DNA from: Calditrichota bacterium
GTDB taxonomy: Bacteria > CLD3
Assembly (NCBI GenBank): GCA_008501735.1
Contig: QQUF01000049.1
Location: 1 to 64,000 of the forward strand
Length of the DNA stretch: 64,000 bases
Direction of reading: 5' to 3'
Part shown: positions 1-64,000 of the stretch, piece after piece
Numbering within the stretch: position 1 is the first letter of the stretch
Layout of the letters: each line of letters begins with the position of its first letter
The notes under the pieces: model-generated
The model's database searches: none
Told to the model about the DNA's origin: nothing
What the model saw: only the letters and a program-made list of their open reading frames with translations
Made by a program: the position numbers and the translations under genes

Positions 1-134
1 ATTTTAAAATATTGCCTATGACACTTTTCGTGTGCAAATTCAAAAGTTAATTCTTCTGTCTCCAATGAAGGAAGAAAGGTCATTTTATAACCTCTCTTCC
101 CACAAAGTGAACATTTCTTTGAGTTATCACTCAT
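1..134 (-). CDS. Partial small zinc-knuckle-like protein (CxxC...HxxxC), runs off the window start
   Basis: Reverse strand from ATG at 132-134 reads MSDNSKKCSLCGKRGYKMTFLPSLETEELTFEFAHEKCHRQYFK with no stop; not in the ORF track. Confidence 0.5.
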   Translation of the reverse strand, partial: MSDNSKKCSLCGKRGYKMTFLPSLETEELTFEFAHEKCHRQYFK

Positions 135-198
135 CGCTTGTTCCCTTTACAGTTTTATTTAAACCCTTTTTATAAGGTAATCCCATTTCACACCTTCC

Positions 199-868
199 TT
201 ACTCCTCACTTTCATCCCACTTCCGAATAATAAATCCTTGATTTTCAGGTGAAGAAAATTTTATAGTTCCTAAACTATCAGCTTCCACACGAAATCCTTT
301 TGTATCAAAACAAATTGTTGTTGTATCAGGAATTGAAATCCATTCATCATCAACATTAAGTATTTGGACATTTGTTGCATTCATTCATAACGGAAATTGT
401 ATCTATAATGCTCCAACTAACTTCTAATTCTTCTTCAATGGTTACATAACCATCACATTCTATTTCAACATATTCTCCATCTATATCAAAAGTCCCAGAT
501 TTCTCAAAAGAGATACTACCTTTTAACCCTTTACAACTGTAAGTTCCTGAACCGTTTGGTATTGATTCCCAAACATCATTTGAATTTAATTTTTGTGCAT
601 TGCTCGCATTGGTCACACTTATACTTTGAAGGTTTTGCCAAGTCGCCTCACCGCCAGAAAGTGAAATGTCTCTATCACAAGAAAGTGTTGAATAAAAAAC
701 TGGTGCTAATTCTTCAGAAGAATTTAATATTGCTTCATTTGAACAACTATTAATTGAGCAAAGTGATGTTACAAAGAACACTCCCAGTAATAATCTTGGG
801 AAAACATTTGATACTTTTTTGGAATACATTGTGCTGTCCTTTCGGAGTTTAATTAATTGACAGCACAA
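199..868 (-). pseudogene. Two-repeat secreted lipoprotein interrupted by a 4-bp duplication (ORFs 356..868 and 199..384 are its two halves)
   Basis: Signal peptide with lipobox-like SINSCSN; ORF 356..868 repeat SISVTNASNAQKLNSNDVWESIP is homologous to TISVMNATNVQILNVDDEWISIP, recovered when one ATGA of the ATGAATGAATGC stretch is removed. Confidence 0.75.
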
Positions 869-892
869 AATTAGATGAAATGCCTATTTTCC

Positions 893-962
893 TTTGTAAC
901 AGTTGGGCGATTTTATCCCATTACTGTTACAAAAAATCTTTCTTTAAAGGACTTTAAAGAAA
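893..962. repeat. Two adjacent inverted repeats upstream of the lipoprotein (893-933 and 939-962)
   Basis: TTTGTAACAGT-TGGG...CCCA-TT-ACTGTTACAAA and TTTCTTTAAAG-GA-CTTTAAAGAAA are perfect inverted repeats. Confidence 0.8.
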
Positions 963-1069
963 ACCTAATTTGTTTAAAATCACTAAAAAATATTATTTTC
1001 TAATTTATAGAATGTTACTATGAAGCTACAGAATAAAGATTTGTGGCAAAAAATGACAAAATTGGATTT

Positions 1070-2638
1070 TTATGACATTGAGGAGCTTTTATTTTTTTTT
1101 AAAAGTTCAATAGTTTTCTTCCACAATTCCTCATAAGGTATGATTTCCCAGTTTAAAAAGCTATTTGATGATGATGTTCTGAATCCTTTTAATTTCTTTA
1201 AAAGTTGTTCGCCCTTTTCTTCGACAGCTTGAAAATCAAAATCACTTGAATCAATTAAAATTAGCATTCTAATAAAGCAATCCATTCGGTAATAATCATT
1301 CTTTCTTAAATATCTAAATGAATATTGTCTTAGATTTTCTATTTTATCCATCGCTTTTGAATAATCTTTATCTAACAAACAAAACAATAGTTTTATGATT
1401 AGAATAGCAACATTGAGTCCTCTTTTATCCTGAGTTAAATTTTTAATTTTCTCGATTTGTAAAGAGACATCTAGTTCTTTTCTCAATTTTATACCTTTTT
1501 TAACCAAGCTTTTATCTTTATCCGTTAGAAGTGCAAATATTAAATAATAGTATAAAATTATTAATATTTCTCTTTCTTCTTCAAAGAAAATTTCAAATTT
1601 TTCGTGAGAGTTTATTTCTTCAAGAATTTTTAAGGAGTGGGTTAATTTTTTTGACTGAACCGTCAGAATAAAATAATCAAACAAAAAGAAAATATAGTTT
1701 AAGGAGTTATTAGGCAATAATTGAGCTATTCTTTCCCCGACATACATTCCATTTTGATAGTCTTGTAAAAAGACATAACAATTTAGTTTGGATAACAAAA
1801 ATTGTGTAACAAGAAATGGAGAGATAATTTTTTCATTTTTTAAAAAATATTTTTCTGCTTGGCTATAAACAGCAAGAGCTTTATCAAAATCACCTTTTAC
1901 CTCGAATGAAGCTGATTTCATTTTGAAATAAATTGTATTTAAAGCTAGTGAGTTATATTTCTTGAATTTCTTAAGATTTTCGCTAACCTCCTCAGAATAT
2001 TTATTTGCTTCCTCTGCAAGATTTGGCTTTAATGATTTTGAATTAATAAACTTGATACTTATTGTGTGAAAATATTCATTTGCTTGGAGTTCAGCAAAAT
2101 AAACTTCTTTAAAAAAATTTATTTCTTTAAAAGTCTCTACTATTTTTTTCTTATCACCGGTTATTGAATAATAATTTAAAAATATTTCAAGGCAATTTAA
2201 AATTACAGATGTCATTTTGTATGTTTTAGCTAAACTAATGGTTCTTTTCAAAATATCATAATTTGCAAGATAAGACCCATTTTTTGAAAGCATTTTAGCG
2301 ATAAACAAACTTTTCTCACATTTATAAGTTGCCTTTAATCGCTCCGAAGCACCTACCGAAATATCAAGATTCATAAGTGTATCAAGCATTTGTTCTTTAA
2401 CATTGCTTTTAAGTTTCCGATATTTCTCATCAGGAATTCTTTCTTCAAAAATATCTAACGAAGCCTGTGAGTCGGTTTTATACTTTCCTTCCATAACACC
2501 GTCAAAAAGCTTTTGAGTGTTCGTTTGGTGTATAGATTTGTCAAAAAAAGTATTTAAAGGTTTAAAATTTTTCTTTTTAATCAATCTGGCAATATCTTTT
2601 AACTTATCCACTTTTATTCCTCGAAAACAAATTTTCAA
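1070..2638 (-). CDS. Hypothetical protein, alpha-helical, TPR-like repeats
   Basis: 522-aa ORF; helical repeat character, no recognised catalytic motif. Confidence 0.7.
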   Translation of the reverse strand: MKICFRGIKVDKLKDIARLIKKKNFKPLNTFFDKSIHQTNTQKLFDGVMEGKYKTDSQASLDIFEERIPDEKYRKLKSNVKEQMLDTLMNLDISVGASERLKATYKCEKSLFIAKMLSKNGSYLANYDILKRTISLAKTYKMTSVILNCLEIFLNYYSITGDKKKIVETFKEINFFKEVYFAELQANEYFHTISIKFINSKSLKPNLAEEANKYSEEVSENLKKFKKYNSLALNTIYFKMKSASFEVKGDFDKALAVYSQAEKYFLKNEKIISPFLVTQFLLSKLNCYVFLQDYQNGMYVGERIAQLLPNNSLNYIFFLFDYFILTVQSKKLTHSLKILEEINSHEKFEIFFEEEREILIILYYYLIFALLTDKDKSLVKKGIKLRKELDVSLQIEKIKNLTQDKRGLNVAILIIKLLFCLLDKDYSKAMDKIENLRQYSFRYLRKNDYYRMDCFIRMLILIDSSDFDFQAVEEKGEQLLKKLKGFRTSSSNSFLNWEIIPYEELWKKTIELLKKNKSSSMS

Positions 2639-2881
2639 ATGCTTTTACTCTCTAAAACTCAATTTAAGAAAAAAAACTAAATGAAAGCCAATAATTTATA
2701 CAACAAAATCATTTCATTATTCACCTCTATTAAGTTTCACATAATTGGAAGCTTGGATTTTATATAGAAATCTTTATAGCAAAGTGGTATTTGTGATTTT
2801 TCCTAATGAAATTAACTTTTAAACTTGTTTAAACTTCTTTTAACACACTTTTTAAGTTTTTAAAAAGTAAAAGCAAGTTTC

Positions 2882-3252
2882 TTATTCAGTCAATCTTTGG
2901 TTTCCATTTTTATATCGTTTTGAAAGCAATTCTGTAACAATATTAAAAGTATTATTTTCAAAATTAGCGAAATCAATTAGATTGAAACTAGATTCGTTCA
3001 CCATTTGTTATAAAATACTCTTCCCAAATTCTCATAATCAAGTGTTATTAGAATATCTTGTAAAATTCGGTCGATTTTTTCAATATCTAATTCAGGATTA
3101 ATTCTTAAGATTGATTCTCTGAAAATATTTGTAAAAATATTTGTATCAAAATCCCAATTAGAATCTTTTAGAGAAATATATTCATAACCAAGTCTGTATA
3201 GATGTCAAATGGAAGGAATTTCTACTTTGGAATCTTCATTAAACTTAGTCAT
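2882..3252 (-). pseudogene. hsdR: Remnant of the N-terminus of a type I restriction endonuclease subunit R (HsdR)
   Basis: Reverse-strand translation MTKFNEDSKVEIPSI*HLYRLGYEYISLKDSNWDFDTNIFTNIFRESILRINPELDIEKIDRILQDI..LDYENLGRVFYNK(frameshift)MVNESSFNLIDFANFENNTFNIVTEL...* matches the HsdR N-terminal pattern, with an internal stop, a frameshift and a truncation. Confidence 0.8.
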
Positions 3253-3615
3253 TTCTTCTACTCCAATTTCTGAGAGAAACAGAAAATTTTAATGAGTTTT
3301 CAATTCTTACCTCGACACTTTACACAAAAGAAGGCAAAAAGAATTTTTAGAATCAAGTAAATATATGTAATTTAGCGTGTCTTGAAATGTAGTGTGGTAA
3401 AACACTTATTTTACTGCTAATGTTAGTATAAACCAAAATTGGTAAGATTTTAGTTCTTTGATAATTAAGACAAAACCTATTGAGCCCTAAAAAGACAATC
3501 CTAAATGATTAGCACAAACGAACTTTTAGTTTTAACAAAAGTTTAGAATCCAATGTGTCAAATTTGTGTCATAAGGCATCGGTAAAAGTCAGTAAAAATC
3601 AGTAAAATACCATAA

Positions 3616-3643
3616 ATTTCTACTATTACCAGATAGTAGAAAT
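3616..3643. repeat. 11-bp perfect inverted repeat with 6-nt loop
   Basis: ATTTCTACTAT-TACCAG-ATAGTAGAAAT. Confidence 0.8.
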
Positions 3644-3684
3644 CGATATTTCAAAGGCTTTTTTTAACGATTTTTAAACAAAAA

Positions 3685-3772
3685 CGGAGAGAGAGGGATT
3701 CGAACCCTCGGTGAAAAATTATTCCACATACGCTTTCCAAGCGTACACCTTAAGCCACTCGGACATCTCTCC
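3685..3772 (-). tRNA. tRNA-Ser (anticodon GGA)
   Basis: Reverse strand GGAGAGATGTCCGAGTGGCTTAAGGTGTACGCTTGGAAAGCGTATGTGGAATAATTTTTCACCGAGGGTTCGAATCCCTCTCTCTCCG; 7-bp acceptor stem, long variable arm, TTCGAATC loop. Confidence 0.97.
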
Positions 3773-3853
3773 AAATTTGGGACTCAAAAGGTAAAATCAA
3801 TCAACCAAAAATCCAAAACTATTTTTAGCCTAAATTTTACAGCTGTAAACAAA

Positions 3854-3879
3854 AAAGGCAGTTCGTTTGAACTGCCTTT
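3854..3879 (-). terminator. Intrinsic terminator of gapA
   Basis: AAAGGCAGTTC-GTTT-GAACTGCCTTT, T-run on the minus strand, just downstream of gapA. Confidence 0.85.
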
Positions 3880-3899
3880 AAAAAATCAGAATCTAATTT

Positions 3900-4931
<1,032 letters not shown>

Positions 4932-5097
4932 TTACTTTAAAAATTTGCGACGAAAATTAACCTTTTTTAAGACTTTTGTCAAGTAATGAGTTTTTTACTA
5001 AATTGCTGCCCATTTTTCATTTGATAGAGTTTAAAAAAATGATAACTTTGGAACTCTTTGAAAATTAACAACCTAAAACTTGAGGACTGAATTTTAA

Positions 5098-7782
5098 ATG
5101 TCAGATTTTAAGGATAAATCAAATAATATTGTAGCTGGAATTGTTTTTACGGTCAGCTTAATTCTCTACTTTGCGACTGTCGCTCCGACTGTTTCTTTTT
5201 GGGATTGTGGTGAGTTCATTGCTTGTTCTTACACAATGGGAGTTCCGCATCCTCCGGGAGCACCTCTTTTTCTTTTAATCGGAAGAGTTTTTACACTCTT
5301 ACCTGATTTTATCGGCGACATTGCCTTTCGTGTGAATTTAATCTCTGTTTTCTCAAGTGCCTTTTGTGTGCTTTTCGCTTACTTAATCACTGTTCGTTTT
5401 ATCAAATTTTGGAAAGGTGAGCCTAAAAGTTTTGAAGACAAATTAATCGTTTTTGGTTCCTCTGCTGTTGGTGCATTGACTTTTGCTGTTACTGATTCAT
5501 TTTGGTTTAACGCCGTTGAAGCAGAAGTTTATGCGATTTCGATGTTCTTTACAGCGATTCTTTTCTGGCTAATTCTTGTTTGGGAAGAGCAGGCAAGACA
5601 CGATATGGAAAACGAAGCGATTCTCCTTCTCATTGCTTACATAATTGGACTTTCGTCAGGAGTTCACCTTCTCAACATTCTTGCAATTCCGACAATCGGT
5701 TTAATTATTTACTTCCAAAAAGAGAAAAAGAAAGAAGTTGATTACGGCAAAATCATTGGGATTTTAGCGATTTCCTTTGCCATACTTGGATTTACGAACT
5801 TCCTGTTTGTAAGTGGAATTCCAAAGCTTTACGAAGTAACAGAAGGTCCTTTGGCAATTTTGGTTGTTCTTGCACTTAGTGCTTTCTTAGGTTACAAGTT
5901 CCAAAAAGAAGGAAAACTTACTCTCTCAGTGGCTGCTTACTCCGTTTTTCTTTTGATCCTTGGTTTCACAAGTTACGAGATGATTCTCATTCGTTCTGGC
6001 TTGAATCCAATCATTGACGAAAACAATCCTGAAACAGCTAAACAATTCATTAGCTATATGAAACGTGAGCAGTACGGAACAGAAAGTCAATTCCTCACAA
6101 TCTTCGACAGAAAAGCTCCTTTCTGGTCTTACCAAATTGAAAAAATGTATATTCGTTACTTCTCTTGGCAGTTCATCGGAAAAACAACTTCTAGTTTCGG
6201 AGAAGTTTTAGCTGGTTATCGACCTGGCGAACCAGGTTACGGAATGACATTTTTTGGAATTCCTTTTGCAGTTGGTTTAATCGGTGCTTACCATCATTTT
6301 AAAAAAGACTGGAAACGTGCTTTAGCAAACCTCGTTGCGTTCTTCATTATGGGAATTGCGATTCTTCTTTATTTAAACCAACCTGACCCACAACCTCGTG
6401 AAAGAGATTACTCTTATGTTGGTTCTTTCTTTGCCTTTGCACTTTGGATTGGTGTCGGACTTTCAGCGATTTTGGAAGAACTTGCCGAAAAAATAAAAGG
6501 AAATAAAACGCCTGTTTTTATCGGATTTTTACTTGTCGCAACTCTTGCACTTCCTGTTTGGATGGGTTATAAAAATTTCCACGAACACAACAGAAATGGA
6601 AATTATGTTGCTTGGGATTACTCTTACAACATTTTACAATCTTGTGAAAAAGATGCGATAATTTTTACAAATGGTGATAACGATACCTTCCCACTTTGGT
6701 ATTTGCAAGAAGTCGAAGGAATCCGCAAAGATATTAAAGTTGTAAACCTTAGCCTACTAAACACAGATTGGTACATCAAACAACTTCGCGACAATGAACC
6801 AAAATTAAACATTCCTTTCTCTGACGGTCAAATTGAACAATTCCGTCCTTCGATTTGGGAGACTCAAGAACTTTCTCTCCCAATCCCTGAACACTTGCGA
6901 CGTGAACACAACTTGAAAGAAAAAGAAATGAAGTTCACTGTTAAACCGACTTTTCAAGGTCGTGGAATTCGTGTTCAAGATTTAATGATTATCCAACTCC
7001 TTCGCCACAATATGGCTAAAAGACCTGTTTACTTTGCAGTGACAGTTGCAGAAAGTAACAAAATTGGTTTGAGCCAATTTATGCGAATGGACGGATTAGC
7101 TTTTAAAATTCTTCCTTACCAAATTCAACAAGTTAACCCACTTGGTATTGATGCAAAAATTTTGGAAAACAAAATCACAAATGAATTCCAATACAGAGAA
7201 ATCAATAATCCAAATGTTTACTACGATGATAATGTTAAAGGCTTGTTACAAAACTATCGTTCGGCATTTTTACGTTTAATTTATCACTACCGCGAAAAAA
7301 ATGATAACGACAAAGTTCTTTCACTCTTACAAAAAATGGAAGAAATTTTACCTGAAACAGTAGTACCGATTAGACACAAAGACATTGCAATGAGACTTGC
7401 ACTTTTCTTCCACGAAGCAGGAGATGCAACTTCGTTTAATGACAAACTGAACTCAATTTTAAACGACAGACAACTTGCAGAAAGAGAAAAACTTGAAGTC
7501 GCACAAGCACTTCTTTCAACAACGAAAAAATATTCGCCAGAGTCAGAAGTGATAATCGAAAACTTGATGAATTCTTTGTTCTCTGGACAAGATCAATCTA
7601 AAGCCTATACTTTTATGATTGCCTTTTATGAAAACCAAGAAAAGTATCAAGAAGCCGCAAACTTGTTAGAAAAATGGTTAACAATTTCACCGACCGATAG
7701 AAATGCTCAAAGAAAGTTGGATTTCTTAAAAGCAAAACTTTCGACAAGTTCAGCACCTTCGGACACAAACAAGGCAGAATAA
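5098..7782 (+). CDS. DUF2723 family membrane protein (protein O-mannosyltransferase-like glycosyltransferase)
   Basis: YFATVAPTVSFWDCGEFIACSYTMGVPHPPGAPLFLLIGR is the family signature; many TM segments; TPR-like C-terminus. Confidence 0.9.
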   Translation: MSDFKDKSNNIVAGIVFTVSLILYFATVAPTVSFWDCGEFIACSYTMGVPHPPGAPLFLLIGRVFTLLPDFIGDIAFRVNLISVFSSAFCVLFAYLITVRFIKFWKGEPKSFEDKLIVFGSSAVGALTFAVTDSFWFNAVEAEVYAISMFFTAILFWLILVWEEQARHDMENEAILLLIAYIIGLSSGVHLLNILAIPTIGLIIYFQKEKKKEVDYGKIIGILAISFAILGFTNFLFVSGIPKLYEVTEGPLAILVVLALSAFLGYKFQKEGKLTLSVAAYSVFLLILGFTSYEMILIRSGLNPIIDENNPETAKQFISYMKREQYGTESQFLTIFDRKAPFWSYQIEKMYIRYFSWQFIGKTTSSFGEVLAGYRPGEPGYGMTFFGIPFAVGLIGAYHHFKKDWKRALANLVAFFIMGIAILLYLNQPDPQPRERDYSYVGSFFAFALWIGVGLSAILEELAEKIKGNKTPVFIGFLLVATLALPVWMGYKNFHEHNRNGNYVAWDYSYNILQSCEKDAIIFTNGDNDTFPLWYLQEVEGIRKDIKVVNLSLLNTDWYIKQLRDNEPKLNIPFSDGQIEQFRPSIWETQELSLPIPEHLRREHNLKEKEMKFTVKPTFQGRGIRVQDLMIIQLLRHNMAKRPVYFAVTVAESNKIGLSQFMRMDGLAFKILPYQIQQVNPLGIDAKILENKITNEFQYREINNPNVYYDDNVKGLLQNYRSAFLRLIYHYREKNDNDKVLSLLQKMEEILPETVVPIRHKDIAMRLALFFHEAGDATSFNDKLNSILNDRQLAEREKLEVAQALLSTTKKYSPESEVIIENLMNSLFSGQDQSKAYTFMIAFYENQEKYQEAANLLEKWLTISPTDRNAQRKLDFLKAKLSTSSAPSDTNKAE

Positions 7783-7783
7783 A

Positions 7784-8806
7784 ATGCAATCCGCTTACCC
7801 GCTCGTAAGCGTCATAATTCCGCACTACAACGGAGAAGAAATTTTAAGGGATTGTCTTCAATCCCTTAAAAAATGCACTTATCCGAACTTTGAAATAATT
7901 GTCGTTGACAACGGTTCAACTGACGAAAGTACGCTTTTAGTCGAAACCGAATTTCCTTCTGTAAAACTTCATAAATCAACAAAAAATCTTGGCTATTCAG
8001 GCGGCTGTAATTTTGGTTTCCGTAATTCAAAAGGCAAATACGTTGTCTTTTTAAATAACGACACAACCCAAGAAAACGACTGGCTCGAAAGACTTGTAGA
8101 ATTTGCAGAAAAAAATCCCAAAGTTGCTGCACTTCACCCAAAATTACTTTACATCAAAGACAAAACACTTTTCGATTACTCAGGAGCTGCTGGTGGTGAA
8201 CTGGATTTTCTTGGTTTCCCTTTTGCAAGAGGCAGAGTTTTTTTCACAGTCGAGAAAGATGAAAAACAGTACGACGAACCAAGACAAATTTTTTGGGCTT
8301 CTGGAACGGCTTGTTTCCTTCGCCGAGAAGTTTTAAATGAAGTCGGTTTACTTGACGAAGATTTTTTTATGCATATGGAGGAAATCGACCTTTGTTGGCG
8401 AATAAATTCTGCGGATTACGAAGTTTGGTCAGTTCCAAGTGCAGTTGTTTACCACTACTCAGGAGCCTCACTTGGAGCAGAGAGTTGGTTCAAAGTTTAC
8501 CTAAATTACCGAAACAATATTTTAATGCTTCTCAAAAATTATTCAGGGATTTCACTTTTAAAATATTTACCGATTAGGATAATTTTGGACTTTGTAGCAC
8601 TTGTGCAGGCGATTCTAAAACTTGAATTTTGGCGAGCAAAAGGAATTTCAAAGGCTTACTTTTGGCTTCTGACAAAGTTTCGATTTGCACTAAAGAAAAG
8701 AAAATTTGCTCAAAGAGACCGTAAGAAAGCAGACTCTGAACTTCCATTTTACCGAAAAAGTATTGTTTGGCAGTATTTTGTAAAAGGAAAGAAAACATTT
8801 CGTTAG
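7784..8806 (+). CDS. Glycosyltransferase family 2 protein
   Basis: VSVIIPHYNGEEILRDCLQSL..VVDNGSTDES..LNNDT..HMEEIDLCWR. Confidence 0.93.
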   Translation: MQSAYPLVSVIIPHYNGEEILRDCLQSLKKCTYPNFEIIVVDNGSTDESTLLVETEFPSVKLHKSTKNLGYSGGCNFGFRNSKGKYVVFLNNDTTQENDWLERLVEFAEKNPKVAALHPKLLYIKDKTLFDYSGAAGGELDFLGFPFARGRVFFTVEKDEKQYDEPRQIFWASGTACFLRREVLNEVGLLDEDFFMHMEEIDLCWRINSADYEVWSVPSAVVYHYSGASLGAESWFKVYLNYRNNILMLLKNYSGISLLKYLPIRIILDFVALVQAILKLEFWRAKGISKAYFWLLTKFRFALKKRKFAQRDRKKADSELPFYRKSIVWQYFVKGKKTFR

Positions 8807-8847
8807 TAGGGAACAAAAATTTTTGTTCCCTACTTTTTGTTCCCTAC
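8806..8847. terminator. Bidirectional terminator between convergent GT2 and alr, plus an extra direct copy of one arm
   Basis: GTAGGGAACAAAAA/TTTTTGTTCCCTAC perfect palindrome at 8806-8833, followed by a second TTTTTGTTCCCTAC at 8834-8847 that contains the alr stop codon. Confidence 0.8.
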
Positions 8848-9953
8848 TTCTTGTAAACTCTCGGAACTCTTCTCGCTAACCAACAAGTAATTTCGTAAGG
8901 AATTGTTCCAGCAAGGTCTGCGATTTCTTGGATTGAAATTTCCTCGTCACCCTGTTTTCCGTAAAGAACAACTTCGTCGCCGATTTGCACTTCCGAATCC
9001 AAACCAACATCAACCATAAATTGGTCCATACAGATTGTTCCTACAACAGGAAATCTTTTTCCACGAATCAAGACTTCACTTTTGTTTGAAAGAAGCCTTG
9101 TGTAACCATCTCCGTAACCGACTGGAATTGTCGCGATTTTCGTTTTTTGTTTTGTATGAAAAGTCAAACCGTAGCTGATTCCTTCGCCTTCGTCAACCTC
9201 TTTTAAGAACACAACTTTTGACTTGAAAGCCATCACAGGTTTTAGGTCTAATGTTTCCGATTTCTCTTGAACAGGTGAAATTCCGTAAAGCATCAAACCT
9301 GTCCGCACAAGATTAAAAACTGAATTTTGATTGTTCACCAAACCGCCACTGTTTGCGATGTGATAAAAATTAGGTTCTACTCCAACCTCTTCGGCATCTT
9401 TTTTAATTTGCTCAAACCGTTCGACTTGGAGTTTTGTGTAATCGGAATCAACTTCTTCTGAAACAGCCAAGTGTGAATAAATTCCAACTAATTCAATATT
9501 CTTCAAGGTTTTAATTTTGGAAATTACAAATTTTGCTTTAGTGTGATTGATTCCGATTCGGTTCATTCCTGTGTCGAACTTGAGATGAATTTTTGCTTTT
9601 GAACCGAACTTCTCAGCTTGTCTGTTAACCGAGTAAGCAAGTCCGAGTGATGAAATTGTGATTTCAAGGTCGTTTTTGAGGAACTGCCGAACTTGGCTAA
9701 AAAGAACTCCGCCAAGTACTAAAATCGGAATTGTAAAACCTCTTCTCCTTAACAAAAGTCCTTCTTCAAGAAATCCGACTCCTAAGTAATTTGTTCCTTC
9801 TTCGACTAAGGTTTTTGAGACTTGAATAATTCCGTGTCCGTAAGCATTGGCTTTGACAATAGAAATTACACCTTTTCCATTTGTTGCCTTTTTAGCAAGT
9901 TGGAAATTTTGACGAAGTGCATTTAAATCAATTTCGGCAAAAGTAATTCTCAT
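8844..9953 (-). CDS. alr: Alanine racemase
   Basis: VKANAYGHG PLP-lysine motif, GVGFLEEGLLLR, PVVGTICMDQFMVDVG. Confidence 0.96.
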   Translation of the reverse strand: MRITFAEIDLNALRQNFQLAKKATNGKGVISIVKANAYGHGIIQVSKTLVEEGTNYLGVGFLEEGLLLRRRGFTIPILVLGGVLFSQVRQFLKNDLEITISSLGLAYSVNRQAEKFGSKAKIHLKFDTGMNRIGINHTKAKFVISKIKTLKNIELVGIYSHLAVSEEVDSDYTKLQVERFEQIKKDAEEVGVEPNFYHIANSGGLVNNQNSVFNLVRTGLMLYGISPVQEKSETLDLKPVMAFKSKVVFLKEVDEGEGISYGLTFHTKQKTKIATIPVGYGDGYTRLLSNKSEVLIRGKRFPVVGTICMDQFMVDVGLDSEVQIGDEVVLYGKQGDEEISIQEIADLAGTIPYEITCWLARRVPRVYKK

Positions 9954-10621
9954 TTAGGATTTACAGCGAGAGTTTCGACTGTTGTAGGAAGCCATTTCTT
10001 TGGTGAGTAACTTGGAAAAGCCATTTCTTGCTCACCGTTTCCAATGTAAAATGCAATTTTCAATTTGTCAGCAATCTTTGTTCCGTCTTTAATTTTCTCT
10101 TTTGGAATCACAAACTCCGCAGTCCATTTGTGCTGATAAGTTAAGTTTGGTTTCCCAAGCCAATCTTTTTGATTTGGCATTCTTTTCTTACCTGAATTAA
10201 AGTAGCTTTTTCCATTTCCCAAAGATTCTGTGTTCTCTTTGCCTTTCTCGAAAGGTGCTAACCTAAACTCGTATTCGGTTTCACTTGGATATTTATCTTT
10301 ATTTTTGTGGTCTGCGGAAATCCAAATCCTAATCTCAGAATTTGTTGTGTCAGGAATTACCTTTTCATAAATTTCAAATGCAAAATAGAGTAAACCTCCA
10401 TTTGTTTTGTAGTAAACTTTAGCTCTTGAATCGTTGTACATCGGAATTTGGAAAACTCTTGCATCTGACCACTCACGAGCCAAAATTTTTCCATCAACAT
10501 TCACGTACTGACCGTATTTGAAATCTAATTTGTCGATTAGAACTGACGGGTCAAGGTAAATGCTTTTTTGTGAGCAACTGACCGTTAAAACGCATAAAAA
10601 GAAAAAGAGAAAATTTTTCAA
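9950..10621 (-). CDS. Lipoprotein with DOMON/CBM9-like domain
   Basis: Lipobox VSCS; DGKILAREWSDA..YKTNGGLLYFAFEI..SEIRIWISADH..WTAEFVIPKEKI pattern. Confidence 0.65.
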   Translation of the reverse strand: MKNFLFFFLCVLTVSCSQKSIYLDPSVLIDKLDFKYGQYVNVDGKILAREWSDARVFQIPMYNDSRAKVYYKTNGGLLYFAFEIYEKVIPDTTNSEIRIWISADHKNKDKYPSETEYEFRLAPFEKGKENTESLGNGKSYFNSGKKRMPNQKDWLGKPNLTYQHKWTAEFVIPKEKIKDGTKIADKLKIAFYIGNGEQEMAFPSYSPKKWLPTTVETLAVNPK

Positions 10622-10725
10622 AATGGTTTCCTACTGAATTTTAGAATTGGATTCAAATTTAAGACTCGAACTTAGTTTTTAGAAACAATAAACTTCATTT
10701 TTTTATACCACGAAAAACTCAAACA

Positions 10726-10780
10726 GGCTAAAGCCTGCACTCCTAAGCTCTCGTTTGCTTTTCCAAAATTCTTCGGTTTA
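10726..10780. repeat. 55-bp direct repeat copy 1
   Basis: GGCTAAAGCCTGCACTCCTAAGCTCTCGTTTGCTTTTCCAAAATTCTTCGGTTTA; second copy at 10871-10925 with one mismatch. Confidence 0.95.
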
Positions 10781-10810
10781 AAATAGTTCGGACAATTAAA
10801 TTTTGTTTTG

Positions 10811-10832
10811 GAGACGCACCGCCGTGCGTCTC
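10811..10832. repeat. Dispersed palindromic repeat GAGACGCAC-CGCC-GTGCGTCTC
   Basis: Perfect 9-bp arms; related copy at 55264-55287. Confidence 0.85.
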
Positions 10833-10870
10833 TACATAGTTTTTTGAAAATACTAACCACGGAAAAAACT

Positions 10871-10925
10871 GGCTAAAGCCTGAACTCCTAAGCTCTCGTT
10901 TGCTTTTCCAAAATTCTTCGGTTTA
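10871..10925. repeat. 55-bp direct repeat copy 2
   Basis: GGCTAAAGCCTGAACTCCTAAGCTCTCGTTTGCTTTTCCAAAATTCTTCGGTTTA. Confidence 0.95.
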
Positions 10926-10962
10926 CTGCAAAACTAACTTCTGACTCCTGACTCCTGAATTC

Positions 10963-11430
10963 TTACTTTATTGGTTTGATTTCAAAATCTTCGCCAAACT
11001 CGTCCAAAATTTGTGCAATAATTTTTGCAACCCCAGAAGCAAGATTTGTACAGAAACTGTGTCTTTCAGTCGAATGAAATTCTGCAAACTGCCCTGTCAA
11101 AGAGTTGCAAATTATACTTTCAGAGTTACCAAAATCTAGTTCTTGTTTGTAAAGTTCATTAAATCTTAAAATTGCTTTTTGGAGTTTTTGAGTAACTTTT
11201 CCTGTTGGACTTGGGTCACCAAAAATTTCTCCAAGAACAAGTTCGCCTGCCTTGATTGCTCCACATTGACCTTCTCCTGTAATTCCACCTTTTCGTAAAG
11301 ATTGGTAAGGTTTCGTTTCCAAGTTAAAGGTTTCAGCGAGACAAATCCCACAACTTCTGTGAGGAGTTTCTTTGCCTTCGTAAAGTGTGAAAGCCTTTTT
11401 AAAAGCTGCTTGAATTTTTGGGTTTTGCAT
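10963..11430 (-). CDS. C_GCAxxG_C_C family putative redox protein
   Basis: CGICLAET..GEGQCGAIKAGELVLG..C..C cysteine pattern. Confidence 0.8.
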   Translation of the reverse strand: MQNPKIQAAFKKAFTLYEGKETPHRSCGICLAETFNLETKPYQSLRKGGITGEGQCGAIKAGELVLGEIFGDPSPTGKVTQKLQKAILRFNELYKQELDFGNSESIICNSLTGQFAEFHSTERHSFCTNLASGVAKIIAQILDEFGEDFEIKPIK

Positions 11431-11460
11431 CTTTATATCCTTTTTGAGAAAACTTAAAAA

Positions 11461-13359
11461 CTATTCCAAATCCTTAACTAACAAAGCGTCGGCAATTTTA
11501 CTTTTCAATTTTTCGCGAAGTTTTGTGCGCCTAACTTTGTTTAAGTCAATTAAAGAGCCTTTGTTTGAACTTACGTTTAGCCAGTGCGAAAGAATCCGAA
11601 CTTTATCAAGTTCATCTTTGTCAAACGGAATTCTTATTCCAGCTTCTCTGTTGTAAAACTCTTTGTCTAAGAAATTTTCGATTAAAGTTATTTTTGATTT
11701 CTTTTGAAAAAAGCTAAAAATATTTTTCAACTTTCCACTCAAAACTACAAAAATTTTAATTTCTCGCGGGTTTACAGATGGTAGAATTATCAAGAAATTA
11801 TTTTCAATTAATTCACGAGAAAGCAAATGTCTTGACTTATTAATTAACTCAAGACTTTCGATTCGGTTCTGAGTTTTTTGGGCGTACTCGAAATCTAATT
11901 TCTTCGCAGCATTGTCCCGAACTTCAATTAATTTCTCAATTGGTTGTTTAGTCTTTGACTTCAAAAAATCTATCAGTTCGACCAAAGTTTCGTTGTAACG
12001 CTCTTTGCTAACAGACAAATTACAAGGAGCTTCACACTGCTTTAGGTGAAAGAAAAAACAAGCCTCAAAATCTTCTTTCGGATTCAAGTCTTCTTCACAC
12101 TGACGAACCAAAAACGACCTATGGATTTCGTCTAAAATTCTTTCAAGATTTCTCAATTGACGAAAAGGTCCGAAGTACATTCCTTTGTCAGGTGAAATTT
12201 TTTGAGTAATTAAAATTCTTGGGAAATCGTTATCGAGGTCAATTTTTAAAAATGGTAAATTCGTATAATTTTTAATTTGGTAATTGTAAAGCGGTTGATT
12301 TTTTTTGATGAGTTCCGACTCCAAAAGCAAAGCCTCAAGTTCAGAACCAAGAATTTCGTATTCGATTCGGTAAGTATTTTGGACGAGACTTTTAACCTTT
12401 TCCGAATGCCCTTGGTTTTGGTAAAAATAACTGTTTACTCTGTGTTTCAGATTCTTAGCTTTACCGATGTAAATCGTTTTGTCATTTTTGTCTTTGAAAA
12501 AATAAACTCCTGGAACTTCTGGAAAAAACCTTACCATTGTTCGGTTGTAATGTAATTTTTCAGGGTTTAGTTTGCGGACAGCAGGTTTTTGGAAGTTAAC
12601 CAAAGAATGAAAATCATAAATATTTGCATTCGGAAGCATTTCAAAGAATCTTAGCAAAATCTTAGCTGTTGCTGTTGCATCTTCCAAAGCCCTGTGGTGT
12701 TTCAGTTTAATTCCAAAATGTTCACTGATTGCTAAAAGACCTTTTTGTTTTAAACCTCTGAGAAGTTTTCTTGCGATTCGTAAAGTACAAATTGAGTCGT
12801 TTGCAAGAACCTCACCTGTTAGGTTTTCAACTTCAAAATCCAAGAACATCAAATCAAAGTCCGAGTTATGAGCAACTAAAACCGAATCTTCTCCAATCCA
12901 CTCCAAAAAATTTGGCAAAACATCTTCAATTTTTGGGGAGTCTTTAACCATTTCATTTGTGATTCCAACGATTCTTTGAACGTTGTAAGGAATTTTCTTT
13001 TCAGGATTAATCAGAGATTCAAAAGTATCAACGAATTTGCCGTTTACGATTTTTACTGCACCGATTTCGGTAATCCTATCTTTCGGAGGAGCAGAACCTG
13101 TTGTCTCAAAATCAAGCACAACATAAGTTCTATCGCTAAACCGAACTAAATTTTCCTTGCCGTCCAAAGTCTTAAGAATTTTCCAAAAACCTGTTTCCAA
13201 TTTTTCAAAACGGTTGTCATTTTTGAGTAGAGATTCGAGAATTCTCTCGGCGGGAATTAATGTGTTTTTAGATTTTGTGTTAAAAAGATGAGTGAAAATT
13301 TCTTCTGTGGAACAAGGTTTCCCTTGATTTGCGATATAAGTGTAGACTTTGTCTTGCAT
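11461..13359 (-). CDS. DnaQ-like (DEDDh) 3'-5' exonuclease fused to GIY-YIG (UvrC N-terminal-like) nuclease
   Basis: YVVLDFETTGSAPPKDRITEIGAV..HNSDFDLMFL..HRALEDATAT (exonuclease) then PGVYFFKDKNDKTIYIGKAKNLKHRVNSYF (GIY-YIG). Confidence 0.93.
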   Translation of the reverse strand: MQDKVYTYIANQGKPCSTEEIFTHLFNTKSKNTLIPAERILESLLKNDNRFEKLETGFWKILKTLDGKENLVRFSDRTYVVLDFETTGSAPPKDRITEIGAVKIVNGKFVDTFESLINPEKKIPYNVQRIVGITNEMVKDSPKIEDVLPNFLEWIGEDSVLVAHNSDFDLMFLDFEVENLTGEVLANDSICTLRIARKLLRGLKQKGLLAISEHFGIKLKHHRALEDATATAKILLRFFEMLPNANIYDFHSLVNFQKPAVRKLNPEKLHYNRTMVRFFPEVPGVYFFKDKNDKTIYIGKAKNLKHRVNSYFYQNQGHSEKVKSLVQNTYRIEYEILGSELEALLLESELIKKNQPLYNYQIKNYTNLPFLKIDLDNDFPRILITQKISPDKGMYFGPFRQLRNLERILDEIHRSFLVRQCEEDLNPKEDFEACFFFHLKQCEAPCNLSVSKERYNETLVELIDFLKSKTKQPIEKLIEVRDNAAKKLDFEYAQKTQNRIESLELINKSRHLLSRELIENNFLIILPSVNPREIKIFVVLSGKLKNIFSFFQKKSKITLIENFLDKEFYNREAGIRIPFDKDELDKVRILSHWLNVSSNKGSLIDLNKVRRTKLREKLKSKIADALLVKDLE

Positions 13360-13386
13360 AAAAGTTCATCAGTCTTGTAGAAGGTT

Positions 13387-14163
13387 TTAACCTTTTTTCA
13401 TTAAGGAAATTATTTCTTTGGCATTTTTGGAAGATTCTAAAACTAGAGAAAGTTTTTCTTCTAAGTCTTCTATGTTGAGACGTTCTTTTCTTTTTGTCCG
13501 AACCATTCTTTTGAGCGTTACAACGTCCCAATTAAATTCAATTGGAATTTGGTCAAAAAGACTCATTGCTTTTTTAACATCGCCTTCTTCGTAGTAAATA
13601 TTTCCAAGAAATGAAAATGCCTCGTAAAATTCATCGACTTCGCTAATTGCATTCCAAAGGTGGTCTTTTGCGAAAAGCATTCCGAGAACGTGTCTGCAAA
13701 CTCCAATTCCAAAATTTGCGTCAGGATTCATCGGGTCAATTTCAATAGCTAAATCAAAGAACCTAAGTGCTTGCAAAAAATATTCATAGTTGCACAAAGC
13801 TCTGCCGATTGAAGTTGCGTATTCGGCTTTTGTTTCATCTTCCTCATCAAAATTAAGCATTGAGTTTTCAAACAAGGTCATTGCTGCATCAATTCTATTG
13901 AAATTGAGTAATGAAATTCCCAAACCAATTTGCATATCTGGGTTCTCAGCCTCAATCTCAAGACCTTTCTCAAATGCTAATTTTGCCATTCCGAATTCTT
14001 CAATCTCAAGATTCGCCATTCCGATTCCATTAATTAATTCGGGTGAACTTGGGTACTGTTCAAGTCCTTCTTGGAAAGTATTTAACGCAATTCCAGGTTT
14101 ACAATCTTTTAGTAAAATGAAACCTCGATTAACAAATTCTTCTAAAGGAGCGAATTCCTTCAT
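13387..14163 (-). CDS. Tetratricopeptide repeat protein
   Basis: Repeated TPR-type helices (GIALNTFQEGLEQYPSSPELINGIGMANLE..). Confidence 0.8.
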   Translation of the reverse strand: MKEFAPLEEFVNRGFILLKDCKPGIALNTFQEGLEQYPSSPELINGIGMANLEIEEFGMAKLAFEKGLEIEAENPDMQIGLGISLLNFNRIDAAMTLFENSMLNFDEEDETKAEYATSIGRALCNYEYFLQALRFFDLAIEIDPMNPDANFGIGVCRHVLGMLFAKDHLWNAISEVDEFYEAFSFLGNIYYEEGDVKKAMSLFDQIPIEFNWDVVTLKRMVRTKRKERLNIEDLEEKLSLVLESSKNAKEIISLMKKG

Positions 14164-15185
14164 TAACTATCGCCTTCTGTTTGGATGCTTGAAAATGATA
14201 ATTTTTCTTTCCAAAAATAGTAAAAACCGATGATGTTTATTGGAATGAATTGTGTAATGTAATGATTAACCAATGCAAAACCCAAAGCTAAATTTGGCAG
14301 AATTCCGCCATTACTCAAGAAAATTAAAATTTCTTTATAAGCTGCATCTAAAGTCCCAACTGAGCCAGGACCTGCAGGAATCATAACCGAAATTCCACCA
14401 ACAACAATTATCACTAAAGTTGCGGGAAAAAGTTCACCGATTTTGTCTTCAATTCCAAAAGTGTAAATCGTAAAATAAAGATTTGCAATGAAACAAGCCC
14501 ACATTACCAAAGAACTTGCAATTACTGGAATGAAATGCTCAGTTTTTTGCAAAGAGGCAATACCTATCCAAAAAGAACGAAGAATTCCGATAAGTTTTTC
14601 AGATAGGTCTTTAGGAAACTTGCTTAAGAAAAACATCGCTATTTTTTTCGCTGTCTCTTTCGCAAAAAGCGGAAAAAGTAAGCCCGATAAGACGAAAAGA
14701 GTTCCAACTAAAATTATTGTTCCTGAACTCGAAAGAGTTCTTCCAAGAAATTCCCGTTCAGCGAGATGCGGATTAAGAACAATTGCTCCAATCAGCAAAA
14801 GCAGAAGTGTAAGCACATCAACAATTCTTTCAACCACAATTGTTGCAAAGGAAGTTGTGCGAGAAATGTTTTCGGTTTTGCCAATTACGTAAGCTCTAAA
14901 AAATTCACCAAGTCTTAGTGGAAAAATATTTAAAGCCATATAACCAACCATCACAGCAGAATAGAGATTGCTCAGTTTCACATCTTTCACATCGCTTAAC
15001 AAGTAGCGCCAACGAACTGCACGAAGCCAGTAACTGAGAATGTGTGCAGCAATCGCTGGAATTAGCCAAAGCCAATTTGAGTCCAAAATCGTTTGCCAAA
15101 GTTCAGCGAAAAGAATGTCTTTAAAGGCAAGATAAATGAAAAAAACACTGATTAAAGTGCCAATTAGGAATTTAAGTATTTTCAC
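14163..15185 (-). CDS. Lysylphosphatidylglycerol synthase TM region / flippase-like membrane protein (UPF0104)
   Basis: LSYWLRAVRWRYLL..GEFFRAYVIGK..VVERIVDVL..VGGISVMIPAGPGSVGTLDAAY. Confidence 0.85.
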   Translation of the reverse strand: MKILKFLIGTLISVFFIYLAFKDILFAELWQTILDSNWLWLIPAIAAHILSYWLRAVRWRYLLSDVKDVKLSNLYSAVMVGYMALNIFPLRLGEFFRAYVIGKTENISRTTSFATIVVERIVDVLTLLLLLIGAIVLNPHLAEREFLGRTLSSSGTIILVGTLFVLSGLLFPLFAKETAKKIAMFFLSKFPKDLSEKLIGILRSFWIGIASLQKTEHFIPVIASSLVMWACFIANLYFTIYTFGIEDKIGELFPATLVIIVVGGISVMIPAGPGSVGTLDAAYKEILIFLSNGGILPNLALGFALVNHYITQFIPINIIGFYYFWKEKLSFSSIQTEGDS

Positions 15186-15304
15186 GAAAGCTCTCTTCTT
15201 ACGAAACGAAAATTGTCTAATTTTGAGTTAGAAAATTGAAAGGTTAAGTTAAATGAATTTTGAGAAAAAGCAAAAATCTTAGTTCTTAAATCTCTAAGAC
15301 AAAA

Positions 15305-15337
15305 AAAGGTGCTAAGGAATAATTCCTTAGCACCTTT
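15305..15337 (-). terminator. Intrinsic terminator downstream of the 15369..17336 gene
   Basis: AAAGGTGCTAAGGAAT-A-ATTCCTTAGCACCTTT with T-run on the minus strand. Confidence 0.9.
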
Positions 15338-15368
15338 ATCAAATTGAGATAATTTTAATCAAATAAAA

Positions 15369-17336
15369 TTATTTGAGAAGAACCATTTTTTTGATGTCAG
15401 TGAAGTTACCACTAGTGAGTTTGTAGAAATAAACACCACTTGCAACTTTACTTCCATTTAAGTCAGTTCCGTCCCATTGTGCAGTGTGATTTACACCACC
15501 AACAATTTTTTCGCTAACCAATGTTTTAACTTCTTGTCCTAAGACATTAAAAATAGTTAAAGAAGCAAAATCAGTTTCTGGAATTTGGAAGCTGATTTGA
15601 GTTGTTGGATTAAATGGATTAGGGAAGTTTTGAGCTAAGTTGTAGCTTTTAACGATGTTATCGTTTTCATCAACATCAACACCTAAATTAGAAGTTACTG
15701 TTGCTCTAATCATCAAGTTATCAGTTGCTCTTGAACGGTCAGGAGCAAATCCACCAGTGTATTCCCAACCTCTGTTACAAGGAGCGAAATTTGTTTGCTC
15801 AATTCTAATTCCAAAAGAACTGTTTACAAGGTGAAGAACTGAAACTGCAAATTTGCCACTGTTAAGTTGGTAAGGTTGTGGAAGAACTGTTTCATAAACA
15901 GTGTTGCCAGCAGTTACTTGAATAACTTCTTCGTGAATAACTGTTCCTGGTTGGTCTTGGTTTGGACCTGCATCCATTAAGTGAACTCTAACCCAAGCTG
16001 GACCAGCTGCTGTTAAATCACCTGATTCAAACTCTGCTTTATTAATCCAAATAGGATAAGCATCAGCAGGGAATTCAAATTCGTTTGCAAAACCTGAAGA
16101 GTCTCCATTCCAAGAACGGCTTGTAAAGTTTTGCTCAACTCCGTCATAACGAACCAAAACTTCTGGCTGTGTAAAATCAACAACTCTGTATTGAGTATAT
16201 AGTTTGTCGTTAAGGTTATTACCATCAGTTGGATTAGTTTTTACTTCGAATTCCATTGCGAAAGGACCAACGTCATTAGCTGTTGGAGCAAAAGGAGTTG
16301 GAAAAGAGAAAGTCTGACTTGTTTGAGCATCTAAAACACCAATTTGCTCAGTTTCATTGTAAAGTAAACTGAATGCAGGCATTAAAAACATTCTTAAAGT
16401 TGTTTGAACTGTAGTAGAATTAATAGTACCAAAGTTTTGTAAAGAAAGTGTTGGATACAAAGTATCACCAACATTTAAGAAAAATGCTTGGTTAAAGTTA
16501 TTGTTTACCCAACCTGGACCAACATCTTCAATTTGGAAAGTAGTCGAAGAAGGTGGGTCAAATTTTACAACTAAACTATCTGCATAAATATTTTCAATTG
16601 GAAGGTTATCTCTTAAGTATGCAATTCCTAAATCATTTCCAACACCAGATAAAGCTCCAAGAACTGTTTCAATTCCAATTACATTCGCAAGTGAACCTTG
16701 GTCAGTGAAATCACCAGTTTGAGGTCCGTACTGCATAGTGATTGAAGAATCAGCTCCAGAAATAATAATTTGGAAAGTGTGAGCAGTTACTGCTGGAGGA
16801 ATATTTGAACTAAATTCTCTAATGCCTTCCCAAGAAATAATTGTAGAATCAGTTCCATTTGTCCAAAACCAAGCATTTCCTGGAGAACCAGGACCTGGAT
16901 CTAAATCACCGCAAAGTCCACAAACAAGGTCGTTTGGTAAAGCAGTACTTTTAAATTCAGAAAAATTGTGGTTGAAAGGAAGTGGAGAAGACCAAGATAT
17001 CCCACCATTAGATTTAATCCAAAGTTTGTCCACTGAATACCAGTAGTAACTAAAGTCAAAACCTAATTGGTATGGTCCAATTGAGTTATCATCTGTAAAC
17101 AAAGGTTTAATATCTACTGCATTTGGTAATACACTTACGTCAATCCAGTTATAAACTGGAGCAGCAGCAGTTGTGTCATTACTATCAATGTAAGTGTATC
17201 CAAAGTCATCTGAACCAGTTGCATTGATAGAATTAGGCTTAATTTTTACAGAGTAGTTAGCCTCTGTAACGGCAAAAGCCGAAGTAGCTAATAAAGCTCC
17301 TATTCCGAGAACAAGAAAAGGATTAGCATGTTTCAT
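15369..17336 (-). CDS. T9SS type A sorting domain-containing secreted protein
   Basis: Signal peptide; C-terminus NLAQNFPNPFNPTTQISFQIPETDFASLTIFNVLGQEVKTLV..GVYFYKLTSGNFTDIKKMVLLK. Confidence 0.9.
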   Translation of the reverse strand: MKHANPFLVLGIGALLATSAFAVTEANYSVKIKPNSINATGSDDFGYTYIDSNDTTAAAPVYNWIDVSVLPNAVDIKPLFTDDNSIGPYQLGFDFSYYWYSVDKLWIKSNGGISWSSPLPFNHNFSEFKSTALPNDLVCGLCGDLDPGPGSPGNAWFWTNGTDSTIISWEGIREFSSNIPPAVTAHTFQIIISGADSSITMQYGPQTGDFTDQGSLANVIGIETVLGALSGVGNDLGIAYLRDNLPIENIYADSLVVKFDPPSSTTFQIEDVGPGWVNNNFNQAFFLNVGDTLYPTLSLQNFGTINSTTVQTTLRMFLMPAFSLLYNETEQIGVLDAQTSQTFSFPTPFAPTANDVGPFAMEFEVKTNPTDGNNLNDKLYTQYRVVDFTQPEVLVRYDGVEQNFTSRSWNGDSSGFANEFEFPADAYPIWINKAEFESGDLTAAGPAWVRVHLMDAGPNQDQPGTVIHEEVIQVTAGNTVYETVLPQPYQLNSGKFAVSVLHLVNSSFGIRIEQTNFAPCNRGWEYTGGFAPDRSRATDNLMIRATVTSNLGVDVDENDNIVKSYNLAQNFPNPFNPTTQISFQIPETDFASLTIFNVLGQEVKTLVSEKIVGGVNHTAQWDGTDLNGSKVASGVYFYKLTSGNFTDIKKMVLLK

Positions 17337-17388
17337 AATTTAATTCCTCCATTGAGAATTTCTGCTATGAAGCAGTGGTTTTATAGGT

Positions 17389-17949
17389 TTAAGAAATTTT
17401 ATTTAACTTATCTCTAATTTCGGCAGCTTTCTCGTAATTTTCAGACTCGATTGCTGCATCAAGTTCAACTTTCAAACGTTCGGAATCAGACATTGATTCC
17501 ACTTCAGGGAAAGATTTTTCATCTTTTAAGAAATCTAAAGGCTCATTTTCACTACTTTCAGGGTTCGAAAGAATATTTTCGTTTGCAAAAATTGGAGCGT
17601 TAACACGAATTGCTAAAGCCATTGCGTCAGAAGGTCTTGAATCAATTTGAATTATCAAACCTTCTTTATTCTCCAATTCTAAATCTGCAAAGTAAGTGTT
17701 TCCTTGCAATTTCTTGATGACTATCTTTTTAACTTTTGCCTCAAGTTTTTCAATAATTTTACTTAATAAATCATGAGTTAAAGGTCTTTGTAAAGGAACT
17801 TTATCAATTGCAAAAGCAATTGATTGTGCTTCGAATGGTCCAATAACTATATTTAAAACTCTTGAAGCAACTTGCTCCTTAAGAGTAACGACATAAGATT
17901 GTGTTACTGGAGAAAATTTTATTTGGGAAATATCCATCGAAACAATCAT
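17389..17949 (-). CDS. Bifunctional nuclease family protein (DUF151) with UVR motif
   Basis: LKEQVASRVLNIVIGPFEAQSIAFAI..RPSDAMALAIRVNAPIFANE plus C-terminal LDAAIESENYEKAAEIRDKLNKI. Confidence 0.9.
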   Translation of the reverse strand: MIVSMDISQIKFSPVTQSYVVTLKEQVASRVLNIVIGPFEAQSIAFAIDKVPLQRPLTHDLLSKIIEKLEAKVKKIVIKKLQGNTYFADLELENKEGLIIQIDSRPSDAMALAIRVNAPIFANENILSNPESSENEPLDFLKDEKSFPEVESMSDSERLKVELDAAIESENYEKAAEIRDKLNKIS

Positions 17950-18008
17950 TCGAGAATCCTTTTTTATCCGTTAAATAACTTTGTAATTATAATAAAAACA
18001 GATAAAAA

Positions 18009-18042
18009 AGAAAGAGTAAAATTTTGCAAATTTACTCTTTCT
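18009..18042 (-). terminator. Intrinsic terminator of the 18053..20551 gene
   Basis: AGAAAGAGTAAA...TTTACTCTTTCT, T-run on the minus strand. Confidence 0.8.
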
Positions 18043-18052
18043 AAATTGAACT

Positions 18053-20551
18053 TTAATTTTTTGTTTGTAGGTCTTTCAGCATTGCTTCAAGGAATTGCTT
18101 TGCTGTTTCATCAGAAAGATTTGAAAGTGGAAGTGTCATTAAAACTACTTTGTAAGCTCTTTCAGAATCAGTTGTTCCTTTTACTCTAATCGTACAATGA
18201 GCATTTTTGACTTGTGCTTGTCCAGGTTTATTTATTGGGTCATATTTACCAAAAGGTAAAGTTACCTTTTCTTCTGGCAAAAATGTATAAATTGACTCTG
18301 AGAAAGGAGCTAGGTTTGTAAAAGTATCAATTCCACCTAATGATCTAACTTTTGGAATATTTACTGGTTCGATAAGTGGGCTTCCCAAAATTCTCTTTCC
18401 TCTTAACATTGCTGGGTAACCATAAGAATCGTTACTTGAAGAAGAAGTTAAAAGAGCTGTTGTGTCAGCCATAATTAAATCCGTTGATGGATTTGCATTT
18501 TGGACTCCATAAATATCATAAAGGAAATCACCTTTTGCAAATCTTACTACGTTCGGTCCATTGCTTCCAATAATTTTAGTTGAGCCAAGGAAATTACTTA
18601 AGCCTGAAAATGTATTCCAAGTTACAACTCCCATTCTTCCACCTTGGCGAACATAATCATTGATTGTTCTGTTTGGAAGTCTAATCCAACGTAACTCTTC
18701 AAGGTCTTTATCAGTTAAGACGAGCCTTGACTGAACTTGACTAAAAGATGACTGCAAGCCTGTTTGGTCATCTGCAGAACCTCTTGTTGATTTTGGAATT
18801 CCGTCCTCATCTTGCCAAATAACTCTTGAGAATTTTCCAAGAATTCTTGGTGAAGCAAAATAATATTTTTGAGAGTCAGCAGAAACATTTATAGGTTGTA
18901 GAATATTAAACAAAGTGTGGTGAATCGAAGCTTGAGTAAGAACTACAACTTCATCAACATTCGCAACTCCTTTGTCAAATGAGTCATAAACTGCATCAAT
19001 TTCTTCTTGTGGAAGTGCACTAAAATCGCTTCCGTTTGCAACATTATAAGTTTCATCTACAATTAAAAGGCTTTTTTCTGTAATGTTTTTTACAGAACCA
19101 TCTTGCATTGTTACAGTTGTACTGTAAGTTTCGTCATAGAAATGAGGTCTCACTATCATAAAGCTAAAAGTTGTATCTCTTTCTGCACCACCAGAATCCC
19201 AAACTTTCAAATTAAATGCATACTCAATATTTGGTTTGATTTGAAGTCCTGTTCCAACTTCTCGATTTTGGTCTGAAAATGTGATAGTTCTTGTGACTTC
19301 ACCTGTTTCTAAAACTCCGTCTTGATTTGTATCGTAAGGAAGAACATTACTCTTAAGTTCTACAGCACTTCCGTCATTGTAATTAACTTTGTACTGATAC
19401 TTGTAAGGAGTTCCTTGATAACTAATGTTTGCACCAAGTGGTTCAAACCAATTTGTTGTTGGTTGCCAAGTACTTGAAAGTGAAGCATTTGTTGAATCAA
19501 AGTAAGAATTCCAAGTGAATTTTACAATATTTACTCCACCGTCTTTTGGATTTACATAAGCAGAGTTATCAGGGTAAAATGCTGAATCATTTACAGTTTG
19601 TTTCAATCTAATCACAGGTGCAAAATCTTTATTTACAGTAATATCTTTTGCAATTGTAACATCTGAAACCGCACCACCAAAGTCTCTAACTCTAACTAAA
19701 ATGTCAAGAGTATCAGCATTTTGTCCAGCAGCAATTGGAAGGAGTCCTGCATATTCATCAAGTGAATTTGTGTGGTTTGTTGGGTCATTAGGATTTGGTA
19801 AAGCTTTTTTAATTGCTTCAGAAGCACTAAGACCAAAGTTCAATGTAATTCCTTTAATCGTACTTGACATCCAATCAGACCAACCATCTGTTCCAGTTGT
19901 GTAAACAATGTTATTGTTCGCTGAGTCAACAATTTTAAATTGGTAAGTAAATTCTTTACTTTCAATGTCTCCGTCAGCATCACTTCCAATAATGGAAATT
20001 GATTGAGCTCTTCCCCAAATTGCAACTTCGTCATTAAAATTTTGAGGGAAAGCAACAGTTGCTGTTGGGAAAATATTTTTTCCATTAAAAGAAACACTTG
20101 CACCAGCATCATCAACCATTCCTAAATTGTCGACTGCTTTTACAAAAATAGTGTGTGTCTTGTAGGCAATTGTTCCATCTGAACTATCGCTTACACTTGA
20201 ATTTGCATCAAGTGTAAAAATTGAATCTGTATTTGTAGTCTTAACCCAAAAACCCTCTGTAGCATTTTCGTTATTAGGGTCTGCATCTACTCCTAAGTCA
20301 GCATAACTTAATTTACCAACACGACTTGCAACATAGTAAGATTCAACAAAACCATCAGTGTCAACACCTTTCCAAAAGATATTCACTCGACTTGACGAAG
20401 TTCTAATCGAATCACCAACTGCAAAAGGGGCTAAAGTTATTGTAGTTTCAGGAGGATTATTTGCATTCTTAGTTCCATCTATGGTTCCACAAGAATTGAA
20501 CATTAATGCGGAAACGCTTAGGACAGAAATAATCTTAAAAGTATTTTTCAT
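18053..20551 (-). CDS. Large lipoprotein with Ig/fibronectin-like regions
   Basis: Lipobox LMFNSCG; beta-rich repeats FVESYYVASRVGKL..; located in OM cluster. Confidence 0.75.
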   Translation of the reverse strand: MKNTFKIISVLSVSALMFNSCGTIDGTKNANNPPETTITLAPFAVGDSIRTSSSRVNIFWKGVDTDGFVESYYVASRVGKLSYADLGVDADPNNENATEGFWVKTTNTDSIFTLDANSSVSDSSDGTIAYKTHTIFVKAVDNLGMVDDAGASVSFNGKNIFPTATVAFPQNFNDEVAIWGRAQSISIIGSDADGDIESKEFTYQFKIVDSANNNIVYTTGTDGWSDWMSSTIKGITLNFGLSASEAIKKALPNPNDPTNHTNSLDEYAGLLPIAAGQNADTLDILVRVRDFGGAVSDVTIAKDITVNKDFAPVIRLKQTVNDSAFYPDNSAYVNPKDGGVNIVKFTWNSYFDSTNASLSSTWQPTTNWFEPLGANISYQGTPYKYQYKVNYNDGSAVELKSNVLPYDTNQDGVLETGEVTRTITFSDQNREVGTGLQIKPNIEYAFNLKVWDSGGAERDTTFSFMIVRPHFYDETYSTTVTMQDGSVKNITEKSLLIVDETYNVANGSDFSALPQEEIDAVYDSFDKGVANVDEVVVLTQASIHHTLFNILQPINVSADSQKYYFASPRILGKFSRVIWQDEDGIPKSTRGSADDQTGLQSSFSQVQSRLVLTDKDLEELRWIRLPNRTINDYVRQGGRMGVVTWNTFSGLSNFLGSTKIIGSNGPNVVRFAKGDFLYDIYGVQNANPSTDLIMADTTALLTSSSSNDSYGYPAMLRGKRILGSPLIEPVNIPKVRSLGGIDTFTNLAPFSESIYTFLPEEKVTLPFGKYDPINKPGQAQVKNAHCTIRVKGTTDSERAYKVVLMTLPLSNLSDETAKQFLEAMLKDLQTKN

Positions 20552-20574
20552 TATCTATAAAATCTCCAAATAAA

Positions 20575-21603
20575 TTAAAACGCAAGTTTTAAAGAAAATC
20601 TGTGTGGTTGTGAAAGTAAACCGTCATTGTTGTCTGCGGTATGAAAATCTCCGAATTGCAAATAAGCATAATCGAAAGCGTAACCGAGTTTACCAACTTG
20701 ATGGTTTACACCAAGCCCAAGAGTAAATCCTTCTTCACCTGCATTGAACTTAAAACCACCTCTCAAAAAAAGTAATTCTTGAAAGTTATATTCTGCACCA
20801 AAAGCTACTCTTTCAGGTCTATCAGAAGGTGATTCCAACTGAACACTAAAAGCGATATCTTGCCCTTCAAGGTTCATTCCAAACATTTCGCTTGCTGTTG
20901 CAGCTAATGCAAATTGGAATGTACTTGGTTGCGGAGCTTCACCATATTCTGTATTTTCGGCAGGTTGACCACCAGCTTGTGCTTTGGTTTGGTCAGTGTA
21001 AGTTCCGTCGAACCTCGTATCAGGTCCAATATTTTTCACTGCAATTCCAAGGGTCAAACCTCTAAAGTCAGTTCTGTAACGAACTCCTAAATCAGCAGAA
21101 AATGCAGATTGGTCTTCATCAGCAAAATCATTTCTCAAATACTTAAATGTAAAACCGTAAGAGAAATTATCGATAATTGCTTGTGCAAAAGAAATTCCAA
21201 TTGTCATTTCGGAAGCTGTAAAAGTTTCACCTGTTTTTCCGTCAACAGTGATTATTTCCATTTCATCTGTTTTCAGAAAGTCAACATTGACTCCGATAGA
21301 ACCGAAACCTAAATTCCGTCCGTAAGCAATTGTGTGATAACTAATATCAGCAGGCATATTAATTCTACTAATCAAAAGTTGCCCTTGACCTCGTGGAATC
21401 TTAACTAAACCGGCAGGATTCCAATAAACTGAAGAAACATCAGTTGCAAGTGCAACGTATGCATCTCCCATTGCAGTTCCTCTAACACCTTTACTAATCT
21501 TTTGAGTCTGAAAAGAAGACTGTCCGATTTTATCAGCTCCGAAAGCCATTGAGGCGGAAAGTGTAATTACTCCGAGCGATAGTAAGAGTTTTGCGTATTT
21601 CAT
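20575..21603 (-). CDS. PorV/PorQ family outer-membrane protein
   Basis: KGVRGTAMGDAYVALATDVSSVYWNPAGLVKIPRGQGQL is the family N-terminus; beta-barrel C-terminus ending LKLAF. Confidence 0.88.
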   Translation of the reverse strand: MKYAKLLLSLGVITLSASMAFGADKIGQSSFQTQKISKGVRGTAMGDAYVALATDVSSVYWNPAGLVKIPRGQGQLLISRINMPADISYHTIAYGRNLGFGSIGVNVDFLKTDEMEIITVDGKTGETFTASEMTIGISFAQAIIDNFSYGFTFKYLRNDFADEDQSAFSADLGVRYRTDFRGLTLGIAVKNIGPDTRFDGTYTDQTKAQAGGQPAENTEYGEAPQPSTFQFALAATASEMFGMNLEGQDIAFSVQLESPSDRPERVAFGAEYNFQELLFLRGGFKFNAGEEGFTLGLGVNHQVGKLGYAFDYAYLQFGDFHTADNNDGLLSQPHRFSLKLAF

Positions 21604-21618
21604 AGTTTTGTCTCCTAC

Positions 21619-24291
21619 CTATTTAACAACAACAAATTTATTAATTTGAGTAGAGCCATCTGTAGTTTCAACCTTGTAAATATAAATACCAGCTGCAACT
21701 TCAGGTGTTCCACTTCCACCTTTACGTAAATCCCATCTAACAAGCGAATCAGAACCATTATTGCTAAGAGTGATTATTTTCTCTCCAGCAAGTGTAAAGA
21801 TTGTGATTTTTGCTTCAATCGGAACATTATTAAAACTTAACCATCTTGGAGCAACGCCTGAAAAAGTACTAATATCTTGATTAGCCTCTCTGCTATTACT
21901 TCCGATGTAAGGATTTGGGGCAACATAAACATCACCGTTAAATGCATTTGGTTTAGAACCTACGGGCTCTGTAACTCTTACACTTTTCAAATTTCCTCTT
22001 GAAGTTTCAAGAACTCCAATAACATCGTCTGCTCCACCGATTCCGTCTGCATTGTCTCCGTTGTCAAAGGCTGTTACAACGTATTGGTAACTTTTACCAA
22101 GTGCTAAACCTTTGTCAAGGAACTTGTAAGAGAAACCATTCTCATCAGCAATTGGATTGTTATTTTCGTCCAAACCAACTGTCAAGAATTCACCTCTTGG
22201 CAATCCTAAATCGAGATTTACTCCATTAGCAGGAATATCAAATTGTTGAAGTAAAGTATAGGTCAAACCACCATTTTCAGTTCTCCAAACTTTATAACCT
22301 TCAAAATCAGCTCTTCTGCTTGTCCCTGGATTGTAAGGTGAATCTTCGTCTTGAATCCATTTGTCAAAAGTCTGAGTTTCAGCATTGCTATCCCAAGAAA
22401 TCTCTACTTCAGTAGCAGAAGTTGGGTTTACAGCAAAAGAAGGAGCAATCGGTGTAGAAGGACCTTTTAAATCAGAATCAAATTGTTGTTTTGATTGTCT
22501 TGCGTTCACAACAATCTCTTCTTCATTAATACCATTTACAAGAGCGATTGATACTTTTTGAACTTGTCCAGGAACCATATCTCCAATTGGACCAAAAGCA
22601 ATAAGGAATCTCCAATCGCTTTGATTTTTTTGGTCTTGAGAATTTAGAGGGCTAGACATCATATCGTATTTTTCGCTGTTATTTTCTGGGTCTCCACCAC
22701 CAAGTCTTGAGAAGTTTCTATAAGTAATGTTAAGGTCTGTAGATTTTGCAGGGTCTGGGAAAAGTACTTTTCCACCAAAAACTTCACTCGAAAGTAAACC
22801 ACCATCACTTCCATCATTTCCACCGATAGCAATGGATTCTTCAGGAAGATAGTAAGTAATATCGTTTTCAGAACAAGCTACTCCTTCTTGTGAAATGTGA
22901 CAAACATCGTAATCAAAAAACATACAAACGTAAGTACTTTTGATTGTTGCTTCACCAACATTTCTGAACTCAAAATCCATAATCATAAAGTCATCAGCAA
23001 AAGACTCCTCAAAAGTTTGGATCTTCTGGGTTACCAAAATTCCCATTGGAGTGTAGCCATCGCCATCTTGGTTTTGGACTTCTGTTTCAATAGTATCTAC
23101 ATACCCAACAAAAAATTCTTTAGTTGCACGAGCACTGTGGTCTTCATCTAAAACACCATCACCATCATCATCAAAACAAAGAAGAGGTTGCGGTTTAGAA
23201 GGCTGAAGCGGGTCATTTTTTGCGAAGTAAGCTACAGCAGTGTAGTAATCAAAAAGTTCATCTCTATTACAAGCAAGTGAATCGCCATCAAAATCAGGAT
23301 CATCAGAGTCATAAAGTCCGTCAAAGTCATCATCAATTAAATTGGAACCTTTGTCTCCAAATGGATCTTCATCAATAAATGGCTCAGGGTCATAATCAAA
23401 AACTAAATCTCCATTAGTATCGCCTGGAAAATGAAGTATCTCATTCCCACTAACAACATCATTATGTGAAGTAGTTAAGCCTTTAATATTACTTAATTGT
23501 TCTTTATCAACTCTATTCGCACATTGTGGATAGGCAAGGATAAGGTCATTTAAATCCTTAACTCCATTTCCGTCTAAATCGTCAACTGCAAGCATCATAT
23601 CTTTCGTTACAACTCCAACAGTAGCATCACAACCAACGTCTTCATCAATAATTCCGTCGCCGTCATCATCTTTGGAGTTCCAGATTTCTTCATCAATTTT
23701 TCCGTCACCATCATCGTCAAGTCCAGGAACACCATCATAGTCAGAAGATGCTTCTCCGTTATTATCCCAATCATTCTCTGGTTTTAATGCCCAATCACCA
23801 TCTTCATCATTTCCCTTAGGAAATTTCGCTTTAGATGTTTCAGACCAAGTTGCAAGTCTTCCAAATTCAGCAGTTCCGTCATCTCCGTCAACTGTCGTAG
23901 AAACAATTTTTTGCCCATTTACGAATCCACCGACCCAAATTCCTGCTGTGAATAAAAATTCAGTTCCAGAAAGAATTGGATATTCAAGACGTGGAAGCCA
24001 ACCATTAAATTTTGTATATTGGTCATTTAAATCTGGTCTATCATCTCTGTCAAAAGACCATTTCCCATCATTATCAACGATGAGTCCTTGTAAACCACCT
24101 TCTACTCTTGCGAGGTCTTGACCGACATTAAATTCTGTTCCTGCAATTCCCGCAACTTTGCGACGAGGACCTTTTTGTTTGCTTTGAACCGTAATTGCAT
24201 CTGCAATATGAGGCAAAGCAACTACAAAACAAGTCCCATAAACAGCAGGGAGAAGAATTTTTGAAGTTGATTTTAGAAATTTATTTATCAT
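21619..24291 (-). CDS. Secreted protein with DxDxDG calcium-type loops and T9SS-like C-terminal domain
   Basis: Motifs LDDDGDGKIDEE, KDDDGDGIIDED, FDDDGDGVLDED; C-terminus KITIFTLAGEKIITLSNN..GIYIYKVETTDGSTQINKFVVVK. Confidence 0.8.
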   Translation of the reverse strand: MINKFLKSTSKILLPAVYGTCFVVALPHIADAITVQSKQKGPRRKVAGIAGTEFNVGQDLARVEGGLQGLIVDNDGKWSFDRDDRPDLNDQYTKFNGWLPRLEYPILSGTEFLFTAGIWVGGFVNGQKIVSTTVDGDDGTAEFGRLATWSETSKAKFPKGNDEDGDWALKPENDWDNNGEASSDYDGVPGLDDDGDGKIDEEIWNSKDDDGDGIIDEDVGCDATVGVVTKDMMLAVDDLDGNGVKDLNDLILAYPQCANRVDKEQLSNIKGLTTSHNDVVSGNEILHFPGDTNGDLVFDYDPEPFIDEDPFGDKGSNLIDDDFDGLYDSDDPDFDGDSLACNRDELFDYYTAVAYFAKNDPLQPSKPQPLLCFDDDGDGVLDEDHSARATKEFFVGYVDTIETEVQNQDGDGYTPMGILVTQKIQTFEESFADDFMIMDFEFRNVGEATIKSTYVCMFFDYDVCHISQEGVACSENDITYYLPEESIAIGGNDGSDGGLLSSEVFGGKVLFPDPAKSTDLNITYRNFSRLGGGDPENNSEKYDMMSSPLNSQDQKNQSDWRFLIAFGPIGDMVPGQVQKVSIALVNGINEEEIVVNARQSKQQFDSDLKGPSTPIAPSFAVNPTSATEVEISWDSNAETQTFDKWIQDEDSPYNPGTSRRADFEGYKVWRTENGGLTYTLLQQFDIPANGVNLDLGLPRGEFLTVGLDENNNPIADENGFSYKFLDKGLALGKSYQYVVTAFDNGDNADGIGGADDVIGVLETSRGNLKSVRVTEPVGSKPNAFNGDVYVAPNPYIGSNSREANQDISTFSGVAPRWLSFNNVPIEAKITIFTLAGEKIITLSNNGSDSLVRWDLRKGGSGTPEVAAGIYIYKVETTDGSTQINKFVVVK

Positions 24292-24319
24292 TTATTTTCT
24301 CCAGTTTTTGTTTCTCTTT

Positions 24320-27300
24320 TTAGAAAGTTACGCCAATTCCAAATCGGTAATTTCGACCTATTGCAAAAGCATTTGCATTCGGAGTGCTAATGTTAGAACT
24401 TCCATAATCTTGGTCGCTAGAATTATTACTGTAACCAACTTTACCAGTGAATGGGTCAATTATTGTTCCAATATCATCAACATCTGACCTAATTCCATCT
24501 CTATCAAGTAAGTTTCTAATCTCAAAACTCAAGACGTAATTAAGTTTCATCCAAGAAAACCTTTTGTTTGCAGCAAAGTCAACATCTGTTGTCCAAGGAG
24601 CTCTCTCACCATAACGATTTGAAGCGTCAATGTTTTGTTGAGCATTTTCTTTGGTATAAGGAAGTCCGCTAAGAATAGATGTGAAAAGATTAAATCTTGT
24701 ATTTGCGAAAGGATGAATTCCACCCCATTCTGGTCCTTCACCTTTTCTTAAAGAATAACTTAAACTGATATTAAATTGATGTCTTCTATCCCAAGGTACA
24801 GGAAATTCTTTTCCTTGAACTCCAGCAGTAGCATCATCAGTTGATTCGTTAGTATCAGCATTTTTTGCAGTTACCCAGCCAAGTGCATAATTAACATCAA
24901 AGTCAATACGGTTAAAAGTTGAAACGAGGTCAAGTTCAACCCCTTTTGAAGTTCCATAATCAGCATTAACATAACGAGTTACTCTTCTTCCTTCGACCAA
25001 ACTTGTAGAAGTTGAGAAAACATCTCTTTGGTCTTGGTAGTAACCTCTTAAGTTAAATTTAACATTGTCAGTCAAAATATGCTCAACACCGAAATCATAA
25101 GCAACAGTGTGTTGTGGTTTTAGAGCAGGATTTCCTACGTCAGGGTTTCCACCAGCAAGAGCAATTTCTGTTCTTGTAAACATTGTTGAATAATCAGGTC
25201 TTTGGTAAAAATGTCCGTAAGAGAAACTGAATTTATCTTTTGCAGTTACAGGGAAAGAAATTGAAAGTCTTGGCAAAGCTCTGAATTGATGCCTAGATGG
25301 CAACTCGCCAACTGCATTATCTCTTCGAGGATCATACTGTCCATTAACTTGTATGTAAGTTTCAGATTGAGTGTATTTATCATCAACTGTGTAAAGCTCT
25401 AATCTTCCACCAGCTCTTACAACAACATTTCCAAACTCCATTACATCTTGGAGGTAAAGAGCTGCTGTTGAAGGATTTGCATCAAATTCGTCATTGAAAG
25501 TTCCATCTGGGTCAGTAATTGACTCATAAAGAGTTTCATTAAATGAGAGTTTATATTTTTGGAATTCGACACCAAGTTTTGCTTCGTGATTTTTATTCAA
25601 TTGACTTTTGATAGAAAATTTAAAATCAAAAGTTTGAGATTTAATATATTGTGAAAACCCGATTAGAAGCGAAGAAGTTCCGCTTCCCTCACCACCGTAC
25701 CAATAACCTCTGTAAGGATTTAAATCTCCAGCAAAACGTGAAGATTCATTGCCAGGATTGTTTCTATCCCAAATTCCGTCGTTGTCTTGATCTGTAAATG
25801 GTTCGTAATCAAAATATCCATTTGCATTTACATCAGTAAAGACATCACCAGGTTCACCTGCATCATATCTTCCATTTCCGTTTAAATCTTCGAAAGTGAG
25901 TTTCCCGTCGCCATTTGTATCTTGGTAAGTCTCAGAACTGTTTGACTGGTCTCCATTAAAGTCCATAAATGGTTCAGCAAGTTCACCAAAAAGTGATTCA
26001 CCATAAATATCAGGATTTGCACCTCTTGTTCTTTTGTTAACTGTATAATTAAAAGAAAGATTCATAAAAGTACTTGCACTGAATGCGTGAGATAACTCAA
26101 CCCCAGAAGTATGAAGCGTACTGATTCTTCTTCTAACCTGGTCAGGCCCAACCCAGTTTTCAAGATAAATATCTTCATCAATGAGTCCGTCGCCATCATC
26201 GTCAATTGCATTTAATTCTTCTTCGTCAATGAGTCCGTCACCGTCGTCGTCAATTCTTTGGTTTGAAGTAGCATATCTTCTACTACCATTTCCTTTGTCG
26301 TAAACTAAAGTTCTGTCAAAAACAGAAAGATCTTCATCAATCCTTCCGTCGCCGTCGTCATCTTCATCATTTAAAATTTCTTCATCAATAAGTCCATCAC
26401 CGTCGTCGTCAAGACCATTACTAAATTTTGGATAAGAAATATCTTCATCAACTTGCCCATCTTTATCGTCATCAAGACCGTTTAAAATCTCTTCATCAAT
26501 TTGTCCATCACCATCGTTATCAACTCCGTCACCATTTCCTGCGATGTATTCACCAGCACTTGCAGTTTCATCAATTACATCATAAAGTGTCTTTGTCTGA
26601 TTAAAAGATGTTTCGTGGTTTCTTTGAGTTGAGTATTTGTAAGTACCTTTGACATAGGTCTTAGGTGTGATTTGATATTTTAAGTTTGCTGTTGTATTGT
26701 AACGAGCTTCTGGAACATTCCAGTCTTTAAAAACCCCAAAAGCATCCCAGTTAATTCTATCACTTGTATTGTATCTTCTGTTTGTAGCAAAATCGTCAAA
26801 AGTTGCATTTCCTTGAAGGAAAAATGATACCTTTCCTTTAAGTGCATCAAGTCCCAACATTGGTAACAAATAATTACTAATTGGTTCAGGTCCACTTAAA
26901 GTTCCATCGTATTGCTCAAATCCTCTTACAGATTCAGGTTTGTAAAAACCAACATCGTCTCTCTTATGGTTTATACTTCCGTTGTATTCTTGAACGCTAC
27001 CACTTTTAGTAACTGTTCTTACGATACCTGAAGAGTAAAATCCGTATTCAGGCTCAAAACCACTTGTGATAACTTGAGTTTCCTCAATCGCAGAAGTTCC
27101 AACTTGACCTTCATTTAAATTGAAAATTGGATTTCCAACGTCAGCACCATCAACAAGAACCAAAACTTGCCCGCTTCTTCCACCACGAATGTGAAGAGTG
27201 TTTCCACTACCAACGACTCCAGCTTGTTGACCAATTAATTGGTCAATATTATCAACGATTGCACTACCTAAGTCAAGTTCAATTGATTGAGTGGTTTTGT

Positions 27301-27697
27301 TTCCGTCAATACTAACCTTACCATCTTCTTGAGCTGCAGTAATGATAACTTCATCAGCAGTAAGCCCCTCTTCTTGTAAGTTAAAATTGATTTCTGTTGT
27401 TTGATTAGTTTTGACTTGAACGTCAACAATCTTACCAGTTTGGTATCCCAAATATTCGGAAACCAAATTGTAAGTACCAGTCGGAACATTTGAGATAAAG
27501 TAAAAACCTTCAATGTCCGTTTGTGCACCAAATACTGAACCTTCAATCAGCACAGATGCTCCTATTAAACCTTCACCCGTAACTTTATCCTTTACGTAAC
27601 CAGAAATTTTACCCGATTGGGCAAAAACACTGCTCGCTACAAAAAAGATAGAGGCGAAGAATCCGAATGACCAACTTAATAACTTTTGGTTTTTCAT
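24320..27697 (-). CDS. TonB-dependent receptor with carboxypeptidase-regulatory-like N-terminus and inserted DxDxDG calcium-type loops
   Basis: GKISGYVKDKVTGEGLIGASVLIEG; plug DNIDQLIGQQAGVVGSGNTLHIRGGRSGQVLVLVDG; barrel C-terminus NYRFGIGVTF; insert NGVDNDGDGQIDEEILNGLDDDKDGQVDED.. Confidence 0.92.
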   Translation of the reverse strand: MKNQKLLSWSFGFFASIFFVASSVFAQSGKISGYVKDKVTGEGLIGASVLIEGSVFGAQTDIEGFYFISNVPTGTYNLVSEYLGYQTGKIVDVQVKTNQTTEINFNLQEEGLTADEVIITAAQEDGKVSIDGNKTTQSIELDLGSAIVDNIDQLIGQQAGVVGSGNTLHIRGGRSGQVLVLVDGADVGNPIFNLNEGQVGTSAIEETQVITSGFEPEYGFYSSGIVRTVTKSGSVQEYNGSINHKRDDVGFYKPESVRGFEQYDGTLSGPEPISNYLLPMLGLDALKGKVSFFLQGNATFDDFATNRRYNTSDRINWDAFGVFKDWNVPEARYNTTANLKYQITPKTYVKGTYKYSTQRNHETSFNQTKTLYDVIDETASAGEYIAGNGDGVDNDGDGQIDEEILNGLDDDKDGQVDEDISYPKFSNGLDDDGDGLIDEEILNDEDDDGDGRIDEDLSVFDRTLVYDKGNGSRRYATSNQRIDDDGDGLIDEEELNAIDDDGDGLIDEDIYLENWVGPDQVRRRISTLHTSGVELSHAFSASTFMNLSFNYTVNKRTRGANPDIYGESLFGELAEPFMDFNGDQSNSSETYQDTNGDGKLTFEDLNGNGRYDAGEPGDVFTDVNANGYFDYEPFTDQDNDGIWDRNNPGNESSRFAGDLNPYRGYWYGGEGSGTSSLLIGFSQYIKSQTFDFKFSIKSQLNKNHEAKLGVEFQKYKLSFNETLYESITDPDGTFNDEFDANPSTAALYLQDVMEFGNVVVRAGGRLELYTVDDKYTQSETYIQVNGQYDPRRDNAVGELPSRHQFRALPRLSISFPVTAKDKFSFSYGHFYQRPDYSTMFTRTEIALAGGNPDVGNPALKPQHTVAYDFGVEHILTDNVKFNLRGYYQDQRDVFSTSTSLVEGRRVTRYVNADYGTSKGVELDLVSTFNRIDFDVNYALGWVTAKNADTNESTDDATAGVQGKEFPVPWDRRHQFNISLSYSLRKGEGPEWGGIHPFANTRFNLFTSILSGLPYTKENAQQNIDASNRYGERAPWTTDVDFAANKRFSWMKLNYVLSFEIRNLLDRDGIRSDVDDIGTIIDPFTGKVGYSNNSSDQDYGSSNISTPNANAFAIGRNYRFGIGVTF

Positions 27698-27872
27698 GAA
27701 TTCCTCCAGAGAATTTTTATAAAAACTTTAAACAAAATTAATAACACTTAGAAACATTTAAATTTAGCACCCGTAAAAACGCATCTCGCAAAGGTAAGGC
27801 AAAATAAAAGTTTTGTCAACAAGTTTGCAGTAGGCATTTAAAGCACGTTTTTACTGATTATTGAAACTTTAT

Positions 27873-27925
27873 GTAACCGTAAGTTAATAATCTTGTAACC
27901 TAACCAAAAAATCTTGTAACCTAAC
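27873..27925. promoter_or_regulatory. Three GTAACC boxes at 21-22 bp spacing upstream of the TonB receptor
   Basis: GTAACC at 27873, 27895, 27916; exact repeat AATCTTGTAACCTAAC at 27889-27904 and 27910-27925. Confidence 0.4.
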
Positions 27926-28201
27926 TCAAGTTGAGCTACATCACACATTTTTTCGCTATAGATTGTTCAATCAATGTGCCAAGAAAAACTTAAATAATGA
28001 TTTTAATTTTAAAATTTTTCAAATCAACTTTTAACTGCGATTAAAAAAATACACTACATATTGAGTGAGCTATCAAAAATCAATCCTAAATAAATGATAA
28101 AAAGTAATTTTTTCGTTTAAAATCGTACTCCAATTTTTTACATTCAAATCCAACTAAATTTTTACAAATTTACACATTTTATCTTAAGGGAAACCAAAGG
28201 A

Positions 28202-29149
28202 TTGTTAGTTAGAATTTTTAGCTTAGTGCTTCTCGTGGCATTTTTACTTCCTTCAAATACTAACGCCCAAATTATCCCTAATTCGCTCGTCTCTTTTAAC
28301 CTCCCAAACAGTCACGTAATTCTCGTTGACAAAACCCACAAAGAACTAAAAATTTACAAGTTTGAGAAAGAATGGTCTTTGGTGAAAACTTATGAATGCA
28401 CAACAGGCAAAAGAGCTGGCAATAAAACACGTGAAGGTGATTTGAGAACTCCAAGAGGAGTTTACTTCCCAACAAAATTTTTCAATGCAAAATATTTGGC
28501 GGAAATTTATGGAGCTGGGGCTTTAGCTTTGAATTATCCGAATCAGTTGGATAAAGTCCAAGGAAAAAATGGAACAGGGATTTGGATTCACGGAACTGAC
28601 AAAGAATTACCTGAACCAACAAGAGGTTGCGTTTCCGTTAGTAACAAAGATTGGCTTGAAATTTCTAATTACATTAAAATAGGCGAAACTCCAGTAATTA
28701 TCGAAAAAACAATCGACTACTCTTCCAAAGACGCTGTCAAAAAAACTGAGAAAGAAGCCCTCATATTTTTGGAAAATTGGAGACAATCTTGGGAGGAAAA
28801 AGACCTAAGCAGATTTTTTGCAAACTATTCTTCGGAATTTGAAGTTAGAGGGCAACACATTGTAGCTTGGAAAAAAAGACACCAACTCGCAAAAATGATG
28901 CACAAAAAAGTTTCAATCAAAATTGAAGACTCAAAAATTTTAGAAGCAGATGATATTTTTTATGTGGTAGCAGAAGCAACTTACAATTCCTCACTCGAAA
29001 ATTTTGTGGCAGAAATTGAACTTTTCCTCGAAAAAGACAACGATGGCAGTTTCAAAATTCTTACTGAAAATTTTCTCTCGAAAAAGTCAATCCCCAAGCT
29101 CGCTTTGGACAAAAAAGCAAAAACTCTTCACGCTTCTTTCACTCGGTAA
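28202..29149 (+). CDS. L,D-transpeptidase (YkuD family) with C-terminal NTF2/SnoaL-like domain
   Basis: HVILVDKTHKELKIYKFEKEW..GTGIWIHGTDKELPEPTRGCVSVSNKDW (HxxxxxxxxxxxxxGC[V/I] catalytic pattern). Confidence 0.9.
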   Translation: MLVRIFSLVLLVAFLLPSNTNAQIIPNSLVSFNLPNSHVILVDKTHKELKIYKFEKEWSLVKTYECTTGKRAGNKTREGDLRTPRGVYFPTKFFNAKYLAEIYGAGALALNYPNQLDKVQGKNGTGIWIHGTDKELPEPTRGCVSVSNKDWLEISNYIKIGETPVIIEKTIDYSSKDAVKKTEKEALIFLENWRQSWEEKDLSRFFANYSSEFEVRGQHIVAWKKRHQLAKMMHKKVSIKIEDSKILEADDIFYVVAEATYNSSLENFVAEIELFLEKDNDGSFKILTENFLSKKSIPKLALDKKAKTLHASFTR

Positions 29150-29170
29150 AAAAATTTTTTATATTTTATA

Positions 29171-29200
29171 TTAGATTTTCACTTGGGCGTAAAAATCTAA
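29171..29200 (+). terminator. Possible terminator/hairpin after the L,D-transpeptidase
   Basis: TTAGATTTT...AAAATCTAA followed by TTTT. Confidence 0.5.
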
Positions 29201-29240
29201 TTTTAAAATTCCCATTCATTTTTTTAGTAGGCTAAGAATA

Positions 29241-30038
29241 ATGGACGAACAAGAAAGCAAAAGAATCCTTGAGGAATCCCTCAAAAACTTTGGTAAACCA
29301 AAAGAAGTTGAATCTAACACCGAAGAAGGATTAGAAGAACAAAGCGAAGAACTTCTTGAATCTGAAACTCAAACAGAAAAGATTGAAATAGAAGAAGTTG
29401 AATACGAACATTTGACTAACAAAAAACCACTTTTCATTGGAATTGGTTTTGTATTCGTAGTTTTGGTAGGAGTTGCAATTGCAATTTTTCACTACGGTTT
29501 CTCAGATGAAGGTCTTCCAAATTCACGTGATATTGCTGCCAAACACATTGATAAAATGATGACTCCTCAAAACAACACAAATGAAATTCAGAAAGAGATA
29601 ATCTCTGAAAAGATGCTATCTCAAGAAAATTCTCAATCAAATTCAATTACAAAAAAAGAAACTGAACCCAAGACAAAAGCAATTTCAACAAAAGATTCTT
29701 ATACAGAAGAAATCATTTCACTAATGGAAATTTGGGAAAGCAGCTGGGAAAACAGCAATTTTGATAAATTTATAAATCTTTACTCAAGGGATTTTAATTC
29801 TGACGGAATGAATTATGAGTCTTGGAGTAAAAAGAAATCTCGTTCTTTAAGAAATAAAGGAATTCAAGTTGGTGTTTCTGATTTAAAAATTATCAAGCAA
29901 GGCAACATTTTAATTGTAACTTTCATTCAAAATTACAAATCAAAAACAATTTCTGACATTGGTAAAAAGACAATGAAATTCAAACAAGAGAACGGCTCTT
30001 ACAAAATTTTCTCAGAAAAATGGAAAAAGATTGGATAA
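29241..30038 (+). CDS. Single-TM protein with C-terminal NTF2/SnoaL-like domain related to that of the upstream L,D-transpeptidase
   Basis: TM PLFIGIGFVFVVLVGVAIAIFHYGF; LMEIWESSWENSNFDKFINLYSRDF aligns with FLENWRQSWEEKDLSRFFANYSSEF of 28202..29149. Confidence 0.75.
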   Translation: MDEQESKRILEESLKNFGKPKEVESNTEEGLEEQSEELLESETQTEKIEIEEVEYEHLTNKKPLFIGIGFVFVVLVGVAIAIFHYGFSDEGLPNSRDIAAKHIDKMMTPQNNTNEIQKEIISEKMLSQENSQSNSITKKETEPKTKAISTKDSYTEEIISLMEIWESSWENSNFDKFINLYSRDFNSDGMNYESWSKKKSRSLRNKGIQVGVSDLKIIKQGNILIVTFIQNYKSKTISDIGKKTMKFKQENGSYKIFSEKWKKIG

Positions 30039-30041
30039 AAA

Positions 30042-30776
30042 ATGCAGTGGTACGAAAAGTGGTTTAACGATTATTACTTAAAAGTTTACCAACACAGAAA
30101 TAACGAAGATGCCGAAAGAGCAATTAATTTTCTTAAAGAATTTTTACCAAAAGGGAATTCTGACTTTAAAATCTTCGACCTTTGTTGCGGAAGCGGAAGA
30201 CACAGTATCCAACTTGCAAAACTCGGATTCTCAGTAACAGGAATTGACCTTTCACAAGCACTTCTTGACGAAGCGGTAAGACAAGCAGAAGCAGAAAATG
30301 TAAAAGTTGGTTTTCAAAAATTCGACGCAAGGGAAATTCCTTTTGAAAATAAATTCGACTTTGGAATTAACCTCTTTACAAGTTTCGGTTATTTCGATAA
30401 CTCCGATGAAGACCTTCGCCAACTCAAAGCCTTTCACAAAGCACTAAAGCCAAATGCAACTTTTGTAATTGATTTCATAAATCACGGTTATTTACGCAAG
30501 TCGCTTGTTTTGCAAGACACAAAAATTATCAATGAAATGAAAGTCATTCAGAAGCGTAAAATCCAAAACAACCGAATTGTCAAAAATATCATCATTCAAC
30601 AAGACGGAGAAGAACACGAATTTCAGGAATCTGTACGGCTTTATACTTTACAAGAGTTACTTGATTTGTGCGATGAGGCGAATTTTAAAGGTGATTTTGT
30701 CTTTGGGGATTTCGATAAAAGCGACTATGTTTTGGAAAAATCAAAACGAATGATTGTGGTGGGAAAAAAAGTTTAG
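30042..30776 (+). CDS. Class I SAM-dependent methyltransferase
   Basis: FKIFDLCCGSGRHSIQLAKLGFSVTGIDLSQALLDEA motif I. Confidence 0.92.
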   Translation: MQWYEKWFNDYYLKVYQHRNNEDAERAINFLKEFLPKGNSDFKIFDLCCGSGRHSIQLAKLGFSVTGIDLSQALLDEAVRQAEAENVKVGFQKFDAREIPFENKFDFGINLFTSFGYFDNSDEDLRQLKAFHKALKPNATFVIDFINHGYLRKSLVLQDTKIINEMKVIQKRKIQNNRIVKNIIIQQDGEEHEFQESVRLYTLQELLDLCDEANFKGDFVFGDFDKSDYVLEKSKRMIVVGKKV

Positions 30777-31255
30777 TTCTCAAATATCTCTTGTGTAACC
30801 TCTCCTTCGTCGTCAGTTACAACTACAACGTACTTTTCTTGAGATTCTTCAAATATCAATTCAAAGTTCCAAATTCCTCCTCGTTTTTGCAAAGTTGCAA
30901 CTTCATTGTTCACTAAAACTTTGCGAACATTTACATCGTCTGCCGCAACTCCGATGCAACGAACTCCACCACCATCTATTTTCTGAAACAAAAAACTGCT
31001 AATCGTTGGCTTTTCATTGTTTTCACGTGGTTTGCTTTGAGGTTGCTCCAAAAATGAAGTCGAACTTTCAGGCTCTTTGAAAAACTCTTGCTTCTGAGTA
31101 TCCTTAAAAAGTTGCAAAAGCCAAACAACAATTACGACACTCAAAATAAACCAAGCAATACTAATCGTTGACTTTATCACTTTGCCTTTAAATGAAGTAT
31201 CTTCTTCTTTTTCCTTGTTAAAAGCATTCATAAGATTGTGTTTGTAACCTTTCAA
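30773..31255 (-). CDS. Hypothetical membrane-anchored protein
   Basis: 160-aa ORF with one TM segment, overlaps the start region of the batD ORF by 4 bp. Confidence 0.65.
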   Translation of the reverse strand: MKGYKHNLMNAFNKEKEEDTSFKGKVIKSTISIAWFILSVVIVVWLLQLFKDTQKQEFFKEPESSTSFLEQPQSKPRENNEKPTISSFLFQKIDGGGVRCIGVAADDVNVRKVLVNNEVATLQKRGGIWNFELIFEESQEKYVVVVTDDEGEVTQEIFEN

Positions 31256-33036
31256 ATTGTTTTCTCCGTTTGAGTAATTAATTCGACAACTTTGTTAAGC
31301 AAATTTTCTTTTTCAGAGTGCTTATCACTTCCTGGTGCAAATCTTGCAAAATTACAAGTATTTAAAGTTTCTTCAAGTTGTAAAATCAATTCGGATTCTA
31401 TTTTTTTAGCTTCAAGTTTTTCTTTTAACTGTTCCCAAACAACACCTTTTTCAGAAACACCAACTTTTAAAGCGAAGTACTCAAGTGTTGCTCTGTGAAG
31501 TTCAACGTAAAATTCAAGCGGTTCACCAGAGTCCAAAAGTGATTCTGCTTTTTTCAATTTTTTGAGAGCAACAGAGCCTGCTTTCTTAACTCGGATTTGG
31601 TCTTTGTTAGCTTCATTTCTGTGTTGAACTTGAACAAAAATGTAAGCAATTCCGATTAACAAAACAGGAATAATGTTTAAAAACCAAAAGTTTGAAGGAA
31701 GTTTTCCACCGTCTGAAATCGTAATTCCTGATTGAATAAAACGAATGTCAGTTCCTTGCGAGACAACATTTTGTTTGCCAACAGGAACTGAAGAGCCAAA
31801 ACCTTCACTCACATCTCCTGAAACGCTGATTTTCAAATCCCCTGTTTCCGAAGTAAAATACTTTTCTTCTTGCGGGTCAAAGTAAGAAAACTTAATTGAA
31901 GGAATTACAATTTCTCCACCTCTTCTCGGAACGAGAATGTAATGAGCTTCTTTGTTACCAAAAATCTTTTGTGAATTTTTGCGAATGTCGTCCTTAGTTT
32001 CTGGGTCGTAAACTTCAACTCCTGCGGGAATGTTGACTTTCGGAAGTTCCATAGTCTTGAGGTTTCCGCTTCCTTCAACTCGCAAATTCAAACTTACAGC
32101 GTCGCCAACATTTGCAGAATTTGCAGAAAGGTTTGCAGAAAATTTGAACTTACCAACCGCTCCTGAAAAGCCAACAGGTTTTCCTTTTGTTGGCAAAGGT
32201 TTAATTTTCAAATTCAAAGTATTTGAAGGGACAATTCTTCTTTCAGTTCTGTTAAAACCTCCAAAAAAATCATCATCAAAAAGACTTCTTCGTCTGCTTC
32301 GAGTTCTTTTTGAAGGAACTTGAACGTCGCAAGTTACTTTTACAGGTTCAATTCTCAAGTCATCAGCTTTGTTTGGAAAAAGTGCAACTGTCCGAATATC
32401 TGCTGTTGTGAATTTTTTACCCTTAATGTTTATACTTTTTGTCGTAAGCCTTTGAGGTTGGTCTAAAATCTCAGAGGTTACTCCAAGGTAATCGGGAATC
32501 GAAATGTTTGGAATGTTTGTAATCCCAAGGAGTGTGAAAATTTTGTAATGAATTGTGATTTGTTCATTGACGTAGTATTCTTTTTTCTCAGTTTCCGCCT
32601 TTACAAAAAGATTTTTCGTTGGGTCAACTTCGCCTGTGGAAGCCTTTGTTACCAAAAGTTCAAGAGGTTGAGTTCTGTAACTTCGTCCTTCAAAATTCAA
32701 ATGGATTGTTGGGATTTTGTATTTTCCTTCTTTCTTAGCAAGGTAAACAAGTTGATAAGTTTTTGTAACTGACCTTTGAGTTTTCCCATTCACAAAACTA
32801 AAACTACTTGACTCAGGTTCGGAGGAACCAACAAGTTCTGCAAAATGGTTTAGATTAGGCAAAGTCGGAATAGGCATTTCAGAATTAGTTGAACCATTAA
32901 TTTGCAATTCAACTTCAAAAATAAACTGCTCACCGGCACTAACTCTGTAGGAGTCAAGAGTTGCTTGAATGCTAAACTCTGCTCCAAAAGCAAAATTTGC
33001 AAAAACCAAAAATAAAATTGTTACTAAAGTTCTCAT
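31252..33036 (-). CDS. batD: BatD family protein
   Basis: FSIQATLDSYRVSAGEQFIFEVELQINGS..; repeated oxygen-tolerance beta domains, one C-terminal TM. Confidence 0.85.
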   Translation of the reverse strand: MRTLVTILFLVFANFAFGAEFSIQATLDSYRVSAGEQFIFEVELQINGSTNSEMPIPTLPNLNHFAELVGSSEPESSSFSFVNGKTQRSVTKTYQLVYLAKKEGKYKIPTIHLNFEGRSYRTQPLELLVTKASTGEVDPTKNLFVKAETEKKEYYVNEQITIHYKIFTLLGITNIPNISIPDYLGVTSEILDQPQRLTTKSINIKGKKFTTADIRTVALFPNKADDLRIEPVKVTCDVQVPSKRTRSRRRSLFDDDFFGGFNRTERRIVPSNTLNLKIKPLPTKGKPVGFSGAVGKFKFSANLSANSANVGDAVSLNLRVEGSGNLKTMELPKVNIPAGVEVYDPETKDDIRKNSQKIFGNKEAHYILVPRRGGEIVIPSIKFSYFDPQEEKYFTSETGDLKISVSGDVSEGFGSSVPVGKQNVVSQGTDIRFIQSGITISDGGKLPSNFWFLNIIPVLLIGIAYIFVQVQHRNEANKDQIRVKKAGSVALKKLKKAESLLDSGEPLEFYVELHRATLEYFALKVGVSEKGVVWEQLKEKLEAKKIESELILQLEETLNTCNFARFAPGSDKHSEKENLLNKVVELITQTEKTI

Positions 33037-33106
33037 TTTCTAATGATTAATGACTAATAATTAATGATTAATAAAATTAGGTGGTAAACTTAATATTTTT
33101 ACTACC

Positions 33107-33171
33107 AAACCCAAAATCTAATTCAAAGATTTTGGGTTTACCTATCTTATGGCTCAAAGCCATCTGATAGG
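33107..33171. repeat. Two tandem hairpins in the batD-aroQ intergenic region
   Basis: AAACCCAAAATCT/AGATTTTGGGTTT (33107-33139) and CCTATCTTATGGCT-CAA-AGCCATCTGATAGG (33141-33171). Confidence 0.8.
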
Positions 33172-33198
33172 TCTCTTTTTTTCAAAATTTTTATTTTT

Positions 33199-33627
33199 TT
33201 ATGAACTTTCTCTCAAAAAAAACTCTACTGCAAGAAAGTAAGAAAATTTCCCAAAGCCTGAAATTACACCTTTTGAAACTCCTGCTGTCAAAGAAAGTTG
33301 CCTAAAACTTTCTTCTCGCTTAAACAAATTTGACAAGTGAACTTCAACAACAGGAACCGAAACCGAAGAAATTGCATCACGAATCGCAACAGAAGTATGA
33401 GTGTAAGCAGCAGGATTTAAGACAATTCCATCATTTTCACCTTCCGAATTCTGAATCCAAGTAATCAAATCACCTTCAGAGTTCGACTGAATAAAAGTAA
33501 AATCAACTTCGGGATAAGTGTCTTCCAAAGAAAAATTTATGTCAACAAGAGAATCCTCTCCATAAATTTCGGTTTCGCGTTCACCAAGCAAATTCAAGTT
33601 TGGTCCATTCAAGACTAAAATTTTCAT
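33199..33627 (-). CDS. aroQ: Type II 3-dehydroquinate dehydratase
   Basis: MKILVLNGPNLNLLGERE..QSNSEGDLITWIQ..GIVLNPAAYTHTSVAIRDAI..VEVHLSN. Confidence 0.96.
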   Translation of the reverse strand: MKILVLNGPNLNLLGERETEIYGEDSLVDINFSLEDTYPEVDFTFIQSNSEGDLITWIQNSEGENDGIVLNPAAYTHTSVAIRDAISSVSVPVVEVHLSNLFKREESFRQLSLTAGVSKGVISGFGKFSYFLAVEFFLRESS

Positions 33628-34422
33628 CTAAACCTCAACAGTTAAGCCATCAAAAGCCATTTCAAAATTTTCAGGCGTATTTTTGTTAAATTCTTCGTAT
33701 TCAAACATATGAGTTGTGTGAGTTACTAAAGTTCTTTTCGGTTTTAATTCTTCAACAAGTTGCAATCCTTCGTCCAAGCAAATATGAGTGGAGTGAGGTT
33801 TTTCACGCAAAATCCCAAGAATTAGTAAGTCCAAGTTTTTTAATTTATTTTTTGACTCTTCCGAAATCTTGTTAAAGTCCGTAACGTAAGCAAAATTTCC
33901 AATTCTGTAAGCAAAAACTTCCATAATTCCGTGCATAATCGGAATTGCCTCAACTTCAATTCTTTCTAAAATTTTAAATTTTCCTTCTTCAATAAAATTC
34001 AAATTCACTTGTGGAACTCCACCACCTCTTTGCAAAGGTTTCAAAATGTAATGGAAAGTTTTCATTATCGAATCCAAAGTGAATTTGTTTCCATACACAG
34101 GAATTGATTTTTTGTGTGTAAAATTGAAAGCTCTAATTTCGTCAAGCCCAAGAATATGGTCTGCGTGAGGATGAGTGTAAAAAATTGCGTCCAAATTTGT
34201 AATTTCACTACTCAAACATTGTTGTCTAAAGTCAGTCGAAGTATCAATTACAATATTTTCCCCTTCGTCAGTTGTAACCAAAATTGAAGCTCTGAGTCTT
34301 TTATTTTTCGGGTTTGCCGACGTACAGACTTTACATTTACAAGTAATTATCGGAACTCCTGTTGAGTTTCCTGTTCCTAAAAAAGTAATTTTCAAAATCA
34401 TTCCTTTGCTTTTTTTTAGCAC
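33628..34422 (-). CDS. MBL-fold metallohydrolase (PhnP-like)
   Basis: FLGTGNSTGVPIITCKCKVC..FYTHPHADHILGLDEI..YVTDFNKI. Confidence 0.9.
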   Translation of the reverse strand: MLKKSKGMILKITFLGTGNSTGVPIITCKCKVCTSANPKNKRLRASILVTTDEGENIVIDTSTDFRQQCLSSEITNLDAIFYTHPHADHILGLDEIRAFNFTHKKSIPVYGNKFTLDSIMKTFHYILKPLQRGGGVPQVNLNFIEEGKFKILERIEVEAIPIMHGIMEVFAYRIGNFAYVTDFNKISEESKNKLKNLDLLILGILREKPHSTHICLDEGLQLVEELKPKRTLVTHTTHMFEYEEFNKNTPENFEMAFDGLTVEV

Positions 34423-34531
34423 ACTAAAAATACAAATTTTCTTCCTTTAGTAAAAGAGGCTTGAGAATTAATTTTAATTTTTTAGTTTTAGGCTTTCTCG
34501 TAAAATCTATTTCAAAATAAATTTCTAAAAA

Positions 34532-35221
34532 TTGGCAAAAGAAATGAAAAAATATTTAGCAGAAGTACTTGGAACTTTCGGACTTGTTTTTGCAGGAACA
34601 GGAGCGATTGTTATCAATGATTTTTCACAAGGAGCAATAACTCACGTCGGAATCGCTTTAACTTTCGGACTAATTGTTATGGCAATGATTTATTCAGTTG
34701 GCGACATTTCAGGAGCTCATTTGAATCCTGCCGTAACTATCGGTTTTTGGGTTGCAAAGCGTTTTCCGGCAAAAGAAATCTTTCCTTACATTTTGAGCCA
34801 ATTAATCGGTGCTTTCCTTGCAAGCGGACTTTTGTGGTTTGTTTTTCCTGAACACCCAAATCTCGGAGCAACTTTACCCGCTTTGACTCTGGCTCAAGTT
34901 TTTGTCTTTGAATTAATTCTAACTTTCTTTTTGATGTTCGTAATCATCAATGTTTCGACTGGAGCAAAGGAAAAAGGTTTAATGGCTGGAGTTGCAATTG
35001 GTGCAACAGTTGCTCTTGAAGCACTTTTTGCCGGACCTGTTACAGGTGCTTCGATGAATCCTGCTCGCTCAATTGCACCTGCTCTTGTTAGTGGAAACTT
35101 GACAGGGCTTTGGGTTTACATTGTTGCTCCAATAATTGGTGCTTACTTAGCAATTCTCGGTTGTAAAGGAGTCCAAGAAGAATGCTGTTGCTGTACTGAA
35201 AACGAAGCACTTTGCGAGTAA
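34532..35221 (+). CDS. Aquaporin (MIP family) with Cys-rich C-terminal tail
   Basis: Two NPA motifs (HLNPAVTIGF, SMNPARSIAPAL); tail GCKGVQEECCCCTENEALCE; TTG or ATG (34544) start. Confidence 0.93.
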   Translation: MAKEMKKYLAEVLGTFGLVFAGTGAIVINDFSQGAITHVGIALTFGLIVMAMIYSVGDISGAHLNPAVTIGFWVAKRFPAKEIFPYILSQLIGAFLASGLLWFVFPEHPNLGATLPALTLAQVFVFELILTFFLMFVIINVSTGAKEKGLMAGVAIGATVALEALFAGPVTGASMNPARSIAPALVSGNLTGLWVYIVAPIIGAYLAILGCKGVQEECCCCTENEALCE

Positions 35222-35224
35222 GTT

Positions 35225-35683
35225 TTGTTACAAAAAGATTTTTTGATGAGAATTTTTGAGCAATTCTCAAAATTAATTACTCAAGCCATCTTGAAAAAAG
35301 AACAAGGATTTTTTGAAGATGCAAAAGTCGACTTACAAACTGCTTGTGAAAAAGTATTCGGTTTAGATTTTAATTTTTTAAAATCCCAAACCCCAACCGA
35401 TTTACTAAACTTACTTAAGATTGGCGAAACAGAATACGAGAAATTCTTGCTTCTCGCTGAACTTTTCAAAGAAGAAGGTGAAATTTTAGAAAAACAAGGC
35501 TTCGAATCTTACTTAAGTTTTGAGAAATCATTTTATCTTTTCGTCGAAGGCTTCCAAACACAAGACTCAGAATTGAAAGCTGAATTCTTGCCAAAATTAC
35601 AGAGTGTGATTTCTAAACTGAGAAAATACCAATTACCACTACAAATCGAGCAAAAGATTTTACTTTTTGATAGTGTCAAATGA
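35225..35683 (+). CDS. Conserved hypothetical protein (DUF6483-like)
   Basis: 152-aa ORF overlapping no other CDS, MRIFEQFSKLITQAILKKEQGFFEDAKVDLQTAC. Confidence 0.6.
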   Translation: MLQKDFLMRIFEQFSKLITQAILKKEQGFFEDAKVDLQTACEKVFGLDFNFLKSQTPTDLLNLLKIGETEYEKFLLLAELFKEEGEILEKQGFESYLSFEKSFYLFVEGFQTQDSELKAEFLPKLQSVISKLRKYQLPLQIEQKILLFDSVK

Positions 35684-35708
35684 TACTATCACTTTTCCAA
35701 AATAAAAA

Positions 35709-35738
35709 TTCCCGAACCACACAAAAGTGATTCGGGAA
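35709..35738. terminator. Bidirectional terminator between convergent genes
   Basis: TTCCCGAACCAC-ACAAAA-GTGATTCGGGAA (one mismatch). Confidence 0.75.
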
Positions 35739-35763
35739 GTCATCGTACTTCTTAAGGGAAATG

Positions 35764-38700
35764 TTATTTCACTTCTTGAGTTTTTCCTTCCTCTTTGGAA
35801 GGTGAGACAAAAGAGTCAATCGCTGTTACAGTATAGAATCTCATCTCGTTATTTCCTACAGCTCCAACATCAAGAAAATCAGGCGAAGTTGCTGTTCCGA
35901 GATAAAAAACATTCGTTCCATCTGTCGCATAAACATTGTAAGCAATCGCAGCAGCAACAGGAGTCCAAACCAAATGAACGTCGCCATTTTGAACTGAAAT
36001 TGATACATCAGTAATTGGCGGAAGAGTTGGCGAATTTTGTGCGTAAGTAATCGTCGTATCAAAAGCCGAATCAACTGTGAAAATTGTCGTGTCGTTTGTT
36101 GTGTAATTTTGTGAAGTGAAAGTTTCGAAAGCTAACAAACTGCCTCTGTCACAAAATCCTGTCCAACTTGTGTGAACTCCAAATTCAGGTGCCAAAGAAC
36201 CAAACGAAAGTCTGTCCCAAACATCTGTTGTATTTGCCACATCTGTTCCAACCAAATTCACATTCGGTTTGAGTTGGTGGAAAAATGTTACGGGAATCGT
36301 GTTGCTTCCCGAAGTGATTTGTCCTAAACTCATTGGAATTGCAAAATCATTAATCGCCCAACGTTCATCACTTGTACTTCCTGTTGTTTCATTAAAAACA
36401 ATTACAACTGAGCTGTCGTCAGCGAAAAACTGAGTTGAACTCGAACTTGTTACAGTTTGTTTTGCTCCGAAAAGTGTTCTTTCAAAAGTTGCGTTGTTTC
36501 CAAAACTCAAAGGAACTCCACCAGCAAAAACTTGCGTTGTAAAAGTATTTCGCCACTGACGAAAGTAATTTACTGTCGCTGAAAAAGAAGCTGTTACGTT
36601 TGACCAAGAATTTTGGTCTTGCGTCATAAATCTTTCGTCTGTTCCTGCAAAAGTAAAAGAACTCAAATTCACGTTTGTTCCATCGTCAACGAAGTCCGAA
36701 AACTCACCGCTAATTTGGACGTTCTGAACTTGCCCGAATTTAGAGTAGTTCAAATTCACAGGAGAAGTTGGCACTAAGCCATTTGCCGTAATTGTGAAAT
36801 TGTGAATCGGAGTTTGTGTAACAATAATTTCGTAATCACTTGTAAGTGGCAAGTCATTGCTTCCGTCTTTCCAAACAACCAAATCGTAGAAAGTTGTGTT
36901 TGTCGGAGTGAAGCTGAAAACTTCGCCACCGTTTCCGTTGTTGGAATTTGCAAACGCTACGAAATCGCCTTTTCCTTTCTGCGAAGGCGAAGAATTCGGG
37001 TAAAGACTAAAGCCTAAGTTTGCGTTTCCATTCGTTGGATTGAGCAAAAAATAGTAAGTGTTGTTTGCAAAAAGTTGGACTTTGTAGGCTTCGAAAATCT
37101 CGTTTGCACCAAGTGTAAAAGTTCCGTTTGTTCCATTGTTTGAAATTGTAGAAGCTGTAACTTTTGACTGAATCACAAAATTTCCTGTTCCCGAATTTTC
37201 ATTCGTAACTCCTGCAAAATAATCGCCAACTAAAGCCTGATTCGCACCACTTGCAAAGACAAAATCCGATTTCCCTGCACTAAACCCCGAAGTCGCTAAA
37301 GCTGTTGAAAATCCGTTCTGACTTCCTGTGTAATCGTTGTGAAGCCTAACATCAAAGTCATCGTTTGAGTCTTCAGGGATTATTCCAACAACTGCAATTT
37401 GTGCCAAATTCACAGATGTTTCAAAACCGTCTGAATTTGGAAAAATTGCTCCTGTAGAATTTTTCTTTGGTGGAGAAGTACGAGTAATTGGAGTTCCGTT
37501 TCCAATGTCAAGCGGTGACCAAACAAATTGTTTGTAAAAAGTGTTGTTAAGCTCATCAATTTCTGCATAAGAATCTTCCGAGTCAACAAACATTCCGTAA
37601 GTGTGTCTTCCACCTTTCACCGTTGAAGGAAAGCCAGTGTAAGATTTCTCTTCATTCACGTTCACGTTGTCAAAAGTTGTGATGAAATTATCAAGAACAT
37701 CGTCCAAGTAGTATTCGATTTTGTAAGAGTTCTGTGTTTCGATTGAACTTGGGCCTAAATTTGTGAAGCCTAAATTCACAAAAGTTCCACCTGTAAGATT
37801 TCCGTTTAGAGTTGAAGGCAAAGTGAAAGTTGTTCCGTTAAAGTCGGTTGGAGTAATCGGGAAATCCCAACCAATTGGAGTTGTCGGTGCAAAATCGCCA
37901 ATTGATTCACGAATTTCTACGTGGTAAGCGGCACTAATTCCCAAGTCAGAATTTGATTTTTTCCAAACTGCTAGACCGTAGTAACCACTTTCTGTAATTT
38001 CAACTTTAAAAATCTCATCTTGTCCGTTTCCATTCAAGTAAGAAACTGCTTGGTCACCATTTGCGTCAGTGAAGTAATCGGACTTTTTGAAAAAATCACC
38101 GTTTTTACTGTAAAGTGAAATCCCCAAATCTGCATTTCCGTTGATGTTTGTCAGTACAAAATCGTAAGTTCCCAAATTACTTGGTGAAAAATAGACTTCG
38201 TGAACGTCAACAACAGAATTACTTCCTAACGAAAAGTAGCCAACAGAATCAGGTGCAAAATAAAGAGCTGTTTCGTGTCCTGCTTCAATGTAAAAATCAT
38301 CGTTTGTCTCGTTAATGTTCAAGACACCGAAGTAGTAAGAAGTTTTCGGAGCAATATTTCCGTTCACAATCACAAAATCAGTTTCACCAGAGCCAAAACC
38401 CGATTGCGAAAGATTTGCACCAAAACCTTGCAAACTTCCTGTGTAATCGTTATGAGTCCGAATATCAATGTCAGCACTCGAAGTTGTCGGAATTGTTCCT
38501 GCAGCGAGCCACCAAGCAGTTCCGTTTTTTCCTTGAAAATCAAATTCAAATCCGTCGCAATTGAAGTAAACGTAACCTGTTGAGTTTGGTTTTGGAGGAG
38601 CAGTTCGCTGAACCGGAGTGTCATAACTAAGAATATAAGGTTCCCAAATGTATTGCTTAGTAAAGACATTGTCGTTTTCGTTGCTTTCAATCACCAAATC

Positions 38701-41700
38701 TTGTTTGTCAATCGAATCCATAACTGTGTGTCGCCCACCTTTTATGGACGAAAGGATTTGCAAATTATTTTCAAAGTGAAGCGAATTTGAACCCAAACCA
38801 CCTTGCACAACTTTTGCATTTTCAAATTCATCGTCAATAAAAAACTCAACTCCAAATTGTGGAGTCGGATTGTCACCGATGTTTTGAATTGCAGCATTAA
38901 AATATGTCGGAGTCAAAGGGTCGTTTGCGACTAAAGTTTGCGGTAGAATTACATTTGTTGGAGTTGAACCACTAAAGTTTGTTGGCACAAGGTGAAAATC
39001 CCAACCAAGTGGAACAGCAGGAGCTAAATTTGAAGGTTCTTTACGAACTTCCAAATCATAAACCGCATCTTTTGAAAGGTCGTTTTGGTGCTTTTTCCAA
39101 ACTGAAAAGATGTGCCAACCCGAAACCGTTGGAGTAAAAGTAAAACTTTCATTTCCACCGTTTCCACTTAAATCTCCTATCATCTCAAATTCAGTTTTTC
39201 CATAAAGCCCACTTGTTGCACTGTAAACTGAAGTTGCTAAATCGGCATTTCCGGAGATATTTGTGAGAATAAAATCGTAATTTTCCCCTGCTGTCATTTC
39301 CACTTCGTAAACATCAAGAATATGATTTGCAGAAATTGTTTCAGCTGAGAAAGTGTAAGGCATAATTGTTTCGATTACCAAATTGTTACTTGAACTTGCC
39401 GCTTCAATAAAAAAGCTACTCGTTGGGCTACTTGTTGCACTAAAAACCGCAGGATAAAGCGTTGTAACTGTTCCTTGGTAAGTTCCAAATACAAGTTCAA
39501 CACTTCCTGTTCCCGATTCTGAAGTCGCTTCTGTAAGTGAAAAGCCGTATTCACTGTCGTAGTAATCTCCGTAAAGTCTTAAATCGTAGTCGTCAGAATT
39601 GTTGATTGGAAGCATTCCGATTCCAAAAGCAAAATTATTTTTTGCATAAGAGAAACCATCACAATTTGGGAAAAAACCTGTTCCTATTTCCGGAGGAGCT
39701 GTTCTTTGCTCAGGAACGTGAGATGCCAAAGGTAAAGGTTCAAAAATAAACGAAACACTGTTTCCATTGTCAGTTTCATCTGTTTCAAAAACATTATTAA
39801 AAACATCAATCGAATCTGTAAAAGTGTGCCTTCCACCTTTTATTGTAAATGGACCAAGATTTGTATTGTATTGAATCCCTCCACTCTCAAGCCCTTGTGA
39901 GAAAGTCAAATTCAAAAGCTCACCGTCAAGGAAGACTCTGTTGGTAAAAAAATCTGTTCCACCATCACCGTCGTTTATGTTTGCAAAATTCAAAAATGTT
40001 GTGTTCGTATTACTTGTTAAAACTGTCGGAAGTTGGCAATTGTTAGTTGAAGCCAAACCGTTGTTTCTTGGGACAATTGAATTTGTCCAACCTGTTGGAA
40101 ATGCTTCCGTCAAGTTTGGTCTTGTCAAGTCCGTGAACCAAACACCTCTTCCGTAGGTTGCAGCAACTAATTTTGCTGGGACAAAACTGTTTTGGATTTC
40201 TTGAATTTTCAAATCAGTAACAACTGCATTTGGCAAACCGTCATCGAAAGCGAACCAAGTTTGACCTTCGTCGGGAGAATGGAAAATTCCCAAATCTGTT
40301 CCGATGTAAATATTTTCTGGCAAGCTCGGGTCAATGATAATTGTATTTACAGGCAAATCCATTCCAGGAGGAGTAATATCATTCCAAATTCCGCCATTGT
40401 TATCAGTTCTAAAAACGTGTCCTGTTCCTACCACTCCACTAAAACCTGAATAAGTGAGATAAATTTTTGCGTTGTTTGTAGGGTGAATTGCAATGTCGGA
40501 GACAAAACGAGTTGGCAAAGTTCCTGTGATGTTTGTCGGATTAGTCGCGTAAGAATCCATAGTCATCATAATATTGCCTCTTGCCGTTCCCGTGATGATT
40601 TTATTCGGAGTATTTGGAGAAACTCCAATTGCAGAAATCACATCTGTTGAATCGGCAGTTAAGTCCGTACTCAGAGAATCCCAAGTTGCCATTCCGTCTG
40701 TTGTTCGCCAAATTCTGAAAGTTCCCGCATAAAGTGTAGTTGGAGAAAATAAGTCGATTTCCATTGGACCGTAAAATCTCATTCTGTCATTTCCGAAAGG
40801 AGTATTGTAACCTCCCCAAGTATTTCCTCCGTCATTTGAAGTTACAAATCCAAAATTTTGGTGAGTTGCATAAACTATGTTCGGGTTGTTATAGTTGTAA
40901 AAAACTTTTCCACCATCTCCTGAAAAACCTGTTCTTGTCCACTCTTGAGAAGGATTATTTTGGAAAGAAATTAGCCCGTTGTCCTGAGTTCCACCAATTA
41001 CGGAAATTGTTGAGAAATTACCGTCAACAGGTGTGTTCGGGTGAACGTCAATAAAATTAAACTGAGTTATGTCAAGTCCGTTGCTAATGTCTGTAAAGGT
41101 GTCGAAATCGTTTGTTGTCTTAAAAAGTCCTCCGTCGCAACCGACAAAAAAAGTGTTTGTGTTGCTCGGATGCCGAATTGCAATGTGTTGGTCAGTGTGA
41201 ACGTAATTACTTGGAAAAGGTGGAATATTGCTTTGAGTTGTTTTTTTCGCCCAACCTTGTCCGCCGTTTGAAGAACGCCACCAACCAAAACCACCAACAT
41301 AAACTTTAAGCTCATTTCCTCTGTCAGTTATAATTTCCAAATTGTAACCGCCTTGTTTTTCAACAAGGTCAGTTCCACTCGAAAGATTCCAAGTTGCTCC
41401 AAAGTCTGTAGTTCTGTAAATGCCTTTTGTGGCATTGTTAGTTGAGTCCGAAACTATCGCGAAAGCAACAGAATCAACTCCGGGTTTGCTCGCCCAATCC
41501 AACTGAATCCTTCTGACATCTAAATCAGGAATTCCCGAAACTGCTGTCCAAGTATTTCCGTGATTTGTTGAACGATAAATTTCAGCAGGAGAACTTTGAG
41601 TTCTTTGCATAGCACAAAGAACAATTGAAGGGTCATTTGGATTGAATGAGAAATCTGTAAAATTTGTAAAAGAAGGTAAAGTATCAACAGGAATATTTGA

Positions 41701-42486
41701 CCAAACCGCTCCGTCAAATTTCCACAATCCTTTTGTTGTCGCTGCCCAAATTGTATCCGGTGAAGTTGGGTGAAACTCAATTCTATAAAAACTCTCAACG
41801 TCATCGTAAGTAAAGTTTAAAGAATGTGGAGACCAACTTTGTCCTCCATTTGTAGATTGCAACATTCCAATTCCTTGAAACCTTGTTGGACCTTCTCCGG
41901 TTCCTGCAAGAATGAACTGCGAATTTGTCGGGTGAATTGCCAAAGCTCCAATTGCAAGGTTTGGAATGTTGTCGTCGAGAGCGTTCCAAGTATTTCCACC
42001 ATTTGTCGTTTTCCAAATTCCGCCTGTTGCCGCTCCGACATAAATTGTGTTTCCGTCATTCGGGTCAATCGCAAGTGAAGCAATTCTTCCTGCCCAAGTT
42101 CCGGCAGAACCAACTGATTGCCAATTTGCTGCATCGTTGATTGAATTTCCACCTTTTCCATTGCTTTGGTTGTCAGGAATATTTTTTCCAAAACCGGGAA
42201 TTGTTTGCTTAAGTGTTTCGTATTGTTGCATTTGATAACCGAAAGGAATATTCCCATTTGGAAAAGCTCTTTGGTATTTAAAATTCCAAGCTCTGTTAAA
42301 TTGCTTGTAACCGCTTTTAGTTGAGCCATTCAGGTAATCTCGTGAGTCTGAATCTTCAACATCATATTTTTTATACCAATCGTTAGTTCTTAGTTCACTT
42401 TCAGCAAAAGCCAACTCAAAAGAAGCGGCAAGCAAAAAAGCTAAAACAAGAAACGCTAACATTGGCGATTTCGTAGAATTCTGCAT
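35764..42486 (-). CDS. Giant (2240 aa) secreted protein: N-terminal BNR/sortilin-type beta-propeller repeats, three ~1.1-kb CARDB-like modules, C-terminal Fn3-like domain
   Basis: Repeated GNTIYVGAATGGIWKTTNGGNTW blades; three copies of GWDF/GWTN...KGGRHT...D..DN...RTAPP...DGF; signal peptide at N-terminus. Confidence 0.9.
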   Translation of the reverse strand: MQNSTKSPMLAFLVLAFLLAASFELAFAESELRTNDWYKKYDVEDSDSRDYLNGSTKSGYKQFNRAWNFKYQRAFPNGNIPFGYQMQQYETLKQTIPGFGKNIPDNQSNGKGGNSINDAANWQSVGSAGTWAGRIASLAIDPNDGNTIYVGAATGGIWKTTNGGNTWNALDDNIPNLAIGALAIHPTNSQFILAGTGEGPTRFQGIGMLQSTNGGQSWSPHSLNFTYDDVESFYRIEFHPTSPDTIWAATTKGLWKFDGAVWSNIPVDTLPSFTNFTDFSFNPNDPSIVLCAMQRTQSSPAEIYRSTNHGNTWTAVSGIPDLDVRRIQLDWASKPGVDSVAFAIVSDSTNNATKGIYRTTDFGATWNLSSGTDLVEKQGGYNLEIITDRGNELKVYVGGFGWWRSSNGGQGWAKKTTQSNIPPFPSNYVHTDQHIAIRHPSNTNTFFVGCDGGLFKTTNDFDTFTDISNGLDITQFNFIDVHPNTPVDGNFSTISVIGGTQDNGLISFQNNPSQEWTRTGFSGDGGKVFYNYNNPNIVYATHQNFGFVTSNDGGNTWGGYNTPFGNDRMRFYGPMEIDLFSPTTLYAGTFRIWRTTDGMATWDSLSTDLTADSTDVISAIGVSPNTPNKIITGTARGNIMMTMDSYATNPTNITGTLPTRFVSDIAIHPTNNAKIYLTYSGFSGVVGTGHVFRTDNNGGIWNDITPPGMDLPVNTIIIDPSLPENIYIGTDLGIFHSPDEGQTWFAFDDGLPNAVVTDLKIQEIQNSFVPAKLVAATYGRGVWFTDLTRPNLTEAFPTGWTNSIVPRNNGLASTNNCQLPTVLTSNTNTTFLNFANINDGDGGTDFFTNRVFLDGELLNLTFSQGLESGGIQYNTNLGPFTIKGGRHTFTDSIDVFNNVFETDETDNGNSVSFIFEPLPLASHVPEQRTAPPEIGTGFFPNCDGFSYAKNNFAFGIGMLPINNSDDYDLRLYGDYYDSEYGFSLTEATSESGTGSVELVFGTYQGTVTTLYPAVFSATSSPTSSFFIEAASSSNNLVIETIMPYTFSAETISANHILDVYEVEMTAGENYDFILTNISGNADLATSVYSATSGLYGKTEFEMIGDLSGNGGNESFTFTPTVSGWHIFSVWKKHQNDLSKDAVYDLEVRKEPSNLAPAVPLGWDFHLVPTNFSGSTPTNVILPQTLVANDPLTPTYFNAAIQNIGDNPTPQFGVEFFIDDEFENAKVVQGGLGSNSLHFENNLQILSSIKGGRHTVMDSIDKQDLVIESNENDNVFTKQYIWEPYILSYDTPVQRTAPPKPNSTGYVYFNCDGFEFDFQGKNGTAWWLAAGTIPTTSSADIDIRTHNDYTGSLQGFGANLSQSGFGSGETDFVIVNGNIAPKTSYYFGVLNINETNDDFYIEAGHETALYFAPDSVGYFSLGSNSVVDVHEVYFSPSNLGTYDFVLTNINGNADLGISLYSKNGDFFKKSDYFTDANGDQAVSYLNGNGQDEIFKVEITESGYYGLAVWKKSNSDLGISAAYHVEIRESIGDFAPTTPIGWDFPITPTDFNGTTFTLPSTLNGNLTGGTFVNLGFTNLGPSSIETQNSYKIEYYLDDVLDNFITTFDNVNVNEEKSYTGFPSTVKGGRHTYGMFVDSEDSYAEIDELNNTFYKQFVWSPLDIGNGTPITRTSPPKKNSTGAIFPNSDGFETSVNLAQIAVVGIIPEDSNDDFDVRLHNDYTGSQNGFSTALATSGFSAGKSDFVFASGANQALVGDYFAGVTNENSGTGNFVIQSKVTASTISNNGTNGTFTLGANEIFEAYKVQLFANNTYYFLLNPTNGNANLGFSLYPNSSPSQKGKGDFVAFANSNNGNGGEVFSFTPTNTTFYDLVVWKDGSNDLPLTSDYEIIVTQTPIHNFTITANGLVPTSPVNLNYSKFGQVQNVQISGEFSDFVDDGTNVNLSSFTFAGTDERFMTQDQNSWSNVTASFSATVNYFRQWRNTFTTQVFAGGVPLSFGNNATFERTLFGAKQTVTSSSSTQFFADDSSVVIVFNETTGSTSDERWAINDFAIPMSLGQITSGSNTIPVTFFHQLKPNVNLVGTDVANTTDVWDRLSFGSLAPEFGVHTSWTGFCDRGSLLAFETFTSQNYTTNDTTIFTVDSAFDTTITYAQNSPTLPPITDVSISVQNGDVHLVWTPVAAAIAYNVYATDGTNVFYLGTATSPDFLDVGAVGNNEMRFYTVTAIDSFVSPSKEEGKTQEVK

Positions 42487-42489
42487 AAT

Positions 42490-42918
42490 TTACCTCGCTG
42501 TTGCTTTTGGAGTTTCTCGTCTGTTTTCTTTTGGAAGTTCAGGTCTGAATTTTTCAGGGTTTTGCAATTTTTCCAAAGCCGTTTCTATTTCTTGGCTTGT
42601 TTCTTTATCGCCTTTTGCTTTGTAAAATTCAAGACGAAGTTTCAAACCGTCAATTTCAGCTTGTCTTTTGACTTTTTCAATTTCTTTTTGGAGTTCAATT
42701 TCTTGTGAACGGTCTTCTAAATTTTTAATTCTTAATTCCAAATTCTCAATTTTTTGACGTGCCTCTTTGTGGACTGCTTGAACCTGGTTTTCATTTTCGA
42801 TTCTAAGTTGTCGAGCAGTTTTTTGGAGTACAGAACTTCTTGCATTTGTTTGTGCAAAAACTACGCTTGTGAAAATTATTGAGAGTAAAACTGTAAGAAA
42901 AATGTGAGCAGCTTTCAT
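42490..42918 (-). CDS. Secreted coiled-coil hypothetical protein
   Basis: 142-aa ORF with signal peptide, heptad-rich EARQKIENLELRIKNLEDRSQEIELQKEIEKVKRQ. Confidence 0.7.
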   Translation of the reverse strand: MKAAHIFLTVLLSIIFTSVVFAQTNARSSVLQKTARQLRIENENQVQAVHKEARQKIENLELRIKNLEDRSQEIELQKEIEKVKRQAEIDGLKLRLEFYKAKGDKETSQEIETALEKLQNPEKFRPELPKENRRETPKATAR

Positions 42919-43088
42919 TTTAAATTCTCCTTAGAAAGAGTTTGAGGTTTACTTTAAGGAGAGTTAACTCAAAATGAATGCCAAAAAAAATTTGTGCTTT
43001 CAGGTAGCTTGTAACCTAAGTTGTGATTTAGATAACAAACTTCCACTTTGTGAAATATCGCAAGGTGTGAGATTTGACAGGTATAAAA

Positions 43089-45596
43089 TTACTTCAAAAA
43101 TGTCATTTTTTTAGTATCTGAAAAGTTCGGAGTAGTAAGTTGGTAAAAGTAATTTCCACTTGAAACTGACTTTCCAAAGTTGTCTGTTCCGTCCCAAACA
43201 ATTGTTCCTTTCCGTTCAGTCAAAGCGAACTCTTTCACCTCTTCACCAAGAATGTTAAAAATTACCAACTTACCTTTCTCGTTACTTTTCAATTCGTAAT
43301 TTATCGAAGTTGTTGGGTTAAAAGGGTTCGGGTGATTTTGCGAAAGCGAGAATTTTTGAGGTAAAATTTCTTTTTCAGGAATATCAGTTACACCGTTTGC
43401 GATAAGTGGAATGCTTCCAACATAACCATTTCCATTTAAGATTAAGTTTGTCTGCATTAAACCCGAGAAATAATTTTCAAAATAAATATCTATTGAATCT
43501 TGAGAATTTGGAGAAATTATTATCGGTAATTTTGTTGTATCAACCTTGATTAAATCTGTATATGGAAATTCTCCCGAAATGTTATAAAGAAACAAGTCAC
43601 AAAGGGAAGAATCTACTGTGATAACTAAAGTAAAAGTATCAATTACTCCGACAGGAATATCTCCAAAATCAATCAAACTCGGTAAAATAGGGTTCAAGTT
43701 GCAACTTTCTTCGTTAAACTGATATTCATTATTGACAGTTAAATTAGTGCCTGAAATAACTTGGTGAATTCCACTGTGCCATTCTATAACTAAGCTATCA
43801 ATTTGAGTTTCATTTCTGAGTCCAAAATGTGCAACAGAACTACCTTGTGAACGACCTGAACCTCCATCAATTTCTCGGATTTGAACTGAATTCTGAGTGT
43901 AAAGTTTTAACCTTGTTCCGGTTGCAGCCTTATTACTTTGACTTCCTTCTAACCTAACTTGTAAATAATTATTAGAACTACAATTATCATTACGATAAAA
44001 AAAATATTTCCCTAATCCACCAATGAAAGCGTCTAAATCTCCGTCTTTATCAAAATCACACCAAGTAACTGTTTTGGTAGAAGTGTCCGAACTTGAAATA
44101 TTAATTTTTTGACTTACTTCTTTAAAAACGTTGGACGAACTTGCACCTTTGTTATAAAAAAATTCCATATCACTTCCGATATTAACTACCCAAACATCCT
44201 GCCAACCATCATTGTCAAAATCTCCTGTTGCACTTTCCCAGCTTTGGGAAAAGCCATTAGAAACATTTGTGAGAAATGAAACATCGTCGAAATAATTTTG
44301 TTTGTTTTCAAATAGAATATTTTCATATGAGCCACTAGCAAAATCAGCACTTGCACAAAAAATATCCATATTTGCATCGTTATTGTAATCAAAGAAATCT
44401 AAATCCCAAGTATTTCCGACAATGCTAACTCCCCAAGTATTAGTCACATCTGAAAATGTATTATTGCCATTATTTTGATAAAGAATATTACCTTGCCCTC
44501 CGTCGTGTCCGACATAAATATCAACAAATCCATCATTATTAAAATCCGTTGTAGAAACAGCGTGTCCGAATTGATTACTTTGACAACCACTTGAGGTGGC
44601 TAATTCTGTAAAAGTAGAATCACCATTATTATGATAGTAGTAATTATCTGCGACCTCATTAGCGATATAAAAATCAACAAACCCATCATTGTCAAAATCA
44701 TTCACAGAAATTCCACGTGAACTACTTGAAGTTCCACTTGTTCCTCCTGCATTATTAATAATATTTACACATTTTGGTTGAACAGTCGGTGCAATTGTGC
44801 CTGAAAGATTGTGATAGAAAGTATTTGTTCCTGCATTTAGAACATAAAGGTCAAGCCAGCCATCATTGTCAAAATCTAAAAAAACTGCTCCCCAACCATT
44901 TCCATTGTCTCCAACTCCATACTCAGAAGTTCCACTCGTAAAAGTGCCATTTCCATTATTTAAATAAAGTTGATTGTTTGCGTTAGAATTTACAACATAA
45001 AGGTCTTCCCAACCGTCATTATTAATATCTCCCCAACAAGCTCCTTGTGTATCCCAAGAAGGTTGAAATCCTATTCCTAAAGTTGACAGAATATCAGTAA
45101 ACTGTGGAAAGCTGTAAATTGTAAAAAATTCTGAGATTATGTTATTCGATGAATTTGGGTCAGTGGAAGTAGTGTTTGTAATTGTTATTTCAATTTCAAA
45201 AACTTCATTATCACAATTATTTTGTGGAATCCAAGGAATTGGAAAAACAATCAGCATTGTTGTATCCGGGACAAAATTTCCCACAAAGACATTGTCCAAA
45301 TAAACCGAACTACTATCAGATTTAATTTCAGCTAAGACATTCACAGATTCTGAATTTGGCGAGAAACTTTTAATGTAACAACTTAGCGAAATCGTATCTC
45401 CATAAGTGTAAACCAACCCCGAATTATTCGAAGGAGAAGAAATTGAAATGACTCCAACATCTCCAACAACCAAAGTATCAGTTTGGTTAATTTGCAAATC
45501 GTCATTTGCAAACACTGATGAAATTAGAACTAAGTTCAAAATTATGAAAATGGTTTTTTTAACAATCTTAACATTATTTTTTAGCTCTTTAAACAT
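43089..45596 (-). CDS. FG-GAP/VCBS repeat and ASPIC/UnbV domain protein with T9SS type A C-terminal domain
   Basis: WGDINNDGWEDLYVVN.., TDFNNDGFVDIYVGHD..; LQVRLEGSQSNKAATGTRLKLY..REIDGGSGRSQGSSVAHFGL; C-term FSLSQNHPNPFNPTTSINYELKS. Confidence 0.92.
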   Translation of the reverse strand: MFKELKNNVKIVKKTIFIILNLVLISSVFANDDLQINQTDTLVVGDVGVISISSPSNNSGLVYTYGDTISLSCYIKSFSPNSESVNVLAEIKSDSSSVYLDNVFVGNFVPDTTMLIVFPIPWIPQNNCDNEVFEIEITITNTTSTDPNSSNNIISEFFTIYSFPQFTDILSTLGIGFQPSWDTQGACWGDINNDGWEDLYVVNSNANNQLYLNNGNGTFTSGTSEYGVGDNGNGWGAVFLDFDNDGWLDLYVLNAGTNTFYHNLSGTIAPTVQPKCVNIINNAGGTSGTSSSSRGISVNDFDNDGFVDFYIANEVADNYYYHNNGDSTFTELATSSGCQSNQFGHAVSTTDFNNDGFVDIYVGHDGGQGNILYQNNGNNTFSDVTNTWGVSIVGNTWDLDFFDYNNDANMDIFCASADFASGSYENILFENKQNYFDDVSFLTNVSNGFSQSWESATGDFDNDGWQDVWVVNIGSDMEFFYNKGASSSNVFKEVSQKINISSSDTSTKTVTWCDFDKDGDLDAFIGGLGKYFFYRNDNCSSNNYLQVRLEGSQSNKAATGTRLKLYTQNSVQIREIDGGSGRSQGSSVAHFGLRNETQIDSLVIEWHSGIHQVISGTNLTVNNEYQFNEESCNLNPILPSLIDFGDIPVGVIDTFTLVITVDSSLCDLFLYNISGEFPYTDLIKVDTTKLPIIISPNSQDSIDIYFENYFSGLMQTNLILNGNGYVGSIPLIANGVTDIPEKEILPQKFSLSQNHPNPFNPTTSINYELKSNEKGKLVIFNILGEEVKEFALTERKGTIVWDGTDNFGKSVSSGNYFYQLTTPNFSDTKKMTFLK

Positions 45597-45621
45597 ATCT
45601 TACCTCTCAAATTTTTTAACT

Positions 45622-47634
45622 TTATTTTAGCAAAGTCATCTTTTTAGTTTCTGAAAAATTATTACCGACTAATTGGTAAAAATAATTTCCACTCGAAACA
45701 GGTTTTCCAAGATTATCTGTTCCGTCCCAAACAATTGTTCCTTTACTTTCAGTCAAAATATACTCTTTCACTTCTTCACCGAGAATGTTCAAAATCACTA
45801 ACTTACTATTTTTGTAATTTGAAATTCCCAAATCGTAATTTATTGAAGTCGAAGGGTTGAATGGGTTCGGGTAGTTTTGCGAAAGTGAGAAGTCTTTTTT
45901 TACAAGGGTTTTATTTTCATCAACATCTCCCAAATTTAGCGTATAAATTGTTCCTGTTCCGTTTTGATGCTTGTAAAAATGATAATCGGTTTGAACTGCA
46001 AATGGCAAAATAAAAGGATAGTTATAAAACCCTGCGAAATCATCTGTCTCAAAGGCAACTTCGACAAAACCGGATTCCATTCTTGCTTGTGGAATCATCG
46101 CATATTTTTCATCTGTTCCAAGAGAGTTAGTAATATTTTCAAATTCAGGGTAAATTGATGGGGAAGAATAAAATCCCCAATAATTTCCACCGTCAACTGA
46201 CATTGTGTGAAAAATATCTCCGTGAACTTGTGCATTTGCCGAATCTCCATTTGGCATATTTCCCCAATCAATATCGCCTGCTGGATAACCTGTAAAAATA
46301 ACGTGCATTGCTCCATTGTCATCAAATCCAAGTTGAGGAGTAGAAATTATTTGCTGAAATCGACCACCTAAATCCGCTCCACTTGGTGCAATTGTCGGAT
46401 TATTCCAAGAAGAACCGTCTTCAAAAACTGTTCCTCCGATTTTTCCAAAAGTTCCGCTGTCAGTGTAATCGTCATAGGCAAAAATTTGATTTTTACTTCC
46501 TGTTGTTCCATTTTGGTAAACTAATCTGTAAGCATTTGGAAAATAACTTCCCGCAGAAGTCGTTTTGTGTTCAACGTAAGTGTAATGCGGATTTCCTTGC
46601 AAATCCATTGTAACGTCAAAGTGATTAAAAGCTCGCCACTCAAAATCTTCGGGGGCTTGACTGTTCACAAAATTCAAAGGAGTGTCATCGCTTACGTTGT
46701 CAAAACTCCAAGTCGCTCCGTTGTCAAGACTTTCAAATTTGTAAAGAGCGTTTGAAGCTAAAGTTGTGTCTTGAAAAGAAGAACCAGAAGCGTGAAAATA
46801 AACTAAAATTAAACGGTCTGCTCCATCAGAAACAAAAACTTTCGCATCTGCATCTGTCAAAACATTAACTCCTGCAAGACTGTCCATTAGTTGGTAAGGA
46901 GCAAAATTTGTAAGAAGTGGGTCGCTTAACGAAGTGTGATAAAGTGAGTTTGGAGAAGTCGCTTGGTCGGCAACATTAAGAGTTCCAAAAACGTGCAATT
47001 TATCATTTGAACCGACAGCACAAGAGGGCCAAATTGGTTGTCCATCTCCAATTGGTAAATTTGGAACAAGCGGAGTGTTAGCTTTTTGCCAAAGTCCTTG
47101 TCCCGAAAGTAAATCAATATTTACAACTGTCCTAAAATCATCATTGAAATTCGGGTCTTGCAAATGACTCACAACTACTGCTGAACCACCAAGAAGATTT
47201 ACTGAGTTATTACGGTAGAAATCTAAACTTGGAAAACCACCTCTAAAACTTTCAATTCTTTCCCAACCAGGTGTAATTGTCTGAGTTCCTGTTCCATCAT
47301 CTTTTCCCCAAATTTGCCCATCGTAGGAAAACGAATAAAATGAACCGCGATATGGGTTTGTTGGTGGATTTGAAGTGAAGTATTCTGCACTTATAAAAAC
47401 AACGTGGTAATTTCCGTTCTCATCAATCGCCATTCTTTTGCCAATTGCTCCGTTTGCTTGATAATCCCAAAAACCTGTTCCAATTACGACTCCGGGAGAA
47501 TTGTACTGTGCAAAAACTCCACTTGCACAAAAACTAAATGCAAAAATCAATCCTAAAATTCTCACTAACATTTTTACCTCCAAAAAATTGTTAATCAATT
47601 TAAAAAGAAATAAACCTTTCAACAAATGTACCAA
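45622..47634 (-). CDS. T9SS type A sorting domain-containing secreted protein (sialidase/BNR-like fold possible)
   Basis: Signal peptide; C-term FSLSQNYPNPFNPSTSINYDLGISNYKNSKLVILNILGEEVKEYIL. Confidence 0.88.
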   Translation of the reverse strand: MVHLLKGLFLFKLINNFLEVKMLVRILGLIFAFSFCASGVFAQYNSPGVVIGTGFWDYQANGAIGKRMAIDENGNYHVVFISAEYFTSNPPTNPYRGSFYSFSYDGQIWGKDDGTGTQTITPGWERIESFRGGFPSLDFYRNNSVNLLGGSAVVVSHLQDPNFNDDFRTVVNIDLLSGQGLWQKANTPLVPNLPIGDGQPIWPSCAVGSNDKLHVFGTLNVADQATSPNSLYHTSLSDPLLTNFAPYQLMDSLAGVNVLTDADAKVFVSDGADRLILVYFHASGSSFQDTTLASNALYKFESLDNGATWSFDNVSDDTPLNFVNSQAPEDFEWRAFNHFDVTMDLQGNPHYTYVEHKTTSAGSYFPNAYRLVYQNGTTGSKNQIFAYDDYTDSGTFGKIGGTVFEDGSSWNNPTIAPSGADLGGRFQQIISTPQLGFDDNGAMHVIFTGYPAGDIDWGNMPNGDSANAQVHGDIFHTMSVDGGNYWGFYSSPSIYPEFENITNSLGTDEKYAMIPQARMESGFVEVAFETDDFAGFYNYPFILPFAVQTDYHFYKHQNGTGTIYTLNLGDVDENKTLVKKDFSLSQNYPNPFNPSTSINYDLGISNYKNSKLVILNILGEEVKEYILTESKGTIVWDGTDNLGKPVSSGNYFYQLVGNNFSETKKMTLLK

Positions 47635-47714
47635 TCCAAAAACAGATAGTTAAGTAATAATTTGAAGATTTTACGGGACTAAAAGTGTTTACTTTTTGTG
47701 AGAAACTGTTTCCT

Positions 47715-47754
47715 ACTTTTATTCAAAACTTTTTACAAATCTTGGAATAAAAGT
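47715..47754. repeat. 10-bp inverted repeat in divergent promoter region
   Basis: ACTTTTATTC...GAATAAAAGT. Confidence 0.6.
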
Positions 47755-47816
47755 TTTAGCTTCCGCTTTGTAAGACCAAAGTTTTTACAACACCAAATTT
47801 TTGCTCGGAAATTTTA

Positions 47817-48503
47817 ATGTCAAAGAAAGCAGTAATCTTTTTCTCGCGTAGTTTCAAAACAGAATCTCAAGCCAAAAACTTTTGTCCTAAAAGCCAAAAA
47901 CTCTCCGAAAAAATCACAAACAGAATTTCAAAAAATGTTCTCCAAAGCCTTAAAAATCTTGAGTTTGAGAAATTCTGGTTTTCAGATGTTTTGATTTCAG
48001 AAAGCCTTTTGGAAAAATTCAACTTCCAAGAAAACATTTTACAAGAAGGAAAAGACCTTCGCGAAAAAATCCAAAATGCTTTCACCCTGCTCTTTAAAAA
48101 AGGCTTTGAAGAAATTCTCATTCTCGGCAACGACACTCTTTTAAACTCTTCCGAAATCAGAAAAGCATTCGCAGAGCAAAAAGACGTTCTCGGAAAATCT
48201 GCCGACGGAGGTTTCTACCTTCTAAAAATCAAAAAAGGCTCTGCAAACTTTCAAGTTCTCTCAGCAGAAAATTGGCGTGAAGGAAAACTCAAACTTGGCA
48301 ATTTCGATTTCAAATTTCTAAAAACCAAATTTGACTTTGACACACTAAAAGACTTTCTCAATTTTTTCCCTGACCTAAAATTTGTAAAAACAATCCTGAA
48401 TGAAATTCTCAAACCGATAATTTTTTCTTTAGAAAAAACAACTAACAGATTTTCTAAAACCTCAAGAATTTTCTCCAACAAATCCCCTCCAATCTTCGCT
48501 TAA
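47817..48503 (+). CDS. DUF2064 / TIGR04282-like glycosyltransferase
   Basis: KAVIFFSRSFKTESQAKNF..EILILGNDTLLNSSEIRKAF..DVLGKSADGGFYLLKIKKG. Confidence 0.75.
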   Translation: MSKKAVIFFSRSFKTESQAKNFCPKSQKLSEKITNRISKNVLQSLKNLEFEKFWFSDVLISESLLEKFNFQENILQEGKDLREKIQNAFTLLFKKGFEEILILGNDTLLNSSEIRKAFAEQKDVLGKSADGGFYLLKIKKGSANFQVLSAENWREGKLKLGNFDFKFLKTKFDFDTLKDFLNFFPDLKFVKTILNEILKPIIFSLEKTTNRFSKTSRIFSNKSPPIFA

Positions 48504-48505
48504 AA

Positions 48506-48579
48506 AACATCCCTCTTAATCTCCCTTCAAAGGGGGACTTTCCAGTTTCTCCCTTTGAAGGGAGATTAAGAGGGATGTT
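48506..48579. repeat. 29-bp perfect inverted repeat with 16-nt loop between the two genes of the arsenic-like locus
   Basis: AACATCCCTCTTAATCTCCCTTCAAAGGG / CCCTTTGAAGGGAGATTAAGAGGGATGTT. Confidence 0.95.
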
Positions 48580-48682
48580 AACAAACTTTTTAAAAACTTG
48601 CGGAATTCACGCCCAAAGCGGGTTTTACGCTCCAAGACAAGAATTAAAACTTTATTTTTTACTCAAAAAAAGAAGGATAACA

Positions 48683-51169
48683 ATGATTTCTTTTGAACCA
48701 AAATCAATTTTTTACACACCAAATTACGCACAAAAGCAATACGATTCAGGTTACTTTTTCATTGACTACGAAGCTCCAAATTGGATTTTGACTGACGAAA
48801 AAGGTGCAAAAATTACAAACTTACTCAATGGCAGAAATTCACTCGAAGACGTTGCTCGTGAGTACAGCAAAACTTTCGGATTTGACCTCCAAAAATCTTG
48901 GCTTCACGTGAACCACTTCATCAAAAGAGGAATTCATCACAAATTCGTTTTCGACACTCCGAAAAATTACGCTCCTTATCCGGGAAGAAAAGAATTCCTA
49001 AACAGTGCAAATCTCAAAGAAATGTGGGTTCACACGAACAATTCTTGCAACCTCGCTTGCGCTCATTGTTTGGTGAATTCTTCGCCGCAAGAACACAAAG
49101 GACTTCCAACCAACAAAGTTTTGAGCGTGATTCGTGAAGGTCTTGAACTCGGTGTGAAAAAAATGTATTTCACAGGAGGCGAGCCGTTTTTCAGAAAAGA
49201 TATTTTTGAATTAATTGACACTGCTCTTGAAAAATCGGAACTCACAATCCTTTCAAACGGAATTCTTTTCAAAGGCGAAACTCTTCAAAAACTCAAAAAT
49301 TACGACAAATCAAAACTCACTTTACAAATTTCTTTGGACGGTTCAAAACCTTCTTTCAATGATCCAATTCGTGGAAAAGGAAGTTTTGAAAACATCATCA
49401 AAGGAATCAAAAATTTAATTGAAATCGGTTATGAGCCGACAATCACAACAACTGTTACAAAACAAAATTTGCCCGATTTAGACAACGTGGTTAGGCTTCT
49501 TTCCGAACTAAAAGTAAAAAGACTTCACTTGCTTTGGCTTCACCGAAAAGGTCGTGCAGTTGGTGCAAGTTACGAAGTTGAAAATTACGAAATTATTCAA
49601 AAACTGCGTGAAGTCAAACCTCTTGCCGATTCGCTTGGAGTTTCGATTGACAATTTTGAAGAATTTGAGCTAAGAATCAACGGGCAGAAAAATGTTAAAA
49701 ATGACTTGAGCGTTGCAGGAGTCGAGTCGCTTTGCGTTTACTCTGACGGAAGAGTTTATCCTTCAGCAGCTTTCGTGCAAGTCGAAGAACTTCTTTGCGG
49801 AGACGTAAACGAAACTTCATTAAAAGAAATTTTGGAAACTTCCGAAATTGTTCAAGAATTTCTGAGTGCAACAGTTCAGAAAAAAGCTGTTTCACACTCT
49901 GATTCGATGAAATTTCTTTCAGGAGGCGGAGACATTGAACACAGTTTTTACTACTCAAAAGCAATCACAGGAAAAGGAAATATTCTCGGAGCTGACCCTT
50001 ACGACGAAGTTTACAACTACTTGATGGACGAAGCGATTAAAAAACTTTACGTTGAAAATCGCAGAAAATTGAACACAAAAGCAGGTTTTGACGCTCCAAC
50101 TATTTTCTACTCAATGGGCGAACTTGGTGTAACTTGCGGCGACGAAGAAGAAAATGTTCACCTTTTCGGCGAATTCGGAGTCAATACTTTGCACTCAAAT
50201 TGTGTGCTTGACCTCAGTTACGATAAGTCTCACGAGAAAGTCCAAGAATTTTACGGCGAAGCAATGGACGAGCCACAACCTGAACTTTGTTGCCCGACAA
50301 GTTACGACCCAACTGATACAGACCACATTCCACGAGAAGTTTTGGAAAGATTTTACGGTTGCGGTTCACCGATGAGCATTGCAGGAGTTACCGAAGGCGA
50401 AACTGTTGTTGACTTAGGTTCTGGAGCAGGAATTGACTGTTTTATCGCCGCGAAAAAAGTTGGTGCTGACGGAAGAGTTATCGGAGTCGATATGACTGCA
50501 GAAAGCCTCGAACAAGCGAGAATGCACAACAAACTCGTAACTGAAAATCTTGGTTTTGACATTTGTGATTTCCGCGAAGGTTTTATGGAAGAAGTTCCTG
50601 TTAAGGACAAAGAAGTCGATTTAATCACTTCAAACTGCGTGATAAATCTTTCACCTGACAAGAAAAAAGTTTTTGCGGAAATGTGGCGAATCCTTAAAGA
50701 CCACGGGAGAATCGTAATTTCTGACATTGTTTCGGAAGTCGAAGTTCCGCCTTACTTACAAGTAAATCCTGTTCTTTGGGGTGAATGTTTGTCGGGAGCT
50801 TTGACGGAGAGAGATTTTGTTTCGATGCTCGAAGAAGCAGGTTTTTATGGACTCACGACTCTCAAAAAAACTTACTGGAAATCCGTTGAAGGCTATAAAT
50901 TTTTCTCAGTAACTGTTTCAGGATTCAAGTTTGAGAAAAAAGAAGGTTGTGTTTTTATCGGACAAAAAGCGATTTACCAAGGACCCTTCAAGTCAATTAT
51001 GGACGAAGAAGGACATTTTTTCCCAAGAGGTGAAGCGGTAGAAATTTGCACAGACACTGCACAAAAATTACAAAACTTACCTTACAAAGGAGCGTTCCAA
51101 ATCATCGAAGGCGACAAAATGCCCGACGAATTTGTGAACGACTGTTGTGTTGATGGAGCTTGTTGCTGA
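48683..51169 (+). CDS. Fusion: PqqD-like domain + radical SAM + ArsM/AS3MT-type methyltransferase with C-terminal CC-CC tail
   Basis: ORF 48575..51169, start corrected to ATG 48683 preceded by GAAGGATAACA. WILTDEKGAKITNLLNGRNSLEDVAREYS (PqqD-like); NLKEMWVHTNNSCNLACAHCLVNS (rSAM CxxxCxxC); VQEFYG..ELCC..RFYGCG..VVDLGSGAGIDCFIAAKKVG..SNCVINLSPDK..LWGECLSGAL (ArsM); end NDCCVDGACC. Confidence 0.9.
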   Translation: MISFEPKSIFYTPNYAQKQYDSGYFFIDYEAPNWILTDEKGAKITNLLNGRNSLEDVAREYSKTFGFDLQKSWLHVNHFIKRGIHHKFVFDTPKNYAPYPGRKEFLNSANLKEMWVHTNNSCNLACAHCLVNSSPQEHKGLPTNKVLSVIREGLELGVKKMYFTGGEPFFRKDIFELIDTALEKSELTILSNGILFKGETLQKLKNYDKSKLTLQISLDGSKPSFNDPIRGKGSFENIIKGIKNLIEIGYEPTITTTVTKQNLPDLDNVVRLLSELKVKRLHLLWLHRKGRAVGASYEVENYEIIQKLREVKPLADSLGVSIDNFEEFELRINGQKNVKNDLSVAGVESLCVYSDGRVYPSAAFVQVEELLCGDVNETSLKEILETSEIVQEFLSATVQKKAVSHSDSMKFLSGGGDIEHSFYYSKAITGKGNILGADPYDEVYNYLMDEAIKKLYVENRRKLNTKAGFDAPTIFYSMGELGVTCGDEEENVHLFGEFGVNTLHSNCVLDLSYDKSHEKVQEFYGEAMDEPQPELCCPTSYDPTDTDHIPREVLERFYGCGSPMSIAGVTEGETVVDLGSGAGIDCFIAAKKVGADGRVIGVDMTAESLEQARMHNKLVTENLGFDICDFREGFMEEVPVKDKEVDLITSNCVINLSPDKKKVFAEMWRILKDHGRIVISDIVSEVEVPPYLQVNPVLWGECLSGALTERDFVSMLEEAGFYGLTTLKKTYWKSVEGYKFFSVTVSGFKFEKKEGCVFIGQKAIYQGPFKSIMDEEGHFFPRGEAVEICTDTAQKLQNLPYKGAFQIIEGDKMPDEFVNDCCVDGACC

Positions 51170-51191
51170 TTTTCAGTGAGCAGTAATTTTA

Positions 51192-51219
51192 CCATCGAAT
51201 AGCTTTTGGTTTTCGGTGG
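51192..51219 (+). terminator. Intrinsic terminator of the rSAM-ArsM gene
   Basis: CCATCGAA...TTCGGTGG then CTTTTTT. Confidence 0.65.
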
Positions 51220-51229
51220 CTTTTTTATT

Positions 51230-51712
51230 TCAAAGAATCGGGAAATCCGTTCCTGAAATTGGTCTGCCTAACAATCGGCAAAGAGTAACGATTTGACCTT
51301 GATGTTGGTAGATGTGCGTGAAAGTTCTTAGGAAAACTCGTGCAGGAATGAGATTTCTCTCGTTGTTTCCCCAAGTAATCATTTTCCGTTCAGTGTTAAG
51401 TTCTTCGGTAGAAGCATTTTTGAGGTAATTTTCTGTCGTTGTAAAAACTTGCTCTCGGTAATTTTTCAAGGATTCGATTGTTGTGAAATCAGAGGCGTTG
51501 TCGTCAACTTTCATCAAACCTTCAACAACTCCAATCCAATATTCTTCCGCACCAATTGTATGGTGGAATTGTTGCAAAATATTAGGATAACCAAATCCTT
51601 CAAACTCGCGATTTAATTCTTCACTGTTAAATTTGTCGCAATGTTCAAGCAACTTTTGCAAAGTGTTGTGTCCGCGAGTGTGCAAGTCTTGTAAAGTTTC
51701 TGTTGTGTACAT
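51230..51712 (-). CDS. DinB family protein
   Basis: Four-helix pattern with HHTIGAEEYWIG and HIYQHQGQI metal-ligand histidines. Confidence 0.85.
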   Translation of the reverse strand: MYTTETLQDLHTRGHNTLQKLLEHCDKFNSEELNREFEGFGYPNILQQFHHTIGAEEYWIGVVEGLMKVDDNASDFTTIESLKNYREQVFTTTENYLKNASTEELNTERKMITWGNNERNLIPARVFLRTFTHIYQHQGQIVTLCRLLGRPISGTDFPIL

Positions 51713-51728
51713 TTTTTGCCTTTAGTTT

Positions 51729-52064
51729 TTACTTTGAGTTTGCGATTTTTTCATCAAGTTCTTGAATTTGTGAAATTATCAAAACAAGTGATTCGCCTGC
51801 TTCGGTCAAAGTGTATTCGGTTCTTGGTGGAACTTCTGCAAAAATATGTTTTTCAAGCAAACCGTAATCGGTCAACCTCCGAAGCCTTTCGGAAAGTACT
51901 TTCGTTGAAATTCCCTCAATGCTTCTTTCAAGAATTCCAGGTCTTTTAATTCCTAGTCGAACTGCTTCTAAAACTGAAACAGACCATTTGCAACCTATTA
52001 CTTTTTCAAGCCTTTCGTAAGACTTTCTTGAGCTTTTTAATTTTTTTTCGTCCATAATAATCAA
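51729..52064 (-). CDS. HxlR family winged-helix transcriptional regulator
   Basis: VIGCKWSVSVLEAVRLGIKRPGILERSIEGISTKVLSERLRRLTDYGLLEKHIFAEVPPRTEYTLTEAG. Confidence 0.93.
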   Translation of the reverse strand: MIIMDEKKLKSSRKSYERLEKVIGCKWSVSVLEAVRLGIKRPGILERSIEGISTKVLSERLRRLTDYGLLEKHIFAEVPPRTEYTLTEAGESLVLIISQIQELDEKIANSK

Positions 52065-52103
52065 TAATTTACACCATTTTGTTCCTACCCAACCGAAAAG
52101 TGC

Positions 52104-52120
52104 CTACTTTTCAGAAGTAG
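52104..52120. promoter_or_regulatory. Candidate HxlR operator CTACTT-TTCAG-AAGTAG
   Basis: 6-bp perfect dyad between divergent hxlR-like and thioredoxin-like genes. Confidence 0.35.
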
Positions 52121-52202
52121 AAAATTAACATACATTTGGCTCATTCCAAACGGAGAATCCGATGGAACTTATAAAATCTAATTTCAATAAAGGAACGAAA
52201 AA

Positions 52203-52436
52203 ATGAACAACGCAGTTTTTTATCACGCAGGTTGTCCTGTTTGTGTTGAAGCCGAACAAATGGTCGCAGAAGCAATTGACCAATCAAAGTATGAAGTAAA
52301 AATAGTTCATCTTGGCGAAGAAAAAGACCAAATCGCTAACGCAGAAAAATCAGGTGTAAAATCTGTTCCTGCTTTAGTGCTTAACGGACTTCCTTTCCAC
52401 ATTAATTTCGGTGCTGACCTTAGTGCTTTGAAATAA
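52203..52436 (+). CDS. Small thioredoxin/glutaredoxin-like protein (CPVC)
   Basis: NAVFYHAGCPVCVEAEQMVAEAI..GVKSVPALVLNG. Confidence 0.88.
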   Translation: MNNAVFYHAGCPVCVEAEQMVAEAIDQSKYEVKIVHLGEEKDQIANAEKSGVKSVPALVLNGLPFHINFGADLSALK

Positions 52437-52447
52437 AGTTTTCTTTT

Positions 52448-52481
52448 AAACTCTCCTTTTGTTTTAAACTAAGGAGAGTTT
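52448..52481 (+). terminator. Intrinsic terminator
   Basis: AAACTCTCCTT...AAGGAGAGTTTTT. Confidence 0.8.
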
Positions 52482-53389
52482 TTAGAATTATTTATATTTA
52501 AATCAAAGTCTTGGACTAGTAAAGATTTTGACCTCAGAATATCCATTGGAAGTTTAAGCTTTTCCTTTTTCTTAAAAGTTTCTTCCACTGAAATGCCTGA
52601 AATCATCTGTATAATTCCCGCTAAAATTCCAAGAATGCTTAAAATAAAACAAGGCCATTGTGCAAACCAAACCAACGGTATTTCTGATACATAAGCAATT
52701 AATGGCTGACTTACTACATAATTAGGAAGTTCAACTGGAATTTCTAAAGCTAATAATCCAACTGAGAACCCTAATAGAAGGAATATAAATCCTCCAGAAA
52801 TAAGTCCCCAGTTTACCAAAGGTTCCTGAAAACTTGTTTCTCCTTCAATCAGATCGTTAGGAAGGTATTCAGCTTCTAGTTCTGGAGGCAAATCATCTAC
52901 AGTTATTTTGAATTTGAAATCATCAATATTTGCTTTACCATTTAAAAGTAGTTTGACAACAAAGAATTCACGTTTGTTTAATAAGTTAAATAAAAACTTA
53001 ATCTTATTAATCTTTTTATCAACTTCAAGAACAACTTCTCTTCCTTTTGGAGATACATAAATTAGTGCAGCATTCATAATTTTTGATGATTTTGGAATTT
53101 CCAAAGTTAGAGGTTTAATTTGATCCCTAATAGGTTTTGCACCTGAATTCAAAATTAAAAATTGAACTTCAATTAGTTCTTCTACCTCAATATCTTTATA
53201 TTTAATACTCACTGCTTCTCTAACTTCAGAATCTATCCCTGAGAGTAACTCATAGAAAAAATCAATATATGGTATAATTTCTTTTTTAGATTTCTCATCG
53301 GAAAGCAAGAAATAATATCTCGAAACTAAAACTGTAACTAAAATTCCAACTATTAAGCTAAGAATTGATATTGCTATATTATTATCCAT
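52469..53389 (-). CDS. Hypothetical membrane protein
   Basis: 306-aa ORF with N-terminal TM and two C-terminal TM segments. Confidence 0.7.
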   Translation of the reverse strand: MDNNIAISILSLIVGILVTVLVSRYYFLLSDEKSKKEIIPYIDFFYELLSGIDSEVREAVSIKYKDIEVEELIEVQFLILNSGAKPIRDQIKPLTLEIPKSSKIMNAALIYVSPKGREVVLEVDKKINKIKFLFNLLNKREFFVVKLLLNGKANIDDFKFKITVDDLPPELEAEYLPNDLIEGETSFQEPLVNWGLISGGFIFLLLGFSVGLLALEIPVELPNYVVSQPLIAYVSEIPLVWFAQWPCFILSILGILAGIIQMISGISVEETFKKKEKLKLPMDILRSKSLLVQDFDLNINNSKNSP

Positions 53390-53552
53390 AACCTTACTCC
53401 TTAAAAAAATAATATTTTCTTTATTAAATTTATTTTTTGTTTCCTATTTATTTACATAAATAAAAATATACAAAAAAAAAATTTATCTCTCATTTATGTA
53501 TTTTAGGAATAAACAGTGCTAAACTCAAACTTGAAAAACGGAAAATCAAAAA

Positions 53553-53984
53553 ATGACTTGGTTACAAAAAGAAATTCGATTGCCTTCGCTGAAACGAGGT
53601 TTTCACTTAATTACTCACGTAATTGAAAGCGAAATTCCAGAACTTCGAGATTTTGAAGTTGGACTTGCACAAATTTTCATAAAACACACTTCGGCAAGTT
53701 TGACAATTAACGAAAATGCCGACCCAACAGTTCGCGAAGATTTTGAAAGCCATTTCAATAAAATGGTTCCTGAAAATGCTCCTTACTACATTCACACTTT
53801 TGAAGGTTCAGACGATATGCCTGCACATTTGAAGTCTTCGATTCTCGGAAGCTCGGTAACAATCCCAATTTCAAACGGAAGGCTCAACTTAGGAACTTGG
53901 CAAGGAATTTACCTTTGCGAGCACAGAAATTATGCTTCCGGCAGAAAAATTGTAATTACCTTGCAAGGTCAATCTAATGAATAA
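53553..53984 (+). CDS. YjbQ family protein (secondary thiamine-phosphate synthase-type)
   Basis: GLAQIFIKHTSASLTINENADPTVREDFESHFNKMVPE..HLKSSILGSSVTIPI..LGTWQGIYLCEHR. Confidence 0.95.
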   Translation: MTWLQKEIRLPSLKRGFHLITHVIESEIPELRDFEVGLAQIFIKHTSASLTINENADPTVREDFESHFNKMVPENAPYYIHTFEGSDDMPAHLKSSILGSSVTIPISNGRLNLGTWQGIYLCEHRNYASGRKIVITLQGQSNE

Positions 53985-54012
53985 TGTTTAATAAGGTTTT
54001 TAGGAAAAATAG

Positions 54013-55251
54013 ATGAATGCAGAAATAATTACAATTGGTGGTGAACTTTTAAGCGGTTTAGTTGTGGACACAAACTCGGCTTTTCTTGGTAAAGAACTTG
54101 CCAAAATTGGAGTTCAAGTTGATTTCAGGACTTCGATTGCAGACGTGAAAGAGCATATGGCTTTCGCACTTGAGCAAGCACTTTCGCGAGCAAAAGTTGT
54201 GATAATTACAGGAGGTCTTGGACCAACTCACGACGACATCACTAAAAAAACTTTGGTTGAATTTTTCGACACCGAACTTGTTCAAGATGAAAAGGCTTTA
54301 GAAATGGTGAAGGACAGATTCTTGAGATTCGGTTACAAAAAAATGCCTGAAAGTAACTTTGAACAAGCATTAGTTCCGAAGTCCGCAAAAGTAATTTACA
54401 ACGGAGCAGGAACGGCACAAGGAAGTCATTTCACTGAAAATGGAGTTGATATCTTTTCAGTTCCGGGAGTTCCGCGAGAAATGCGTTGGATGTTCGATAA
54501 TTACATTCGTGATTTTCTAGACTCAAAAACTGAAAATGTAATTGCTTACAGAACTCTCAAAACAGCAGGAGTTGGTGAAAGTTTGCTTTGGGAAATTCTT
54601 GGCGACTCGAACGAACTTTTCCCAAACCTTGAAGTTGCCTCACTTCCACACGCTTTTGGAGTTGACGTTAGGTTTAAGGCAAAAACCAAAACTCAAGACG
54701 AAGCAAACGCACTCCTTGACCAAGCAGAAAAAATAATTTTGGAAAAAGTTGGCAAGAATGTTTTTGCAAAAGACGAAGAATCCTTGCCACAAACAATTGT
54801 TAGAATTTGCAAAGAGCAAAATTTGAAAATTGCTTTGGCAGAATCTTGCACAGGCGGTTTGATTGCAAAACTTCTGACAGATTTTTCAGGAAGTTCGGAG
54901 ATTTTTTGGGGAGGCGTAAATTCTTACAGCAACGAATCCAAAGTCAAATTTCTTGGTGTGAAACCTGAAACTTTAGAAGAACTCGGTGCAGTTAGCGAAG
55001 AAGTTGTTACTCAAATGGCAAAAGGAATTTTAGAAATTTCAGAAGCAGATTACGGAATTGCCGTTACAGGAATTTCAGGTCCAACTGGCGGAACAGAAGA
55101 AAAACCTGTCGGAACAACTTGGATTTCTGTTGCTTCAAGAAATGGAATCAAAGTTAAAAAATTCAACTTCCTTTTTGACAGAGACGACAACAGAATTCGT
55201 GCAGCAAACAATGCGTTGGAAATGCTGAGAAGAGAAATTACTGGGATTTAG
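54013..55251 (+). CDS. cinA: CinA family protein (competence/damage-inducible; nicotinamide-nucleotide amidase)
   Basis: AEIITIGGELLSGLVVDTNSAFLGKEL..ITGGLGPTHDDITKKTL..LAESCTGGLIAKLLTDFSGSSEIFWGGVNSYSN. Confidence 0.95.
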   Translation: MNAEIITIGGELLSGLVVDTNSAFLGKELAKIGVQVDFRTSIADVKEHMAFALEQALSRAKVVIITGGLGPTHDDITKKTLVEFFDTELVQDEKALEMVKDRFLRFGYKKMPESNFEQALVPKSAKVIYNGAGTAQGSHFTENGVDIFSVPGVPREMRWMFDNYIRDFLDSKTENVIAYRTLKTAGVGESLLWEILGDSNELFPNLEVASLPHAFGVDVRFKAKTKTQDEANALLDQAEKIILEKVGKNVFAKDEESLPQTIVRICKEQNLKIALAESCTGGLIAKLLTDFSGSSEIFWGGVNSYSNESKVKFLGVKPETLEELGAVSEEVVTQMAKGILEISEADYGIAVTGISGPTGGTEEKPVGTTWISVASRNGIKVKKFNFLFDRDDNRIRAANNALEMLRREITGI

Positions 55252-55263
55252 AAATTAAAGAAA

Positions 55264-55287
55264 AGACGCACAGCCGTGCGTCTCTAC
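55264..55287. repeat. Dispersed palindromic repeat AGACGCAC-AGCC-GTGCGTCTCTAC
   Basis: Related to 10811-10835 (GAGACGCACCGCCGTGCGTCTCTAC). Confidence 0.85.
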
Positions 55288-55313
55288 GAATCTTTTTTGT
55301 GTTTCGTGGCAAA

Positions 55314-56171
55314 TTATTTTTTGGAAACTTCTTCTTGAATTAAGGCTTCGTAGCTTTCTAAAAGGAGTTTTGTCATTCCGCCGACAGGTTTTGAGAATTC
55401 ATTTTTAATTTCTGAAATCGGTAAAACTCCGACGAAACTGTTCGTCAAAAAACATTCGTCAAAATTTGGAATCTCATTTGGAAGAATCACTCTTTCAGAG
55501 GCTGTAATTTTAAATTGTTTTGCCAAGTTCAAGGCAACTTTCCTTGTAATTCCGTTTAAAATCGGTGAGTGAGTCAGCGAAGGAGTAACCAAAACGTTTT
55601 TTTTGAAAAAAAAAATGTTTGAATTAGCACACTCCGCAATTCGTCCTTTTGTGTCTAAAAGAATTGTTTCGTAAAAGCCATCTTCTTGTGCTTCTCGCCT
55701 TGCTAAAGTGGAATTTAAATAATTACCTGATTTTATATTTGAAGGGAAATTTTCAAGGCTTGGCTTTTTGAAATCCGAAATCTTTACCTTAACTCCGATT
55801 TCATAATTTTCAATTGAAGGCAATTTCTTGTTTAATAGGAAACAAAACAGATTTCCATTAGAGTCTTCACTTCCTGCTGTTAGAGTCATTCTCAAAAAAC
55901 CTTCAGAAAGAGAAGTCTTTTGTAAGTAAGATAAAACAGAATTTTTTATTTCAGTTAAAGTAAAAGGGATTTTAACTCCCAAAATTTTTGCAGAAACTTC
56001 AAGCCTTTGTAAGTGCAAGTCTAAAAAAAGTGGAGTTCTTTTGGTAACTCGCATACTTTCAAAAATACTTTCTCCGTAAAGAATCGCCTGGTCAAAAACG
56101 GAAATTTTTGCTTCGTTTTCGCTGACAATTTTTCCATCAAGCAAGACTATTTTTTCTTTTGGAATTCCCAT
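55314..56171 (-). CDS. Aminotransferase class IV (branched-chain aminotransferase / aminodeoxychorismate lyase family)
   Basis: GESIFESMRV..LHLQRLEVSAKIL..GNYLNSTLARREAQEDGFYETILLDTKGRIAECANSNIFFFK. Confidence 0.88.
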   Translation of the reverse strand: MGIPKEKIVLLDGKIVSENEAKISVFDQAILYGESIFESMRVTKRTPLFLDLHLQRLEVSAKILGVKIPFTLTEIKNSVLSYLQKTSLSEGFLRMTLTAGSEDSNGNLFCFLLNKKLPSIENYEIGVKVKISDFKKPSLENFPSNIKSGNYLNSTLARREAQEDGFYETILLDTKGRIAECANSNIFFFKKNVLVTPSLTHSPILNGITRKVALNLAKQFKITASERVILPNEIPNFDECFLTNSFVGVLPISEIKNEFSKPVGGMTKLLLESYEALIQEEVSKK

Positions 56172-56719
56172 AAATCTTCTTTTGAGTTAATATTTGCAAA
56201 TTCGTTTTTGAACTCTTCACAATCCACTTTCATACAGTCCAAGGTTTCTAACAAACTTCTGATTCTGTAATTTTTAACAAAAATCTGCTGTTCAATTTTG
56301 GCTAAAGCACTTTTATTAAAAATTGCTGTGAGCGGAAAAACTTTATCATTTGTTGAAGGAAAAATTAACTGTTTTTTTGAATCTAAGTTTTCTAAAAGTT
56401 TCTGAATCGGCTTTTCCGTTAAAAAAGGAGAATCACAAGGAAGGAAAAGATTCCACTCAGATTCAGTTTCCGAAAGTGCTGTAAAAAGCCCGCCAATTGG
56501 ACCGATGTCTTTAATTTTGTCTTGTAAAGTTGGAAGATTTAGGAAAGAGTATTTTTCAGGTTTGTTTGTCAGAATCGTAATTTTTTCGACAAAAGGAGTA
56601 AGAACTCTAACGGAGTTTTCAATGAATTTCTTTCCTTCAAGAACAAAAGTTCCCTTGTCTGTTCCAAAACGGGAACTTTGTCCGCCTGCAAGAATGAAAC
56701 CTTGTTTTAACTTTTTCAT
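56147..56719 (-). CDS. mobA: Molybdenum cofactor guanylyltransferase-like NTP transferase
   Basis: FILAGGQSSRFGTDKGTFVLEGKKFIENS..IGPIGGLFTAL..LPCDSPFLT. Confidence 0.88.
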   Translation of the reverse strand: MKKLKQGFILAGGQSSRFGTDKGTFVLEGKKFIENSVRVLTPFVEKITILTNKPEKYSFLNLPTLQDKIKDIGPIGGLFTALSETESEWNLFLPCDSPFLTEKPIQKLLENLDSKKQLIFPSTNDKVFPLTAIFNKSALAKIEQQIFVKNYRIRSLLETLDCMKVDCEEFKNEFANINSKEDLWEFQKKK

Positions 56720-57489
56720 TTGAGATTAATATTTACGTCAAAAGGTGAAAGGTCGTAAATTACTTTAACAATTCTTTTCGGTTTTTCTTTGCTAACCCAA
56801 ACCACTAAACCTGCATTCGTTGAAGCAACTCTGTTTGACACAACATCTGTTTTGTGTTCTCGAATCTCGCCTTTGATGAACTGCTTGAAATCGAAGCGGA
56901 AAGGAATTGCCTCAAATTTGCCTTTTTTTGTTTCTACAACTTCTAAAGTTTTGGCAAAGGCTGTTGCTTTCCAAAGCATTCCTTCCATATCTAAAGTGAA
57001 ATTTAAAGAGTCACCTGCTGCAACTTCTGCTTCCAAAAGTCGAAAAATCATTGTCAGAAAGTCAATTGTTTCAGGCGGAACTTCTTGTGTGTAATTTTTA
57101 CCGAAGGAAAAATCATAAGTAGCTTTGTTATTTTCGCGGTCGTAAACTGTTGTAAGAGCTTGAGTGATATTTGATTGGTCGCAATTCTTTGTGAATTTCA
57201 GCGGTCTTTTGGTTTCGAGTTCGATTAGAGTTTCGTAGGTATTTTTAAGTTTAAAAATGAAATGAAAAAAGCCACTCGTCTTAGCTTTACCGACAAAACG
57301 CAAAACTTTTTTATTTTCAAACTCCACAGTGTCAACCAAACTAAAACTAATGTCAACCGCTGGAATCTTTAGGTAAGTGAGTTTGTATTCGTCGAAAGAA
57401 ATTGGTGCAGTAAAAGACTCTTCGGTGTGAATTAGTAAAAATGAAATTGAAATGCAAATTAAGATTAAAATCCTACTTTGCTTCATCAC
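56716..57489 (-). CDS. DUF3108 domain-containing protein
   Basis: DEYKLTYLKIPAVDISFSL..GKAKTSGFFHFIFKLKNTYETLIE..PKRIVKVIYDL. Confidence 0.75.
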   Translation of the reverse strand: MMKQSRILILICISISFLLIHTEESFTAPISFDEYKLTYLKIPAVDISFSLVDTVEFENKKVLRFVGKAKTSGFFHFIFKLKNTYETLIELETKRPLKFTKNCDQSNITQALTTVYDRENNKATYDFSFGKNYTQEVPPETIDFLTMIFRLLEAEVAAGDSLNFTLDMEGMLWKATAFAKTLEVVETKKGKFEAIPFRFDFKQFIKGEIREHKTDVVSNRVASTNAGLVVWVSKEKPKRIVKVIYDLSPFDVNINLK

Positions 57490-57796
57490 CTACATTAACT
57501 TTTGTTAAAGATGATTTGGTAACAACAATTGGCTGATTATTTCCGAATTTTACTGTGCAAGTGTCATCGGCAACAGAAACAATTTTTCCGTGAAGTCCAC
57601 CGTTGTTAATTACTTCATCATCTTTTTTCAATGTCTTAAGCATTTCAGTTTGTTCTTTTTGTTTCTTCGCTTGAGGTCGGATTAAAAAGAAATAAAAGAC
57701 GACAATTACAAGTGCAAAAGGTAAAATCGAGAAAATTGGATTTGCGTCTGCTTGAGCACCTCCAGGAGTTCCCATTGCATAAAGAAAATCAAACAT
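57473..57796 (-). CDS. yajC: Preprotein translocase subunit YajC
   Basis: PFALVIVVFYFFLIRPQAKKQKEQTEMLKTLKKDDEVINNGGLHGKIVSV. Confidence 0.95.
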   Translation of the reverse strand: MFDFLYAMGTPGGAQADANPIFSILPFALVIVVFYFFLIRPQAKKQKEQTEMLKTLKKDDEVINNGGLHGKIVSVADDTCTVKFGNNQPIVVTKSSLTKVNVGDEAK

Positions 57797-57885
57797 TTAT
57801 TTAGTCCTATTTTTTATTTTTCAAAAATGAATTGCCGAAATTAAGCAATAATTTTTTTCTTAACAAGTCTTAACAAGTAAAGTTT

Positions 57886-58279
57886 AGTTCACTGAAAATC
57901 TGGAGCAAAAATATAAGCCGGATTCTGTTCTTGATAAAATCAAGTAACGGTCATTTATCTTGAATTTTTGTTGCCAAAAATCTCTTTGCGGTCTACCCGA
58001 GAGTTAATAAAAGCGAGCAACTTCTGCTCTCCTATTTGACCTTGCTCCAAGTGGGGTTTACAAAGCTTGCGAAATCACTTCCGCAACTGGTGAGCTCTTA
58101 CCTCACCGTTTCACCATTACCTCAAAAAGAGGCTGTTTACTTTCTGCTGCACTTTCCATAGAATTGCTTCTTCTTCGCGTTACGAAGCACTTTGCTCTTT
58201 GGAGTCCGGACTTTCCTCACTCTTTCAATAAATTGAAAGTCGTGCGACCGTCCATCTTGCTCCAGATTTTCAGTGAACT
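57886..58279 (-). ncRNA. rnpB: RNase P RNA (bacterial type A)
   Basis: Minus strand GAAAGTCCGGACTCC..AAAGTGCAGCAG..ACCGTTACTTG..ACAGAATCCGGCTTAT, closed by the P1 helix AGTTCACTGAAAATCTGGAGCAA/TTGCTCCAGATTTTCAGTGAACT. Confidence 0.95.
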
Positions 58280-58282
58280 AAA

Positions 58283-59149
58283 TCATCTTTTACGTTTGTA
58301 TTCTCGCATAAGTCGTAGCATCATTTTATCATCAGGAATTTTCTCATCAATTTTTATCAACTCGTGCTTGTAATTGTAACCTCTGCCACTTTTTATGATT
58401 GTTACCTTACCGATAAACTCACCGTTGTAGCCACATTCGACGTAACGAGTTCCATTGCTTCCAATTAGAATTCCATTTTTAGGTTTAACAAAATTACCAC
58501 CAATTACTAAATCAAAATTTAAATTTAGCCATTCCAAACCATATTTCTCTTCTAATTCATTTCCATTTGCACAAAGTAAGATTTTTAAATTTGCCAGATT
58601 CTTTATTCTTTTGTCCATTTCTTTCAAAGATTCCATTGGCTGAGTGTGCGGCAAAGCAAAAATTGAATCATCCAAACTTCGCACTTCGTAAAGTCCTGTG
58701 AAAAGAGCCCGAATCTCTTTCTGCATTTTAATTGAAATCGGTTTGACGGAAGTGTGAACTAAGTTAGCTGAAACCAAGTTAAATTCTTGCGAAATTCTTT
58801 TTACAAAGTAATCTTCTCCGTTGTTTCCTTCAAACAAAGCAGGTGAAATGAAATCGTATTCCAAAAGTTTGTAAGCTCGGAGAATATATTCGTTGTCCAA
58901 GAAATTACCAGAGTAAGAAGTCAGAAAATTACCTGTATCCACCAGAATTAAGTTCGGAAATTTCTTTCGCAAGGAATCAATTGCAGACTTCTTTCTTGGA
59001 AAACCACCGTAATTTTCATTTCCACAACCACAGTCCAAAATTGAACCTAAATTATTACTCGTATAAACTACAACAAGTGTGTCATTCGCAAAACCTTGTG
59101 AAAAACTCACACAGATAAAAATTAAAAAAATTAGAAAGATTTTATTCAT
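58283..59149 (-). CDS. Secreted metallophosphoesterase/5'-nucleotidase-like protein
   Basis: VVVYTSNNLGSILDCGCGNENYGGFPRKKSAIDSLRKKFPNLILVDTGNFL; signal peptide. Confidence 0.65.
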   Translation of the reverse strand: MNKIFLIFLIFICVSFSQGFANDTLVVVYTSNNLGSILDCGCGNENYGGFPRKKSAIDSLRKKFPNLILVDTGNFLTSYSGNFLDNEYILRAYKLLEYDFISPALFEGNNGEDYFVKRISQEFNLVSANLVHTSVKPISIKMQKEIRALFTGLYEVRSLDDSIFALPHTQPMESLKEMDKRIKNLANLKILLCANGNELEEKYGLEWLNLNFDLVIGGNFVKPKNGILIGSNGTRYVECGYNGEFIGKVTIIKSGRGYNYKHELIKIDEKIPDDKMMLRLMREYKRKR

Positions 59150-59229
59150 TGGATTTATTAGTTAAGGAGTTAATTTTAGTTCCCTAAAGAAGTAAGTATC
59201 GCCCGAATTTAAAACCATATTTTTTATTA

Positions 59230-60351
59230 ATGAAGCCTAAAACTGTTTTTTTTATTTTTTTCGGATTGTTCATTTTAATTGGACTTCTTTCCTTTTTTCA
59301 CCAGCAATCCAAAAACCCTGCTGAAGATATTTTTATCGAGCCAATCGAACAAATCTCAAAATTTGTTCAAACTCCAGCTCCTTCTCCTGAAAACTCCAAA
59401 CAGTTAGAAGAAGAAATTAAAATCAGTTTGGATAAAATCGGAATTAACATCGACAAAATCCGCAAAGTAAAAGACAGTGAACACAAGCATTTAGTGATTG
59501 ACGTTCCAAAAGATGTAAGCCTAATTCGTTGCAATCACTTGGTAACTCAAACTGTAAGAAGAGAAGAATACAGTGTTTTAAACTGCATAGAAGTTCCACA
59601 AAAGAAACAAATTCGTTTTCGAATCGGCAAAAATGATTCTTTGCACTTAAAAATAACTTTACGCAAATCAGAAGACGCTATTAAAATTGTTGGAAGAGTC
59701 GCAATAATTATTGACGACTTTGGCTACAATTCAAATGGAATCGTTGACAAATTTTTGAAATGCAAAAAGGACTTAACATTTGCAGTAATTCCTGGACTTG
59801 CTTACTCAAGAGAAATCGGTCTGAATGCTTTGAAGAAAAACAAGGAAGTGATAATCCACCTTCCTTTTGAGCCTGAATCAAATGAAAAAGCGGAAGAAAT
59901 TCAAATCAAAAGCGGAATGACAGAGGAAGAAATTATTTGGCAAATTGAACTTGCTCGAAAAAGTCTTCCAATGGCAAAAGGTGCAAACAATCATCAAGGC
60001 TCAAAAGCTACAGCAGACACAGAAGTAATGAATGTTGTGGCAGAATATTTTAGCGAAAATAGTTTGTATTTTATTGATAGCGTTACTTCTTCGGAAAGCC
60101 AAGCCTACGAAGCAATGATTGCAGAAAATGTTAGAACTGCCGAAAGAGATGTTTTTTTAGATGAAGTTGACACAGTCGAATACGTCAGAGGGCAAATGCA
60201 ACTTCTCGCAAGTCGAGCAATCGAAAAAGGCAAAGCAATCGCAATTGGTCACGTAAGAAAAAACACTTTGGAAGCAATAAATTCGATGATTCCTGAATTT
60301 GAAGAACAAGGAATTAGATTCGTGAAAGTTACAGAACTTTTAGAGAATTAA
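59230..60351 (+). CDS. Divergent polysaccharide deacetylase family protein
   Basis: VAIIIDDFGYNSNGIVDKFL..TFAVIPGLAYSREI..KEVIIHLPFEP..GANNHQGSKATAD. Confidence 0.93.
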   Translation: MKPKTVFFIFFGLFILIGLLSFFHQQSKNPAEDIFIEPIEQISKFVQTPAPSPENSKQLEEEIKISLDKIGINIDKIRKVKDSEHKHLVIDVPKDVSLIRCNHLVTQTVRREEYSVLNCIEVPQKKQIRFRIGKNDSLHLKITLRKSEDAIKIVGRVAIIIDDFGYNSNGIVDKFLKCKKDLTFAVIPGLAYSREIGLNALKKNKEVIIHLPFEPESNEKAEEIQIKSGMTEEEIIWQIELARKSLPMAKGANNHQGSKATADTEVMNVVAEYFSENSLYFIDSVTSSESQAYEAMIAENVRTAERDVFLDEVDTVEYVRGQMQLLASRAIEKGKAIAIGHVRKNTLEAINSMIPEFEEQGIRFVKVTELLEN

Positions 60352-60360
60352 AACTTCTCA

Positions 60361-60390
60361 CCTATCAAATGTCCCAAAGTCATCAGATGG
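60361..60390. repeat. Degenerate copy of the 33141-33171 hairpin-type repeat
   Basis: CCTATCAAATGTCCCAAAGTCATCAGATGG vs CCTATCTTATGGCTCAAAGCCATCTGATAGG. Confidence 0.5.
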
Positions 60391-60403
60391 ATTTTACAGA
60401 ACC

Positions 60404-61558
60404 TTACTTCATATTATTCACTGAACTATATTTCTTGTAAGAATTTGTAACTCTTTCAAGATAAGTTCTGGTCTCTTCGTAAGGTAAATCACTTCGTAAT
60501 TTCCTGTAAAGTCTTTCACTTGAAATTTCATTTGCAAACTCAACTGCTGGTCTGACTTTTCTCTTTCCAACAAGACCTTTTGCAACGTTTCCTGCTCCTG
60601 TGTTGTAAGCACAAGTGATTAAGTAACGCACTTTTTCGTCTTCATTTGTTCCGTCAAAAGTTCTAATTAAAATGCTCAGATACTTTGTTCCAAGTTCAAT
60701 GTTATTTTCAGGGTTTTTCAGGTATTCCCTTGTCGGTTGTCCTTCTTTACCAAGTGCTTGGAAAGCGTCTTTTCCACCAGACCAAGGAACAAGTTGCATC
60801 AATCCGGTTGCACAAGGTTTTTGGTTACAAGTTGAAGTTGCAACTGGATTAAAAGCTGATTCGTTTCGCATAATTGCCAAAACTAAATGTGGGTCAACGT
60901 TGTGCTTATCAGAATATTTTTCTACCAAAGGAATATATTTTTGGGCTCTTTTAGAAATGTGGTCAGAATTTAATTTTATTGTTACAGTCGCTTTGATACG
61001 TTCTTTGCCATCAGGGCTTTTAATCGGTTTAATTTCGATTTTCTCTTTAACCTCTTTTTTAACAAATTTCTCAAGTTTTTTTTCTTCAAACTTCACTTTC
61101 TCATCTTCTTTTTCTTCTTCAATCGGAAGTTGTTTTGCAAAAACTGTCCCTTTGTCGTCAGAAGTTTTTAAAAGTTTTTCCGTAGCTTTTTCGAGTTTTT
61201 CAGTAACCTTTTCCTGCTCTTCAACCTCAACTAAAACTTCTACTTTTATTTCCCCTTCTTCAAAATCAACCTCTGTTTTACTTCCATTTTCTTCATCGTA
61301 TTCAACCCAATCAATTCCACCTGATTCTTGAAATTCGCCCCACATTTTTCGGATTCGATTTTTGTAAGATTCCCATTCTTTTTCTTGTTCGTCTTGGTAC
61401 CTTTCCCACTCTTTTTGAACCTCTTCCAAACTTTGTTCTTCGGCTTCTTGGAAACCTTTAATTTCTTGCTGCTGCCTTCTTTGAAATTCTTCAAAACTTT
61501 CTTCTTGGGCAAAAACTGAAGAAGCTAAAAGAGTTAAAATTAAGATTGAGTAAAACAT
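60404..61558 (-). CDS. MltC-like lytic transglycosylase (acidic/coiled N-terminal region + SLT domain)
   Basis: YIPLVEKYSDKHNVDPHLVLAIMRNESAFNPVATS..ATGLMQLVPWSGG..NIELGTKYLSIL..ITCAYNTGAGNV. Confidence 0.92.
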   Translation of the reverse strand: MFYSILILTLLASSVFAQEESFEEFQRRQQQEIKGFQEAEEQSLEEVQKEWERYQDEQEKEWESYKNRIRKMWGEFQESGGIDWVEYDEENGSKTEVDFEEGEIKVEVLVEVEEQEKVTEKLEKATEKLLKTSDDKGTVFAKQLPIEEEKEDEKVKFEEKKLEKFVKKEVKEKIEIKPIKSPDGKERIKATVTIKLNSDHISKRAQKYIPLVEKYSDKHNVDPHLVLAIMRNESAFNPVATSTCNQKPCATGLMQLVPWSGGKDAFQALGKEGQPTREYLKNPENNIELGTKYLSILIRTFDGTNEDEKVRYLITCAYNTGAGNVAKGLVGKRKVRPAVEFANEISSERLYRKLRSDLPYEETRTYLERVTNSYKKYSSVNNMK

Positions 61559-61567
61559 TATTTCTCC

Positions 61568-62899
61568 TTAATCTTTTAAAAATTCAAAACTTACTTTGTT
61601 TTGTTTCTTCTCTACCAAACTAAGTTTTGGGTGATTATCAAATTTTGTAGCGATGAATGAAATATTTTCTGAGTAAAGAAAAGTGAAAGTACTTGAAGTT
61701 TTCGAGTACTTTCTTTCCTCAATCGAACTTTCTTTGAAACGAATTGACTCGAATGCTTGTTTGAGAATTTTGTAGTCTTCGTAAGTCGGAATGTTTCTAA
61801 TCTCGATTTTTACAAGCCTTGATTTATCGCCTTTGTAGTCTTTGAGTTTTTGGATAATTTTTGGTTTAGCTTCTTCGTAACACTTTTCAAGGGCTTTGAA
61901 AATAGCTTTTTCACGAGTTGAACTTCCTGCTTTTAAACCTTTAACTCCACCAACGTTAATTTTTGCGATTGTTTTTTGAGTCGAAATTTCAAAAATTGTG
62001 AGGTCAAGAGTAGCTCTGTAAAAAAACAAATTTCCCTTTTGACTTCCAAGAAAATCGTAAGTTGGAACACTGTAAGAAGCTGAACTGCCTGCAACAGCTT
62101 TCCCGTAAATCACCAAATTCGACAAACCTAAACTTCCAAGTTTAAGGGCAAATTCTTCACTCTCACTGAACTTGTTGCTTCGAATTCCTTGTTTTTCATT
62201 TTCTGAAAGGTTTGCCAAAACAAGCAATCTTTCTTTGTCTTGAACTTCGTAACCTTCGTTTACCAAATCATTTACTAACAAATTTTCAACTCGATTCGCT
62301 TGTCCGATACTTTTGTTTTCATCACCGTCGTAAACTGTTGTAATTCCAACAATTGCAGTAAAATTTCTGCGGAATTCTTCTTGAAGTTGGTTCGAGTCTT
62401 TGTAAACTTTTGCCTCAATTGAAACAGTAAGAATGTTGCCGGAGACTTTTTCACTCAAAAGTTTGTAAGATTTTACCAACCCGTTTGCCTTGTTGATGAT
62501 TGTGTTGTCAACGAGGACAACATCAACAAGACGAATTTCTGAGTCAATTTTTGTTCCGTGAACGAACTCAACTGCTTGTTTTTTTGCGTGAGTAATTGCT
62601 TGGTCTTTTGCGGCGAGAAAGTCTTTTGCATAAATCTGCGACTGACCTTCAACTTTTACGACAACGACATTTTTGTCGTCTTCTTCAAGTAAAGCTTCAG
62701 TAGGTTTTGGGAGCTCATTTGGAATCGGTTGTTCATAAACAATTTCTTGCTCAAAAGGCTTTTCGAGCTCCTTTTGTGCTTTTTGGGATTTCCCCCTGAT
62801 TTCTGCTTTTTGAGTTTCTGTTAGAGTTTTTTGAGTAGCACAAGAAAAAACCGTAAAAACGAGAGAGAATAGTAAAAATTTTATGGAGAAACTTCTCAA
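61568..62899 (-). CDS. Lipoprotein with LPP20/FlgT-like N-terminal region
   Basis: Lipobox FSCA; AKDFLAAKDQAITHAKKQAVEFVHGTKI..VSGNILTVSIEAKVY. Confidence 0.7.
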   Translation of the reverse strand: MRSFSIKFLLFSLVFTVFSCATQKTLTETQKAEIRGKSQKAQKELEKPFEQEIVYEQPIPNELPKPTEALLEEDDKNVVVVKVEGQSQIYAKDFLAAKDQAITHAKKQAVEFVHGTKIDSEIRLVDVVLVDNTIINKANGLVKSYKLLSEKVSGNILTVSIEAKVYKDSNQLQEEFRRNFTAIVGITTVYDGDENKSIGQANRVENLLVNDLVNEGYEVQDKERLLVLANLSENEKQGIRSNKFSESEEFALKLGSLGLSNLVIYGKAVAGSSASYSVPTYDFLGSQKGNLFFYRATLDLTIFEISTQKTIAKINVGGVKGLKAGSSTREKAIFKALEKCYEEAKPKIIQKLKDYKGDKSRLVKIEIRNIPTYEDYKILKQAFESIRFKESSIEERKYSKTSSTFTFLYSENISFIATKFDNHPKLSLVEKKQNKVSFEFLKD

Positions 62900-62901
62900 T
62901 T

Positions 62902-63678
62902 TTATCTTTCCTCTAAGACTTCGTTCAAGCCAATAATTTCTCCGTGTTCAATTCTGAAAACTTCCCAAAACCTGCCTCTTTGATTTTGTGGAATATAAAA
63001 GGTGTTAAGTAATTTTCCTTCTCCATAAACTTTGACACTTGCTTTTGATTTTGACAATTCACTTGAGTGCCTCTTTTTACGATTTGAGTAGTCGTGGACA
63101 TAGTAAGAGTAAGTTGAGTTTTTGGCAACTTTTTTAATTGTGATAGTTTCAGGTCCAAAAGAATTCGTGTCATCTCTGTCAAGCCTTGCCATTCCGTCTT
63201 TTGCAACTTTCATTTTTCTATAAGAAACGTGGTAATCACCTTCTTTTACCAAATGAGCATCAATGTCTTTTGGTTCTTCGTCCCAATCAAGAACAACTCG
63301 TAAATTCCCCAAATCCAATTTTGGCGAAACTGAAAACCTGTTGAAAAACAAAGCCTGAGCTTCAACTGTAACTTTGAAAGTTGCAGAAATAAAACCTCTT
63401 TTGTTAAAATTTGCTCCGTAATTTCCGTCTTCGGGAGTCTCAAATTGAACTTTTCCTTCAAAGTCCGTAATGTAACTTTTTCCAAGAACCTCAATCTCTG
63501 CATCTGTTACTGGCTCACCTGTTAAAGCATTCAAAAAACGCAAAGTGAGTTTTTCTTCTTTAAACTCAGTAACTGCATCGTCAAGGTCTTCAAAGTATTC
63601 GTCAACACTTTTCGTATCTTGAGCAAAAGCAAAAGCAAATGTGAGAATTCCTAAGATTGCTAAAAAATAATTTTTCAT
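62902..63678 (-). CDS. YfaP-like secreted protein
   Basis: LGNLRVVLDWDEEPKDIDAHLVKEGDYHVSYRKM..DTNSFGPETITIKKV. Confidence 0.75.
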   Translation of the reverse strand: MKNYFLAILGILTFAFAFAQDTKSVDEYFEDLDDAVTEFKEEKLTLRFLNALTGEPVTDAEIEVLGKSYITDFEGKVQFETPEDGNYGANFNKRGFISATFKVTVEAQALFFNRFSVSPKLDLGNLRVVLDWDEEPKDIDAHLVKEGDYHVSYRKMKVAKDGMARLDRDDTNSFGPETITIKKVAKNSTYSYYVHDYSNRKKRHSSELSKSKASVKVYGEGKLLNTFYIPQNQRGRFWEVFRIEHGEIIGLNEVLEER

Positions 63679-63721
63679 TCTAACACCTAATTTTAGATTT
63701 TAAAAATCGGTTTACACTTTT

Positions 63722-64000
63722 CTATTTTTTCATTCCGACTAGAACATAACAAAGTTTACTTTCGGTGTCTTTCCAACGCTTTAAAACTTGAACATTTTTA
63801 AGAGTTACATTTTCAACTTTTGTCGAGGTGAAACTTTCCGAAATCCCATTAAATGTTTTAGTCAAGTTGCTAATTTTGGAATCAACTTTTTCTGCAAGTC
63901 GAATTCTTGCGTCTCTTTCAGCTTCTAACCAAACAGAAAATTCTCTTGAATAGTTTTCCAAACTTGCCGTTCCGACTGCAAATTTCATTTCGTCAGAGTC
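63722..64000 (-). CDS. C-terminal part of LPP20 family lipoprotein, probably continuing past the window end
   Basis: ORF 63722..63988; frame stays open to the window edge (..DSDEMKFAVGTASLENYSREFSVWLEAERDARIRLAEKVDSKI). Confidence 0.7.
   Translation of the reverse strand, partial: DSDEMKFAVGTASLENYSREFSVWLEAERDARIRLAEKVDSKISNLTKTFNGISESFTSTKVENVTLKNVQVLKRWKDTESKLCYVLVGMKK

Follow-up and report, generated by a model that had tools for sequence, protein, structure and literature searches.

The locus and its reading frame

The window, by which we mean the whole stretch of 64,000 nucleotides analysed (Calditrichota bacterium, contig QQUF01000049.1), carries on its forward strand one intact, uninterrupted frame of 828 amino acids (Table 1). 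The encoded protein runs from a PqqD-like N-terminus through a radical SAM (rSAM) core and a degenerate SPASM region into a four-cysteine ArsM and ends in a CCVDGACC tail. The initial annotation had proposed a single chain with PqqD-like, rSAM and ArsM parts in this order, closed by CC-x4-CC. All motifs it named are found in the frame, among them CNLACAHC and TGGEPFF.

Translation probably begins at the ATG at 48683, because a ribosome-binding-like AGAAGGATAACA lies in front of it and the alternative in-frame ATG at 48575 borders an inverted repeat. The repeat itself, a perfect one with 25-bp arms, appears from its sequence to be a terminator or a repeat element. On the reverse strand, 43089-47634 encodes two large proteins whose C-termini are sorting sequences of the NPFNPST type, in the style of type IX secretion. 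Convergent with the fusion, at 51230-52064 on the reverse strand, are genes for a DinB-family protein and an HxlR-type regulator, which are probably unrelated to it.

We rejected a selenoprotein reading of the fusion. Stops within the matches in the inspected copies are terminal stops, apart from one TGA at a non-cysteine position in a copy at a contig end (L023); hence no selenocysteine is claimed. An AlphaFold prediction of the whole chain from five sequences reached a mean pLDDT of 52, which is too poor for a fold search and does not inform the sites.

Table 1. Coordinates of the fusion gene, its parts and the elements upstream (positions in the window).
Feature	Position	Strand	Basis
828-aa fusion protein, PqqD-like/radical SAM/SPASM-like/ArsM/CC tail	48683..51169	+	architecture common to 22 aligned members
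PqqD-like (RRE-type) N-terminal domain, aa ~1-95	48683..48970	+	PF05402 in 10/22 homologues; predicted fold
Radical SAM core, aa ~113-300, CNLACAHC (C122/C126/C129) and TGGEP	49019..49582	+	PF04055 7e-25; cysteines invariant in 22 members
SPASM-like region, aa ~345-460	49715..50062	+	PF13186 in 17/22 members; C351 kept; 404/407/413 lost in window
H-S-x-C-V-L motif (C507), end of rSAM module	50192..50218	+	C507 invariant in 22 members
Predicted ArsM (As(III) SAM methyltransferase) domain, cysteines C536/C537, C560, C652, C702	50219..51082	+	HMMs, PDB matches, alignment
C-terminal CCVDGACC tail, vicinal cysteine pairs, aa 821-828	51143..51166	+	cysteine table
Divergent member of TIGR04282 'arsenosugar biosynthesis glycosyltransferase' family, just upstream of fusion	47817..48503	+	TIGR04282 E=1.5e-14, 54 bits vs cut-off 134; PF09837 7e-10
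Perfect 25-bp inverted repeat, arms 48510-48534 and 48551-48575, between glycosyltransferase-like gene and fusion	48510..48575	.	sequence

A conserved family with several branches

The initial annotation was right about the fusion, the four-cysteine ArsM and the analogy to ArsM plus ArsS. The fusion is moreover a conserved family rather than an isolated case. Whole-genome searches covered 295 Nitrospirota and 297 Acidobacteriota genomes. Together with the window's small phylum, these hold the main-branch architecture in 21 genomes, a count that includes a few copies interrupted by gaps or by the end of a contig. Identical architecture in 21 genomes means that the fusion is not an accident of assembly. 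Full-length homologues are 86% identical in the window's own family (L003), 50% in Acidobacteriota (L004) and 46% in Nitrospirota (L005).

Our alignment holds 22 members, 18 from the main branch and four from a second one. Main-branch members have a C-terminal extension with the CC tail and, where aligned, share 43-86% identity with the window protein. Proteins of the second branch (Nitrospirota, ~770-800 aa) are extended at the N-terminus by a MAKGCC-type segment, and most of the C-terminal extension is missing from them. Invariant in all 22 are C122/C126/C129, C351, C507, C537 (counted as the first arsenic-site cysteine of ArsM), C560, C652, C702 and C828. The final CC is kept in all 18 main-branch members.

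A third branch, from Acidobacteriota, carries a DUF5714 domain. Its members at L041:1489-4626 and L042:1246-4401 are rSAM-ArsM proteins of ~1050 aa with this domain at the C-terminus (PF18978 confirmed in L041, 6.5e-56) and have lost the first ArsM cysteine pair. One Nitrospirota genome (G131; contigs C2, C18, C47) encodes three full-length copies of the fusion. Two further loci (L115, ~6790-9379; L116, ~4867-7043) may represent another kind of ArsM-rSAM pair: the gene right after ArsM codes for a radical SAM protein that is shorter and of a different sort.

The PqqD-like domain and the radical SAM half

Assignment of the first ~95 residues to PqqD rests on the homologues: PF05402 matched 10 of the 22 (best 4.1e-12), and the window protein alone stays below significance in a single-sequence scan. 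With low confidence, the domain is predicted as a beta-hairpin and three helices, which would fit PqqD. Such domains are usual for peptide substrates. One could argue, then, that the rSAM/PqqD part works on a ribosomal peptide or protein, guided by the RRE, and that the ArsM half adds arsenic or methyl. In favour are the confirmed PqqD-like domain, the similarity of the rSAM half to StsB, the mycofactocin rSAM and other SPASM peptide maturases, and the order of PqqD-like, rSAM and SPASM-like parts, which maturases of the StsB, AlbA and SkfB types share. Yet we consider peptide maturation very unlikely. The partner genes are glycosyltransferases, and no conserved small ORF (RiPP precursor) adjoins the fusion in either the window or its 86%-identical relative. 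Unlike the maturases, the fusion ends in ArsM, and its family is often without the SPASM cysteines, a loss unusual for enzymes of that kind. Nothing we saw in the PqqD/RRE part points to a peptide as its substrate.

The core belongs to the radical SAM superfamily by its CX3CX2C and GGEP motifs and by its match to PF04055 (aa 120-272). The best rSAM-only NCBIfam model for the window protein is the Rv1681 family (NF049973, 1.7e-43), which matches only the rSAM core (aa 113-280) at 149 bits against a cut-off of 380. The H-S-x-C-V-L motif closing the module is also the C-terminus of the stand-alone rSAM protein in genomes where the two halves are separate genes (a copy ends YHCSCVLTV).

The SPASM-like region matches PF13186 weakly in the window protein. 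A missing YPC cysteine had been noted here from the outset, and the loss is in fact larger: the CxxC...C positions 404/407/413 are S/D/S, so the window protein lacks the cysteines of a SPASM auxiliary cluster. These cysteines are also degraded in L003. They are complete in 8/18 main-branch members, L004 and L005 among them, and in 4/4 second-branch members, and lost or partial elsewhere. Since they are lost in several branches and the rSAM cysteines are kept, the auxiliary cluster looks dispensable, and this pattern suggests that both active centres are under constraint. The degraded cysteines in the window and L003 could also mean that the rSAM half is catalytically idle in this lineage and that plain ArsM detoxification is left. 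That is highly improbable, given that CX3CX2C, GGEP, C351 and C507 are invariant and that the pair from the window's lineage is 86% identical over the full length.

The ArsM half

The cysteine contexts of ArsM, which the initial annotation had picked out, are LCC (C536/C537), RFYGCG (C560), SNCVINLS (C652) and GECLSGA (C702). ArsM and AS3MT have four conserved cysteines, at 44, 72, 174 and 224 in CmArsM. In the domain search the best models for this half are arsenite methyltransferases, all below their curated cut-offs: NF008823 (1.7e-68, 231 bits, cut-off 263) and the arsinothricin ArsM NF040538 (3e-65, 221 bits, cut-off 500). Pfam places a methyltransferase at aa 571-720. Crystallised ArsM chains (5evj/4kw7) match at ~1e-38 with the YGCG, SNCV and GEC cysteines aligned. 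With a SAM-binding fold, similarity to ArsM/AS3MT and all four cysteines, the C-terminal half reads as a four-cysteine ArsM and is predicted to methylate As(III).

Scores below the cut-offs, and the occurrence of ArsM-like domains in selenoproteins of unknown substrate, allow for a methyltransferase half that acts on antimony, selenium, mercury or a small molecule, in which case the pathway names mislead. We regard such a substrate as quite unlikely, since none of the 22 members departs from the four arsenic-site cysteines and since the gene surroundings are also those of ArsS, an enzyme with published arsenic chemistry.

Relation to ArsS

We asked whether the rSAM half is ArsS itself (TIGR04167), and this was ruled out: it scores 64.6 bits against a cut-off of 300 and falls into a separate clade. 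Compared by profile, the rSAM and SPASM-like regions match ArsS with 98.5% probability, which is expected within the superfamily. In the rSAM tree, which was made by a quick method and has long branches, ArsS stands outside a single group (SH-aLRT 94) that takes in the fusions, the split genes and the other branches. The phylogeny thus makes the rSAM half a lineage of its own. The ArsM tree unites the main-branch halves in one clade (99). Split, stand-alone and second-branch ArsM come close to it, and ArsS-linked ArsM lies farther away; in G006 the ArsM found near ArsS is only a distant relative (28%). Two rows labelled ArsS in the rSAM tree (L090, L094) are placed astray, probably because they are a different neighbouring rSAM, mislabelled; L090 is identical to its neighbour row L110.

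Neighbouring genes and distribution

The TIGR04282-like gene just upstream of the fusion in the window has counterparts directly upstream in G373 and G498 and none at the sister locus L003. The window genome does have clear members of TIGR04282 and TIGR04283, but on other contigs. In an Acidobacteriota genome (G309) the order on one strand is DUF547-TIGR04283-[fusion]-TIGR04282. PiT, VTT and FAD oxidoreductase genes stand beside the fusion in L004 and L065, joined in L004 by DUF547.

In three Nitrospirota genomes (G014, G024, G033) the rSAM and ArsM halves are separate genes, each beside one glycosyltransferase. The rSAM gene overlaps TIGR04282 (E ~4e-60 in two complete copies), and ArsM adjoins VTT and TIGR04283 (E=8e-81). 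At two loci with a stand-alone rSAM gene (L050, L054), TIGR04282 is followed by a glycerophosphodiester phosphodiesterase gene.

Bona fide ArsS loci of the same phyla show the arrangements ArsM-PiT-ArsS, DUF547-PiT-ArsS and ArsS-TIGR04283-TIGR04282, along with VTT and FAD oxidoreductase, and these companions are also found beside fusion and split genes. The names of TIGR04282 and TIGR04283 are those of their curators and probably rest on association with ArsS.

Co-occurrence was counted at curated cut-offs in Nitrospirota and Acidobacteriota, comparing 22 genomes with a fusion or split pair with 9 controls that have ArsS and 29 that have neither. TIGR04283 is present in 20/22, 8/9 and 3/29 of these, respectively, and TIGR04282 in 18/22, 8/9 and 3/29; because the genomes are related, the Fisher values (7e-9 for 20/22 versus 3/29; 3e-7 for 18/22 versus 3/29) overstate independence and are only indicative. 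Hence the arsenosugar-type gene set accompanies the family, and its two glycosyltransferases are physically linked to it in G309 and the split genomes.

ArsS itself is distributed in a complementary way. It occurs in 1/21 main-fusion, 0/3 split and 9/38 control genomes. In the window's phylum all seven fusion-less genomes have ArsS and neither of the two fusion-bearing ones does.

Comparison with known systems

Like the ArsM and ArsS pair (NF038099, TIGR04167), the fusion combines ArsM with a radical SAM enzyme and keeps company with PiT, DUF547, VTT, TIGR04282, TIGR04283 and FAD oxidoreductase, as the initial annotation's analogy would have it. It differs in being one polypeptide whose rSAM is of another lineage with a PqqD-like N-terminus, and in that ArsS is mostly absent. 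The ArsM and ArsL pair of arsinothricin synthesis likewise joins ArsM to an rSAM, but as separate genes. ArsM is fused to another domain in ArsRM (PMC10190100), in Naegleria ArsM-SelD (PMC5552862) and in the selenoproteins ArsM-AhpD and ArsM-DUF2284 (NF041537, NF041536), all of which, by their descriptions, are without a radical SAM domain. No model with the rSAM-ArsM architecture is among the best 25 NCBIfam matches listed, and no earlier report of such a fusion came up in the open-access literature, to which our search was confined.

Proposed function

ArsS adenosylates arsenic in oxo-arsenosugar synthesis (PMC12159101), and ArsL transfers a 3-amino-3-carboxypropyl group in arsinothricin synthesis (PMC8552651). 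We think it probable that the fusion is a single-chain replacement of ArsM plus ArsS and carries out the entry steps of an arsenosugar-type pathway. The architecture, the invariant residues, the family distribution, the shared neighbourhood and the complementary distribution of ArsS support this reading. What goes beyond them is inferred: that arsenic is acted on, which radical is transferred, in what order the steps run and how the intermediate is handed over. Several points weigh against the reading. The rSAM half is not ArsS, the TIGR04282-like neighbour in the window is divergent and scores under the cut-off, L003 is without this neighbour, a PqqD-like domain would rather go with a peptide, and neither the Fisher values from related genomes nor the curators' family names carry full weight.

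The ArsM half would bind As(III) at its cysteines and methylate it with SAM to DMAs(III). This would be handed to the rSAM half, perhaps by way of the cysteine-pair tail and C351/C507, which is a guess from conservation. There the [4Fe-4S] cluster would cleave another SAM to a 5'-deoxyadenosyl radical, which would form the C-As bond and yield dimethylarsinoyl-deoxyadenosine. The TIGR04282 and TIGR04283 glycosyltransferases would act in later steps.

The rSAM half might instead move another SAM fragment to arsenic, such as 3-amino-3-carboxypropyl, as ArsL does, so that the product would be an arsenic amino acid. ArsM plus rSAM is the logic of arsinothricin too, a single cluster seems to be enough for ArsL as well (PMC8552651), and NF040538 is among the best matches of the ArsM half. 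Its score lies far under the cut-off, however, and the neighbours (arsenosugar-type glycosyltransferases, DUF547, PiT and VTT) favour an ArsS-like reaction. Nor did we recognise an ArsQ-like transporter among the genes next to the fusion when looking through the inspected loci. We therefore hold an ArsL-like transfer to be unlikely.

In the literature cited here, ArsS and ArsL are the only two radical SAM enzymes named as forming C-As bonds. We see about an even chance that the family adds a further such lineage, apart from ArsS and in one chain with ArsM. On this view Nitrospirota, Acidobacteriota and the window's phylum would use it to produce adenosylated arsenicals (or some new organoarsenical), and arsenic would pass between two SAM-dependent sites within the protein. 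The fusion lineage seems to have taken over from ArsS, and arsenosugar-type chemistry would then extend well beyond cyanobacteria. One chain with both activities would also be a convenient test object for the passing on of a toxic methylarsenic intermediate.

At all four second-branch loci inspected (L055, L068, L069, L070) the gene after the fusion encodes a B12-binding radical SAM protein, which suggests a further modification step. Two loci from the window's phylum, L100 and L101, have a PiT phosphate transporter gene next to ArsS or a short way off, and ArsM or DUF547 adjacent. Several fusions, too, have PiT as a neighbour, a hint at uptake of arsenate or phosphate.
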